Below, piece after piece: positions 1 through 53,335 of a DNA stretch of 53,335 bases. Every line of letters starts with the position of its first letter. The first letter of the stretch is position 1. This DNA comes from Gammaproteobacteria bacterium (lineage in GTDB: Bacteria; Pseudomonadota; Gammaproteobacteria; Ga0077554; Ga007554), in assembly GCA_040183005.1 (NCBI GenBank), contig JAMPIW010000006.1, positions 1 to 53,335 on the forward strand. Direction: 5' to 3'. The notes beneath the pieces are model-generated. The model saw nothing but the letters and a program-made list of their open reading frames with translations, made no database searches and was not told the DNA's origin. Made by a program: the position numbers and the translations under genes.

Positions 1-1
1 C

Positions 2-151
2 CCACTGGCGTCAGCCCCCTGTACCATGACCTCCGAGGCGCGGATGCAGTCCTATCAGCACCTTGCTTATGCCGATCTTGGAGACAAGGAAAACGATACC
101 TTCGTGAGGAATGTCATGGGCCACAAGGAAGGATTGCATCACGGACATTGA
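2..151 (+). CDS. 3' end of an unidentified gene, possibly a tyrosine recombinase
   Basis: An open frame enters from the left edge and stops at a TGA at 149-151, giving 49 residues with no start of its own in view. The last residues include VRNVMGHKEG. This resembles the (L/M)GH motif of tyrosine recombinases, where a conserved His lies shortly before the catalytic Tyr. However, the frame ends only about nine residues after the GH, too soon for a normal Tyr-containing tail. The call is a weak resemblance, not an identification. It is followed by about 130 bases and then the convergent 3' end of the pseudopilin operon. A chance open frame is a real alternative. Confidence 0.3.
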   Translation, partial: PLASAPCTMTSEARMQSYQHLAYADLGDKENDTFVRNVMGHKEGLHHGH

Positions 152-284
152 AAAATAAGTAAAATTTCTGTGGCGCCCAGTGCCACGAAATTAGTGGCTT
201 ACGCAAAAAACGCTAACCCATTTTGGCTGAAGTTACGTGCTATCTCACCCCCAACCCGATATCTATTACTGATGGCGCTAATCA

Positions 285-833
285 TTATCTATTTCGCTGC
301 ACAGGCATTGGCCTGGCTGGAAGCGGAACTTGAATTGCTGCGGGAGCGTTATACATAAAAACCCATTCCGCATAGGACTTCTTGCCCGCCAGAGACTCCA
401 AACCGGCGGGAAAGTTGGCGGTCTTTAACGATTTCTGTTTGCTCGCGCTGGCAACGCCGGTGATGCCGCCATCAATTGCGCGGATTACACTCCACTCATG
501 ATCACCTTTCCCCATCGGGTCCACATACAGCGCACGAATGTGACGCCTACTAGGAAAACGAGGGTCTTTCAGTAAATCGTTTAGCGAGCGTGGAAAGGTG
601 AACGTATTAAGTTGTTTGCCGGCCTGATAATAGCTTTTTATCGCATTCTGATATGCCAGGCCACGGAAAAGCAATTCCTTCTCCCTCTCGGCCTGCGTAA
701 CTCGCGATGTGATGGTTGCTGCAACACCTTCCATCAGGCCGGTTATTACAACTGCGACCAGCACCATGATATAGGTAAATCCATCCTGGCTATTTCTTGT
801 CGATCTCCCAGCTATTGATATCCTTGTTTTCAT
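285..833 (-). CDS. Type II secretion-like pseudopilin without Glu5
   Basis: This is a pilin-like protein of 182 residues and the last gene of the secretion operon. A prepilin cleavage site is visible as QDG|FTYIMVLVAV followed by a hydrophobic helix, preceded by a short basic leader (MKTRISIAGRSTRNS). The start at 833 is chosen because a GGCGGTG-like ribosome site precedes it and the leader length fits; it overlaps the end of gspG by 44 bases. An upstream in-frame start at 974 would add an unlikely 47 residues inside gspG. Position +5 of the mature protein is Met, not the usual Glu, as in some minor pseudopilins that cap the pseudopilus (GspK-like). The C-terminus is Pro-rich and matches nothing I know. 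The role as a minor pseudopilin is inferred from context. Confidence 0.75.
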   Translation of the reverse strand: MKTRISIAGRSTRNSQDGFTYIMVLVAVVITGLMEGVAATITSRVTQAEREKELLFRGLAYQNAIKSYYQAGKQLNTFTFPRSLNDLLKDPRFPSRRHIRALYVDPMGKGDHEWSVIRAIDGGITGVASASKQKSLKTANFPAGLESLAGKKSYAEWVFMYNAPAAIQVPLPARPMPVQRNR

Positions 834-1224
834 TTTCACCGCCCTCTTTTCCATCCGCACCCAAAGATAAAATATCGTAGCCGCCATTATGGCCAGGAGC
901 ACGGTATTGGTATGGATTCCCCCATGGATCATTTGGCACATCTTTTTTGAGATAAGGCCCCGCCCACTTTTCATCGCCTTCCGGTTTCACACGCAACGCC
1001 AAAAAGCCCTGTTGCGTCGTTGGGAAGTGCCCATTATCGACAAAATAGGTGTCAAGAGCTGTCATGAAATTTTCAATCTGGCTGCGCGCCGCCGATTGTT
1101 TTGCCGGATTGATGCGCTGGAACAACGCAGGGCCAACCAAAGCAGCCAATAATCCGATAATAACCAGCACAATCAGCAATTCCATCATGGTAAAGCCGGA
1201 AGACCATCTCATACTCTTTTTCAT
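790..1224 (-). CDS. gspG: Major pseudopilin GspG
   Basis: At 144 residues it has the normal length of GspG. The leader MKKSMRWSSG is cut before FTMMELLIVLVIIGLL, with Glu at mature position 5 as needed for N-methylation and subunit packing. The C-terminal part has the GspG signature: NFMTALDTYFVDNGHFPTT, then QQG, GPYLKKDVPNDPWGNPYQY, and SLGADGKEGG, the calcium-binding loop region. It should be processed by a prepilin peptidase (not in this window) and polymerise into the pseudopilus on the inner-membrane platform. It lies 40 bases after the preceding pseudopilin gene and overlaps the next one. Of the four pseudopilins this is the most canonical type II secretion member. Confidence 0.92.
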   Translation of the reverse strand: MKKSMRWSSGFTMMELLIVLVIIGLLAALVGPALFQRINPAKQSAARSQIENFMTALDTYFVDNGHFPTTQQGFLALRVKPEGDEKWAGPYLKKDVPNDPWGNPYQYRAPGHNGGYDILSLGADGKEGGENENKDINSWEIDKK

Positions 1225-1264
1225 AGATCAGCCCCTCACATCAAACCAAATTAAAATAAAAAAG

Positions 1265-1642
1265 CTACCATTCACTGTAGGACTCATCATTGGCGGCTTT
1301 TCCATCCGCTCCGCTTTTTATATCTATAATCCCCGCATCATCACGAACCTCACGCCACGTATCACTGCGCTCGGTGAGAGGGTCAACAGGGATTTTCCTC
1401 AGATAGCGCTTTTCCATCAGTTGCTTGATATCTTCCGGATAATTTCCCGTATCCGAATAGTAATCATCAATCGCCTTGCGCATCACCAGCAAATCTTCCT
1501 TGAGCACAGCCTCACGACCACGCTGTATTGAGTTGGTTACCAAGGGTGCGGCAAGACTGGCAAGAGTGACAATCAAAACCAGCACCACCATCAGCTCCAC
1601 CAAGGTAAAGCCTTGCTCTTTGTGGACAATACCGCAGGGCAT
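1265..1642 (-). CDS. Pseudopilin (short GspG/PilE-like)
   Basis: A 125-residue pseudopilin. The start at 1642 lies one base after the stop of the upstream gene and has an AAGGA ribosome site; longer in-frame starts reach back into that gene and are rejected. The leader MPCGIVHKEQG is followed by FTLVELMVVLVLIVTLASLAAP with Glu5 present. The soluble part reads AIDDYYSDTGNYPEDIKQL, then YLRKIPVDPLT, and ends ANDESYSEW. Its tail resembles that of the next pseudopilin upstream (AIDGSFYKDW), so the two are probably paralogues that arose by local duplication. The likely role is a second pseudopilus subunit. Exact correspondence to GspH, I or J cannot be given. Confidence 0.85.
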   Translation of the reverse strand: MPCGIVHKEQGFTLVELMVVLVLIVTLASLAAPLVTNSIQRGREAVLKEDLLVMRKAIDDYYSDTGNYPEDIKQLMEKRYLRKIPVDPLTERSDTWREVRDDAGIIDIKSGADGKAANDESYSEW

Positions 1643-1643
1643 G

Positions 1644-2183
1644 TCACCAATCCTTGTAGAAACTGCCGTCAATCGCCTTGCGACGGCTCGTTGACCGCAC
1701 ATCGTAAACATCCGCCCCGCCCCACGAACTTGAATCAGGTACGTCCTGATAGCCACGTAGCGCCCATTGCTCGTGTGATGGCTTATTTGAGTCTGTAAAG
1801 GGATCGACAGGAATACGGCGCAAGTATTTAACCTTCCCACCCTTGGCCTGATCAGCACCCACGCCTTCAACCAATACCTGCAAAGTTTTCGGGTAACCGT
1901 CTTCGCTAACGGCGTTATTCAGTTTAGATATTTTTGCGGTTTCCCAATCAAGATGAAAACGGTCGATGGCGCCACGCATATCACGCAGCGCCTGACGCAA
2001 CTCTATCTCCTTGTTGCGGCGTACTGTAATTTCAGCATAAGGCAAAGCAACTGCCGCGAGAATCGAAAGAATCACTAGCGTCACCAGCAACTCGACGAAG
2101 GTGATTCCCCGGACATGGTGTTTCTTACCGTACAATGGCACGAGAGATATTTGACTGTGGGCTAATGATGTCACCCGCTGCAT
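1644..2183 (-). CDS. Pseudopilin (short GspG/PilE-like)
   Basis: A pilin-like protein with HHVRG|ITFVELLVTLVILSILAAVALP: a prepilin peptidase site, Glu5, and a hydrophobic assembly helix. The body has ALRDMRGAIDRFHLDWE, then YLRRIPVDPFT, and a C-terminal DVRSTSRRKAIDGSFYKDW. This layout is known in short pseudopilins annotated as GspG-like in secretion clusters outside the enterobacterial Gsp type. The ATG at 2183 would overlap the secretin gene by 59 bases and give a 25-residue leader. A GTG at 2141 is an alternative with a leader of about 12 residues, so the start is uncertain. Confidence 0.82.
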   Translation of the reverse strand: MQRVTSLAHSQISLVPLYGKKHHVRGITFVELLVTLVILSILAAVALPYAEITVRRNKEIELRQALRDMRGAIDRFHLDWETAKISKLNNAVSEDGYPKTLQVLVEGVGADQAKGGKVKYLRRIPVDPFTDSNKPSHEQWALRGYQDVPDSSSWGGADVYDVRSTSRRKAIDGSFYKDW

Positions 2184-4410
2184 TTTTTACCGATGAGACA
2201 CCGTATGTCAGAGCGGAAACACCTGGCTTCAACGCACGGAACCGGAGGGTAGCCAGAATACCTTTCTCCATAGTAGAAACAGCGTCATTTGCAAAGCCTG
2301 CACTTAGACGTACAGCATCTCCTGTCTCATTTTTATCTGCCTGAAAAAACCCGACACTGAGCTCACCCGCATCACCTCCGACAAATTCCAATACCTTTGG
2401 GTTGAAGTGTATTTCCGTGGCAATCTCCCTATTTTTAGAAAGATTGTCAAAAAGAAGCTGAACTTCCACCTCGTTTTGATTAGTGGCCGTATAAGCGGGC
2501 GCAGAAAAACCGAGGATGGGGACTTGGATAACATTACCCACGCCACTTGGCGCGATCGACTGGCCTGACAATGAAGGTGTCGCCTGGTTTTCGCTCACCG
2601 GCGCCTGCGATGACTCCTGTATCACTGCGCTATCCTTTACCTCAGCCGTTACTGGAGAGACCAGGCTCTGAAAAGGTGCTTGATCAAGATATTTATCTTC
2701 CGTTCCAGAATAAAACTGGCGAGCGTCCTTAGCGGGCAGATCCCAGCCTCGCACAACACGCGGGGTGATAGTCAGCAAAACGTCTGTGCGGCCTTTTGAG
2801 GTATCGTAAGAACTAAATAGAGAGCCTGCTACGGGAATGTCTCCCAGCAATGGAACCCTTACTATCGTTTTGCGATCCTCGTCACGAATAAGACCGCCCA
2901 GAATCGCTGTTTCACCATCACGCAACAGCATAAAGGTTTCAGCATTCCGGCTACCAATAAGGAATGCCGGCTCTGTCGCTGATCCCAGATTAGCCCCCAG
3001 GGAGCTCACCTCCAAGCCAAGCTTTACTGATGATGAGTTATCCAGGTTTATGGTTGGTTCAACGCTAAGCTTTATACCAATGTCTTTGTAGTCATAGGTA
3101 GTGTTCACCTGCCCCGTCGTATTGATGATAGTGGAAACACGCAACGGTACACGGTCGCCAATATGGATTTTTGCGGATTTTCCGTTCACAACCCTTATCT
3201 TGGGATTGGCAAGCGTCCTGGCATCTACATCCTGCTTAAAAAACCTGAAGGTCGCAGAAGGAAGCGTAAGTAATGAGGCCGTCTCAATAGCGCCACTAAT
3301 GGACCCACTAAGGGCAATGGCTGACGGAACCGTGGCGCTGATTTGATACGACCCAAGGTCAAGACCCAGACGCTCGGCCTTGGTGCGATTCATCTCCAAA
3401 ATCTCTACTTCCAGAACTATTTCAGCGGGCTTTCTGTCGTTGACATCAATAATTTTTGCTACCTGCCTGATAACCTCCTCGGTATCACGGACAACCAGAG
3501 TGTTTAACTGTTCATTGACGATTATTTTCTTGATGGTCATTACACCTCTCAGGATATCCACCACCTCCTTAGCCCGGATAGTATTCAAATAAAAGGTTCG
3601 CATCACATGATCTTCATATTGGCCACGCTTCTCCTTCGAGTCCGGCACAACAATGATGGTATTTTTACTTATTTTTTTATAAAAAGTTTTGGTTGCCACA
3701 TTAATCAGTGCCAAAGATTGCTCGAAAGACACATCCTTGGCAAACACTGTGACAGGAGATATAGCTTTGACGCCCTCATCAAATATAATATTTATGCCAA
3801 AAGATTTGGCAACGAACTCAAAAACAGAGCGCATATCGGCTTGACGGAAATTAAGCGAGATGGGAGATATTGAAGTCAAAGAGAATTTCTCGGTATCAAA
3901 CTCCTTATTTTTTTTATTTTCAATATTGGCAATGGCCTCTGATGCTGCCTTGTGATCAGGATAGATATTTACGGCCTTCTGGAAGATGCGTTTCGCCTCG
4001 TCGGCATTTCCCGCGCCTTCTATCAGAACTCCTTCCTGATAAAGATTGTTGGCCTCTCTTTTCGAAAGCGCCTTGTTTATCGCCTGCATTAGCCTCTCAT
4101 CACCCGGCATTGCCGTCAAACCCTGCTGGAATTGAATAATGGATTCATCAATCTTTTCCTTCTCCAAAAGAAGAATTCCTTGATGATAATAATAATCAGC
4201 CGCCTTGAATTCCGCATGCTTCAGACGTGACTTATACTCCACATTCCTTGGGTCATCGCTATAGGCCTTCCGGAATTCAATGACGGCGTTTATCCATTCC
4301 TGCTTATCTTCATATTTCTCCGCCTTTCGAATCGGTCCGGCACAAGCCGCAACAAACAGGAACAACACTACCACCATTGAATAACATGTTATTTTTTTTA
4401 TAGGATTCAT
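2125..4410 (-). CDS. Lipoprotein secretin with N-terminal TPRs and C-terminal cohesin-like domain
   Basis: This is a 761-residue outer-membrane secretin. A signal peptide ends in a lipobox with Cys at residue 23 (VAAC). Residues of about 30-170 form TPR-like helices. About 178-255 is an STN/N0 domain (ISLNFRQADMRSVFEFVAKS), then an N1 ring domain (MRTFYLNTIRAKEVVDILRG), then the secretin core at about 340-560 with GETAILGGLIRDEDRKT and VPLLGDIPVAGSLF. After a Ser/Pro/Gln-rich linker, residues of about 630-761 look like a cohesin fold: EVEVQLLFDNLSKNREIATEI, then FNPKVLEFVGGDAGEL and ATLRFRALKPGVSALTYG. In other systems cohesins bind dockerin modules or carbohydrate. Layout is closest to the MshL/GspD group. 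The cohesin may face the surface or hold a substrate, which is inference. Confidence 0.9.
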   Translation of the reverse strand: MNPIKKITCYSMVVVLFLFVAACAGPIRKAEKYEDKQEWINAVIEFRKAYSDDPRNVEYKSRLKHAEFKAADYYYHQGILLLEKEKIDESIIQFQQGLTAMPGDERLMQAINKALSKREANNLYQEGVLIEGAGNADEAKRIFQKAVNIYPDHKAASEAIANIENKKNKEFDTEKFSLTSISPISLNFRQADMRSVFEFVAKSFGINIIFDEGVKAISPVTVFAKDVSFEQSLALINVATKTFYKKISKNTIIVVPDSKEKRGQYEDHVMRTFYLNTIRAKEVVDILRGVMTIKKIIVNEQLNTLVVRDTEEVIRQVAKIIDVNDRKPAEIVLEVEILEMNRTKAERLGLDLGSYQISATVPSAIALSGSISGAIETASLLTLPSATFRFFKQDVDARTLANPKIRVVNGKSAKIHIGDRVPLRVSTIINTTGQVNTTYDYKDIGIKLSVEPTINLDNSSSVKLGLEVSSLGANLGSATEPAFLIGSRNAETFMLLRDGETAILGGLIRDEDRKTIVRVPLLGDIPVAGSLFSSYDTSKGRTDVLLTITPRVVRGWDLPAKDARQFYSGTEDKYLDQAPFQSLVSPVTAEVKDSAVIQESSQAPVSENQATPSLSGQSIAPSGVGNVIQVPILGFSAPAYTATNQNEVEVQLLFDNLSKNREIATEIHFNPKVLEFVGGDAGELSVGFFQADKNETGDAVRLSAGFANDAVSTMEKGILATLRFRALKPGVSALTYGVSSVKNAAGDIISPQSNISRAIVR

Positions 4411-4416
4411 TAGACG

Positions 4417-5046
4417 CTATCTTTCAATATCACTTGTTTCTTGAGCCGCATTTAACGCGGACCCTCCCGATATTAGTATTTGAGCCGTCACATTTGTGAC
4501 AGGATCTTTTAGGGATACCGCGTCGTTCGTTATCCTTTCAACAACAAAGCGACTGCCGGCCTTGTCTCCAGAAAATACAAAATATCGTTTCTCCATGTTC
4601 ATCAAAAGTGCCTGCCCTTGTCCTCCGTGCCAAATAGAACCAAGATATTTAAAATTTGCGGCGTCGGCGCGCGCCATCTCCTCTTCAAGTTGCTCAGGAG
4701 ATTTTTGCGGTACGGCGGCAGGTGTCTCATCATTAGCTATTGGTTTATTGTTATAATCCGTCGCAATGGGTGTTGTCTCTTTTACAGGTTCTGAATATTC
4801 TTCAAAAACTGGATAGAACAAGTCACGTCCAACCACATTAGCCTGCTCCACAGGCGCATTAAGATCTCTTATCTTAAAATCAGAAACCTGGAATTCGCCT
4901 GCCGTCGACCCTATTCCGTGTGCCTCCCGAGAATTGACCTGACCCCACGCCCCCCAATTTAATATGTTGGCTGCCATCAAAACAAAAGCCAGCACCAGCA
5001 GTATTGCATTGCGATGCCTGATGGCAATTTCCTTGTAATCTTTCAT
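4417..5046 (-). CDS. PilP/GspC-like inner-membrane to secretin connector
   Basis: The protein has 209 residues, with a short cytoplasmic start, one membrane segment at about residues 13-30 (AILLVLAFVLMAANIL) and a periplasmic remainder. A Pro/Thr-rich linker leads to a compact beta domain (FKYLGSIWHGGQGQALLMN, then KRYFVFSGDKAGSRFVVERI and NDAVSLKDP). This matches the size and pattern of the homology-region domain of GspC and PilP, which contacts the secretin N0 domain. The gene starts inside the end of the PilO-like gene (ATGA-type overlap) and ends seven bases before the secretin start, so the order PilM-N-O-P-secretin is kept. The assignment rests on position, topology and weak motif similarity. 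Confidence 0.72.
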   Translation of the reverse strand: MKDYKEIAIRHRNAILLVLAFVLMAANILNWGAWGQVNSREAHGIGSTAGEFQVSDFKIRDLNAPVEQANVVGRDLFYPVFEEYSEPVKETTPIATDYNNKPIANDETPAAVPQKSPEQLEEEMARADAANFKYLGSIWHGGQGQALLMNMEKRYFVFSGDKAGSRFVVERITNDAVSLKDPVTNVTAQILISGGSALNAAQETSDIER

Positions 5047-5612
5047 CTTCCCGTCTTGTGATAAGTTATTAAGCGCAATTGCGCCTTAACCAAATCCTGC
5101 TGCCCTGCCAGGCGGCTTATCGAGCCCTCGCCAACAACAGTCCAGGTTGGCAGGCTACGAATATCAACAAGAAATTCATTCAGACCCTGATAGTCTCCCT
5201 GTAATGCCAACTCCATATACAGCGGCGTGTACCCATTCCTTTCTTTACCCTCATCGTAGGATTCAGAAATAATCGATATTTTTCTGCGTATTGCAATACT
5301 ATCAATGTTATTTACAAGATCAGCATGGCCGGCAGGGCTATTTATTTTTTTATCAATGGCCGAAAGTTGTTTAATAGCGCTCAAATATGCGCTATAGATT
5401 TGAACAGAGCGCGTATCATCAATAATCCGCTTACGTTCGAGATTAACCGATTCAGAGAAGCTGTTGATATCCTTGCGTACAGGCATCCAATATCCAAAAC
5501 AGACTACAATGGCCAGGATTATGGCGCACCCGCCAGCCACCATCCCCGCCTTGATCAGGGGATGGCGTAGCGAATACACTATGTTTTCCGAAAAAGGATG
5601 CGCCGCCTTCAT
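5043..5612 (-). CDS. PilO/GspM-like inner-membrane assembly protein
   Basis: A 189-residue bitopic protein with a membrane segment at about residues 22-42 (AGMVAGGCAIILAIVVCFGYW), then a coiled-coil stretch and a ferredoxin-like periplasmic domain (YTPLYMELALQGDYQGLNEFLVDIRSLPTWTVVGEGSI). The pattern LxLxGxYxxLxxFLxxIxxLPR/T is typical of PilO. In type IV pilus and MSHA systems PilO pairs with PilN to form the inner-membrane alignment complex. The gene overlaps both neighbours by four bases, consistent with translational coupling. Confidence 0.8.
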   Translation of the reverse strand: MKAAHPFSENIVYSLRHPLIKAGMVAGGCAIILAIVVCFGYWMPVRKDINSFSESVNLERKRIIDDTRSVQIYSAYLSAIKQLSAIDKKINSPAGHADLVNNIDSIAIRRKISIISESYDEGKERNGYTPLYMELALQGDYQGLNEFLVDIRSLPTWTVVGEGSISRLAGQQDLVKAQLRLITYHKTGR

Positions 5613-6151
5613 GAAAGACGTTCCTTTATCCGCAGGTCGAACTGAACAATCTGTTTATCGTTCAATGTACGCTGCGACTGTTTTGTCAGAAAAACTTCAT
5701 TGAAGCTTTTTTCTTTTTCAAGATCGCGCAAAAAAACAGTGAGTATTTTTGCACTGCTGGCCTCAGCCGTAATCTGAGCCTCACTGGTATCTCCCTTGTA
5801 ATGAAGAGTCACAAGATAGGCTTCATCAGGGAGCAACAGCTCTATTTTTCTCAGGAATGCGGATAGCGAACTTTCCCCACCACTTGATATGGATGAAACA
5901 GCGGATATACGATTTTTCAACGTAGCAAGCTCTTTCTGGCTGGGAAATTCTTTTGGCATACCAGCGACGTGCCTGTTTTTGAGTTCGGATAATTCATGCT
6001 CCAAATCGATCTTCGCCTGCTTCATCTGGGATGTTTGCATAGCCATCCAAGTGGCTAACAACATAGCCAGCAACGCGGTCACCCATAAAACCACCATTAT
6101 CCGTGGTGCCGTGGCAGCGGATGACGTCGAAAAATTGGTTTTAATTCTCAT
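5609..6151 (-). CDS. PilN-like inner-membrane assembly protein
   Basis: A 180-residue protein. The start at 6151 makes an ATGA overlap with the preceding gene; an upstream in-frame start (6253) would run 100 bases into that gene and is rejected. A short basic N-terminus (MRIKTNFSTSSAATAPR) is followed by a membrane segment (IMVVLWVTALLAMLLATWMA), a coiled coil (SQMKQAKIDLEHELSELKNRH) and a periplasmic alpha/beta domain (LSAFLRKIELLLPDEAYLVTLHYKGD). This is the PilN/GspL C-terminal architecture: the N-terminus docks on PilM and the periplasmic part pairs with PilO. The cytoplasmic tail lacks the clear PilN motif INLLP, so it is divergent. Confidence 0.78.
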   Translation of the reverse strand: MRIKTNFSTSSAATAPRIMVVLWVTALLAMLLATWMAMQTSQMKQAKIDLEHELSELKNRHVAGMPKEFPSQKELATLKNRISAVSSISSGGESSLSAFLRKIELLLPDEAYLVTLHYKGDTSEAQITAEASSAKILTVFLRDLEKEKSFNEVFLTKQSQRTLNDKQIVQFDLRIKERLS

Positions 6152-7104
6152 CGCAATATCGTCGCCGACAGGGTTGATACCATGCTGTCCACGGTATTTC
6201 CGGACATGCCTTGCGTAGACATGAATTCGACTCCTCCGGCCACCCTGATACATTTCCCTACCATGCGTTTATCCAACAAATCCGCAACGCCAGAGATATC
6301 CTGGGCATTACCTATCGTGTGTATGTTTTTTATGCTCCGTCCAGGGGCGGAATGCGTATATATGCGAACCAACCTTTCTGACTCGGCGGCGATTTCCTGA
6401 TATTCTTTCGCCCGTTCCGGCATGGTTTCACGCCAACGCGAGCGGACAAAACGTAATCGACCCTGCTCATCCGAAATGGACACTGTCCAGGCATCGTCAT
6501 CCAAAGAAATAACAACCATATCGGCGCCATCGCAGGAGAATCGGCCATAAAACCGGTTAAAGCGGTAACATGCCGCCATGTCGATGACTGTACTAATCAC
6601 GCCCGCGGTCCGGCATGCCTCCTTCAGGCACAGCAACCAATCCCGATCAACAGCCATCGCCAGTAAGAGATATTTGCCGTTATCCACGCCGATAGGCTGG
6701 CAACTGCATTCAATGGCGCGTCCCCCCAAATGCAATTCCTTGCTGAACCGCCAGTGTGCAAGCGCCAGCTGCTCTTTGCTGGTTTTAGGAATGGCATCCA
6801 GATCGAATACTCGCAAGCTCACTGCCGGGTCAGGCAATGCAATCTGGATGGGGATATGCGACCTCTTGACTTCACAACATAACTCGTCCAGCACGGATGA
6901 AAGCGCATCGCCTATCTCGGGCGTAGGGGCGCCACTGAATAGCGTGAAGGGCAGATTTATCTGCTTGATCCGTTTGATATAGCGTGCCTGTTTTGTGGTG
7001 ACAACATGTGCGACTGAAAGACGATCCCTGCCGATGCCGATCCCAAACACGGTTTTAGAGCGTGGCGTAATTCTGTCAAAAAGATTATTCAACGAAAGTG
7101 ACAC
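6148..7104 (-). CDS. PilM-like (MshI/GspL-N-like) actin-fold assembly protein
   Basis: A 318-residue cytoplasmic protein with no membrane segment. Its features fit the actin-like PilM/MshI family: an N-terminal strand pair (TVFGIGIGRDRLSVAHVV), PIQIALPDPAVSLRVFDLDAIPKT (PilM-like LP substitutes), then a central DMAACYRFNRFY and DMVVISLDDDAWTVSI. The start is a GTG at 7104 overlapping the end of gspE by 20 bases; an AAAGAG ribosome site lies just upstream. It would be the cytoplasmic anchor that links the ATPase side to the PilN-like protein encoded next. Nucleotide-binding motifs are degenerate by eye, so activity is not claimed. Confidence 0.75.
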   Translation of the reverse strand: MSLSLNNLFDRITPRSKTVFGIGIGRDRLSVAHVVTTKQARYIKRIKQINLPFTLFSGAPTPEIGDALSSVLDELCCEVKRSHIPIQIALPDPAVSLRVFDLDAIPKTSKEQLALAHWRFSKELHLGGRAIECSCQPIGVDNGKYLLLAMAVDRDWLLCLKEACRTAGVISTVIDMAACYRFNRFYGRFSCDGADMVVISLDDDAWTVSISDEQGRLRFVRSRWRETMPERAKEYQEIAAESERLVRIYTHSAPGRSIKNIHTIGNAQDISGVADLLDKRMVGKCIRVAGGVEFMSTQGMSGNTVDSMVSTLSATILR

Positions 7105-8803
7105 GATTAATCTCTTTCAACGTCGCTTGACCTGAAAACACTAACGCCAACGCGGATTGACGTAATGTGACCATGCCATTCTGCACCGCCGCCGCCTGCA
7201 TCTCATTGATCGGGCGTCGCTCTATGATCATCTGGCGGATGGATGGCGACAAAGCGAGGAACTCGGTAACAGCGGCGCGGCCGCGATAACCCGTACCGTG
7301 GCAGTAATCGCAGCCGACTCCTTCGTACCATACCTGATTTTGATATTGCGCAGGATCGAGCCCAGACAACTCCAGAAGGCCATCATCAACCGTGGTGTGA
7401 CGCTTGCATTTCGGGCAAATGATTCGCACCAGGCGTTGCGCCATTACACAGTTGAGCGCCGATACGAAGTTATACGTATCCACTCCCATGTGGCTGAAGC
7501 GCCCGAGAACATCGAAGGCGCTATTTGCATGCACCGTTGTAAACACCAGGTGTCCCGTCAGGGCCGATTGCACGGCAATCTGCGCTGTTTCTCCATCGCG
7601 TATTTCACCTACCATGATCTTGTCGGGATCATGTCGCAGGATGGAGCGTAGCCCTTTGGCAAAGGTAAGATTTTTCTTCTCATTTACCGCGATCTGCACG
7701 ATGCCGTGCAATTGATACTCGACCGGATCTTCGATAGTAATGATCTTCTCATCACCGGTGTTCAATTCGCTGAGCGCCGCATACAGCGTGGTCGTTTTTC
7801 CACTGCCGGTGGGGCCAGTAATTAGCACCATGCCATAGGGTTCATGGATACTCTTGCGAAATTTCTTCAGGATTTCCGGTGCCATCCCCAGGCTTTCAAG
7901 CCGTAAACTCTTCATTCCATCGGTGATGGATGATTTGTCCAAAATCCGGATCACCACATCCTCGCCGAATACACTGGGCAGGATGGATACCCTGAAATCT
8001 ATGTCGCGCGAACCAAAGCGCAACTTGAAGCGTCCATCCTGCGGCACCCTTTTTTCGGCGATGTCCAACTCCGCCATCACTTTGAGGCGCGACACCAACG
8101 CGCTCTGATGACGCCGGTCGAGCGTATCGGTCGCGGGGTATAAAACACCGTCGATACGATAATTAACCGAGATACCCTTTTCGTAGGTCTCTATATGCAC
8201 GTCACTGACGCGCTTTTGAATGGCCGCCGACAGCATGCTGTTAATGAGCTTTATGACCGGACTTGCAGCATCATCATTGGCCGCATCCAATGATACGTAT
8301 TGCTCCCTGCCATCGTCATTCTCCTTGACGATGGCAAGCTTGAAATCCTCGGAGACGCCCTTCAACACCTCGGAATTACCCTCGCTGCGCTTCAACACCG
8401 CTGCAATCGCTTGTGGACTGCTGGCGTATAAGCGCACCTGCAAACCACTCAAACGTTCCAGATGGTCTGCCAAAGTAATATCGCAGGGGGGAGAAACAAC
8501 AACGATCAACTCCTCTCCATCTCTCTGGTAGGGAACAACCCCATGCTGATAGGCGTGTGCTGCGGATATCAAGCTATACAACTCTGGAGAAATGATAAAT
8601 CCCTCCAAATCAACATAGGGCAAACCACACTGTTCGGCCAGAGCTTCGGCCAATTGTGCCGGTGTAATACGGCCTTCATCAAGCAACGCCTCGCCGAGCC
8701 GGACCTTTTTGACGGCCAACACAGCATCAATCTGATGCTGGCTGACATACTGCTTGTCCAGCAGGATGTCACCCAACTTCTGATAACTGAAGGGATGTCT
8801 CAT
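7085..8803 (-). CDS. gspE: Type II secretion/MSHA assembly ATPase (GspE/MshE family)
   Basis: A 572-residue hexameric secretion ATPase that powers pseudopilus assembly from the cytoplasmic face. An N-terminal MshEN/GspE-N domain covers residues 1-140 (QKLGDILLDKQYVSQHQID, LGEALLDEGRITPAQLAEAL); such domains bind c-di-GMP in some family members. The core has Walker A GPTGSGKT (330-337), an Asp box (IITIEDPVEY), Walker B IMVGEIRD (396-403) and a His box TTVHANSA (422-429). Four cysteines at 463, 466, 498 and 501 (CPKC and CDYC) form the zinc module of GspE/PilB. It overlaps gspF by four bases and the PilM-like gene by twenty. PilB of type IV pili is the main alternative name. Confidence 0.93.
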   Translation of the reverse strand: MRHPFSYQKLGDILLDKQYVSQHQIDAVLAVKKVRLGEALLDEGRITPAQLAEALAEQCGLPYVDLEGFIISPELYSLISAAHAYQHGVVPYQRDGEELIVVVSPPCDITLADHLERLSGLQVRLYASSPQAIAAVLKRSEGNSEVLKGVSEDFKLAIVKENDDGREQYVSLDAANDDAASPVIKLINSMLSAAIQKRVSDVHIETYEKGISVNYRIDGVLYPATDTLDRRHQSALVSRLKVMAELDIAEKRVPQDGRFKLRFGSRDIDFRVSILPSVFGEDVVIRILDKSSITDGMKSLRLESLGMAPEILKKFRKSIHEPYGMVLITGPTGSGKTTTLYAALSELNTGDEKIITIEDPVEYQLHGIVQIAVNEKKNLTFAKGLRSILRHDPDKIMVGEIRDGETAQIAVQSALTGHLVFTTVHANSAFDVLGRFSHMGVDTYNFVSALNCVMAQRLVRIICPKCKRHTTVDDGLLELSGLDPAQYQNQVWYEGVGCDYCHGTGYRGRAAVTEFLALSPSIRQMIIERRPINEMQAAAVQNGMVTLRQSALALVFSGQATLKEINRVTFVE

Positions 8804-9996
8804 TTGACGATGTCCGCAATCTGAAAAATCGGCAAATACATCACGATGATCGTTCCACCAATTATGATGCCCATGATCAACATTAATATTGGCTCGATCA
8901 ATGCTGTCATGCGTGCAAGTTTATTAGTTAGTATTTCCTCATAGAACTGGGCGATCTCCTCCAACATGGCATCAAGCCCACCCGAAGCCTCACCCACTTC
9001 AATCATCTTTATCGCCGTTCCCGGCATGAGTTGCGTGCTGCGCATGGCAGACGCCAGGCTTTGACCTCCTATCACTAGGTTTTCGGCCTGTGCCAACGCA
9101 CATGCCTTGGCGCGATTGGTAAGTGAATCCTGCGTGATGTGCATGGCCTCGACCAAGGGCGTACCGCCGGAGAGCAGGGTGGCGAGCGTCCGCACCAATT
9201 GTACGATGGCAATATCCTGATAGATCTTCCCCAGCATCGGCAGGCGCCCCTTCAAATGATCCGCCCTCAGACGCCCTGCCTCGGTCTTAACCCATGCTTG
9301 GATGGCGAACCATCCGAGCGTGCCCAGCAATAACACTACCGGCAAATAAAAAGGCAACTTATTTACCAATGTAACGAGAATTTGTGTGGGCAGCGGCAGT
9401 TCAGCGCCAAAATCGCTATACATCGCCACAAAACGCGGCATGACAAACAAAAACAACACACCCAGCACCGTACCTAACACCAGCAACAAAAACACAGGGT
9501 AGGTCATTGCATGTGAAATGGTTTTCTGCAGACCAACCCGGCGCTTGAGATGTGCTTGATATTTCTCCAGAACTGCCGCCAGCACGCCCGTCTTTTCGCC
9601 GGTTTTTATCGCAGAGACGTAAAGACCGTCGAACACCTCGGGATGCCTGGAACAGGCTTCGGAAAGTAGCGCACCGCCATGCACCTCTTCATCCACATGC
9701 CGCAGGAGACTGGCCAACATCGGGCTATCAGGACGGTCTGCCGCTATCTTCAAGGCATCGGGTATTGTCAAGCCCGCCCGTATAAGTGCCACGAATTCCT
9801 GATTGAATAGCAAAAACTCCTCCGCCTTGATGCGCTTTCTGCGCAAGCCCAAGCCAGAATTCTTTTGACGGATGTATTGTACAAGCAGACCCTTGCCCAC
9901 CAATTCCTGGCGTAAAGCCTCGCTTGAGGTGGCAACCCCCTCGCCTGCGGCTAAAACGCCGTTTTCTGTCAAGGCGCTATACTGGTAAATGGGCAT
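8800..9996 (-). CDS. gspF: Type II secretion inner-membrane platform protein GspF
   Basis: A 398-residue protein of the GspF/PilC/MshG family. It begins MPIYQYSALTENGVLAAGEGVATS, the conserved N-terminal strand pair, and has two repeated cytoplasmic four-helix domains (FNQEFVALIRAGLTIPDALKI and VQLVRTLATLLSGGTPLVEAM). Three membrane segments are visible, the last LIEPILMLIMGIIIGGTIIV. The ATG at 9996 is preferred over a TTG three codons upstream, since the family starts at MPxYxY. It is 52 bases downstream of the DsbA-like gene and overlaps gspE by four bases. It forms the rotor/platform that couples the ATPase to pseudopilin assembly. Confidence 0.93.
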   Translation of the reverse strand: MPIYQYSALTENGVLAAGEGVATSSEALRQELVGKGLLVQYIRQKNSGLGLRRKRIKAEEFLLFNQEFVALIRAGLTIPDALKIAADRPDSPMLASLLRHVDEEVHGGALLSEACSRHPEVFDGLYVSAIKTGEKTGVLAAVLEKYQAHLKRRVGLQKTISHAMTYPVFLLLVLGTVLGVLFLFVMPRFVAMYSDFGAELPLPTQILVTLVNKLPFYLPVVLLLGTLGWFAIQAWVKTEAGRLRADHLKGRLPMLGKIYQDIAIVQLVRTLATLLSGGTPLVEAMHITQDSLTNRAKACALAQAENLVIGGQSLASAMRSTQLMPGTAIKMIEVGEASGGLDAMLEEIAQFYEEILTNKLARMTALIEPILMLIMGIIIGGTIIVMYLPIFQIADIVK

Positions 9997-10048
9997 ACAA
10001 ATCAAATATCACTTACTCTGGAGTCTCATCTCGCAAGTAAAGTAACCA

Positions 10049-10822
10049 TCAATTTTTAGGCGCGCTCCCCAAAGCAGCTTCAATTGCTTGGGAAAACACT
10101 GCCGGGGGCTGCGCACCCACTATCTGCTTAACATCCACGAGCTTCTTGCCTTCAATGCGTCCAATGAAAAAGCTGGGGGTCCCGTCTATCCCAAGGCTTT
10201 GCCCATAAGACAGGTCCTTCTCTATTTTTTCCGCCTGCTTTGCATCTTTCAGGCAAGCCTGAAAAGAGGCCAGATTAAGGTTCATCTTTTTAGCGCGCTC
10301 TTCGTAAAAAGCGGCGCCAAGGCGTTTCTGATTTGCAAACAAACTATCGTGCATCTCCCAATAAGCCTTCTGCTCACCGGCACAATTTGCAGCAATAGCC
10401 GCACCCTTTGCTTGAGGGTGAAAATCCAGCGGAAAATCACGAAAAATATGCCGGACTTTACCGGCATCTATATATTCTTTCTTCAATTCTGGAAGAACCT
10501 GCGCATGGAACCGGCCACAAAATGGGCACTGGTAATCCGAAAACTCAACGATTGCCACGATGGCATTTCCATCACCCCGCACAGGGGAGGCGTCATCGAG
10601 TTCAATCGTTGTAATAACGGGTGGTTTCGGCTGCTCAGGCGCGCCGCCAATCGCAACGGCCAACGCCTTTTTGATCACGCCGACATCATCACTTAGCGTA
10701 GTGATCTGCTTGCTCATCTCCACAAGTTTATTGAGAATTTCTTCATTGCCGGTATGTGCTGGCGGATTTACCGAGCACGCAGCAAGAATGGCGCACGCCA
10801 TGAGGCACAATATTTTTCTCAA
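10049..10822 (-). CDS. DsbA/DsbG-like thioredoxin-fold lipoprotein
   Basis: A 257-residue envelope protein. The TTG start at 10822 is supported by a GGAG ribosome site seven bases upstream, and it gives a signal peptide with lipobox LAAC (Cys16). A helical segment (residues 25-58, NEEILNKLVEMSKQITTLSDD) precedes a DsbA-type thioredoxin domain with active site CPFC at 99-102, FRDFPLDFHPQAKGAA, and the cis-Pro loop GTPSFFIG. This is the Thioredoxin_4 type of oxidoreductase, membrane-tethered. Placed directly before gspF and after the porin/TonB genes, it may form or check disulfides in secreted or outer-membrane partners; that role is inference. Confidence 0.88.
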   Translation of the reverse strand: MRKILCLMACAILAACSVNPPAHTGNEEILNKLVEMSKQITTLSDDVGVIKKALAVAIGGAPEQPKPPVITTIELDDASPVRGDGNAIVAIVEFSDYQCPFCGRFHAQVLPELKKEYIDAGKVRHIFRDFPLDFHPQAKGAAIAANCAGEQKAYWEMHDSLFANQKRLGAAFYEERAKKMNLNLASFQACLKDAKQAEKIEKDLSYGQSLGIDGTPSFFIGRIEGKKLVDVKQIVGAQPPAVFSQAIEAALGSAPKN

Positions 10823-11031
10823 TTTAATCTCCGTAGAATGCAGTGCCGGTTATTAAGGATGCGCTGGTGTTAAAAGCTATGTAACCTGAGGGCAATAATA
10901 GTCTGGCAATATGACAATCTGATTACGTGAAGCGGCTGAATAATTGATGGGGTATCAGCCAAAAGCGAAGGGAAATAAAAGGGCGCGACTTGTCCGAGAG
11001 AAGACCGCTAGAAAAACCTTGCTCCCAATGT

Positions 11032-11736
11032 TTAGTATCCTCCCTTGCCGAGGCCAGATTTTTCCATTTTCTGGCTATCAAGCTTGTCCTTATATTCTTG
11101 TAGTGTATTCTCAATTTCAACGCGTTTTATTTGCGTAAAGGGCTCGGTCTGAATAAATGCCCCCCAAACACCCTTGCTCTTGTATTTATCCAGGATCTCC
11201 ACATTCAGCTCATAAAGCACCAGGTTCTTCTTCTCGCACATATCAATCGCTTGAGACTGCTGAGCGATTTTGGCTTCAGCCTCTTTTATCTTATTGTTAG
11301 ACTCCTCGCCTTGCTTGACGCCGTATTGAAGACTGATTTGCGCGGCCTGAACAACCTCCTTGTGCTTCAGCGTCAATTCTTCCAGGCTCTGCTGGGCGCC
11401 TTGCAGCTTGGCTACCAGAGATAAGTTTTCCTGTCTGACAGTAACCAGCTCTTTTTCAGCCTCGCCCAAGCGAGCGTCCTTTTTCCTGATCTGGCTTGTG
11501 GAAGCGCTTTTGATATCACCGACCTGACTGCCCAGCGCCTTCACTTTCTCATTCAGGCTGTTGTTTTCCTGCTGCAGGGCCGATTTTTCCTGTTCAAACG
11601 TCTGCATCATGAGGCGCATTTTTCTTAGCGCCTCGCGTTCCTTTTTATCACCAGAATCAGCGATGGCATTTCCGGCCAACCCAAGACTGAATATTACGAT
11701 CAGAAGCAATGCTCTATTACGGATCATGGCGTTCAT
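11032..11736 (-). CDS. Secreted coiled-coil protein
   Basis: A 234-residue protein with a signal peptide (MNAMIRNRALLLIVIFSLGLAGNAIADS) and then nearly uninterrupted heptad-like helix over residues of about 25-170 (EKSALQQENNSLNEKVKALG, GEAEKELVTVRQENLSLVA). The C-terminal part has DMCEKKNLVLYELNVEILDKYKSKGVWGAFIQTEPFTQIKRVEIENTLQEY and ends in a Gly-rich tail. The chosen ATG (11736) gives a clean signal peptide; the frame is also open to 11781. It lies three to fifty bases after the porin gene depending on start, so the two are almost surely co-transcribed. It is probably a periplasmic scaffold or spacer. I recognise no named family. Confidence 0.8.
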   Translation of the reverse strand: MNAMIRNRALLLIVIFSLGLAGNAIADSGDKKEREALRKMRLMMQTFEQEKSALQQENNSLNEKVKALGSQVGDIKSASTSQIRKKDARLGEAEKELVTVRQENLSLVAKLQGAQQSLEELTLKHKEVVQAAQISLQYGVKQGEESNNKIKEAEAKIAQQSQAIDMCEKKNLVLYELNVEILDKYKSKGVWGAFIQTEPFTQIKRVEIENTLQEYKDKLDSQKMEKSGLGKGGY

Positions 11737-11784
11737 CTCTTGCCTGGCCCCGGCTGTATTTCGTTGCGTTAAAAAATACACGGA

Positions 11785-13329
11785 TCAAAATCTCACGTTC
11801 AAATCAAGTTGCATAACGTCGATGGCAAGCGGCGGGCCAACTATCTGATCCGCGCTCAACCAGCGCAGGGTCAGCCAGGTATCGGTGGCAACACCATAGC
11901 TACCGCCCGCTATCCAGCCTTTGGCATTGGTACCACCCAGATGGAAATCGGAGTCGGTGAAGGCATCCAATACGGCGTCGCTTTCCAGGTGTTTATAACC
12001 ACCGAATACCTGCCAATCGTGGCGATGTTTGATCCTCGGCATGCCGACAGCGACCCTGCCCATATACGCCTGATTCTGCTGGCCGACATCCCTCCCTGTG
12101 CGCCGCACTATGTCTTCTTTTTTAAACCCCACATTCTTGACATAATCACCCGTCAGCGTGACGTGTACCGGGGAAAATGTGTATATATCGAGGTTGGCGG
12201 TTATATTTAGTTCCTTATATTCAGATGCCAGGGCGTACAAGTTTTGATTTTGGGTTTGTGAAATATCGAACATGGTATTGCCTTTCTGGACAAACTGTGG
12301 CGCGGTAAAATCCAGTAGATGGCTGCCGGGCGCAGTGTTTATCTGCCCGGTGATATTTTGGTAATCATAATAAGCCACGCCAAATCTTGCTCTGAACTGG
12401 CTTCGATTCCAATCGACTCCGGTCTGCGCACCGTATAACCATTTGTCCTTTTTCGACAACTCAATTTCCTGCAGCGGAAAAGCACCCAGCGTCGAGAACC
12501 AAACCAGTTCGTTGCCGATGCGAGGCTTGAATTGCACAGCGGCGCCATCGAAGTTAAGATCTTCGTCCCACACCAGGTCTGTGCCAAACCAGGGGTTGGG
12601 TATCTTGCCTCCCGCCACCGTCAACCATTGATAGGGTTCCAGCTTGACATAGGCCTGATCAAGCATAAAATTAAAACGGTTGCCCATGTTGCCCAGCGTC
12701 TGGTTGGTCGAAACAGGATCATTGGCGCTACCAGTGGCCAGACGGAATGCGGCCGTGACGCCTTGCGTGACTTCGGCGAGCATGCTCAGCCTTGCCCGTA
12801 AACGGAAGCGTTGCCGATCTTCGGTGGTATTAAGGTAGGGATTGTTGGTATTTGCATCGCCACCAACCCGATTAATCTCCAGATAGTTTTTATAGAAGAA
12901 GGTAGCGTTATCGCTCTGGAACATATCGCCCTGTGAGCGCAGACGAAGATCGCCTTCCCACTTTATTTTCTGCGCCCAATCAGGGATTGCGCCGGGCTTG
13001 CCCCACTGCTCCCGCTTGGCCTGTGCCAGCACATCCTTCCTGATCTGTTCAGTCATTTCCTGCTTGACCGTTTCAGGCACGTAAGGCACACGCACGGTTT
13101 TTTTATCTACTTCTTCTTCCGGTGTTTCCGTTTCAGCGGGAGACTTCTCAATCTCGCTCATCAACTCCCCGGACTTTTCCTTGGTAATCGCGCCCTGTTC
13201 CACCAGGAGTTGAATCAATCCTTTGGTAGTTCCGCGTAGTTTTTCAAGATCTTCCTTTTCTCCGGCCCACGCGGATGGATTAAACAATGCGAGAGATAAG
13301 ACGGTAACACCCAATTTTTTAATTGCCAT
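11785..13329 (-). CDS. Outer-membrane porin-like protein with N-terminal coiled coil
   Basis: A 514-residue outer-membrane protein. A signal peptide (AIKKLGVTVLSLALFNPSAWA) precedes a helical region with LIQLLVEQGAITKEKSGELMSEIEKS, a motif often seen at the start of the putative-porin family (Porin_5 type). From about residue 125 on the sequence alternates in beta-strand style (KWEGDLRLRSQGDMF, FRLRARLSMLAEVTQGVTAAFRLATG) and ends MQLDLNVRF with a terminal Phe, the usual barrel-assembly signal. It has no plug domain, so it is not a TonB-dependent receptor. It sits between TonB and the coiled-coil protein and is likely part of the same envelope complex. Substrate unknown. Confidence 0.85.
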   Translation of the reverse strand: MAIKKLGVTVLSLALFNPSAWAGEKEDLEKLRGTTKGLIQLLVEQGAITKEKSGELMSEIEKSPAETETPEEEVDKKTVRVPYVPETVKQEMTEQIRKDVLAQAKREQWGKPGAIPDWAQKIKWEGDLRLRSQGDMFQSDNATFFYKNYLEINRVGGDANTNNPYLNTTEDRQRFRLRARLSMLAEVTQGVTAAFRLATGSANDPVSTNQTLGNMGNRFNFMLDQAYVKLEPYQWLTVAGGKIPNPWFGTDLVWDEDLNFDGAAVQFKPRIGNELVWFSTLGAFPLQEIELSKKDKWLYGAQTGVDWNRSQFRARFGVAYYDYQNITGQINTAPGSHLLDFTAPQFVQKGNTMFDISQTQNQNLYALASEYKELNITANLDIYTFSPVHVTLTGDYVKNVGFKKEDIVRRTGRDVGQQNQAYMGRVAVGMPRIKHRHDWQVFGGYKHLESDAVLDAFTDSDFHLGGTNAKGWIAGGSYGVATDTWLTLRWLSADQIVGPPLAIDVMQLDLNVRF

Positions 13330-13418
13330 TTCCAGGTTCTTCTCAACTGTGAATTTTTCATCGCGATTCTCACCCCGGAGGGATGAGAATCAACGGGTAA
13401 TGCGGCATATCTGCCGGC

Positions 13419-14114
13419 TTACAACAAACGCGAAGTGATGCGCAGCTTTACAGGTTGCGGCATTCCATCAGGAGGCGGCTCTTTCACCCGCGTCATTTCT
13501 TTCAGCGCTGTCCTTATCGCCTTATCTGTCTCTGAATTTCCGGAAGAGCCGCCAAGATCGAAGCGCTCGACACTTCCGTCCTTGTTGACCCAGACTTTTA
13601 TGACAACTTTATAGTTATCTTTGGCGAGTTCTTTATTGTTATCCAAAACATCCTGAATGCCCTTCTCTACCATACCCGCATACCAGCCGTAACGATTTCC
13701 GCCACCGCCGTTACCACCACCCCCGCCGATGATGCTTCTTCCACCTTTGTTGGCGTCCAAACCAAAGGAATCCGAACCTGCCTGGCCATCGGCATCCAGC
13801 CCTAAATTATTGGCGGGCGGTGGTTCGTCTTGCTTGGCATTCTCAGGCTGATCCGGCGGAGGGGGCGTTTCCGGCTCAGGAACTTTTACCTCTTCTTTTT
13901 TCACCTCTGGTTCTGGTGGTTTTTCCTCTGGCTTTGGAGGCGGAGGCGGTGGCTTTATCAACGAGATCTCATGGACCACCTGTTTTTTATGGCTATCATC
14001 AGCAAAAATAATGTCTTTCAGAAAATAGATTGCCGCCACAATAAACAGCAGGATAAATGCCGCCGCCATCAATTTGGGCGCCCAGCGGAACAGGAACTTC
14101 TTGTCGGCACTCAC
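13419..14114 (-). CDS. tonB: TonB-family energy transducer
   Basis: A 231-residue protein beginning at a GTG (14114) with a GGGATG ribosome site. Residues 13-31 are the membrane anchor (LMAAAFILLFIVAAIYFL). Then comes a long Pro/Glu/Lys-rich periplasmic spacer (PPPPPPKPEEKPPEPEVKKE), a Gly/Asn-rich hinge, and a C-terminal TonB domain (RYGWYAGMVEKGIQDVLDNN, YKVVIKVWVNKDGSVERFDL, PVKLRITSRLL). It acts with the ExbB- and ExbD-like proteins encoded just upstream to carry proton-motive force to the outer membrane. The hinge of about ten Gly and Asn residues is unusual. The target is not obvious because no TonB-dependent receptor is encoded here. Confidence 0.93.
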   Translation of the reverse strand: MSADKKFLFRWAPKLMAAAFILLFIVAAIYFLKDIIFADDSHKKQVVHEISLIKPPPPPPKPEEKPPEPEVKKEEVKVPEPETPPPPDQPENAKQDEPPPANNLGLDADGQAGSDSFGLDANKGGRSIIGGGGGNGGGGNRYGWYAGMVEKGIQDVLDNNKELAKDNYKVVIKVWVNKDGSVERFDLGGSSGNSETDKAIRTALKEMTRVKEPPPDGMPQPVKLRITSRLL

Positions 14115-14153
14115 AAGTTACATCCCAACAAAAGCGAGCCTGGCATAGCGCTC

Positions 14154-14558
14154 TTATTTGACAATTTTCTGTGTAACTAAACCCAATTGTGTAATATCGA
14201 GTTTGCCCATCAAATCCAGTACGTCAATCACCTTTTCATATTGAACCTTGGAATCGCCCTTGATGATCACGGGAAAGCTTGGATTGGTTGCCTTATAGCT
14301 GCGCAACTGTGTTTCCAGCTCCGTCATTGTCACCGGGTAAGTGTCGAGAAATATTTGCCCAGCGTCTGTGATCGTAATCGCCTTGGTGGTCGGTTTAGCC
14401 AGGCTGGGTGTGGCGCTGGCCTTGGGCAGATTGACCTTGATACCCTGCACCGATGCGGTCGTCATGATGATAAAAATCACCAGCAGCACATACGCCAAAT
14501 CGAGCATGGGTGTGACGTTGATGTCGTCATACGGTTTATCTTCGGACTGCACTTGCAT
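14154..14558 (-). CDS. exbD: ExbD/TolR biopolymer transport protein
   Basis: A 134-residue ExbD with the family's usual size. It has DINVTPMLDLAYVLLVIFIIMT, in which the membrane-embedded Asp of MLD is the proton-carrying residue, and a periplasmic domain ending ITQLGLVTQKIVK. An AAGGAA ribosome site precedes the ATG. It starts 17 bases after the ExbB-like gene and stops 39 bases before tonB, so the three form a transcription unit. Together they make the proton-driven motor of the TonB system. Confidence 0.93.
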   Translation of the reverse strand: MQVQSEDKPYDDINVTPMLDLAYVLLVIFIIMTTASVQGIKVNLPKASATPSLAKPTTKAITITDAGQIFLDTYPVTMTELETQLRSYKATNPSFPVIIKGDSKVQYEKVIDVLDLMGKLDITQLGLVTQKIVK

Positions 14559-14575
14559 CGTCTTATTCCTTAGCC

Positions 14576-16369
14576 CTAGTTTCCGTAATTCTCAGCCAGC
14601 TTATGAACAAACTCATCGACGAACACATGCATATCCGCAGTGATATTCTTGATTTTGCTGATCAGGTAGTTGTAGCCAAACAGTGCTGGAATCGCCACGG
14701 CCAGGCCCGCCACGGTAGCCACCAGCGCCGCGGCAATACCGGGCGCGATGGCATTGACGTTGACATCGCCACTGGCGGCAATCGCGGCAAAGGTAATCAT
14801 CACCCCCACCACAGTGCCGAGCAACCCAAGGAATGGCCCGCCACTGATGGCGATGGTGAGCAACACCATCTGGCTGGAGAGCTTCTGATTTTCCCTGACC
14901 AATGCCCCATCAAGGCTGGCGCGGATCGCACCGATCGCCTGCGGCGAGAGTGCCTTGCCTACCAGCTTGGGGTCAGTGTTGCCAAAGCGGTGTTTTATTT
15001 CCTGCACGCCTACATGGTAGATGCGGTATATCGGTGAGCTTTGGTAATGATCATGCCGCCCGAACAATGCCGCGGCAAACGGCGTCTCTTTATTGGCTTG
15101 ATCATCCTGATCATCATCCCTGTCCAGCACACCTGGATCGGATGCGATTTTCTGGAATGACATGATGAATTTTTTATTATCCCTGGTCATTCTGCCGATG
15201 ACGACCGCCTTGCTCACCATCACGATCCAGCTTATGACGGCCATCACCATCAAAATCGCAATCACCACCCAGCCATCGAGCGTGACGGATTGCAGGATTG
15301 TCTTAAAATAAGACGTGTTGCCGCCTTCAGTTTGTTCATCCGCGCCGTAGGAGATCAACTTCGCATCGACACCTTCCCCTTGCGCCGCTGCTTTAATCCA
15401 GTCCGCTGAACGGGCAACGTTTGATATCTGCACCTCGTCCATCTCACCGGTAAATGAGGTACCCAGCGTGATGTTCCCGCCCAGTAGCGGCAGGACAGCG
15501 TCCACTGCCGCTACCTCAACACCATCAACATAAACAACCAGGCGTTTACCGCCAGTTACCGCCACGTGATGCCATACACCCGGCGCCAGCGCGGCACGTT
15601 TTGTTTCCGCGCCGGGCATGCGGGCATACACCCCGGCCTGATCCATACCGATGACCAGCGATGATGCTCCCTCCTGCTGTGAAAATATCACAGCGTTCGG
15701 CTGCGCGGCGGCTGCCTTGATCCATGCGGAGAACGTGAAACCCTTATCTGCGGTAAAATCGAGTGAAGGTGATGCAGGGATGTTGACGGTGCTTGCGCCA
15801 TTGAATGTTTCGCCCGCGCCGATCAATGATGCAGGGGCTTCGCTCGCAGTAGACTGCGCCGCGTTGTTGGCATAGGCGGTCTGATCCTTGGGCGCGCCCT
15901 GTCCGCCAAAATGATAGACGGCAACTTGATTAACATCGTAAGTGCCTTTCGCATCATCGCCTGTGGCCGCCTTTTCATTGCCGTAATACAACCAGATGGT
16001 ATCGGCGTTGGATTGCGCGGACAACGTGGGCACCTGCACCCAGATCACCGCAAGCTCATTCAATCCATCGAATTTTTCGATGTGATATTTGAGCGGCGTT
16101 TTGTCATCGCCACTGACAAAGCGTAGATCCGACCCGTCTTCCTTGCTACTCAAAAAATCGAAATTGCCACTGTGCAGGCGCACCAAGACCGGCACGGACG
16201 CCAAGCTTTCCTTGATATTCACGCCACTTTCCGTGGTGTTGAGGGTGATTTTTTTGCGGAACGACCAATCGTCACTCCACCAAGCATGAGAAACACCCGG
16301 AGCAAGCGTCATCAAACCCGCCAGTAATAAAAAAACGCGCGATATCTTTTTGTTGGATTGCAATTTCAT
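14576..16369 (-). CDS. exbB: ExbB/TolQ proton channel fused to DUF2341 and LamG-like ectodomains
   Basis: This protein has 597 residues, more than twice the usual ExbB length. The start at 16369 is chosen because it gives a standard signal peptide (MKLQSNKKISRVFLLLAGLM up to VSHA); the frame is open to 16423. Residues of about 30-130 match DUF2341 (WWSDDWSFRKKITLNTTESG, IWLYYGNEKA). About 150-320 is a LamG/concanavalin-like fold (FTFSAWIKAA, GVWHHVAVTGGKRLVVYVDG, GEMDEVQISNVARS). TM1 lies at about 366-388, and the TolQ/ExbB core at about 430-590 has GGPFLGLLGTVVGVMITF and AAALVATVAGLAVAIPALFGYN. The ectodomains would sit in the periplasm. LamG-type folds bind sugars or proteins elsewhere, so this motor may sense or hold a substrate; that is inference. 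Confidence 0.92.
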   Translation of the reverse strand: MKLQSNKKISRVFLLLAGLMTLAPGVSHAWWSDDWSFRKKITLNTTESGVNIKESLASVPVLVRLHSGNFDFLSSKEDGSDLRFVSGDDKTPLKYHIEKFDGLNELAVIWVQVPTLSAQSNADTIWLYYGNEKAATGDDAKGTYDVNQVAVYHFGGQGAPKDQTAYANNAAQSTASEAPASLIGAGETFNGASTVNIPASPSLDFTADKGFTFSAWIKAAAAQPNAVIFSQQEGASSLVIGMDQAGVYARMPGAETKRAALAPGVWHHVAVTGGKRLVVYVDGVEVAAVDAVLPLLGGNITLGTSFTGEMDEVQISNVARSADWIKAAAQGEGVDAKLISYGADEQTEGGNTSYFKTILQSVTLDGWVVIAILMVMAVISWIVMVSKAVVIGRMTRDNKKFIMSFQKIASDPGVLDRDDDQDDQANKETPFAAALFGRHDHYQSSPIYRIYHVGVQEIKHRFGNTDPKLVGKALSPQAIGAIRASLDGALVRENQKLSSQMVLLTIAISGGPFLGLLGTVVGVMITFAAIAASGDVNVNAIAPGIAAALVATVAGLAVAIPALFGYNYLISKIKNITADMHVFVDEFVHKLAENYGN

Positions 16370-16595
16370 GACATTTTTATTCGTGAGTCCGGTTAATCGA
16401 AGGAATATGCCGCCCACGCCCACATGAACGTGATGCGCTTGCTTTAGAAGGGGGTACTTTACCTGCCGAATGTTGCAGAATTGTTAATAGCAAACCGTTT
16501 GATCAAATCAAATGAGGTGCGCAGCCTGAGTTCCGCTCCATGTCGCCCAGGCTGTTTTCTCTGGCGCGCACAGCGCACCCTACATTCAACGACTA

Positions 16596-19500
16596 TCAAT
16601 CCCCAAAGCCAATCACTTCCACCGTCAGGAACGAAGGCCGGAAGGTGGTTTTCACCGGATTGGCGGCTGCCGCGGAGAGATCCTGGGTGGCCTTTTCGGC
16701 GATTTTGCTGGTGTCGGCGCCGATGTTGCTTACACCGCTCAGGGTGCCGGCGAGTGAGCCGGCGTCGGGAGCGGGCACGTTGGACTTACCACCGGCAGTG
16801 ATATTATCTCCCCCGATCACAGTGCCAGGGATCCAGAGGCCGCCCGCCGCACCGATACCGGCGTCACCGGCATTGACCACCCCTTTGGGAGCTATCAGGT
16901 CAACATCACCCGGCATGATATCCGTGCCTGCCAGGATGGAACGTATGCCGCTGCCGGACACCGAGGAAAACTTGGTTATCGTTTGGCCATTGGGGAGCGT
17001 GATCACCACTGGCGGGGGCGCGGAGACAGCGGTTTTGGCGCCCTTGCCGGCGTCGATGTTACCTTCGGACGACCAGATGAGGATGTCGCCGCCGCGTAAG
17101 GTAAAGACCCGCGATTCATTGACCGCGAAATCGCCCTTGACGAAGGCACGCACCGCACCGGTATCCTGCGCCACGATACCAAGCTGATCGGCTACCTTGG
17201 CGGAACCGGACTCGGCGGGCGGCGTGGTCTGGCCGGCGTTGACCCCACCACCGGGCACGAGAAGATTGATGTCGCCGCCGGATTCGGTTTTGATCTGACT
17301 GAAGAGCAGGCTTATATCGCCGTGGGCCTCGCCGGGAAAGAGCGACGCGATGGCCTCATAGCCGCGCGAGTAAGCGCTGCTTCCAACCTCCGGGGTATAG
17401 GCCCTGCCCGCCGCTTTCAACTCATCGTAGAAGGCTTTGATAATGAGCGATTTCTGTTGCTCCGGCGTAAGCGCCTTGAAGGCGGCCAACGCCTGATCCG
17501 GCGCCAGAGCATCGTTTTTGGTCAGGGTTTTCATGTAACTCGTCAACTCATCCAGATGCGCCGCTGTCACCGTGCGCTTGAACTCCTGCAATGCCTGCGC
17601 GTCGGTGGGATTGGCAAGCTTGTCATTGAGTTTGATTGTTTGCTTGATGTAGGCTGCCAGATCCCCGCTGTATTTATAGTCCTGCGCAGTGAGTGTATTG
17701 GCGGGGTCGAAATACTTCTCGATGAACAAGCCATAGTCCGCCTGGCCCGCAACGCCCGCCATCACCGTCACATCCGCGCCGCGCGCCGGCAGGCTGGGAT
17801 TGTCGAGATTGCCACGGCTTACTATGCCCGTGGAATTGCCCAGATCGACATTGTGCCCGGCCTGGATATCCAGGCGGCCGGGGCCGCCGAGATAGATCTG
17901 CCCAACGTTTTGAATCTGCGCGCCGGTGCTGGCGTCGCGCGGCGTATTAAAAAATATATCGCGTTGCGCTGTAAGGCTAGTCACGTCGCTTTGCGCGACA
18001 TTCTGGCTCCATAGGAATATGTTTTTGATATCCCTGCCCGCATAAAAACGCGCCTGCTTGGCGAGGTAAAACGCGCCGTTTATATCGCCGGTATTGGCAA
18101 CCACCTGCACTGGCTCGTTATTGGGCACTATGTCCTGGAGATGAATAGGGGTTGATGCATGGGTGGCAGCGCCGAATGTTCCCAAGCGATAAATGGTGTC
18201 CTGCAAAACTACCTGACCGCCTGGATTGACGGGGATATACAACGGATTCACCAACAAGGCAGGGTCGGCATCCGACAGGTTGATAAATAATGACTCGGTC
18301 GCGCTCGCGGCTGTCTTATCCCCAAAAACGACATTACCGTCAGCGAACAACCGCAAATTCCCGGCAGGGGAAGGAAACAGCGTCATGCTATTTTGCACAA
18401 CGATATTACCCTCAAGCGCGCGCGCGGTCAGGCTACCTGGATAGACCTGAAGCATGGGTCTATCAGTAGTTGGCCGCCCATCTTTAATGAAAGAAATGTC
18501 TTTGAGAGTTCCTACCCCCTTGGCAACTGCCTGCTCGATCGCATCCAGATTGTTGGCAAAAGTGACATCGCCCGCCACAGAGGTAATCGCGGCAGCGCTG
18601 CTGGGGCTATAGGTAAAGAAATAGGTCTTCGCGGCATTGGAGGTCACCGACGTATCTTGCGCAACCACCGTCGGATTCAGTATGGTTTCGATCTGCACAT
18701 CGCCAGCGGCGCGGACATCGAATTTGCCATCGCCCAGGGCGAGAATGGTATGCACCGGCAGGTCTTTGTATGCAGTATCGGCTGGATTAGTGTCGGCAAC
18801 CTTGCGCCCTGCCACGATCGAACCGCCTGCCTGCAGCAATCCCATGCCCTTGCCCACATAGAAAACACCGCTGCGGATGTCGCCGCCGGCATCGATGCTC
18901 ATATCGCCGCCGCCGGTCACCACCAGCTTGTCGGAATCGGGTAGCGTCTTCGTTACGCCGGGGAGCCTGCCGGTAGTGGGTATGACCACCGACAGGTTAT
19001 CGATATTCCCGCCCGCGTTCACACTCACATCGCCGCCGCCAAGCGCGCCCACGTTCTGCGCGAATTTGCCGAAGTTGATCCACCAGCTGGTGTTGCGGCC
19101 GCTCACTATCGTGCCGTCATTAGCGTTGGTTTGTCCGCGCCGCTGCAGCCATTCGGTGATGAGCTGGTGAGTAACGGCGCCCTTCACGTCATTGCCGGCA
19201 CGGATATGGATGTCGCCGCCATTGACCGGGTAATTCACGCTTATACCCGACCCGGTCGGCACCGGGAACTTATCCTCCGGGGCGGATGGCTCGCCTGCGG
19301 TATAGAGGGCGGCATTGGATTTGTTGATGCCGGACGCATCCTTGCCGAGTTCGAAGTTGCGCGCTGCGGCGACATCAATATCGCCCGTACCGGTGCGCAC
19401 CAGCTTGCCGGCGGAGATAGCGACATCGCCCTTGCCGTTGGCAAGCTGCGCGGCGGGCAATATTGCCAAGGGATCGGCGCTGCCCAGATCGGCCCCGCCC

Positions 19501-22500
19501 GCCAGACGGTAAGACCAGGACGGGCCGGCCTTCAGCAAGCTGGCGGGTGTGACGCCGCTAAAGCCATCGCTCAGGCTGCTTCTCAGGTTCAGATTGTCAA
19601 CGGCGCGCAAGGTCAGTACACCTGGCTCGTTACCCGCGCCAAAGCGCCAGCCGGACAAGTCCCAGTCGTTGGCGAGCGTCAAGTCACCCGTGCTTTGCAC
19701 CTCGATACCGGGCGCAACGTGGAAGGCGGGATCGGATGTTTTGCCCAGACGCGCCTTGATGGCATCAACATTGGCATCGTCCATATACGCCAGTGTTTCG
19801 TTCCTCCAGGTGTTAAACCTGGCTGTGTTGATGCTGCTTGCGGTATAAACTTTGACCGCCTCGACGGTGACCGTGTCGGCACCCTTGATCGTCCCCGCCA
19901 GCGATGCCACATTCACATCGGCGCCGTTACGCGGTGCGCGCAACGCTACCCGTCCGCCTGCACCGGCCTGGCTGGACACATCAATTACGGATTTATCCTG
20001 CACATCTATAACGCCCGCCGTGGTCGCCAACTCAACCTTGCCGCCTTTGACATTATCGGCAGTGGCGTGGGCATCCAGGGTACTTCCGGCATGCAACACC
20101 ACATCGCCCTGCGCGGACAATGCGATATGGCCGCCTTTCGCGCCAGAGGCATCCACCGTGCCCTGAACGTCGATCTTGCCGCTGTCCGCCGTCAGCTTGA
20201 AATCATGCGCTCTGACGGTGTCCGTCGCCGCCACCATGACATCACCGCTACGGACACGCAGATCCCGCGCCTCGGTGAACCCGCCTGTTGCGTGCCTATT
20301 GCCTTGCTTATCCAGCGTCGCGCCCAGGTTCAAGGCTGTGTTCAGCGTGGAAAAATCATCCAGCGTCGCGACATCCAGTGTAAAGGTGCCCTGCAGTGAC
20401 GCCTGCTCCTGTCCCGCCGCCGTCACCGCAGTACCCTTCAGCGTCCCGGCGGCGATGTGCGCGGTACCCGCGGCGGCGCCGATGTTGAGCGCGCCGGCAT
20501 CGCCGCCGCTTTCAGCGCCGGAGACATCGACGCTCGCGCCATTTTGCACCTCGACATTGCCTTTTACGGAGACCAGGCTGACCTTGCCGGCCGGTGCTGA
20601 GACCGGTACGCCGTCAAAGGTCTTGGTGAGTCCTGTGGCATTGATTTGCGCTCCATCGGTCAATATCACGTCGCCATCGCGCGCTGTAAGGGTGACCTTG
20701 CCGACGGGCAGTTCAATCCTGCCCGCATCGCGAATGCTGGCTCCAATGATGCTAAGGTTTGCCGCCAGCGCGCTCGCGGTGGGCAGATCCGCGGTTGGCG
20801 CGGCTTGGACGATAGCGACATCGCCGGAAGCGGAATAGGTTTGATCAGCGCGTTTCGCGGCGCCAAGGCGGCCCGCCTCTAGCGTCAAATTCCCCATCAC
20901 ATCCAGCGTGCCTTTGCCTTGGCCGGTGATCTCACGGCCTGCGGCAATATCCACCTGGCTGAAACCTTGAATCTTCTTATCGCCTTCTCCCAAAGTGATC
21001 TGATCCGCGCCTATTGCCAGCTTGCCTAGTCCGTCCGGCGTATCCGCTGTGGCAATCTTGCTGGGATTGGAGAATGTCACTTCACCCGCATTGATTCTGG
21101 CGGTTTTGCCTGCATTGGCATAACCATTGATACCCCCCGCCTCCAGGGAGAGCTTGGCAAGCAAGCGTTTGCCGCCGGCATCCACACCGCCCAGAGCGAC
21201 ATCGCCCCAAAGATCGAGCGTGCTGTAACTGCGCAGCGTGAGATTTGCCGCTTTGTTCAAAGCGGCCAGCTGCTCCTTGGAGAACACCAGACCGCTGGTA
21301 ACGGCGGACGTTTCTCCCAGGCTGATGCGCCCGGCGCCGATGGCAAGCGCGCCGTTTTCCTGGAGGTTGAGCGCGCCCTTGAAGGTGTTGCCGGCCGTGG
21401 CGTCAAGCGCCACCGACTTGCCTTCCAGCACCGACCCCGATTCGACATCCAGCGCACCGTGCGACCCATCGGCATTCAGGCGGGTGATGGCCGCCGACCC
21501 GCCGGAAGACACGCGCAGCAAAGCCCCGTTGCCGTCAATATCGCTGCTATTACTGTTGGCGGGATCAACCTTGTCACCGATCTGGATATCTTTGGGGGTA
21601 CCCGAAAAATTTCCCTTGCCTTGAATCACGCTCCCCGCCTTCACCTGCACCTGACCGGTTGCGGCAAGTATGACTTCTGGTGCGGTTAGTGTATTTGCGG
21701 CATCGTTGGCGACAACGATTTGCTCGCTGTTTACGCGAATTGTCGGGCCGCCCGTGATTTGCTGGCGCGTTCCGCCAAGCAGCAGACTGCTTGCGCCGAG
21801 CCTGCTCAGGCTGGCCGCATCAATCGTTACAAAGCCCTCGGCCTGGCTCCCCGCAGTCTGCGGCGAAACTATCGCCAGCCTGGTAGCGGAGATATCCACC
21901 GCTGCGCCACGGCCATCGGCGGCGTGAGCAGCGCTCAGGGTGGCGTCCAAACGGAGTGCTTTACCCGCCGCAATAGCCAGCGTCCCCGCGTCACCCGGCA
22001 GCTCCGGAACCGCTGCGTTGCTCGCGGCGGCCGCCTGCGCGGTAAAAAATGCCCCCGCATAGTTGTCGTTATATTGCGCCTGCCGCCGCGCCGCATCGCC
22101 CGGCGTAACGGCAAAACCGGACCAGCGGCTGTCCAGCACATCGCTGCCAGAGGCCAACTTACCCGCGAGCACCTCGCTGCCGTTCGCAAGCTTATAGGAC
22201 TGCCCCGGCGCGATATCCCGGTACCCTCCCTGCGCTGTCACAAGGTAGGCGCCAGGCAGCAGGGCGTAGCGTGCCGGCAACAGGGTATAGAAACCTTGCT
22301 TCAACCCTGCGCCACCGGAGAGATAAACGCTGTCTCCCAGCATCAGATTGGAGTCCTTGTAATATTGCTGATCGAATGGCGCGGGCGAAACGCCCAACCC
22401 TGGCAGAATGGCATAGCTGGTATTGCTGGCGAGAACGTCCCTGGAACCGGTCGGCCCCGGCACAAACTCGTAGGCATACAGGTCGCCACCACCGGAGAGG

Positions 22501-25500
22501 TTAACTTTCGCCCCGCTGCGCAGATCCACGTTCGCGCCAGTCAGGCGTACGGCTTTCTGTGGCGGCGCGCCGATGGCCCTGAGGTTCCCGGAGACATCGT
22601 ATACCCAGTCCGTGCCATTCTGGGTCTTGCCATAGGGAATCAACTGGCCTTCCGCCGATACCGAAGTCTGGCTACCGGCATCCAGGATCACGTCACCGGC
22701 ATCGCCTGTGGCGTTCAGTGCGATTTCTCCCAGCGGCGCCTTGAGCACACCCTTGTTCACAATATGCGGCGCCGTCATAGTGAGCTTGCCGCCCGCCGAC
22801 AACACCGGCGCTGCATCGCTATTGGGCAGAATCTGCACCGTGCCATTGCCGCTCGTGATATTAAATTCGCTCAAGGTAGTGGGATACACCTGTCTTGCCT
22901 GCAAATTCAAGTTGTCCGCCACGGCGAACGATCCCGCCAGATTATTTGCCGTTGTCGAAGGCTGAATACCGCGCAGGCGGATATCGCCACGCGATTCCAG
23001 ATTGGCCTCTTTCACGCCTTGCAGCGAGCTGCTGCCGATGAGTTCGATCAAATCCGCGCGCGCGGTCAAAGTGCCCTCGCCACCGGTCGCGGCAGGGGGC
23101 GCCTGAAACATTAAATCGGAACTGCCCAGCGCGACATAAGCGGCGCTGAGGCTTGCCTTGCCGCCCAGCACATTCAGCGCGGGCGCATCCAGCACGATGC
23201 TGCGCTTCAGGTTGATATCAACATCGCCCTGCAATTGAATTTGATTATCGCTTTTGGCGCTGAAGCGATCGAAGCCAGCACTCGCCAGCTTGTTGACATT
23301 AAACAATGCCTGCCCGTTCAGCGCATCCGGTATCGCCTGCCCGGCGGCAAGCCCGCCGGGTATGGCCATCGCATCGCCAGCGCGCAGCACGATATCGCGG
23401 TCGCCGGATGGCGGAGCATAAGTGGTGCCTGGCACTCTGTTGACCGTAGTCAAAGTCAATGCCAGCGTGCCACCCGCAGCACTCGCCCCACTGCCCGCCT
23501 TGCCCGTCAGCTCGCCATCGAGCAGCATGCCTTCGGCGGCCGTCAGCTTGATCGAACCGGCGCTGCTCGCCACCGGCGTGTTCGCCAGACTCGTGCCGTC
23601 CGCCCCGGGCAGATCCAGGTTCGTCTGCGTACCGGACACATCGATAACGGAACCGGCCTCGGCCACCACATAGCCGCGTTTCGCATTAATGTTGACCGTC
23701 CCTCCCGGCAGCACCTCACCCTTGCGGGTTCCCTGCGCGTTAGGCTGCAAACTCACCGCTCCGCGGCTCAACAAACCACTGTCGCGGCCCAGCCAAATCG
23801 CCTGCGCTGGCTGGAAAGGGTAATCCAGGTCCGCATTCAGGCTGAGATTAATGGCGCCCGCCGGGGCATCAATTTGCCCGTCGATAACCATCCCGGTTTG
23901 GGTGCTCAACGCAATCTTCGCACCGGGATCGGCCTGTATCAGCGAACCGGTCTCCATCCTTAGCCTGGAACCGTCCAACGCCGAGCTATGGTTCAAGGTC
24001 AGGCTCACCGGCGTTCGCTGCTCAGGCAGCGCCGCCAATTGCGCAAAATCGCGGATATCCGCGCCGGTGGACTGCATGACATAGCGCGTACCCAAGTCAA
24101 GATAGGGCGCTTGCAGAGTAATTGTGGTGCCGGCGGCAACAACCAAATCACCCTTGGAAACGGTCTGCATGGCCGATCCGTTCGCTGTAATCACATAGCT
24201 GGCAAAACCCAGGCGGTTGAATATCCATGAGGGGACAGTCAATTGCGTGGACCGGGATAGTTGGGCAGGGTCGATGAGCAAACCGGCGGGCGTAGCCAGC
24301 GGCGCGCCGTCCTTGATCAATATCTCAGGGGCGGCGAGCTTCAATGTCCCGCCGCCGCCTGGCGCGAGACCTTGCAACGCCGCACCAAGCATCAGCCTGC
24401 CGCCGCTGTCGATGGTTATATCGCCGCCTTTGCCCTTTTTCAACTGCCTGCCGGCGCTCAACCAGCCGCCGCCCGTCACATCCAGAGTTGCGGGGCGCAA
24501 GATTCCGGCGTCAAGCTCACCCAAGATCAAATCCGTGTCTTTAGCGGTTTGAACAGTGATCGTGCCACCCTTTATCAGGGCCGGGCCATTCGCATTGCCC
24601 AGCGCCATTTGCGGCATATCGTTCACCCACATACCACGCGCGGAGATCACCTTGCCCGCGCCTACCGTCAACTTCCCCCCATTGGCCCCCAGAGAAATCG
24701 TGCCGGCGGGCACGGTAATATTGGCATTGATGTCGAGCGTAGTGGCGCTCAGCTTCAGCTCGCCGCCCTCCGGCAAGCGCAAATCCACGGGGACATCGAT
24801 GCGTCCGTTGCGATTAAAATCCATGCGGCTGAAACCGCCGTTCACCAAAAAATCGGTCGACATGGCCAGGGGCGCCGTTACGGGACCATTCGTCAAATCA
24901 CCCGTCGCGGATGGCCCGGTCTGAAAAATCACATCGTGAATGTTTGTCCCGCCTGCATACAGGTAATCATCCACGATGAGCTTACCACCCAGAGGCAGCT
25001 TGCCTGCCTCCCGCTGGTACAAACCCGCTGTGGCGCTGCCGCGGAAATCGCCATCCAGAACCAGACCGTAGCCTTTGAAGCTTATCGTTCCGGCGTCTTT
25101 CCCTTCGATGTATTCCGGCGAGAATTGCCCTACATTATCCAAACCGAAAGTTTCCTTCACTCCCCATTTGTTGCTTTGCCTGCTGTACACCCCGGCAATA
25201 CCGTCGTAAACACGGTCGGGAGAGGCATTGCCGATGTCATACAACACTCCCTGCGACACCAGCTTGGTAGTGCTGATATAACCATCGAGGTAATGGAGGC
25301 GTCCACCGGAAATATCTATCTTGGCGCCCCCTTGCATCACGATGTCGCCCTGCGATTTGATGTCCACCGAACCGCCCACTGCGGTCTTTTCCGCCACGCC
25401 CCGGGGAATCGCCGCGATATATTTGGACACATCCGCCACCGGCGTGCCGGTGCGCGCGTCTATAGTGACCGTTTTGCCTCGCAAGATACCATTGCGCTGT

Positions 25501-26891
25501 ACCGGAAAATCCTTGAGTTCATCACCGCGCAGCTCCACACTAAGCTGATTGCGGGACATTGGCAGTTCGAGCTCCTTGACATCCCGGGTGCCCGAAACGT
25601 CGATCTGGCTCGATGCGCCAAGATAAACCCCGCCATCGCTGCGCGGAGGAGTCCTGGCCGGCGCCGGATCAGACAAGTTATATACCGATGGATCATCCAC
25701 GGCCGTGATGGCGACCACGCCGCCGGGCGCGACAATATTGCCGTCAACATGCACAGTCTTGCCCATGATATCGACGCGCGAAGGACTAAAGGCCACACTA
25801 TCGTCAATAGTCGCGGCATCGCCCAATTGCGGCCGCACCTCGGTCACGCTGCCCGCACCCAGCTTCACTTCGCCGGTATGCGTTGCATGCAAGGTAGTAG
25901 TGTCGACGTCAGACTTCGCCACTACCGTATCGCGCGCCAGCAGGCGGATCGAGCCATTGGCACGCACCGTGGTCGTGGCGCTGAGCCTGCCCATCTGATT
26001 CACCGCCAGCCCCATCAGGGTGATATTGCCGCGCTCGGCGATGATGGTTCCTCCCGCCGCATTGGTCGCCGTTCCGCCGGCGTCGACCTCCACCAGCAGG
26101 CCGCGCAGATTGACGTCACTGCTGCCGCGCAAATACACTTTCTGCCCCGCGCCGAGGATCACCTGGCCGTCCGGCGCTTCGATCCGCCCCCTGTTTTCGA
26201 CGGTGGGCGCGAACAGCATGATCTTGCCGCCCGGCCGCGCCGTCAACGAAGCGTCCACATCCACGACGATCCCGCCATTGCCACCGCCCGCGAACGAGGG
26301 CACGGGTGTGGTACCTGTTTGGCTAAAGAGTCCGCCGCTTTTGAACTGTGCGTCCGAGACATTCAGGCTAGAGGCGATCAGCCCGCCGACATCAATCTGC
26401 GCGCCCTTGTCGAACAGGATGCCGTTCTGGTTGATGAGATAGACCTGGCCATTGGCACTAAGAGCACCGGCGATCCGCGAGGCATCCGACTGCCAGATAT
26501 GATTCAAGGCCACCGAACCCGAGTCCGGCTGCTTGAATTCCACGCTATTGCCCGCCCCGATGTTAAAGCTGCCCCAGTTGAGGATGACCCGTGGATCGAG
26601 CTGATTGACGGTTCCCTTTGCGCCCGCCACAGCGTAATCCGCCCGCCCGCTGGTCTCAAATGGCAGATTGAGCGCCGGGTTCGTGCCGCACAGGCCGCCG
26701 CCGCACGGCACCGGCAATTCCGCATGCACTGGCAGCAACACCACCAACAACATCCCGCCCCCTAGCGCAGCATGTTTTCCCGCCCTGTTGCGCCGTCCGC
26801 CGCCGGGCTGGCGTGTCCTCGCCCCTTCCCAGGCAGGCACCAGCATGCCTAGTCCTTTGTTAAAAACCAAACGGAACAGGTTGGCGTTCAT
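16596..26891 (-). CDS. Giant TpsA filamentous-haemagglutinin-family exoprotein
   Basis: The largest gene here encodes 3431 residues. It starts with an extended signal peptide typical of TpsA exoproteins (MNANLFRLVFNKGLGMLVPA), a hydrophobic core ending VHA at 57, then a TPS domain (NQLDPRVILNWGSFNIGAG, ALNHIWQSDASRIAG, INQNGILF at 153-160). The rest is a long beta-helix of filamentous-haemagglutinin type rich in Gly, Ala, Asp and Asn (GGKIMLFAPTVENRGRIEAP). The C-terminal third looks like the DUF3739 haemagglutinin family, and the protein ends PSFLTVEVIGFGD, a tail I recall as conserved in that group. The ATG has a GGAG site. A Cys pair (63, 68) follows the signal peptide. Its TpsB partner is encoded 116 bases upstream. 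Likely a surface adhesin or matrix filament. Confidence 0.93.
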   Translation of the reverse strand: MNANLFRLVFNKGLGMLVPAWEGARTRQPGGGRRNRAGKHAALGGGMLLVVLLPVHAELPVPCGGGLCGTNPALNLPFETSGRADYAVAGAKGTVNQLDPRVILNWGSFNIGAGNSVEFKQPDSGSVALNHIWQSDASRIAGALSANGQVYLINQNGILFDKGAQIDVGGLIASSLNVSDAQFKSGGLFSQTGTTPVPSFAGGGNGGIVVDVDASLTARPGGKIMLFAPTVENRGRIEAPDGQVILGAGQKVYLRGSSDVNLRGLLVEVDAGGTATNAAGGTIIAERGNITLMGLAVNQMGRLSATTTVRANGSIRLLARDTVVAKSDVDTTTLHATHTGEVKLGAGSVTEVRPQLGDAATIDDSVAFSPSRVDIMGKTVHVDGNIVAPGGVVAITAVDDPSVYNLSDPAPARTPPRSDGGVYLGASSQIDVSGTRDVKELELPMSRNQLSVELRGDELKDFPVQRNGILRGKTVTIDARTGTPVADVSKYIAAIPRGVAEKTAVGGSVDIKSQGDIVMQGGAKIDISGGRLHYLDGYISTTKLVSQGVLYDIGNASPDRVYDGIAGVYSRQSNKWGVKETFGLDNVGQFSPEYIEGKDAGTISFKGYGLVLDGDFRGSATAGLYQREAGKLPLGGKLIVDDYLYAGGTNIHDVIFQTGPSATGDLTNGPVTAPLAMSTDFLVNGGFSRMDFNRNGRIDVPVDLRLPEGGELKLSATTLDINANITVPAGTISLGANGGKLTVGAGKVISARGMWVNDMPQMALGNANGPALIKGGTITVQTAKDTDLILGELDAGILRPATLDVTGGGWLSAGRQLKKGKGGDITIDSGGRLMLGAALQGLAPGGGGTLKLAAPEILIKDGAPLATPAGLLIDPAQLSRSTQLTVPSWIFNRLGFASYVITANGSAMQTVSKGDLVVAAGTTITLQAPYLDLGTRYVMQSTGADIRDFAQLAALPEQRTPVSLTLNHSSALDGSRLRMETGSLIQADPGAKIALSTQTGMVIDGQIDAPAGAINLSLNADLDYPFQPAQAIWLGRDSGLLSRGAVSLQPNAQGTRKGEVLPGGTVNINAKRGYVVAEAGSVIDVSGTQTNLDLPGADGTSLANTPVASSAGSIKLTAAEGMLLDGELTGKAGSGASAAGGTLALTLTTVNRVPGTTYAPPSGDRDIVLRAGDAMAIPGGLAAGQAIPDALNGQALFNVNKLASAGFDRFSAKSDNQIQLQGDVDINLKRSIVLDAPALNVLGGKASLSAAYVALGSSDLMFQAPPAATGGEGTLTARADLIELIGSSSLQGVKEANLESRGDIRLRGIQPSTTANNLAGSFAVADNLNLQARQVYPTTLSEFNITSGNGTVQILPNSDAAPVLSAGGKLTMTAPHIVNKGVLKAPLGEIALNATGDAGDVILDAGSQTSVSAEGQLIPYGKTQNGTDWVYDVSGNLRAIGAPPQKAVRLTGANVDLRSGAKVNLSGGGDLYAYEFVPGPTGSRDVLASNTSYAILPGLGVSPAPFDQQYYKDSNLMLGDSVYLSGGAGLKQGFYTLLPARYALLPGAYLVTAQGGYRDIAPGQSYKLANGSEVLAGKLASGSDVLDSRWSGFAVTPGDAARRQAQYNDNYAGAFFTAQAAAASNAAVPELPGDAGTLAIAAGKALRLDATLSAAHAADGRGAAVDISATRLAIVSPQTAGSQAEGFVTIDAASLSRLGASSLLLGGTRQQITGGPTIRVNSEQIVVANDAANTLTAPEVILAATGQVQVKAGSVIQGKGNFSGTPKDIQIGDKVDPANSNSSDIDGNGALLRVSSGGSAAITRLNADGSHGALDVESGSVLEGKSVALDATAGNTFKGALNLQENGALAIGAGRISLGETSAVTSGLVFSKEQLAALNKAANLTLRSYSTLDLWGDVALGGVDAGGKRLLAKLSLEAGGINGYANAGKTARINAGEVTFSNPSKIATADTPDGLGKLAIGADQITLGEGDKKIQGFSQVDIAAGREITGQGKGTLDVMGNLTLEAGRLGAAKRADQTYSASGDVAIVQAAPTADLPTASALAANLSIIGASIRDAGRIELPVGKVTLTARDGDVILTDGAQINATGLTKTFDGVPVSAPAGKVSLVSVKGNVEVQNGASVDVSGAESGGDAGALNIGAAAGTAHIAAGTLKGTAVTAAGQEQASLQGTFTLDVATLDDFSTLNTALNLGATLDKQGNRHATGGFTEARDLRVRSGDVMVAATDTVRAHDFKLTADSGKIDVQGTVDASGAKGGHIALSAQGDVVLHAGSTLDAHATADNVKGGKVELATTAGVIDVQDKSVIDVSSQAGAGGRVALRAPRNGADVNVASLAGTIKGADTVTVEAVKVYTASSINTARFNTWRNETLAYMDDANVDAIKARLGKTSDPAFHVAPGIEVQSTGDLTLANDWDLSGWRFGAGNEPGVLTLRAVDNLNLRSSLSDGFSGVTPASLLKAGPSWSYRLAGGADLGSADPLAILPAAQLANGKGDVAISAGKLVRTGTGDIDVAAARNFELGKDASGINKSNAALYTAGEPSAPEDKFPVPTGSGISVNYPVNGGDIHIRAGNDVKGAVTHQLITEWLQRRGQTNANDGTIVSGRNTSWWINFGKFAQNVGALGGGDVSVNAGGNIDNLSVVIPTTGRLPGVTKTLPDSDKLVVTGGGDMSIDAGGDIRSGVFYVGKGMGLLQAGGSIVAGRKVADTNPADTAYKDLPVHTILALGDGKFDVRAAGDVQIETILNPTVVAQDTSVTSNAAKTYFFTYSPSSAAAITSVAGDVTFANNLDAIEQAVAKGVGTLKDISFIKDGRPTTDRPMLQVYPGSLTARALEGNIVVQNSMTLFPSPAGNLRLFADGNVVFGDKTAASATESLFINLSDADPALLVNPLYIPVNPGGQVVLQDTIYRLGTFGAATHASTPIHLQDIVPNNEPVQVVANTGDINGAFYLAKQARFYAGRDIKNIFLWSQNVAQSDVTSLTAQRDIFFNTPRDASTGAQIQNVGQIYLGGPGRLDIQAGHNVDLGNSTGIVSRGNLDNPSLPARGADVTVMAGVAGQADYGLFIEKYFDPANTLTAQDYKYSGDLAAYIKQTIKLNDKLANPTDAQALQEFKRTVTAAHLDELTSYMKTLTKNDALAPDQALAAFKALTPEQQKSLIIKAFYDELKAAGRAYTPEVGSSAYSRGYEAIASLFPGEAHGDISLLFSQIKTESGGDINLLVPGGGVNAGQTTPPAESGSAKVADQLGIVAQDTGAVRAFVKGDFAVNESRVFTLRGGDILIWSSEGNIDAGKGAKTAVSAPPPVVITLPNGQTITKFSSVSGSGIRSILAGTDIMPGDVDLIAPKGVVNAGDAGIGAAGGLWIPGTVIGGDNITAGGKSNVPAPDAGSLAGTLSGVSNIGADTSKIAEKATQDLSAAAANPVKTTFRPSFLTVEVIGFGD

Positions 26892-27007
26892 ATGCTGTAC
26901 TCCAGGAGTATTTTTTGTAAGGCATTAGTAGAATTCAAAATGACGCCCCTCCCGCATCCCGTTGAAAAAAGCGAGCGAAGGGTTCCTGAAATAAAGCCGG
27001 CACAGGC

Positions 27008-28627
27008 TTAAAATTCATACGCCAGGCGGAAATGGAAACGCACATCTCCCGCCGTGGTATAGGCCGTGCTCGTAAAGGGCACCGCCGCATCGACAGCCAT
27101 GTTCAGATGGCGCCATCCACGGAATCTCGCCCCCACTCCCGCGCTCGACAGGTCAAAGCGCGACAGCTGTCCGGGCAAGGGCTGCGAGACGCGCAGCTTT
27201 GCGCCCTCCAGAAATCCTAAAACATAAAAGTCATCGACTCTTGCGGATAGCGCTTTGGCGAAGGAGCGGCTGCGCAATTCCAGGCTGCCGCGCATACCAT
27301 TGTCGGCCAGCCGCTCGAACATCAAGTAACCACGCACGCTGTCCACACCGCCCGCGCCAAATTGCTCGTTGCTGATCAAGGGCTGATCGGCCAACTGCCC
27401 GTCGATCCGCGCGACCAAGGTCATGCCCAGCGGCAATTTCTGAGCGCGCTGCAAACCTGCCTTCAGGTATAAATAATTGGCCTTGGCATTGTGGCGCTTG
27501 CATTCAAACTGGCTCACGTCTTGCCCGAAGCAATCAATCCTTTTATCCGCAAGGCCACGCAAGGCGAAATTCAACCCCACATCCGCCTGTGTCACGCCTC
27601 TATCGCCTTGTATGGTCGCGTTGTATTGCACTGAAAATGGCAAATAACTGATCGGGGTACGAATGGAATCCGCACCAAGCAGCGTCACGTTCTCCTTGAA
27701 GTCCTTGTAATCAAATCCCAACGACAAGGAATGAAAATAACGGTCGCGTTGCGGCAGCGGCAGAATGGCGCGCACCCCATAAATATCGCCCTGCCCCAGC
27801 ACCGATATATTTCCCACCGCCGCAACATTACTGCGTGAACGCACGGCGTACATGGCGATCAATTTATCGGAATCCGGCACTGGCAATAGATATGAAGCGG
27901 AAAGCACGCTGACCTCGCTGGTGTTTTCCGGCGCGGTCTGGTATTGCAAACTCAAGCTGTGCTCTCGCTGCCACAGATTGTCATAACGCACCATGCCGGT
28001 CAGCCGCAATGGGCTGGTATTGCCACTGTAACGGTTATTCAATTCCAGGCTTGCGTGCAGCGGCAGCTTGTCTTCAACCTTGAAATCAACCTCCACAGTG
28101 CCAGGCGTCTTGCCCGGCCTGAGTATCGGCGTCACGCGCCGGTCCGCGTTACGGTTGACTTGGCCCAAGCCTTTCTGCACATCCGGCAGATACAGCACAC
28201 CGCCCTGCGTCAGCGCCGGGAATTTTTCCAGGATGTGCCCCTGCGAATAGTAACGGGAGCCGACAACACGCACCTTCTCAACCTTGCCTTCCGTCACGCG
28301 CAATCGCACCATTCGGTTGTTCACATCCTGCTCGGGGATATCCACCAGCACGGTGGGATACCCTGCATCGCGGTAGGCCTTTTCCAGATCGGCGCGCGCC
28401 TTTTCCACGTCCTCGATCTTTTTTGCCGTGCCCAAATGCGGATAAAGCACCTTCTCGATCTTTATGACAGGCAGCACCGTGTTACCCTCCACTCGGTACT
28501 CCGTCACATCAAAGACCAGCACCTGCTCCGCCCCGGAACTTTCAACCTGACCTTGCTTTTCCTCCGCCATCGCAGGGAATACAGCAAGAATAAAAACACA
28601 GCACAACACAAAAGAGATTTGTTTCAT
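27008..28627 (-). CDS. TpsB (ShlB/FhaC family) two-partner secretion transporter
   Basis: A 539-residue Omp85-superfamily pore. A signal peptide ends AMAEE near residue 22. POTRA 1 covers about 36-112 (VTEYRVEGNTVLPVIKIEKVL, MVRLRVTEGKVEKVRVVG) and POTRA 2 about 114-187, followed by a 16-strand-type barrel. The barrel has the conserved lid-lock motif VRGY (in VDSVRGYLMF) and ends FHFRLAYEF with terminal Phe. It should recognise the TPS domain of the adjacent TpsA and thread it across the outer membrane. No clear ribosome site precedes the ATG, so translation may be weak or the start misplaced by a few codons. Confidence 0.93.
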   Translation of the reverse strand: MKQISFVLCCVFILAVFPAMAEEKQGQVESSGAEQVLVFDVTEYRVEGNTVLPVIKIEKVLYPHLGTAKKIEDVEKARADLEKAYRDAGYPTVLVDIPEQDVNNRMVRLRVTEGKVEKVRVVGSRYYSQGHILEKFPALTQGGVLYLPDVQKGLGQVNRNADRRVTPILRPGKTPGTVEVDFKVEDKLPLHASLELNNRYSGNTSPLRLTGMVRYDNLWQREHSLSLQYQTAPENTSEVSVLSASYLLPVPDSDKLIAMYAVRSRSNVAAVGNISVLGQGDIYGVRAILPLPQRDRYFHSLSLGFDYKDFKENVTLLGADSIRTPISYLPFSVQYNATIQGDRGVTQADVGLNFALRGLADKRIDCFGQDVSQFECKRHNAKANYLYLKAGLQRAQKLPLGMTLVARIDGQLADQPLISNEQFGAGGVDSVRGYLMFERLADNGMRGSLELRSRSFAKALSARVDDFYVLGFLEGAKLRVSQPLPGQLSRFDLSSAGVGARFRGWRHLNMAVDAAVPFTSTAYTTAGDVRFHFRLAYEF

Positions 28628-28807
28628 TATTTTTAAACAACTTTAGTCAATGCGTCCGTGCCGGATAATTGCAAATAGTGGGAACCCCAAAACAGCGCCT
28701 TGTGTTTACCGGGAGCTTGCCTATAACTTTGCAAGTGTCACATTTGAATGTTACAAACGAATGAAAAAAACGCCACGGATGTGACGAAAGAATGACTGGA
28801 ACCGCGC

Positions 28808-28836
28808 AAAAAATCCCCCGCCCATTGCGGGGAGGG
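28808..28836 (-). terminator. Rho-independent terminator after the PBP-like gene
   Basis: Read on the minus strand, a GC-rich hairpin (CCCCGC, loop, GCGGGG) is followed directly by six T. It lies about 50 bases after the stop of the gene ending at 28885. It separates that gene from the downstream tpsB-tpsA unit, though read-through cannot be excluded. Confidence 0.8.
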
Positions 28837-28884
28837 ATGAGAGAGGGATCAACAAAAAAACGCTATTTATCCTGTAGACAAGGA

Positions 28885-30189
28885 TCAGAATTGCAGCGTG
28901 GTGGGCGAGCAGGTGTTGCCGCCGCGACCACCCTTCAGGATCGGCTGAATGCCGTCCGGGGTAAAGCCATTGGCGGGCAGCGAAGCGGCGCCGGCAGGGA
29001 TAAAGGCGGGGTCGCCCATGGTCGCAACCAGCTTGTTCATCATCGTGGTCTGATCGGCGCTGTAACCGCTCGCGCGGCGATTGAAACTGGCCTCTGAGTA
29101 GAGGTCATAGGCGCTCGACACCAGATTGGCCACGTTCGGGAACACGCCATCCAGCTTCACGAAATGCCATTTATCGGTTGCCGCCGGGGTGAACTCGGCG
29201 CCCAGCAGGCCGACCGCCAGCTCATTCTGGTTGTCCGCCGCATTCAAACAGGTGACCACATCAGTGGAGCCTGGGTTCATCACAGCGGTAAACACACCGG
29301 AATAACTCGTATCGCCAGGGACGGTATCGTTAGCCAGGTTATCGTCATTGGTGTTGTCTGTCGGAGGCAAGCTCGCGCTTGCGGCATTGCCGCACGGATT
29401 ATTGAGCAACCGGGCATTGATGGTCATCTGGCTGCCGGAGGTCGCCACGCGGCGGCACACCTTCACCGCAGTGGAGGCCAATGCACCGCCCGCGGTCACG
29501 ATGCCGGGGTTGACCAGCGTCCAGTCGTTATAGCTGCCGGTGAACATGCTGCGCACCTGGGCGGAGGTCAGAACAGGCGCCTTGGCGGGATCAAAGGAGG
29601 CGCCGCTTTCGCTGATGCCCTGCAACGCCTGCAACTGGCGGTACAGCTTCTCGGAGACCGGAACGCCGAACATCGCCCCGACGATGGGGGCCTTGCTCAA
29701 GCCGCCGTTGTAACCCTGGCTGGCGAACAGCTCGGGCTCCACATCGGACATGCCCGCTGTGGGTATCAGGTTCGCATCGGTGCATCCGGTCTTCTGGTTG
29801 AAGGTCACGCCATTGATGGTGACCGCTGCAGCAGCGGCGCAGGCGCCGGAGGCCGGATCGGTAAAGCCGGTCAAGGTCGAGCTGGCGACATTCATTACAC
29901 CCAGGCCGGAGCCGCCGCTGTTACGCTTGCGGATCTCGATGGTCTTGGCGACACCGCCAAACACCGAGGCCTTGGACGTACACTGGTAGGCACTGCCGGT
30001 GCTGCTGCGGAAGATATTTCTATCGGTCTGCGGCTTGGCGGAATCGCACAATACCGAAACGGCTTTTTCCAGCGAAGGCGTCAGCGCGGAAGAGCCAGAG
30101 ATATAAACATTGACTGTTGCGGCAGAGACCTGCACGCCGAAACCTGCAATGGCGACACCACAGGCGAGAGCGAGTTTATTCAGTTTCAT
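28885..30189 (-). CDS. Secreted PstS-like periplasmic-binding-fold protein
   Basis: A 434-residue secreted protein with signal peptide MKLNKLALACGVAIAGFGVQVSA and an AGAGGA ribosome site. After the cleavage site it reads VNVYISGSSALTPSLEKAV, which resembles the first strand and helix of PstS-type phosphate-binding proteins. IRKRNSGGSGLGVMN, GMSDVEPELF, GAMFGVPVSEKLYR, MFTGSYNDW and RVATSGSQMTI fit the same fold. No ABC permease is nearby. Several Cys residues (for example VLCDSAK, AYQCTSK, KTGCTD, NPCGN) suggest disulfides. PstS-like proteins without a transporter occur with some secretion systems, so it may be an exported substrate or ligand-binding surface protein. The phosphate specificity is not shown. 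Confidence 0.72.
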   Translation of the reverse strand: MKLNKLALACGVAIAGFGVQVSAATVNVYISGSSALTPSLEKAVSVLCDSAKPQTDRNIFRSSTGSAYQCTSKASVFGGVAKTIEIRKRNSGGSGLGVMNVASSTLTGFTDPASGACAAAAAVTINGVTFNQKTGCTDANLIPTAGMSDVEPELFASQGYNGGLSKAPIVGAMFGVPVSEKLYRQLQALQGISESGASFDPAKAPVLTSAQVRSMFTGSYNDWTLVNPGIVTAGGALASTAVKVCRRVATSGSQMTINARLLNNPCGNAASASLPPTDNTNDDNLANDTVPGDTSYSGVFTAVMNPGSTDVVTCLNAADNQNELAVGLLGAEFTPAATDKWHFVKLDGVFPNVANLVSSAYDLYSEASFNRRASGYSADQTTMMNKLVATMGDPAFIPAGAASLPANGFTPDGIQPILKGGRGGNTCSPTTLQF

Positions 30190-30222
30190 TACACTATTCC
30201 TCTGGTTTATTTAAAGGTTAGA

Positions 30223-30260
30223 CACCGCCCCCTTCCCGCTCCCGGCGGGAGGGGGCGGTG
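30223..30260 (-). terminator. Strong hairpin after the PEP-CTERM gene
   Basis: A near-perfect inverted repeat with arms CACCGCCCCCT and AGGGGGCGGTG and an inner CCCGC/GCGGG pairing lies seven bases after the PEP-CTERM stop codon. The T-tract that follows on the minus strand is poor (TCTAACCTTT), so it may terminate weakly or act mainly as an mRNA 3' stabiliser. Confidence 0.65.
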
Positions 30261-30266
30261 ATTGTA

Positions 30267-31094
30267 TTACGCGGACAAACGGCGGCGGGCGACGGCGCCC
30301 ACGGCCAGCAGGCCCATGGCGAACATCGCCCAGGTTTCTGCCTCAGGCACCGCAGCAACCGTATAGTTCAGGTTGCCATCTGCGCCCAGCATGAACTGGG
30401 CCTTGCTGTCGGCACTGCCATATTTGAACTGCAGGGCCTCGGCGCTGGCCGTGCTGCTAGAGCGGGTAAGGTAGTAGAATTCCAATGCCGTGCCGACGTT
30501 GGAATTGGTATTAAATGACGCCTTGCCACTCATGGCTTCGTTCTTGAGGCCCGCGTAGTACGCATTGCCGGAAGTAAAGATGCCGGACTTGCTGGCACCC
30601 AAGGTGAGATTGGCGGTTTGCAGCGCGGTATTCACAATACTCATATTACTAATATTGGCGTTGTTCTGCTGCACACCTGCGGTCGTCGGCCACGCAGTAA
30701 GATCCTCGTTCGTGGTAGTAAGATAACGCTGCTGGTGAGCGCCGGATGTTCCTACGCTATCCAAGGCGGCCACATCCCACTTGAAATTGGCGATATCCGC
30801 AGCGGACTTGCCGGCAACAAACGTGCTCCAGGTAGAATCCGCTACCCAGCTCTTGGTGAAACCAGGTGTGGCGTCCACGTTAGCCGTAAAACTGGCCGCG
30901 GCAGGTGCATTCACCGTGCCGAAATCGTTCATCAATGTATCCAGGCCGCGGATATAGGACTGTTGGCCCACTGAATCCCATACCGACAGGAACAACTCGC
31001 CGTTACCGTTAGTACCATCCTGAATTGCTGCGGCCGCTTGACCTGCGGCAGCCAGCGCAACAGCGGCGGCCAATACTTTAAGTTTCATGCTCAT
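30267..31094 (-). CDS. PEP-CTERM exosortase-sorted protein
   Basis: A 275-residue exported protein. The N-terminus MSMKLKVLAAAVALAAAGQAAAA is a signal peptide, and a GGGAG ribosome site lies upstream. The Ser/Thr/Asn/Ala-rich body has no family I recognise. The C-terminus is a PEP-CTERM sorting signal: VPEAETWAMFAMGLLAVGAV then ARRR, with PEA replacing PEP, a hydrophobic segment and a basic tail. Such proteins are cut by an exosortase and usually delivered to the surface or matrix together with an exopolysaccharide. The exosortase itself is outside the window. The neighbouring epsA/B/D-like genes fit that pathway. Confidence 0.9.
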   Translation of the reverse strand: MSMKLKVLAAAVALAAAGQAAAAIQDGTNGNGELFLSVWDSVGQQSYIRGLDTLMNDFGTVNAPAAASFTANVDATPGFTKSWVADSTWSTFVAGKSAADIANFKWDVAALDSVGTSGAHQQRYLTTTNEDLTAWPTTAGVQQNNANISNMSIVNTALQTANLTLGASKSGIFTSGNAYYAGLKNEAMSGKASFNTNSNVGTALEFYYLTRSSSTASAEALQFKYGSADSKAQFMLGADGNLNYTVAAVPEAETWAMFAMGLLAVGAVARRRLSA

Positions 31095-31153
31095 TTAAAA
31101 TCGCTCCCTAATGCAAAGTTTATTGAATTACCCACACATCCCCCACATCCCTG

Positions 31154-31175
31154 TATGCCAAATCCATTTGGCATA
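31154..31175. promoter_or_regulatory. 22-bp perfect palindrome upstream of the PEP-CTERM gene
   Basis: Arms tatgccaaat and atttggcata flank a CC centre with no mismatch. It lies about 60-80 bases upstream of the PEP-CTERM start codon, where an operator is expected. It could also be a hairpin in the leader mRNA. It differs in sequence from the two palindromes further upstream. Confidence 0.55.
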
Positions 31176-31335
31176 TATCCCTGACTCCTCCCTCAGCACA
31201 CTTCAATCCCCGCCTCATGGCAGGCACAACTCTTTAAAAGCAGTACGAACACCTCGACCCAAAAACATTTCCAGTGCATCGAGACGCTATCGTCTCAGAT
31301 AATTATTACGCTTTTGTGTTAAAACTCTTTATCGC

Positions 31336-31355
31336 CATAGGCCGTTCGGACTATG
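31336..31355. promoter_or_regulatory. Palindromic site A (CCGTTCGG core)
   Basis: The sequence catag-gccgttcgga-ctatg is an 18-20 bp dyad with one mismatch. It is the same site, in reverse orientation, as that at 31462-31481. Two copies of a dyad of LuxR-regulator size in the promoter region of a PEP-CTERM gene, next to a LuxR-type regulator gene (epsA), make an operator likely. The binding protein is inferred. Confidence 0.6.
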
Positions 31356-31461
31356 ACCGGGGAGACTTTGTTTTATTTGTTAGTGACCGCAATACGACAA
31401 AATTCAATTCCGTGAATATAAGGACGGAATATTGCAGCAGCATGAATGGAGGAGTGGTGTG

Positions 31462-31481
31462 CATAGTCCGAACGGACTATT
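31462..31481. promoter_or_regulatory. Palindromic site B (CCGAACGG core)
   Basis: The core atagtccg-aa-cggactat (31463-31480) is a perfect 8+8 dyad around AA. It repeats site A, about 126 bases away (roughly twelve helical turns). This spacing would allow looping between two bound dimers. A TTGACA lies directly at its right edge on the plus strand, but no plus-strand gene follows. Confidence 0.62.
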
Positions 31482-31549
31482 GACAAGATGTAAAAATAAA
31501 TATCTTTGCAGCGAGGAAACGGTCGTCTGATCCGTTTAATTAACCCTAA

Positions 31550-31714
31550 TCAATGCATAAAATATTCGACATCTTCCGTTTTACATAAATAATATTCAAA
31601 AAAATCATCGCCCGACCAGACGTCGGCGTCATCCTCAATATCGTCAATAAATAAATCATCAAGGTCATCATTACGCTCATCATCCATCCCGGCATAAAGA
31701 TATGTGTTTTTCAT
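31550..31714 (-). CDS. Small acidic protein (54 aa)
   Basis: A short ORF begins at an ATG with a GAGGTG ribosome site at ideal spacing. The product starts MKNTYLYAGMDDERNDDLDD and ends VEYFMH. It holds about 19 Asp/Glu and only three Lys/Arg, with several aromatic residues in the second half (SGDDFFEYYLCK). There is no signal peptide or membrane segment. It lies between epsA and the PEP-CTERM gene, all on the minus strand, in an otherwise AT-rich 730-base gap. I know no family for it. Acidic proteins of this kind can be DNA mimics or small regulators, but nothing here proves that. Confidence 0.5.
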   Translation of the reverse strand: MKNTYLYAGMDDERNDDLDDLFIDDIEDDADVWSGDDFFEYYLCKTEDVEYFMH

Positions 31715-31824
31715 CGCCCCACCTCACGTTAACGAAACATCTTCCATGAATATAATCAGCGATTATTACAAATAGACTATTATTTAAAAAAGTAATACCG
31801 CCCATAAAACACGGGGGCGCCCTG

Positions 31825-32604
31825 CTAGATAATATTTAGCTCAATTGCCTTGGAAACCGCATGACCTCTGGTTTGAACGCCGAGCTTCCTGGTGATCTTA
31901 CAGATGTGGTTTTTTACGGTAAACGGGCTAATGCCAAGGATGGCAGCAATCGCCCAATTGCTCTTGCCAACCTGAATCCACCTCAACACCTCTTTTTCCC
32001 TGTCGGTTATGATCACACTGCAAGGCTGGGCATCCCTGCCACTCTCATGATCATCAACCACGGCACTTATCATGGCACGATGAAGGTAAGGAACAAGCAC
32101 CTCAAGCAATCGAGCATGATGCGGACCCACATCCCCTGGGACACGCATAAAACTGAAAAATGACACAACATTCTCATTCGTGTCGTGCATGCCATGCGAC
32201 ACGAGATGATCTATGCCTTCCTTTTCCAGGGTGGACATTCCACCCTCGCCGATAGCGACACGGATGGAATCTTTATCCATCACTAATGGGCATAGTGACT
32301 TTTTCCATGCGCCCATCAGCTTATTCATCACGCCATTATCACCGCACAACATGCCGTCAATTAATTTATCGCTCACAGAGATTCCACAGAACGTGTCCAC
32401 ATAGGTCTTTTTTCCTGGTATGTCATGCAGAAACGACACCATCACTTCATGAGGAAATATGTTCTGCAACTCCCCGCGCGCCCAGATGAAAAATTGATTT
32501 TTGCTTTTGATATGAAAGGAGGACTCGACGGCATCCATAAGCGTCTTAAGCGCTACCCCATCAAGATCTATTGATTCATTCATGTGGTTATTAAATATCC
32601 GCAT
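31825..32604 (-). CDS. epsA: LuxR-type transcriptional regulator EpsA (exosortase/EPS-associated)
   Basis: A 259-residue regulator. The N-terminal two thirds form a sensor-like domain (FHIKSKNQFFIWARGELQNI, FPHEVMVSFLHDI) found in the EpsA regulators that accompany XrtB-type exosortase and methanolan-like EPS clusters. Residues of about 195-259 are a LuxR/GerE helix-turn-helix (TDREKEVLRWIQVGKSNWAIAAILGISPFTVKNHICKI, split by family position). The gene is coupled to epsB by a TAATG overlap. It probably controls EPS and PEP-CTERM genes; the paired palindromes at 31336 and 31462 are candidate targets. Confidence 0.85.
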   Translation of the reverse strand: MRIFNNHMNESIDLDGVALKTLMDAVESSFHIKSKNQFFIWARGELQNIFPHEVMVSFLHDIPGKKTYVDTFCGISVSDKLIDGMLCGDNGVMNKLMGAWKKSLCPLVMDKDSIRVAIGEGGMSTLEKEGIDHLVSHGMHDTNENVVSFFSFMRVPGDVGPHHARLLEVLVPYLHRAMISAVVDDHESGRDAQPCSVIITDREKEVLRWIQVGKSNWAIAAILGISPFTVKNHICKITRKLGVQTRGHAVSKAIELNII

Positions 32605-34070
32605 TAATAAGCATGACGATCCTTGAAAACCAGCAGAACGGTTTTCATTATGATTTTAATGTCAAGGTCCATGGACCAATGTCTTAAATAATCCAGGTCA
32701 TAATCGATACGGAGCTTCATTTTCTCAAGGGTTTCCGTCTCGCCGCGCAACCCGTTCACCTGCGCCCATCCGGTGATACCCGGCCTGACCTTGTGACGCA
32801 CCATGTAGCCCTTGATCAATTTCCTGTAAATTTCATTGTGGGCCACCGCATGGGGACGCGGCCCAACCACGCTCATCCTTCCTTGCAGCACATTGATAAA
32901 TTGAGGCAGCTCATCCAGCGAAGTGCGTCGCAGAAACGCGCCAAAAGGAGTGATGCGCTTATCAGTACGGGTCGCCTGACTGACCTGATCCCCGTCTTCA
33001 CAGACCGTCATGCTGCGGAACTTGTAAACCACAATATCCTCACCATCCAGCCCATATCTGCGCTGGCAAAACAGGATAGAGCCAGGCGAACTTGCCTTGA
33101 CGCCGATCGCCAGCAACAGCATAACGGGAGATAACACAGTCAGGGCCGCGCCAGAGAAGACAATGTCGAACATCCGCTTCAACAAACCGCTCAGGCCAAA
33201 GAATGGCGTTTCACACACCGACATGACGGGTATGCCATTGATCTCCCCCATCCTGGCCTGAATCAGATCAAAAAAGGATATATCAGGGACAAAGTATACC
33301 GACGCCGTGGTGTCACGCAGCCCATTCAACAAGTTTACGATGCGCTCCTGCTTCACCATGGGAAGCGCAATATAAATCACATCTATCCTGTTATCCGATA
33401 CATAGCGCGCCATGTCGTCAAGTCGCCCAAGAAGCTGATCGCTCCCTATCGCGCCCAGACGATCAATCGAGCGGTCATCAAAATATCCCTTCAAAGACAT
33501 GCCCATCTGAGGACTGCCGCATATGCTTTGCGCAAGCCGCTGGCTGGCATCATTAGCCACTGCAATGACTGCTGAGCGGGTATTGGTTTCCAATTGGTAA
33601 AATTTTGAAACCAGTATGCGTACCAAGCCATTTCCCAGCAAAATGACAGGGGGCACTGCAAAAAACCAGGTCAGCATCACGCGCCTGGAAAACTCCTCGG
33701 AGTACTTGGTTGCATACCCAAGAAACAGCATAATCCCGACAAGAAGAATCCATGAAACAACCAGGCTACGGCTCCGATCCCATAACCCACGATAGCGCCA
33801 GGGCCGGCATACGTCGGACGGTTCAAAGATGACACACGAAACAAAAAAGGCGATCACTGCCAGAATAATATGGGGATTCTGCAAGGATATGTCATAGGCA
33901 TGAATAATCAGAAAAAGTGAAGCTACTATCAGAAGAGGGTCGAGAAGATACTCAAGAAGCGCCAGATAAGGCGGCATGAATGCGTTGGCATTTACATGCA
34001 GCTTCTTGTTAGGCATGTCGACAATACTCCCGTGATAGTGATTATTATGCTGTGCAATAACGGGCTTCAT
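32604..34070 (-). CDS. epsB: Undecaprenyl-phosphate sugar phosphotransferase (priming enzyme, EpsB/WcaJ type)
   Basis: A 488-residue polyprenyl glycosylphosphotransferase that starts EPS repeat-unit synthesis by loading a sugar-1-phosphate on undecaprenyl phosphate. Four to five N-terminal membrane segments (LLEYLLDPLLIVASLFLIIH onward) precede a CoA-binding-like domain (AVIAVANDASQRLAQSI) and a C-terminal bacterial sugar transferase domain. The latter has LKRMFDIVFSGAAL, FCQRRYGLDGEDIVVYKFRS, LRRTSLDELPQFINVLQG, MSVVGPRPHAVAHN and VRPGITGWAQVNGLRG. Length and layout match the WcaJ/EpsB glucose-phosphate transferases. It lies between epsD and epsA. Confidence 0.92.
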   Translation of the reverse strand: MKPVIAQHNNHYHGSIVDMPNKKLHVNANAFMPPYLALLEYLLDPLLIVASLFLIIHAYDISLQNPHIILAVIAFFVSCVIFEPSDVCRPWRYRGLWDRSRSLVVSWILLVGIMLFLGYATKYSEEFSRRVMLTWFFAVPPVILLGNGLVRILVSKFYQLETNTRSAVIAVANDASQRLAQSICGSPQMGMSLKGYFDDRSIDRLGAIGSDQLLGRLDDMARYVSDNRIDVIYIALPMVKQERIVNLLNGLRDTTASVYFVPDISFFDLIQARMGEINGIPVMSVCETPFFGLSGLLKRMFDIVFSGAALTVLSPVMLLLAIGVKASSPGSILFCQRRYGLDGEDIVVYKFRSMTVCEDGDQVSQATRTDKRITPFGAFLRRTSLDELPQFINVLQGRMSVVGPRPHAVAHNEIYRKLIKGYMVRHKVRPGITGWAQVNGLRGETETLEKMKLRIDYDLDYLRHWSMDLDIKIIMKTVLLVFKDRHAY

Positions 34071-34206
34071 CGAGGCTTATCCTAAGCAGCTAACACACAT
34101 CCGATTCCTGATTCACCTGTCACTATAACCATGAAATATTAAATTTTCGTGAAAACGGAACAGGTAAAAAATGCTGTGATTTTCACCCTTCCTCACAATG
34201 AAACAG

Positions 34207-35157
34207 CTACAAACCTGAGACGCCTTTTTTTATAAAATCAGCGTCATTCGACTTTTCATCAGCGACGTGCTTCGCTGCATTTTCCTGCCCTGGGTTTACT
34301 GCTGGAGGAGTGGCCTTATCATCTCCCTTGGCTGCGAATTTACCGAGCCATTCAATCTTCGCTTCGCCTCTCAGCCGTTTTACTTCATCATCGGCAAGCT
34401 TTCCGCGCTTTTGGTTCAGCAGAAAATTCTCGATCGCGGGCGCGGCCTGGGCTTCGCTCAGCGGCTGGTTGCGCACGGCCATCAGTATGGAGAGTGAAAT
34501 ATTATTCGGCGCCTCAAATGCCATCACCTGCCCCTGCCGCATCCGATACAGACGCGACAACATTTCCGGGGACAATTGTTCCGCAGACTTAACCAGCACG
34601 TCCGATTTCATCTGCACTTTTTTTGCCTCCAGCCAGCCCATCATCTCCTCAAGCGTCTTCGAACTCTTGATTTGAGCCTGAAGTTCAGCGGCAGGTATGC
34701 TCTTGTCGAGAAGGATTTCACGGATCTGATAGATGCGCCGATCAGCGAATAACTCGGGGTGCTTGCTGTAATAATCGCCAACTTCCTGCTTGCTGGGCGG
34801 TGTTGAATCCCTCCCCGCAACCTTGCTCATATATGCCTGCACCAACACCTGGTGTTTGGCGCGCTCCAACGCTTGCATCACCCGAGGATCGCGGTCAATT
34901 TTTTCCGTGACGGCTTTTTGCACAATAAGCTGTTGGTTAACAAGTTGCTCCAGGGATTGACGCGCGACTTGATCGGTATTTTTGGTGGCGGCTTGCCCCA
35001 GCAACCCCAGCTCATAGTTGAGCTGATGAACCGTGACCTCATCGCCGTTGACCTTCGCAACAACCTGACCATCCTTGCCTGGCTTGTCATCACCCCCGCA
35101 ACCGCTCAAGAGAACAGCAAGGAAGATAGCGGGTAACATAATATTTTTGCTATACAT
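34207..35157 (-). CDS. epsD: EpsD-type PpiC-like peptidyl-prolyl isomerase lipoprotein
   Basis: A 316-residue lipoprotein. The ATG at 35157 is preferred: it has an AAGG site and gives a short signal peptide with lipobox LLSGC. A GTG at 35181 is open but less likely. After a SurA-like N-terminal helical part (VNGDEVTVHQLNYELGLLGQ, QSLEQLVNQQLIVQKAV) comes a degenerate PpiC segment (YYSKHPELFADRRIYQIREI) and a helical C-terminus. The EpsD family is the PpiC-like lipoprotein of exosortase-linked EPS clusters and is thought to aid folding or export. The remaining eps export genes are absent from this window. Confidence 0.8.
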   Translation of the reverse strand: MYSKNIMLPAIFLAVLLSGCGGDDKPGKDGQVVAKVNGDEVTVHQLNYELGLLGQAATKNTDQVARQSLEQLVNQQLIVQKAVTEKIDRDPRVMQALERAKHQVLVQAYMSKVAGRDSTPPSKQEVGDYYSKHPELFADRRIYQIREILLDKSIPAAELQAQIKSSKTLEEMMGWLEAKKVQMKSDVLVKSAEQLSPEMLSRLYRMRQGQVMAFEAPNNISLSILMAVRNQPLSEAQAAPAIENFLLNQKRGKLADDEVKRLRGEAKIEWLGKFAAKGDDKATPPAVNPGQENAAKHVADEKSNDADFIKKGVSGL

Positions 35158-35391
35158 TGAAGAACGCCTTGCAAGTTTCACTGAAAGTTGGCTTGGAGAT
35201 GGGCGTTTATTGTGGAGAGGATATATGACAATCAGATGAATATCTGACCGTGAACTAAAAATGGCGTAACAGTCGGCTGGGATGTTCCAGCGGCGTTATT
35301 TAAAAATGAAGCGCTCAATTGCCGTTTCCAGGCTTAAATGAGCTGTGGGGATGCTGCGCCAGAAGATGGCTGTGAAGGCGGGGATTAAAAA

Positions 35392-35468
35392 TGGTGCGCC
35401 CGGAGAGATTCGAACTCCCGACCGCCTGGTTCGTAGCCAGGTACTCTATCCAACTGAGCTACGGGCGC
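35392..35468 (-). tRNA. tRNA-Arg (anticodon ACG)
   Basis: The minus strand folds as a cloverleaf: acceptor GCGCCCG/CGGGCGC, D arm GCTCAGTTGGATAGAGT, anticodon stem CTGGC/GCCAG region with ACG in the loop (CTACGAA), and T arm GGGAGTTCGAATCTCTC. An encoded CCA ends the gene. Anticodon ACG is normally edited to ICG by TadA and reads CGU, CGC and CGA. Confidence 0.96.
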
Positions 35469-35531
35469 ATTTTCAAGGTGGGGCATTATCCAGACCCCAG
35501 CGCTTGGTGTCAAGAGACATCAAGCGAAATA

Positions 35532-35625
35532 TGGCGGAGAGAGAGGGATTCGAACCCTCGATGGAGTTTTTGACCCCATACTCCCTTAGCAGGGGAGCGC
35601 CTTCGACCAGCTCGGCCATCTCTCC
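35532..35625 (-). tRNA. tRNA-Ser (anticodon GCT)
   Basis: A class II tRNA of 94 bases including CCA. The acceptor is GGAGAGA/TCTCTCC, the anticodon loop CTGCTAA has GCT, and the long variable arm (TATGGGGTCAAAAACTCCAT) is as expected for tRNA-Ser. It reads AGC and AGU codons. It lies between csrA and tRNA-Arg, the order seen in many Gammaproteobacteria. Confidence 0.96.
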
Positions 35626-35939
35626 GGACAATCTAGATTACCCAAAGGTCTTGTAAACCACAAGGCCGAGTATATTACCACGAACCTCTGGTAAAATGGG
35701 ACATCTATTTCAGCCCGCAACCTCTTTTTTCTTGGGTATGGAGGCAAGCACTGCCTCCATCAACCAGAAAAATGGCACACACCTACAAAGCTGGGGTTCT
35801 AGCTCACGAGGAAGCATAACCACCGCCACACCTGATAAGGAACAGGGAGCACCTTAAATACACGGCACTGTGCAACTCACATCACAAGCCGGCGGTTTGC
35901 TTGAAATACCACGGCATGACACGCCAAGCAGACCAGCTC
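35626..35939. other. Intergenic stretch with a 9-bp hairpin
   Basis: These 314 bases between csrA and tRNA-Ser hold no convincing gene. A perfect hairpin at 35738-35760 (atggaggca, loop agcac, tgcctccat) is the only strong structure. It lacks a T-tract on the 3' side in either direction, so it is not a standard terminator. The stretch may hold the tRNA promoter for minus-strand transcription. Confidence 0.5.
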
Positions 35940-36143
35940 TTATACGCCCAGCCCTTCTTCCTCAGCGTGCGCGTGCTCCTTTTCTTTCTGGATGCGCTGG
36001 TATATCTCTTCGCGATGCACGCTCACATCCTTCGGAGCATTCACACCAATCCGTACTTGATTACCTTTAACGCCTAAAACAGTTACGGTGACATCGTCAC
36101 CTATTATCAGTGTTTCACCCACACGACGGGTTAGAATCAGCAT
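35940..36143 (-). CDS. csrA: Carbon storage regulator CsrA/RsmA
   Basis: A 67-residue RNA-binding dimer that represses translation by covering ribosome sites with GGA motifs. It has the full signature [40 protein letters not shown] and [11 protein letters not shown], including the RNA-contacting Arg/Leu/Thr of strand 1 and VHREE of strand 5. A normal AAGGAG ribosome site precedes it. It lies downstream of lysC and before tRNA-Ser, as in pseudomonads. CsrA commonly controls EPS and biofilm genes, but no target sites were assigned here. Confidence 0.97.
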
Positions 36144-36367
36144 GATTCATCTCCTTAAGAATTCAAATGTATGCGTCACTTCTATGGCCTATGACTGGAT
36201 CACTTCCTGCCATGATCCGCTCTTGTGTTGTATCGGCCACACGACCCTAAACTGAATACAGAAGTGCTGATTAATCCCTGCCGCAATAAAGAAATGCTCT
36301 CCAAACTTCCCTTTGACACATTGCCGCAAAACCCGAATCACAACAATAATGCACTGTTTTCTTAATA

Positions 36368-37588
36368 CTATTTCTTATCGTCGAGATGAAATGCGGCATG
36401 CAGTGCGCGCACGCCCAGCTCCAGATATTTTTCATCCACTACGACGGAAATCTTGATCTCCGATGTGGAGATCATGCGGATATTGATTCCCTCAGTGGCC
36501 AGTGTCTTGAACATGGTGCTGGCGATGCCTGCATGGGAGCGCATTCCTACGCCTACCAGCGAAATCTTGACGATTTTATTGTCGCCGGTCACCTCACGCG
36601 CGGCCAGCTCATCCGCCGTTTCACGCAGAATGCGCAACGCCTTGTCATAATCGTTGCGGTGTACCGTGAAAGTAAAATCCGTCGTCGAGTCTTCGGCGAC
36701 GTTCTGCACGATCATGTCCACTTCGATATTGGCATCTGCGACAGGGCCGAGGATGCGGTGGGCAACGCCGGGTTGATCGGGCACACCCAATACGGTCAGT
36801 TTGGCTTCGTCACGGTTAAACGCGATGCCGGAAATCAGCGCCTGCTCCATTACATCTTCCTCAGAACTAATCAATGTGCCCTGGCCCTCCGCAAAAGAAG
36901 ACAGGACACGCAAAGGTACGTTGTACTTGCTGGCAAACTCCACCGAGCGGATCTGCAACACCTTGGCGCCCAGGCTCGCCATTTCCAGCATCTCTTCGTA
37001 GGTGATGCGATCCAGGCGGCGCGCCTCGGGGACGACGCGCGGATCCGTGGTGTAGACACCATCCACATCGGTATAGATCTGGCACTCATCGGCCTTCAGT
37101 GCAGCGGCCAAGGCCACAGCCGTGGTATCCGATCCGCCGCGCCCCAGCGTGGTGATGTTGCCCGCTTCGTCGACGCCCTGAAAGCCCGCAACCACCAGAA
37201 CCCGCCCGGAGGCCAGGTCCGCGCGCAGGCGTTGCACGTCGATATCCACGATGCGCGCTTTGTTAAAGGCGCTGTCTGTCAGGATGCGCACCTGGGCGCC
37301 GGTATAGGAGCGCGCCGGACAGCCGCGCTTTTCCAGCGCCATGCTCAGCAATGCAATGGTGGCCTGCTCGCCGGTGGAAAGCAGAACATCCAGTTCGCGC
37401 GGGCTGGGCTGGGGATCAATGCCTTTGGCCAGCCCGAGCAGCCGGTCGGTTTCGCCCGTCATGGCGGACACCACCACAATCAGATCATGCCCCGCAGCAC
37501 GCGCGGCAATAACCTTTTCCGCCACGTTGGCGATGCGTTCAAGCGACCCTACAGAGGTGCCACCGTATTTTTGGACAATCAGAGCCAT
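36368..37588 (-). CDS. lysC: Aspartate kinase
   Basis: A 406-residue monofunctional aspartokinase, first step of Lys/Met/Thr synthesis. It begins MALIVQKYGGTSVGSLERIA with the KYGGTSVG substrate motif, then VVVSAMTGETDRL, GRGGSDTTAVALAAALKADE and YTDVDGVYTTDPR. Two C-terminal ACT domains carry feedback control (TVLGVPDQPGVAHRILGPV; KISLVGVGMRSHAGIASTMF). The ORF lies between alaS and csrA with a gap of about 220 bases to csrA. Confidence 0.97.
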   Translation of the reverse strand: MALIVQKYGGTSVGSLERIANVAEKVIAARAAGHDLIVVVSAMTGETDRLLGLAKGIDPQPSPRELDVLLSTGEQATIALLSMALEKRGCPARSYTGAQVRILTDSAFNKARIVDIDVQRLRADLASGRVLVVAGFQGVDEAGNITTLGRGGSDTTAVALAAALKADECQIYTDVDGVYTTDPRVVPEARRLDRITYEEMLEMASLGAKVLQIRSVEFASKYNVPLRVLSSFAEGQGTLISSEEDVMEQALISGIAFNRDEAKLTVLGVPDQPGVAHRILGPVADANIEVDMIVQNVAEDSTTDFTFTVHRNDYDKALRILRETADELAAREVTGDNKIVKISLVGVGMRSHAGIASTMFKTLATEGINIRMISTSEIKISVVVDEKYLELGVRALHAAFHLDDKK

Positions 37589-37702
37589 AGTGAGTTGCCA
37601 AGAAAAGACGCGGATTCTACTTTAATTTCAGACAAAAGAGAAACGGGACAGCATGAATAAGCTTAAAATCACGGGAAAACTACCCGAAACCCACTTTAGC
37701 CT

Positions 37703-40312
37703 CTATGCAAGCTGCTGCCGCACCCACTCCGGTACGGCGGCCAGCGCAGCGGCGAGGGCCGCGGGGTTATCACCGCCCGCCTGGGCCATGTCAGGCCGCC
37801 CACCACCCTTGCCACCCACCTGCAAGGCCACCATATTGACCAGCTCGCCTGCCTTCACCTGGGCGATACAATCTTTGGTAACGCCGGCCACCAGGCTAAC
37901 CTTGCCATCTGCCACCGCTGCCAACACCACGGCAGCCGAGCCGAGCTTGTTCTTGAGCTGGTCCACCGTATCACGCAATGCCTTGGGGTCTACACCCTCA
38001 AGACAGGCGGCGAGCACTTTGATGCCGTTGATCTCCACCGCCTGCGCAGCAAGGTCGCTGCCCTGATTGCTCGCCAGCTTGCCTTTGATCTGCTCCAGCT
38101 CTTTTTCCAGCTTGCGTGCCCGCTCGACAAGCTGCCCAACCTTGTCATCCACGTTATCGCGGCCTGCCTTGATGGCATCGGCGATGCGTAGCAGGCGGTC
38201 TTCCTCCTCCTCGACCCACTCCAGCGCGCGCTGACCAGTGATGGCCTCGATGCGGCGCACGCCCGACGCCACACCCGCTTCAGAAACAAACTTGAACAGG
38301 CCGATGTCACCGGCGCGGCGCACATGGGTGCCGCCGCACAGTTCGGTTGAAAATTCACCGATACTGAGTACGCGCACCTGATCACCGTATTTTTCGCCGA
38401 ACAGCGCCATGGCGCCCGCTGCTACTGCCTCATCATAGGACATGACGCGGGTTTGCGCCTCGCAGTTGGCGCGGATCTGCCCGTTGACCAGACGTTCGAC
38501 CGCCCTGACCTGCGCGGGCGAAAGTGGCTCGAAGTGGGAAAAGTCGAAGCGCAGCCGTTCAGCCTCAACCAGCGAACCCTTCTGCGCGACGTGCGGGCCG
38601 AGCACCTGGCGTAGCGCGGCATGCAGCAGATGGGTAGCAGAGTGGTTGAGGGCGATGGCCTGGCGCTTGGCAGCATTGACCTGCGCCTGCACCTTGTCAC
38701 CCACGCGCAAGGCACCGGATTTCAGTGCACCGTTGTGGATATGTACACCTTCACCCTGTTTTTGGGTGCCATGCACCTCAAAGTCGGCCTGCCCACCCTT
38801 GATGACACCGCCATCACCTGCCTGGCCGCCGGATTCGGCATAAAACGGGGTGCGGTTAAGGATAACCTTGCCGGCTTGCCCTGATTCCAGCGCATTTACC
38901 GCCGTGCCGTCATCCCGATACAAGGCAACGATCGCGGCTTCGCCCGCAAGGTGTTCGTAGCCGGTAAAATCCGTACTCCCCTCCACACCCATTAGCTTGC
39001 CAGCATAGGCCACATCGAATTGGCTGGCGGCGCGGGCGCGTTCGCGTTGCGCCTCCATCTCGCGCTCGAATCCGGCTGTATCAAGGGTCAGGCCATGCTC
39101 ACGGGCGATATCGCCGGTGAGATCGACGGGGAAGCCGTAGGTGTCGTAGAGGCGAAATACCGTAGCGCCCGGAATCACCTTGCCCGCCAACTTGCTGATG
39201 TCCTGCTCCAGGATTTTGAGGCCGTGTTCCAGCGTTTCGGCAAAGCGCTCTTCTTCGAGGCGCAGCATCCGCTCCACCTGCTGCTGGGCGTGTGTCAATT
39301 CGGGATAGGCGGCACCCATTTCGGCAACCAGGGGCGCCACCAGCTTGTAGAAAAAGGCGTCTTTGATCCCCAGCTTGTTGCCGTGGCGAATGGCGCGGCG
39401 GATGATGCGGCGCAGCACATAGCCGCGCCCTTCGTTGGAAGGCATCACGCCATCGGCAATCAGGAAAGCGCCGGCGCGGATATGATCCGCTACGACCTTG
39501 AGCGAGTTGTTGCCCAGATCAGCGACCCCCGCCAGTTGCGCCACCGCGCGGATCAGGTTGCGGAACAGATCAATCTCGTAATTGCCGTGCACATGCTGCA
39601 TCACCGCCGCCAAACGCTCCAGCCCCATGCCGGTGTCCACCGAGGGCTTGGGTAATGGCGTGAGCGTGCCATCCGGGGCACGGTTGTATTGCATGAACAC
39701 CAGGTTCCAGATTTCGATGTAGCGGTCGCCATCGGCCTCCGGCGAGCCCGGCGGTCCACCCGCCACGGCAGGTCCGTGATCGTAGAAGATCTCGGAACAG
39801 GGGCCGCAGGGGCCGGTGTCGCCCATCGACCAGAAGTTGTCGTGCGCGCCTATCCTTGAAAACCGTGCCGGATCTACCTTAATCTCCTTGAGCCAGATAT
39901 CGGCGGCCTCGTCATCTTCCTCGAACACCGTGATCCACAAGCGCTCGGGCGGCAGCTTCAGCACTTGCGTGAGGAATTCCCAGGCGTATTGAATCGCCTC
40001 GCGCTTGAAGTAATCGCCGAAGCTGAAATTGCCCAGCATCTCGAAGAAGGTGTGGTGGCGCGCGGTGTAGCCGACGTTTTCCAGATCGTTGTGTTTGCCG
40101 CCGGCGCGCACACAGCGCTGGGAACTCACGGCACGGGTGTAGGGGCGGTGCTCAAGGCCCAGGAAGACATCCTTGAACTGCACCATGCCAGCGTTGGTAA
40201 ACAACAGGGTGGGGTCGTTGGCAGGCACCAGCGAACTGCTGGGCACCACCGCGTGGCCGTGGCCGCGAAAAAAATCGATAAAGGCGCTACGCACTTCAGC
40301 ACTGGTCATCAT
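37703..40312 (-). CDS. alaS: Alanyl-tRNA synthetase
   Basis: An 869-residue class II synthetase of normal length. The catalytic domain starts [20 protein letters not shown], with [16 protein letters not shown] and [20 protein letters not shown]-like (here [14 protein letters not shown]). The editing domain has [16 protein letters not shown] and the distal zinc motif with CGGTHV. The C-Ala domain carries [15 protein letters not shown]. It starts nine bases after recX, so recA-recX-alaS are probably partly co-transcribed. Confidence 0.98.
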
Positions 40313-40320
40313 TCAATCAA

Positions 40321-40758
40321 TCACTCATCACTATCGGCCTGCTTGAAAGCGGCCCTGATCTGTTCGGAGGTAAAGCCCCGGTATTGCAAAAAGCGCATCT
40401 GCTTCGCGCGTTCGTTTACATCGGATGGCGGCGCAGCGCCGAAGCGCTTGCGCCTTACATCAACAATCCTGTCGCGCCAAAACCCGGCGTCAGCGTCGAC
40501 GGCATTGCCGATCTGTTCGTCGCCGATGCCATGCTCGCGCAATTCAGCCTGGATACGCAATGGCCCATAACCCTTGGCAATACGCGAACGCACCAGACTT
40601 TCGATAAAGCGCTCATCACTGAGCAGGCGCTCTTCGGCAAGCGCCGCCAAGGTATCATCGACGACGGCGCCTTCCATGCCACGGGCGCTCAACTTGCGCC
40701 GCAACTGCCGGGTGGAGTGCTCGCGCCGGGCGAGCAGATTCATGGCGGTGCTGCGCAC
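40321..40758 (-). CDS. recX: RecA regulator RecX
   Basis: A 145-residue all-helical modulator that caps or disassembles RecA filaments. It has AMNLLARREHSTRQLRRKLS, then LLSDERFIESLVRSRIAKGYG, GPLRIQAELREHGI and MRFLQYRGFTSEQIRAAFK, the repeated three-helix RecX units. The best start is GTG at 40758; an ATG at 40743 is possible but would trim the first helix. It follows recA by 56 bases. Confidence 0.93.
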   Translation of the reverse strand: MRSTAMNLLARREHSTRQLRRKLSARGMEGAVVDDTLAALAEERLLSDERFIESLVRSRIAKGYGPLRIQAELREHGIGDEQIGNAVDADAGFWRDRIVDVRRKRFGAAPPSDVNERAKQMRFLQYRGFTSEQIRAAFKQADSDE

Positions 40759-40814
40759 GACAGAAGGCTTGATTTCCCCCTCTGCCCTGTCATCCGGCGG
40801 AGTACGCTTCCTGT

Positions 40815-41849
40815 TCAGGCGTCAACCTGCTCCGTCTCGGCAGCGTGGGGCTTGTGCAACAACTTGGCGCGAATCTTTTCTTCGATATCACGCGCCATGT
40901 CGGGGTGTTCCTTCAGGTAGGTGCGCACATTGTCCTTGCCCTGGCCGATACGTTCGCCGTTGCAACTGTACCAGGCGCCTGATTTTTCGACGAAACCGTG
41001 CTCGACGCCCAGCTCGATGAGCTCACCCTCGCGGGACGTGCCTTCGCCATACATGATCTCGAAATTTGCCTCTTTAAAGGGTGGCGCCACCTTGTTTTTG
41101 ACGACCTTGACGCGCGTCTCGCTGCCGACGATCTCATCGCCCTTCTTGATGGCGCCGGTGCGGCGAATGTCGAGGCGCACCGAGGCATAGAACTTGAGCG
41201 CATTGCCGCCGGTGGTGGTTTCGGGGTTGCCGAACATCACGCCGATCTTCATGCGAATCTGGTTGATGAAGATCACCATGGTGTTGGAACGATTGATGTT
41301 GCCCGTCAATTTCCGTAGCGCCTGAGACATCAGACGCGCTTGCAGTCCCATGTGGGAATCGCCCATCTCGCCTTCAATCTCGGCCTTGGGCGTGAGCGCC
41401 GCCACCGAGTCGATCACCACAACATCGACCGCGCCGGAACGCACCAGCATATCGGCAATTTCCAGGGCCTGTTCGCCGGTATCCGGCTGCGACACCAGCA
41501 GATCATCAATATTCACACCCAGCTTGCGGGCATAGGCCGGGTCCAGGGCGTGCTCGGCGTCGATGAAGGCCGCGGTACCACCCAGCTTTTGCGCTTGGGC
41601 GATCACTTGCAGCGTCAATGTGGTTTTGCCCGAAGACTCTGGCCCGTAGATCTCAACAATGCGCCCGCGCGGCAGGCCGCCGATGCCCAGCGCAATGTCC
41701 AACCCCAACGAGCCGGTCGAAATCACGCCGATATCACGCGCCACGCCGCCATCGCCCATACGCATCACCGAACCCTTGCCGAACTGCTTTTCAATCTGGC
41801 TCAGCGCCGCGCCCAGCGCCTTTTTCTTGTTTTCATCTGTCATGCTCAT
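40815..41849 (-). CDS. recA: Recombinase RecA
   Basis: A 344-residue RecA, the DNA strand-exchange and SOS co-protease. The start at 41849 ([20 protein letters not shown]) has AGGTG eight bases upstream; longer in-frame starts are rejected. Motifs are Walker [30 protein letters not shown], loop region [15 protein letters not shown] and [20 protein letters not shown]. The C-terminal tail is Glu-rich, as usual. No clear gammaproteobacterial LexA site (CTGT-N8-ACAG) is seen in the 5' region. Confidence 0.98.
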
Positions 41850-42167
41850 GTGTTTAGCACCTGTTGTGTAGGCCTGATCAAACAAAAAACGCAACCCCCT
41901 ATTTATCAAGAGGTTTCGTGTTGTGTAGGGATAATCTGAAAAGTCTCAAGCAGGGAACTTGTCAAACCCCAAAAATATGTCTCATTATTCCACAGATTGC
42001 GCCGAATGGCCTAGTCCTGCAAACTTATTCCTGGCAGGCTCAGCGGGCAAAGCCCTTACCAGGAGCGGTGGCAAGGTATTGGCGCGCGTATTGCATTACC
42101 TATCTCCACGACCAATTAATGACGGAATAATGGCGCGCTCACGGCGGCAAAATCCGAGGGAGCCTTC
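41850..42167. other. Divergent intergenic region between recA and the histidine kinase
   Basis: These 318 bases hold both promoters. On the recA side an 11-base direct repeat (CCTACACAACA on the minus strand) occurs twice about 50 bases apart in the recA leader. I see no gene, no canonical SOS box and no terminator. A GAGGGAG ribosome site at its right end serves the kinase gene. Confidence 0.5.
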
Positions 42168-44723
42168 ATGCTGGAACCATCACTGCCGACTGACGAAACC
42201 GAGCGGCTTGCCGCACTGCACGCACTAAATGTTCTGGATACCGTGCCAGAAGACCGTTTTGACCGCATCACCCGGCTGGCCGCACGGTTGTTTGACGTGC
42301 CCATCGCCCTGGTTAGCCTGGTGGACGCAAACCGCCAATGGTTTAAATCCTGCCACGGACTGTCCGCAACGGAAACACCGCGCAGCGTCTCCTTTTGCGG
42401 ACATGCGATTCTCAGCGATGACACGTTTATCATTCCCGATGCCCTGCTTGATGCGCGTTTTGCTGATAACCCACTTGTCACTGGCGCGCCACATGTCCGC
42501 TTTTATGCCGGACAACCGCTGACTGGCATGGATGGTCGCAAGCTGGGTACGCTATGCATCATAGATCATAAACCAAGACATTTGAGCGAGCAGGATCGGG
42601 AGGCATTGAGAAGTCTTGCCGCCCTGGCGCAGCAAGAGCTAAACCTTACCCACCTCCATCAAGCCTGGGCGCTCAAAAATACGGGTGGCACCCGCAAAGA
42701 TACCGGGGATGAGCTGAACAACAACCATGACTTGCTAAATGCCGTTAGCCGGGCACAGACACGCTTTATTGCCGATACCGATACATCGCTGATATTTAAT
42801 GAGTTATTGGCGGATCTGCTCGCGTTAACCAATAGCGAATATGGCTTCATTGGTGAGGTGCGCCATACAGCGGAAAACCTGCCTTACCTCCATACCTACG
42901 CTATTACCAACATTGCCTGGAATACAGAAACACGGGGGTTTTACGAAAAAAATAGCGCGGACGGCCTGGAGTTTTACAATTTAAAAACCTTGTTTGGTGA
43001 AGTTCTCCGCACCCAACTGCCCGTCATCTCAAACAACCCGGCAACAGACCCACGCCGAGGCGGACTTCCAGAAGGCCATCCCGCACTCAACGCCTTTTTG
43101 GGTGCGCCCCTCTACAGCGGCGGCCATATGGCAGGCATGGTCGGCATCGCCAACCGGCCAGGCGGCTATAACGACGACGTGCTTTTCTATTTGCAGCCCA
43201 TGCTTAACACCTGCGCCAACATCATCACTGCGCACAAAAATAACCGGCAACGCCAAGAAGCTGAAACGGCATTGAAGAATAGCCAACAGCAGTTACAAGC
43301 TGTTCTGGATAACTCCACCTCAGTTATTTACGTTAAGGATCTGCAAGGCCGGTATCTTTTAATAAACAGCACGTATGAGCGTTTCACCCATTTTGACAGG
43401 GCCTACGTCAAGGGCAAAACCGACCATGATCTCTTTCCCAAAGAGGTCGCTGACACATTTCGCGCCAATGACTTGAAAGTGGCCGATGCAAAGTCCTCGA
43501 TGACGTGGGAGGAAGTCGTGCCCCACGACGATGGGTTACATACCTATCTCGCCGTTAAATTCCCGCTGCACGATGCCACTGGGACTCTCTATGCCATCTG
43601 CGGCATGTCAACCGACATAACGCCGCGCATACAAGCCGAAGGGGAATTGCGTGCCAGCGAAACGCGTATCCGCGCTGTTCTGGATAATGTTCTGGACGGC
43701 ATAATTACTATCAACGAGCAAGGAACCGTTGAGTCATTCAATCTCGCTGCGGAGCAAATTTTTGGCTATGGGCCGGACGAAGTCATTGGCAAGAATATCA
43801 AAATGCTCATGCCGGAGCCGTACCATGATGGCCATGATGGCTATCTTGCAAATTATATGGGAGGCGGGGCCGCCAAGGTAATTGGCATCGGGCGCGAGGT
43901 TACCGGACGGCGCAAGGACGACTCGACCTTTCCGATGGACCTTGCGGTGAGCGAAATGAGGCTGGGGGAACGACGCCTGTTCACGGGCATAGTCCGCGAC
44001 ATCACCGAGCGCAAGAAGGTCGATCGCTTGAAGAATGAGTTTGTCTCGACGGTGAGCCACGAACTCAGAACACCCCTCACTTCGATTCGCGGCGCGCTAG
44101 GATTGATCGCGGGCGGTGTGGCCGGAGAAATCCCTGCGCAGGCAAAAGGCCTGGTGGACATCGCCCATAATAACTGTGAACGTCTGGTGCGCCTGATCAA
44201 CGACATTCTGGATATCGAAAAAATCGAATCAGGAAAAATGGTGTTTGATTTTCATCCTGTGGAAATCATGCGGCTCATGGAAGAGGCGCTGGAAGCCAAC
44301 CTGGCTTATGCAGAACAATTTCGCGTCCGATACACCCTGGATGGCGATCTTTCCGGCGTCAAAACACTGGCCGACCAGGACAGACTGATGCAGGTGATGG
44401 CAAACCTGCTGTCCAATGCCACAAAGTTTTCTCCCGCGAACGATGTGGTGGCCGTTTCAGTAGCGCGGAATGGGCGGGGGATTCGCGTCTGTGTCACAGA
44501 CCACGGCCCCGGCATACCGGAAGAGTTCCATCACCGTATTTTCCAGAAATTCGCGCAGGCCGATGCCTCGGATACACGACAGAAAGGGGGCACCGGCCTG
44601 GGACTCAATATCAGCAAGGCTATTATCGAAAAACATGGCGGAGAGATCGGTTTCAAAACACAATCGGGCGTCGGCACCACGTTTTATTTCGATCTGCCGG
44701 AATGGCGAGAGCTGGGTGACTAA
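42168..44723 (+). CDS. Hybrid-sensor histidine kinase GAF-GAF-PAS-PAS-HisKA-HATPase
   Basis: An 851-residue cytoplasmic sensor kinase without membrane segments. GAF 1 (about 20-165) has AARLFDVPIALVSLVDANRQ and SFCGHAI. GAF 2 (about 195-365) has FLGAPLYSGGHMAGMVGIAN. PAS 1 (about 375-490) has VIYVKDLQGRYLLINSTYER. PAS 2 (about 500-615) has GIITINEQGTVESFNLAAEQ and the FixL-like KNIKMLMPEPYHDGHDGYL. The kinase core has the H-box VSHELRTPLTSIRG (His631), N-box NLLSNATKFSP, DHGPGIP and GTGLGLNISKAIIEKHGG. The second PAS strongly resembles oxygen/redox PAS domains of the FixL type. It starts the operon with two response-regulator genes. Confidence 0.93.
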   Translation: MLEPSLPTDETERLAALHALNVLDTVPEDRFDRITRLAARLFDVPIALVSLVDANRQWFKSCHGLSATETPRSVSFCGHAILSDDTFIIPDALLDARFADNPLVTGAPHVRFYAGQPLTGMDGRKLGTLCIIDHKPRHLSEQDREALRSLAALAQQELNLTHLHQAWALKNTGGTRKDTGDELNNNHDLLNAVSRAQTRFIADTDTSLIFNELLADLLALTNSEYGFIGEVRHTAENLPYLHTYAITNIAWNTETRGFYEKNSADGLEFYNLKTLFGEVLRTQLPVISNNPATDPRRGGLPEGHPALNAFLGAPLYSGGHMAGMVGIANRPGGYNDDVLFYLQPMLNTCANIITAHKNNRQRQEAETALKNSQQQLQAVLDNSTSVIYVKDLQGRYLLINSTYERFTHFDRAYVKGKTDHDLFPKEVADTFRANDLKVADAKSSMTWEEVVPHDDGLHTYLAVKFPLHDATGTLYAICGMSTDITPRIQAEGELRASETRIRAVLDNVLDGIITINEQGTVESFNLAAEQIFGYGPDEVIGKNIKMLMPEPYHDGHDGYLANYMGGGAAKVIGIGREVTGRRKDDSTFPMDLAVSEMRLGERRLFTGIVRDITERKKVDRLKNEFVSTVSHELRTPLTSIRGALGLIAGGVAGEIPAQAKGLVDIAHNNCERLVRLINDILDIEKIESGKMVFDFHPVEIMRLMEEALEANLAYAEQFRVRYTLDGDLSGVKTLADQDRLMQVMANLLSNATKFSPANDVVAVSVARNGRGIRVCVTDHGPGIPEEFHHRIFQKFAQADASDTRQKGGTGLGLNISKAIIEKHGGEIGFKTQSGVGTTFYFDLPEWRELGD

Positions 44724-44745
44724 ACATACTCAAGGTGAAAGCACG

Positions 44746-45130
<385 letters not shown>

Positions 45131-45138
<8 letters not shown>

Positions 45139-46820
45139 TCCATCCGATGATGTGATGGCAAAATTGCAAGCGCTACGCGATACTTTTGCGACGCAATTGC
45201 CTGGCAAGATTCAGGAGATCAAGACGATCGTGGACACGCTGTGCGGCGGCAAATGCGGAGAAGCGGAAGAAAGCGAGGCATTTAAAGTTCTGCACTATTT
45301 GTCTCACAAACTGACGGGATCCGGAGCCACATTCGGTTTTAGCGCCGTGAGCGATGCAGCGCGCGCTCTGGAAACACTGGCGAAAGAGATACTCGACCTC
45401 GCCGTACCATCCACAGCGGTGCAGCGTGCGCAAATCCGTGTTTTACTGGAAGATCTGCAACGGGCCGCAGGGCAGCGCGAGAGAAAGAGCGGGGCAAATT
45501 ACTGGCAAGAATCCGGCACTCCTGCACCGCGCGCGCCGGACAGTGCTGGCGAGAACCGGCTGATCTACCTGGTCGAGGATGATCCCCTCCTGGCTCAGGA
45601 CCTGGCCCTGCAACTCGGCAACTTCAATTACACAACGCACGTTTTTCACAGCCTCGCCGCATTCAGGCAGGCAGTGCGCCAAACCATTCCGGCAGCACTC
45701 GTCATGGATATGGGGCTGCCCGACGGCAATGGCGCCGATGCCATTGTGGAGATACAGGAGGGCCGCGCAGCGCCCCTGCCTGTAATTTTCCTGTCCGGGC
45801 GCGGCGATCTGGAGGCGCGGCTGGCGGGGGTGCGCGCAGGAGGCGCAGCCTATTTCACCAAGCCGGTGGACATTGGCGCCATGGTCGACGCACTCGATAC
45901 GCTCACCGCTCAGAAGGCGCCCGAACCCTATCGTATCCTGATCGTCGATGACACGCCTTCGCTGGCGCGTTATTTCGCGTTGACGCTCCAGGAGGTCGGC
46001 ATGGTCACCGAGGTGGTGACCGACCCCATGAACATCATGCAGGCGCTGGTCGAATTTGCACCGGAACTAATCCTTATGGATATGTATATGCCCGGCTGCA
46101 ACGGTCTGGAGTTGGCGATGGTGATCCGCCAGCAGGAGGCCTACGTAGGGATCCCGATTGTATTCCTCTCCGCCGAGACCGATCTGAACAAGCAGCTTGA
46201 AGCGATGCGTCAGGGGGGGGGACGACTTCCTGGTCAAGCCGATCCAGCCGGACCACTTGATTTCGGCAGTGACAAGTCGGGTGCGGCGCTATCACATATT
46301 GCGCTCCTTCATGACGCGCGACAGCCTGACGGGACTCTATAACCATACCACCACCAAGGATCTATTAAATAATGCCGCAGGACTCGCCCGGCGCCACAAT
46401 GCCCCACTGGCCTTTGCCATGATCGACATCGACCACTTCAAATCGGTGAATGACACCTATGGACATGCGACCGGCGACCGGGTTATTAAAAGCCTGTCAC
46501 GCCTGCTGCAACAGCGCCTGCGCAAAACCGACATCATTGGCCGCTACGGCGGCGAGGAATTCGCCGTGGCGCTCATCGACGCCGATGCCCCGCGCGCGGA
46601 AAGCATCATGAACGAGATTCGTGCCAGCTTTGAACAAATACGCCACCGGGTGGATGACAGGGAATTTAATGTCACTTTTAGCTGTGGCTTGGCGGTCTTT
46701 CCGCCCAATGGCAGTGTCACCAAATTCAACGAGGCCGCCGACAAGGCCCTTTATGAAGCCAAGCGCAGCGGGAGAAACAAGGTGGTGCTGGCGGACAGCA
46801 AAGTGTCATCCAGCAACTGA
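45131..46820 (+). pseudogene. Hpt-REC-REC-GGDEF diguanylate cyclase, split by a 1-base frameshift
   Basis: Frame 1 (45131-46342) encodes an Hpt domain (LHYLSHKLTGSG, His59), receiver 1 (IYLVEDDPLL; VMDMGLPDG) and receiver 2 (ILIVDDTPSL; LILMDMYMPG), then loses sense after AMRQGGG. The matching continuation is in another frame: GGDDFLVKPIQPDHLISAV, then a GGDEF domain (DSLTGLYNH, AMIDIDHFKSVNDTYGH, GRYGGEEF) to 46820. The switch lies in a run of nine G at 46213-46221; eight G would give one open frame. The GGEEF site is intact, and an RxxD (RKTD) lies just before it as an inhibitory c-di-GMP site. This could be a real mutation, a slippage-controlled on/off switch or a base-calling error. The intact form would turn kinase signals into c-di-GMP. 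Confidence 0.85.
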
Positions 46821-46884
46821 TTCCCCATTTCGCTGTCACATACCAACAAGACCTAACCAACCTTAACCGCCCTGGAGATGAACG

Positions 46885-47277
46885 GTGCCGATTAAATCCA
46901 GCCTCCCCAAAATCATGCTTGCCGGCATGCTATTAACCCTCACGCCGTATGCCCAAACGGCGAGCCTTAATGATGGATATAAAGCCGCCATAAAAGGCGA
47001 CTACGATGAGGCGTTCGTCATTATCCGTTCCAAGGCGATAGAAGGGGATGCGAATGCCCAATTCACCATGGCCATGATGTTTCATAGCGGCTTGGGCGTG
47101 AAAATGGACGAACAGGAAGCGGTGAAGTGGTATCTCACTGCGGCCGAAAGCGGCTCGGTCAAGGCCATGGAATTTATCTCCGCAGGCTATGAAAATGGCT
47201 GGTTCGGACTGGAGCGTGACCCAAAGAGGGCGCAATACTGGTATGACAGAATGGTAGCGGCCGGAGGCGACCAATAG
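46885..47277 (+). CDS. Sel1-repeat (TPR-like) secreted protein
   Basis: A 130-residue protein with a GTG start preceded by a GGAG site and a signal peptide (LPKIMLAGMLLTLTPYAQTA). Two to three Sel1-like helical repeats follow: DYDEAFVIIRSKAIEGDANA, QFTMAMMFHSGLGVKMDEQE, AVKWYLTAAESGSVKAMEFI and DPKRAQYWYDRMVAAGG. Such repeats bind proteins. It lies 64 bases after the c-di-GMP gene and may belong to that operon. Function unknown. Confidence 0.82.
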   Translation: MPIKSSLPKIMLAGMLLTLTPYAQTASLNDGYKAAIKGDYDEAFVIIRSKAIEGDANAQFTMAMMFHSGLGVKMDEQEAVKWYLTAAESGSVKAMEFISAGYENGWFGLERDPKRAQYWYDRMVAAGGDQ

Positions 47278-47297
47278 ATCCCGCGTTGAAATCGGAC

Positions 47298-47484
47298 CGT
47301 CCACGAAAAACACGAAAGGCACGAAAAAGTGCAACTATTCAGCACACCCCTGATATCGAGTTCCCCTCTTGAAAAAGGGGGATACCAATGATTTTGCCTG
47401 ATGCTTTCGGATAGCAAACCCAGGCGCATTTTGCACCAACAACCCCTCCCATTTTTTTGTGCCTTTCGTGTTTTTCGTGGACGG
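47298..47484. repeat. Inverted-repeat element (about 187 bp) between convergent genes
   Basis: The left arm (47298-47327) and right arm (47454-47484) are nearly perfect reverse complements of about 30 bases built on CCACGAAAAACACGAAAGGC. Between them lie about 125 bases with no ORF and a second small dyad (tcccctcttga ... aagggggat). Similar CACGAAAAACACGAAAGG strings occur as scattered repeats in many environmental genomes. It sits between the 3' ends of the Sel1 gene and the HtrA gene, so it could work as a two-way terminator or be a MITE-like insertion. Confidence 0.7.
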
Positions 47485-47493
47485 CACGTAACA

Positions 47494-48873
47494 CTACTGA
47501 ATAACAATAAACAAGCCGCTCCTGCCGCGGCGCACATTGAGTAGCAAGCGGCGCTCACTGGCCTTGATGGCGCGCTTGAGTTCGTCGATGGTGCGCACCG
47601 GCAGGCGGTTGATTGACTGGATGATGTCATCCTTGCGCAAACCGGCACTCCAGGCCCGGCTGCCAGACTCGACATCCAGCACTACCATACCCTCGATGCG
47701 CCCATACAGCGGAGAGCCCTCTTCAATCATGCCCAATGTCGCGCCCGCCAAGCGCGGCTGAACCCGGCCCATATCCACCTTGGCCTGCGAAGCCTGTGCT
47801 ATTAGCACGTTAATGGTGTGCGGCTTGCCATCGCGCAGCACGCCCAGCGCCACCTTTTCCCCCACGCGCAGCAGGCCAATAGCATTGCGCAACTCGGCCG
47901 CGCCGCGTATCGGGTTGCCATTCACAGTAGTAACGACATCCCCAGTAGCCAAGCCGGCTTTATCCGCCGGAGATCCCTTCAAAACCTTGGCGACCACTGC
48001 GCCCGCCTGCTCTTTGATGTTGAATGCCTTGGCCAGTTCCGGCGTCAGATCCTGCATCATAATACCCATCTGGCCACGCTTCACCTCACCGTAAGTCACC
48101 AGTTGCCGCATGATATCGTGCGCCATGTTGCTGGGGATGGCGAAGCCAATGCCGACATTGCCGCCACCGGGTGCAAGAATAGCGGTATTGATGCCCACCA
48201 GCTCACCGCGCAGGTTGACCAGCGCGCCCCCTGAATTGCCGGGGTTGATGGAGGCGTCGGTCTGAATGAAATTCTCATAGCCCTCGATCCCCAGGCCCGT
48301 GCGCCCCAGCGCGCTGACAATGCCGGAGGTTACCGTCTGGCCCAAACCGAACGGGTTGCCGATAGCGACCACAAAATCACCCACCCTCAGCCTGCTCGAA
48401 TCGGCCAGCGGCAGCGCGGTAAGGCCCTGGGCAGGGATCTGGATCACCGCCACATCCGCCTCGGGATCCGCGCCGATCAACTTGGCGCTGAGACTGCGCC
48501 CGTCGCGCAAGGTAACGGTGATTTCATCCGCCTTGTCGACGACGTGGTTATTGGTCAACACGTAACCTTTGGCTGCATCCACTACCACGCCCGAACCCAG
48601 ACTCTGGGTGGGCCGCTCGCGCGGCATGTCGGGCGCGCCGAAGAAGCGGCGAAAGAAAGGATCCTGAAGCAGCGGGTTATCCTCCACGCGGACGCGCCCG
48701 CGCGTAGAAATGTTGACTACCGCAGGGGCCGCTTTCTCGATCATTGGCGCAAGCGTCGGCACAGCCACACCCTGGCTATCCGCCAGCGGCAGCGCCGCTA
48801 TCGCCGACATGGATAACGCACTGGCCGCCGCCAGCAGAAAACCAACCGCAATGGACTTGAATCTTGCTTTCAT
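47494..48873 (-). CDS. degP: HtrA/DegP-type periplasmic serine protease
   Basis: A 459-residue Do-family protease and chaperone. The start at 48873 has an AGGTAG site and a good signal peptide (MKARFKSIAVGFLLAAASAL up to AIA); the frame is open to 48978. The catalytic triad is visible: His110 (TNNHVVD), Asp140 (DPEADVAV) and Ser214 (GNSGGALVN). Two PDZ domains follow (QMGIMMQDLTPELAKAFNI; GMVVLDVESGSRAWSAGLRK). It clears misfolded envelope proteins. It is transcribed away from the cytochrome gene. MucD/DegQ are equally possible symbols. Confidence 0.94.
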   Translation of the reverse strand: MKARFKSIAVGFLLAAASALSMSAIAALPLADSQGVAVPTLAPMIEKAAPAVVNISTRGRVRVEDNPLLQDPFFRRFFGAPDMPRERPTQSLGSGVVVDAAKGYVLTNNHVVDKADEITVTLRDGRSLSAKLIGADPEADVAVIQIPAQGLTALPLADSSRLRVGDFVVAIGNPFGLGQTVTSGIVSALGRTGLGIEGYENFIQTDASINPGNSGGALVNLRGELVGINTAILAPGGGNVGIGFAIPSNMAHDIMRQLVTYGEVKRGQMGIMMQDLTPELAKAFNIKEQAGAVVAKVLKGSPADKAGLATGDVVTTVNGNPIRGAAELRNAIGLLRVGEKVALGVLRDGKPHTINVLIAQASQAKVDMGRVQPRLAGATLGMIEEGSPLYGRIEGMVVLDVESGSRAWSAGLRKDDIIQSINRLPVRTIDELKRAIKASERRLLLNVRRGRSGLFIVIQ

Positions 48874-49095
48874 TATCAATCTACCTTTGTGACACTGCGT
48901 ACTGCTGCAAGTAATGATAACCCATAAAAAAGAGCTCAAAAACCACCGGGACGCCAAGAAAACGCATATACCATGCACATTGCGCGGTTTGACAAGCCTA
49001 GGGAAAAAGAGTTGCAGACCGTAAGCAGTGGCGGATATTCTTTATATAGCGCGGTAATGCGGCAGTTGATGTCGAAATCGTATGAAAGGAACAAC

Positions 49096-49470
49096 ATGAA
49101 AACCAATATTTTACTAGGGGGCGCCTTACTTACAGCCTTTTCACTACCCGCGTTGGGGCAAAAGGAAATTAGTTATAAAAACGATATTTACCCTATCTTT
49201 AAAGATTATTGCCTGAGTTGTCACGTTCCAGGTGGCAAAGGTTATAACAAAAGCGGATTTGATTTGCGCACTTACCAGAGCCTGATGAAGGGCACCAAAT
49301 TTGGCCCTGTAATTCAGCCCGACTCCAGTTTGACTAGCACTCTTAACGTCCTTGTCAGCGGTCACGCGAGTCCCGCCATCAGCATGCCATATGGCATCAA
49401 GGGCGGCTTACCCAAAGGCAAGTCAACTCTTATGAATAAATGGGTAGATCAAGGCGCTAAAAACAACTAA
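49096..49470 (+). CDS. Small periplasmic c-type cytochrome
   Basis: A 124-residue protein with signal peptide MKTNILLGGALLTAFSLPAL and a GAAAGGA ribosome site; upstream in-frame starts to 48973 lack one. A single haem motif CLSCH lies in YPIFKDYCLSCHVPGG, and a Met in ISMPYG is a likely sixth ligand. The pattern (haem near the N-terminus, then SGFDLRTYQSLMKG, and a final LMNKWVDQGAKNN) matches the small planctomycete-type cytochrome c family. It probably carries electrons in the periplasm; partner unknown. Confidence 0.87.
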   Translation: MKTNILLGGALLTAFSLPALGQKEISYKNDIYPIFKDYCLSCHVPGGKGYNKSGFDLRTYQSLMKGTKFGPVIQPDSSLTSTLNVLVSGHASPAISMPYGIKGGLPKGKSTLMNKWVDQGAKNN

Positions 49471-49661
49471 GGGAGTTAGAAACTACAAAAGTACCATTTT
49501 AGGATGGATGGTTATATCCCACCAGCTCAAATCAGTGGAGCGCTGCAGCAGTGCTCAAGGTCTCTTTTCTCGCGGCCACAAACTGTCACACCCTTCTCGT
49601 AAATGGCGTCCACCAAGCTTACGATGGTGCGCACCCCTTTCCACCAAAAATTCCCGGCTCG

Positions 49662-49690
49662 ATTGAGTACCGTATTCACGGTACTCAATA
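49662..49690. other. 10-bp inverted repeat in the gap before the IS4 element
   Basis: Arms attgagtacc and ggtactcaat flank a 9-base loop. No T-tract follows on either strand. It is the only clear structure in the 264 bases between the cytochrome gene and the IS element. Open frames on the minus strand here have no recognisable content, and the stretch may be a remnant of an older element. Confidence 0.4.
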
Positions 49691-49725
49691 AATAGCCATT
49701 CCATGCATTCTCGGCATTTTTTATC

Positions 49726-49734
49726 CCCCACCTC
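49726..49734 (+). repeat. Target-site duplication, left copy (CCCCCACCT)
   Basis: The 9-base direct repeat CCCCCACCT directly abuts the left terminal repeat of the IS4-family element and recurs at 51055-51063. Confidence 0.85.
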
Positions 49735-51054
49735 AGAAGTGTCCGGCAATTTCGCAAAGACGGCTATATAACATGATGATGTTGAATAGGAAAGTGTGTG
49801 TTTAGGGGTGTCACCGACTTGAACGTGAATTTTTTGGGAAACTGGGGCTTTCCCCCCAGGAGTTTCCGTCATGTATTCAGGCCAGTTGGTGTTCGCACAA
49901 CTCATGGAGCATTTGCCCCTTCACACATTCCGTCGCTGCGTGCAGCGCTACCCTTCCAAATATCCCACCAAGACTTTTTCGCATCTCGATCAATTTCTCT
50001 GCATGGCGTTCGCGCAGCTGACTTACCGCGAAAGCCTGCGCGACATCGAAACCTGTCTGCGCGCCCACCAAGCCAAGCTCTATCACTTGGGCATACGAGG
50101 CAACATCGCCAAGAGCACGCTGGCCGATGCCAACGAGCAACGCGACCGTCGCATCTACGCGGATTTCGCGATGAGCTTAATCCAGACCGCCAGAAAGCTT
50201 TACGCCAGCGACAGCTTTGCGGTCGAACTGGAACAGACGGTCTACGCACTCGATACCACGACCATCGACCTGTGCTTGAGCGTCTTTCCGTGGGCACGCT
50301 TCCGCTCCACCAAAGCTGCCGTCAAGATGCATACGCTGCTCGACCTGCGCGGCAACATTCCAACCTTCATCCACATCAGCGATGGCAAGATGCACGAGGT
50401 CAATGTGCTCGATATCCTGATACCCGAAGCCGGCAGCTTTTACATCATGGATCGTGGCTTCACCGACTTCGCTCGCTGGTTCACCCTGCATCAAGCACAG
50501 GCGTTCTTTGTCATCCGTGGCAAATCCAATCTGCTCTTTCGTCGCGTCTACTCTCGCACCGTGGACAAGTCCACTGGACTGCGCTGCGACCAGACCATTG
50601 CATTGACTGCTCGCAAGGCCAGCAAGGATTACCCGCAGCACCTGCGACGCATCAAGTTCTACGATGCCGAACACGACAGGTTTCTGGTCTTTCTGACCAA
50701 CAACTTCGACCTGCCTGCGCTGACCATCGCTCAGCTTTATCGTTGCCGCTGGCAGGTCGAGCTATTCTTCAAGTGGATCAAACAGCATCTTCGAATCAAG
50801 CGGTTCTATGGCACCACCGAGAATGCAGTCAAGACGCAAATATGGATCGCCATCGCGGTTTACGTCGTGGTCGCCATCGTGAAAAAGCGGCTCAATACCG
50901 AGGCTTCGCTTTACACAATCCTACAGATTTTGAGCCTGACTCTTTTCGAGAAAACGCCACTCGATCAATTACTTAAAAATGCGGAGACGCAAATGAGCAT
51001 GCAGAAAGACAATAACCAATTGAATCTATTCAATTAAATTACCGGACACTTCTG
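49735..51054 (+). mobile_element. Intact IS4-family insertion sequence
   Basis: The element is 1320 bases long. Its 19-base terminal inverted repeats differ at one position (left CAGAAGTGTCCGGCAATTT; right end, reverse complement, CAGAAGTGTCCGGTAATTT). A single transposase ORF fills it, and 9-base direct repeats CCCCCACCT flank it. Full ends, intact ORF and identical target duplications indicate a recent insertion. Confidence 0.93.
49871..51037 (+). CDS. IS4-family transposase
   Basis: A 388-residue DDE transposase with an AGGAG site nine bases before the ATG. The N-terminal part (VFAQLMEHLPLHTFRRCVQR, FSHLDQFLCMAFAQLTYRES) matches the DUF4372-type domain of this IS4 subgroup. The catalytic residues are Asp in YALDTTTIDLC, Asp in YIMDRGFTDFARW and Glu in the YREK-like box YRCRWQVELFFKWIKQHL. 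It appears fully intact. Confidence 0.94.
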   Translation: MYSGQLVFAQLMEHLPLHTFRRCVQRYPSKYPTKTFSHLDQFLCMAFAQLTYRESLRDIETCLRAHQAKLYHLGIRGNIAKSTLADANEQRDRRIYADFAMSLIQTARKLYASDSFAVELEQTVYALDTTTIDLCLSVFPWARFRSTKAAVKMHTLLDLRGNIPTFIHISDGKMHEVNVLDILIPEAGSFYIMDRGFTDFARWFTLHQAQAFFVIRGKSNLLFRRVYSRTVDKSTGLRCDQTIALTARKASKDYPQHLRRIKFYDAEHDRFLVFLTNNFDLPALTIAQLYRCRWQVELFFKWIKQHLRIKRFYGTTENAVKTQIWIAIAVYVVVAIVKKRLNTEASLYTILQILSLTLFEKTPLDQLLKNAETQMSMQKDNNQLNLFN

Positions 51055-51063
51055 CCCCCACCT
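51055..51063 (+). repeat. Target-site duplication, right copy (CCCCCACCT)
   Basis: This matches the left copy exactly and directly follows the right terminal repeat of the IS4-family element. Confidence 0.85.
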
Positions 51064-51077
51064 TTAAAAAATTCCCC

Positions 51078-52201
51078 GGCGCGCTCAAAAACCAAGTGCA
51101 ACATTTTTAGGGGATAATGTTGCATGGGAAAAAACTACGATCAATTGAGTATTGAAGAGCGGGCAATGATACAAACGCAACTGGAGATGGGGGTCAAACC
51201 TGCCGCAATTGCCAAGTCCATAACCCGGTCAGCCTCTACCGTCTCACGTGAACTTCGGCGCAATGGCTGGAGCCGCCCGAAAACGCCTCGCGGCCCTGGA
51301 CGACCGGCTGTGGCGGGAGGCTATCGTGCCGAGGCAGCCCACAAACGTGCGCATGGCTGCACGATCAAGCCGCGTGTTGAGGGTCGCCTGCGACTGGGAA
51401 CCACGCTGTGGGATTCAGTCATGCGCCACCTGAAAGCAGGCTACTCACCGGAGCAGATTGCTGGCACACTGGCGCTTGTGCATCCAGATACCCCTACCTT
51501 GCAGGTTTCCCATGAGACCATCTACACCGCCATCTACGCCATGCCGCGTGGCGAACTGCGCACGGAAGTGATTGGCTGGTTGCGTTTCGGCCATGCCAAG
51601 CGCCGTCCCCGTGCGCGTGGCGAAGACCGGCGCGGACGGATTCCTGACATGGTCAGCATTCATGACCGTCCGCCTGAGATTGAAGAGCGGTTGATCCCGG
51701 GCCACTGGGAGGGTGACTTCATCAAGGGCGCGCATAATCGCTCATCTGTCGGTACGCTGGTGGAACGGACCACGCTGTTCACGGTACTGGCAAAAATGGA
51801 AAATGCGACGGCTGAGGCGACGTTGACCGGCTTCAGTCATGTGCTCAACCGCATTGATGCGCAAAAGCGCCTCTCGTTGACGTACGATCAAGGCAGGGAA
51901 ATGGCGGCACACCAACGGCTGACAGAAACCACAGGGGTGAAAGTATATTTTGCCGATCCACACAGCCCCTGGCAGCGCGGCATCAACAAGAACACCAATG
52001 GTCTGTTGCGGCAGTACCTGCCCAAGGGGAGTGACTTGAGTGGTTTCACGCAGGAGGAGCTGGATGCGATTGCCTGGCAACTCAATACCCGACCACGCAA
52101 GTCACTGGGCTTCAAATGCCCAGCCGAGTTGTTTACACCAGACTCTTTCGATTTCAGGCAGCATCACGCTGCGCTTTTTGCACTTGGTCATTGAAACCGC
52201 C
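51078..52201 (+). mobile_element. IS30-family element, copy 1
   Basis: The unit, about 1124 bases, is defined by comparison with the second copy: both share the left end from GGCGCGCTCAAAAACC and the right end to CATTGAAACCGCC. The ends form an imperfect inverted repeat of about 26 bases with a common ACCAAGTGCAA core. It begins 14 bases after the IS4 target duplication. No target duplication was identified. Confidence 0.85.
51124..52194 (+). CDS. IS30-family transposase with Glu-to-Lys at the catalytic site
   Basis: A 356-residue transposase. The N-terminal helix-turn-helix (YDQLSIEERAMIQTQLEMGV, IAKSITRSASTVSRELRRNG) is typical of IS30. In the catalytic domain Asp is present in GHWEGDFIKG and in TYDQGREMAAH. 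The third residue, normally Glu in the family motif NENTNG, is Lys in INKNTNGLLRQYLPKG, at the D(33)E position. The ORF is otherwise full length, so the protein may be folded but catalytically dead. Confidence 0.92.
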   Translation: MGKNYDQLSIEERAMIQTQLEMGVKPAAIAKSITRSASTVSRELRRNGWSRPKTPRGPGRPAVAGGYRAEAAHKRAHGCTIKPRVEGRLRLGTTLWDSVMRHLKAGYSPEQIAGTLALVHPDTPTLQVSHETIYTAIYAMPRGELRTEVIGWLRFGHAKRRPRARGEDRRGRIPDMVSIHDRPPEIEERLIPGHWEGDFIKGAHNRSSVGTLVERTTLFTVLAKMENATAEATLTGFSHVLNRIDAQKRLSLTYDQGREMAAHQRLTETTGVKVYFADPHSPWQRGINKNTNGLLRQYLPKGSDLSGFTQEELDAIAWQLNTRPRKSLGFKCPAELFTPDSFDFRQHHAALFALGH

Positions 52202-52209
52202 CCCTGTAG

Positions 52210-53335
52210 GGCGCGCTCAAAAACCAAGTGCAACATTTTTAGGGGATAATGTTGCATGGGAAAAAACTACGATCAATTGAGTATTGAAGAGCGGGCAATG
52301 ATACAAACGCAACTGGAGATGGGGGTCAAACCTGCCGCAATTGCCAAGTCCATAACCCGGTCAGCCTCTACCGTCTCACGTGAACTTCGGCGCAATGGCT
52401 GGAGCCGCCCGAAAACGCCTCGCGGCCCTGGACGACCGGCTGTGGCGGGAGGCTATCGTGCCGAGGCAGCCCACAAACGTGCGCATGGCTGCACGATCAA
52501 GCCGCGTGTTGAGGGTCGCCTGCGACTGGGAACCACGCTGTGGGATTCAGTCATGCGCCACCTGAAAGCAGGCTACTCACCGGAGCAGATTGCTGGCACA
52601 CTGGCGCTTGTGCATCCAGATACCCCTACCTTGCAGGTTTCCCATGAGACCATCTACACCGCCATCTACGCCATGCCGCGTGGCGAACTGCGCACGGAAG
52701 TGATTGGCTTGTTGCGTTTCGGCCATGCCAAGCGCCGTCCCCGTGCGCGTGGCGAAGACCGGCGCGGACGGATTCCTGACATGGTCAGCATTCATGACCG
52801 TCCGCCTGAGATTGAAGAGCGGTTGATCCCGGGCCACTGGGAGGGTGACTTCATCAATGGCGCGCATAATCGCTCATCTGTCGGTACGCTGGTGGAACGG
52901 ACCACGTTGTTCACGGTACTGGCACAAATCGAAAATGCCACTGCTGAGGCGACGTTGACCGGCTTCAGTCACTTGCTCAACCGCATTGATGCGCAAAAGC
53001 GCCTCTCGTTGACGTACGATCAAGGCAGGGAAATGGCGGCACACCAACGGTTGACAGAAACCACAGGGGTGAAAGTATATTTTGCCGATCCACACAGCTC
53101 CTGGCAGCGCGGCATCAACAAGAACACCAATGGTCTGTTGCGGCAGTACCTGCTCAAGGGGAGTGACTTGAGTGGTTTCACGCAGGAGGAGCTGGATGCG
53201 AGTGCCTGGCAACTCAATAGCCGACCGAACGCAAGTCACTGGGCTTCAAATACCCAGCCGAGTTGTTTACACCAGACTCTTTCGATTTCAGACAGCATCA
53301 CGCTGCGCTTTTTGCACTTGGTCATTGAAACCGCC
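52210..53335 (+). mobile_element. IS30-family element, copy 2 (tandem, to window end)
   Basis: A second copy in the same orientation starts eight bases after copy 1. It is nearly identical over the first 500 bases and then gathers substitutions and a 2-base insertion. Its right end coincides with the last base of the window. The exact stop at the IS end suggests the contig was cut at a repeat border. Confidence 0.85.
52256..53335 (+). pseudogene. Degenerate IS30-family transposase, copy 2
   Basis: It is aligned to copy 1 with the ATG in the same place. Changes include Trp to Leu (VIGLLRF), Pro to Ser (HSSWQRG), Pro to Leu (QYLLKG) and several others. A GA insertion near 53227 shifts the frame about 35 codons before the normal stop, and the shifted frame is open to the window end. 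The catalytic Lys (INKNTNG) is shared with copy 1, so the mutation came before the duplication or both derive from one inactive source. Confidence 0.85.

Follow-up and report, generated by a model that had tools for sequence, protein, structure and literature searches.

A conserved lux-type palindrome upstream of PEP-CTERM genes as a candidate EpsA operator

The interval between epsA and a PEP-CTERM gene

The window, by which we mean the whole stretch of 53,335 nucleotides analysed here, carries on its minus strand epsD, an undecaprenyl-phosphate glucose phosphotransferase gene, epsA, a small acidic ORF, two copies of an 18-bp dyad (candidate EpsA boxes A and B) and a PEP-CTERM gene, in this order (Table 1). 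A motif scan of the window recovered box A, ATAGTCCGAACGGACTAT, without mismatches and a second copy, ATAGGCCGTTCGGACTAT (box B), with one mismatch, G for T at 31341; both are located between epsA and the PEP-CTERM gene and their starts are separated by 126 bp. The initial annotation had described this pair as a perfect 18-bp dyad and a one-mismatch copy about 126 bases apart, and our rescan agrees with it; the interval that it gave for the second copy, 31336-31355, is box B plus one C-G pair. It had also spoken of inverted copies. There are indeed two copies, but their inversion means little, since in palindromes the orientation is set by the centre (AA or TT) and the mismatch only. The mismatch in box B falls on the inner position that is most variable among natural copies (T, C or G) and therefore probably does not reflect damage.

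Table 1. Coordinates of the features between epsD and the PEP-CTERM gene, numbered from the first letter of the window.
Feature	Position	Strand	Remarks
epsD, peptidyl-prolyl isomerase (TIGR02925)	34207..35181	-	
Undecaprenyl-phosphate glucose phosphotransferase (TIGR03023)	32604..34070	-	upstream of epsA, same strand
epsA, LuxR-type regulator (TIGR03020)	31825..32604	-	259 aa; proposed box binder
Small acidic ORF	31550..31714	-	54 aa; in the gap between epsA and box A; kept in three relatives
Candidate EpsA box A (distal)	31463..31480	-	perfect dyad ATAGTCCG-TT-CGGACTAT; start codon of PEP-CTERM gene 369 bp on
-10-like CAATATT (tentative)	31428..31434	-	after box A, same offset as for box B; CAATAAT in two congeners
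Candidate EpsA box B (proximal)	31337..31354	-	ATAGTCCG-AA-CGGCCTAT; start codon of PEP-CTERM gene 243 bp on
-10-like TAATAAT (tentative)	31302..31308	-	30 bases after the 16-mer of box B; TAACAAT there in two congeners
PEP-CTERM protein gene	30267..31094	-	275 aa; C-terminus PEAETWA...ARRR; proposed target of both boxes

A single perfect 8+2+8 dyad would not be unusual for a sequence of 53 kb, but finding the same dyad twice is. At up to 3 mismatches the window contains 3 matches against 0.12 expected, a number that none of 100 shuffles reached. The third match, with 3 mismatches at 21026 and within a 3431-aa ORF, is probably due to chance. In the whole genome (3.33 Mb) boxes A and B are the only sites within one mismatch of the 16-mer, and matches with 2 mismatches elsewhere in it were taken as background. 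The 3431-aa ORF itself (16596-26891, minus strand) looks like a filamentous-haemagglutinin-type exoprotein gene and adjoins a ShlB/FhaC-type transporter gene (27008-28627, minus strand); the two would form a two-partner secretion pair close to the PEP-CTERM gene.

The initial annotation had placed the site before a PEP-CTERM gene with EpsA next door, which the family searches bear out: EpsA belongs to TIGR03020 with 189 bits (cut-off 170), and the PEP-CTERM product, which as a whole protein falls just short of the threshold (20.4 vs 20.7 bits), exceeds it with 25 bits when the genome is searched. EpsA occurs in this genome together with exosortase B (XrtB; 429 vs 275 bits), and the genome also carries exosortase A and PrsR. 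The 54-aa acidic ORF (MKNTYLYAGMDDERNDD...) is found at the same place in two congeners with 78-83% identity and in another genus (L007/L051) with 39%.

Recurrence of the box near epsA and PEP-CTERM genes

Two congeneric genomes (G001 and G003) keep both boxes at the same place, 114 and 125 bp apart, and epsA adjoins the boxes in every box-bearing congener. Box A is part of a block of about 29 bases that is identical in three congeneric genomes, with much of the surrounding sequence diverged. In a genome of another genus (G005) a variant pair, ATGATCCGAAAGGATCAT and ATAGTCCGAAAGGATCAT, lies about 144 bp apart between epsA and the PEP-CTERM gene, and a further genome (G004) has a looser dyad further downstream. 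Methylobacillus likewise has epsA, a diverged dyad (CTAGTCCTAAAGAACTAG) and a PEP-CTERM gene in this order. At the EpsA loci of Methylobacillus and relatives (L053-L055, L059 and L066) we observed that such diverged dyads, CTAGTCCTAAAGAACTAG and similar, have TAAGAT about 34 bases beyond them.

A scan with an EpsA alignment yielded 80 EpsA-like loci from other genomes, mostly Betaproteobacteria. The window motif was found in them 58 times at up to 3 mismatches (mean 3.1 and maximum 27 in 300 permutations of the arms), 28 times at up to 2 (mean 0.21, maximum 3) and 13 times at up to 1 (mean 0.01). Loci from near-identical species are included (for example L053-L055 and L072/L074), so these counts are not all independent. 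When the core GNCC-N4-GGNC was kept fixed and the outer pair varied, TA gave 40 matches and each of the 15 other pairs at most 9, and the box consensus reads TAGNCC-N4-GGNCTA. A strict form of the pattern, TAGNCCRWWYGGNCTA, was present in 33 of the 50 genomes with EpsA loci, far above a reversed control pattern. Conservation inside strict sites is uninformative, because the pattern fixes most positions by construction; the information lies in the free positions and in the outer-pair test.

Which genes follow the box was studied for 75 strict sites in 65 regions of EpsA-bearing genomes. About 36 of them, after hand correction, are upstream of a PEP-CTERM gene, at a median distance of about 105 bp from its start codon, so that the boxes of the window lie unusually far out. 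For background, nine of these genomes hold 201 PEP-CTERM genes, or about 0.8% of all genes (the gene number being an estimate). PEP-CTERM genes were recognised by a hand-made rule that was wrong on one gene (L166) and missed two, one at L162 and the third gene of L177; Pfam was therefore used as a check and confirmed PEP-CTERM in 23 of 48 proteins downstream of boxes. Roughly half of the strict sites are not upstream of PEP-CTERM genes, some being inside other genes; galE-type epimerases and an epsD-like gene are among the other downstream targets. One Methylophilaceae genome (L177) has three consecutive PEP-CTERM genes with a site at each, and in another genome (G173), with nine Pfam PEP-CTERM matches, at least 5 such genes have a site. 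The latter genome also shows a row of four near-identical boxes at intervals of 135-158 bp, flanked by a PEP-CTERM gene and a divergently oriented one (L094, 9859-10306 of G173:C190), and paired boxes 33 bp apart at other PEP-CTERM genes. A site that recurs inside a gene in four Comamonadaceae genomes, adjoining a 728-aa gene that we take to be glgB-like, was not counted as an operator, because its recurrence is probably owed to conservation of the coding sequence.

The initial annotation had proposed a scan of the genome for the motif before eps, exosortase and PEP-CTERM genes: PEP-CTERM genes do follow boxes in many genomes, but of the about 15 in the window's genome only one has the box, and degenerate boxes sought at 12 of the roughly 14 others were not found. 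Given these boxless genes and the presence of PrsR, any box regulon in this genome would therefore be small.

A separate set of 160 Burkholderiales, evenly drawn, included the seed genome (G144) and four others shared with the 80-locus search. Genomes were called EpsA-positive if they encode a full-length EpsA-like protein matching TIGR03020 at E<1e-25, a threshold chosen after the table had been seen. Strict boxes occur in 13 of 33 EpsA-positive and 10 of 127 EpsA-negative genomes (Fisher p=4e-5; p=1e-4 without the seed), and EpsA is present in each of the seven genomes that carry at least two boxes. Counted among the exosortase-bearing genomes, the association is 10/28 vs 2/35 (p=0.004). In EpsA-positive genomes 11 of 23 sites have a PEP-CTERM start no more than 350 bp away, against 0 of 10 in EpsA-negative ones (p=0.013). 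The strict box is absent from 20 of the 33 EpsA-positive genomes; diverged sites such as CTAGTCCTAAAGAACTAG may explain only some of these.

Promoter layout and the proposed regulator

Thirty upstream regions of PEP-CTERM genes, aligned on the box, show a single maximum in the sigma70 -10 score, for a hexamer that begins at +24 from the 16-mer (p<=5e-4), and this maximum holds with one region per gene. With the -10 hexamer at +24 the box is centred near -43.5 and covers the -35 region, and this is the predicted class II layout of a LuxR-type activator; lux boxes near -42 are known in the LuxR field. In the window's genus a -10-like element follows both boxes at +30, not at +24, and this offset together with the 243 and 369 bp distances makes the promoter of the window less certain. 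The TAAGAT spacing of about 34 bases in Methylobacillus and relatives corresponds to one helical turn beyond +24. A sigma54 -24/-12 element was sought at up to 3 mismatches in 30923-32916 of the window without a match, and none above shuffled sequences was seen in the 30 box-PEP-CTERM upstream regions.

The model of EpsA (pLDDT 87.7) resembles RhlR, CviR, SdiA and TraR over its full length (top Foldseek matches); the predicted fold is an autoinducer-binding one joined to a GerE domain. A Pfam search of EpsA returned the GerE domain only, with no match to an autoinducer domain. Among solved structures of full length, CviR is the nearest to EpsA by sequence. The recognition helix is nearly invariant in 56 EpsA-like proteins, with S226, T229, K231 and N232 invariant.

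The initial annotation had guessed at a site for a LuxR dimer and possibly an EpsA box. Conservation in the genus, enrichment at EpsA loci and co-occurrence with EpsA argue well for this guess, and the dyads are very probably EpsA binding sites. An EpsA dimer would recognise the palindrome TAGNCC-N4-GGNCTA by means of the conserved recognition helix (S-x-x-TVKNH). It would act as a class II-type activator and recruit sigma70 RNA polymerase, with the box in place of the -35 region, and the downstream PEP-CTERM gene would be switched on together with the XrtB/exopolysaccharide programme. We give this reading as a whole, in which boxes A and B are operators for an EpsA dimer that activates the PEP-CTERM gene in a class II-type manner, a probability of roughly 0.78. 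Within it we infer EpsA as the binder and activation as the mode of action, the -10-like elements of Table 1 are the putative promoter of the window, and the two boxes might cooperate.

Repression by EpsA or by another protein, with boxes A and B holding a repression loop, appears unlikely to us. Activation and repression are not fully separable from sequence alone, and the pairing of the boxes, 114-126 bp apart in three congeners and about 144 bp in G005, is what a loop would call for. However, the box spacing keeps no constant helical phase across these relatives, most targets elsewhere have a single box, and the fixed distance from box to -10 element is that of an activator.

We consider it a little less likely still that the boxes are real and their reader is not EpsA but another LuxR/NarL-family protein with a similar HTH. 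For many sites the EpsA-like protein of the genome is a paralogue that has diverged to 20-30% identity, and at one locus of another family (L042) a perfect box (1501-1516) adjoins a gene (1530-1736) for a 68-aa stand-alone LuxR-type HTH without the EpsA-type N-terminal domain. The best NCBIfam match of this small protein is EpsA, and the case supports an EpsA-type HTH as the reader of the box, but it shows as well that other proteins may share this box. Against another reader, EpsA is the sole TIGR03020-type protein in the window's genome (next match E=3.6e-9), epsA is next to the boxes in all box-bearing congeners, and the boxes track the presence of EpsA. After the HTH gene of L042 come a gene of unknown function and one whose start is SpvB N-terminal/RHS-like.

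That the palindromes act as RNA, as attenuator, terminator or leader hairpins or by pairing with each other, seems very improbable. A transcript of 31320-31500 does fold better than shuffled sequences (z -5.4), largely because the two palindromes can pair. Neither dyad is trailed by a T-run, though, and the sole terminator-like match of the stretch is elsewhere; single boxes in other genomes lie upstream of the inferred -10 of PEP-CTERM genes and therefore outside the transcript from that promoter. Chance or a functionless mobile repeat is hardly credible: a single 18-bp dyad of this type is not rare, but the conservation, the enrichment far over permuted motifs and the position before one class of gene contradict it.

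Relation to known regulatory elements

Many environmental bacteria use PEP-CTERM/exosortase systems for the export of matrix and floc proteins. The element described here has the form of a lux-type box, an inverted repeat within 16-20 bp with a short centre, and its half-site core GNCC/GGNC is that of CviR. The published CviR box of Chromobacterium violaceum, CTGNCC-N4-GGNCAG (PMC12114271), is also a 16-bp palindrome with a GNCC-N4-GGNC core and serves a LuxR-type dimer, as the EpsA box would. Only the outer two bases of each half differ, CT for CviR and TA for the EpsA box, and unlike those of CviR the predicted targets of the EpsA box are PEP-CTERM and EPS genes.

A cis-regulatory element common to PEP-CTERM genes has been described before. 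Haft et al. (2006) found across Proteobacteria a PrsR/sigma54 element before these genes, a 17-nt motif ending in TTTACA together with a sigma54 -24/-12 site and read by a Fis-type response regulator, and stated that further motifs and regulators awaited discovery (PMC1569441). The EpsA box differs from it in being a dyad with a sigma70-type -10 element and no sigma54 signal. EpsA (TIGR03020) is a known regulator family associated with XrtB and PEP-CTERM, of which the window's epsA is a member in a genome with XrtB. In the open-access literature searched we found no binding site for the EpsA family, neither the 16-mers nor the consensus, and among regulatory elements for PEP-CTERM genes only the PrsR/sigma54 one. 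The element is therefore, as predicted from sequence, a new lux-type operator with a predicted regulon, distinct from the PrsR/sigma54 box.

From a broader point of view, EpsA-type proteins could form a widespread solitary LuxR-type class that shares the operator TAGNCC-N4-GGNCTA and drives exopolysaccharide-linked PEP-CTERM export in Betaproteobacteria and the Gammaproteobacteria close to them; the signal that they answer might be a matrix-linked one other than an AHL. We put the chances of this at about even. If it were true, there would be a second, sigma70-based PEP-CTERM regulon besides that of PrsR/sigma54. As very probable EpsA sites, the boxes would in any case mark a control route for biofilm-matrix genes that had not been described before. 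With a defined operator and a named candidate regulator, how XrtB-type systems are controlled can be tested directly, and the consensus offers a simple sequence search for target genes. As a separate observation, three Methylobacillus genomes (L165, L170 and L193) have a strict box in the gap that separates the gene of a RegA-like response regulator from that of phosphoenolpyruvate synthase.
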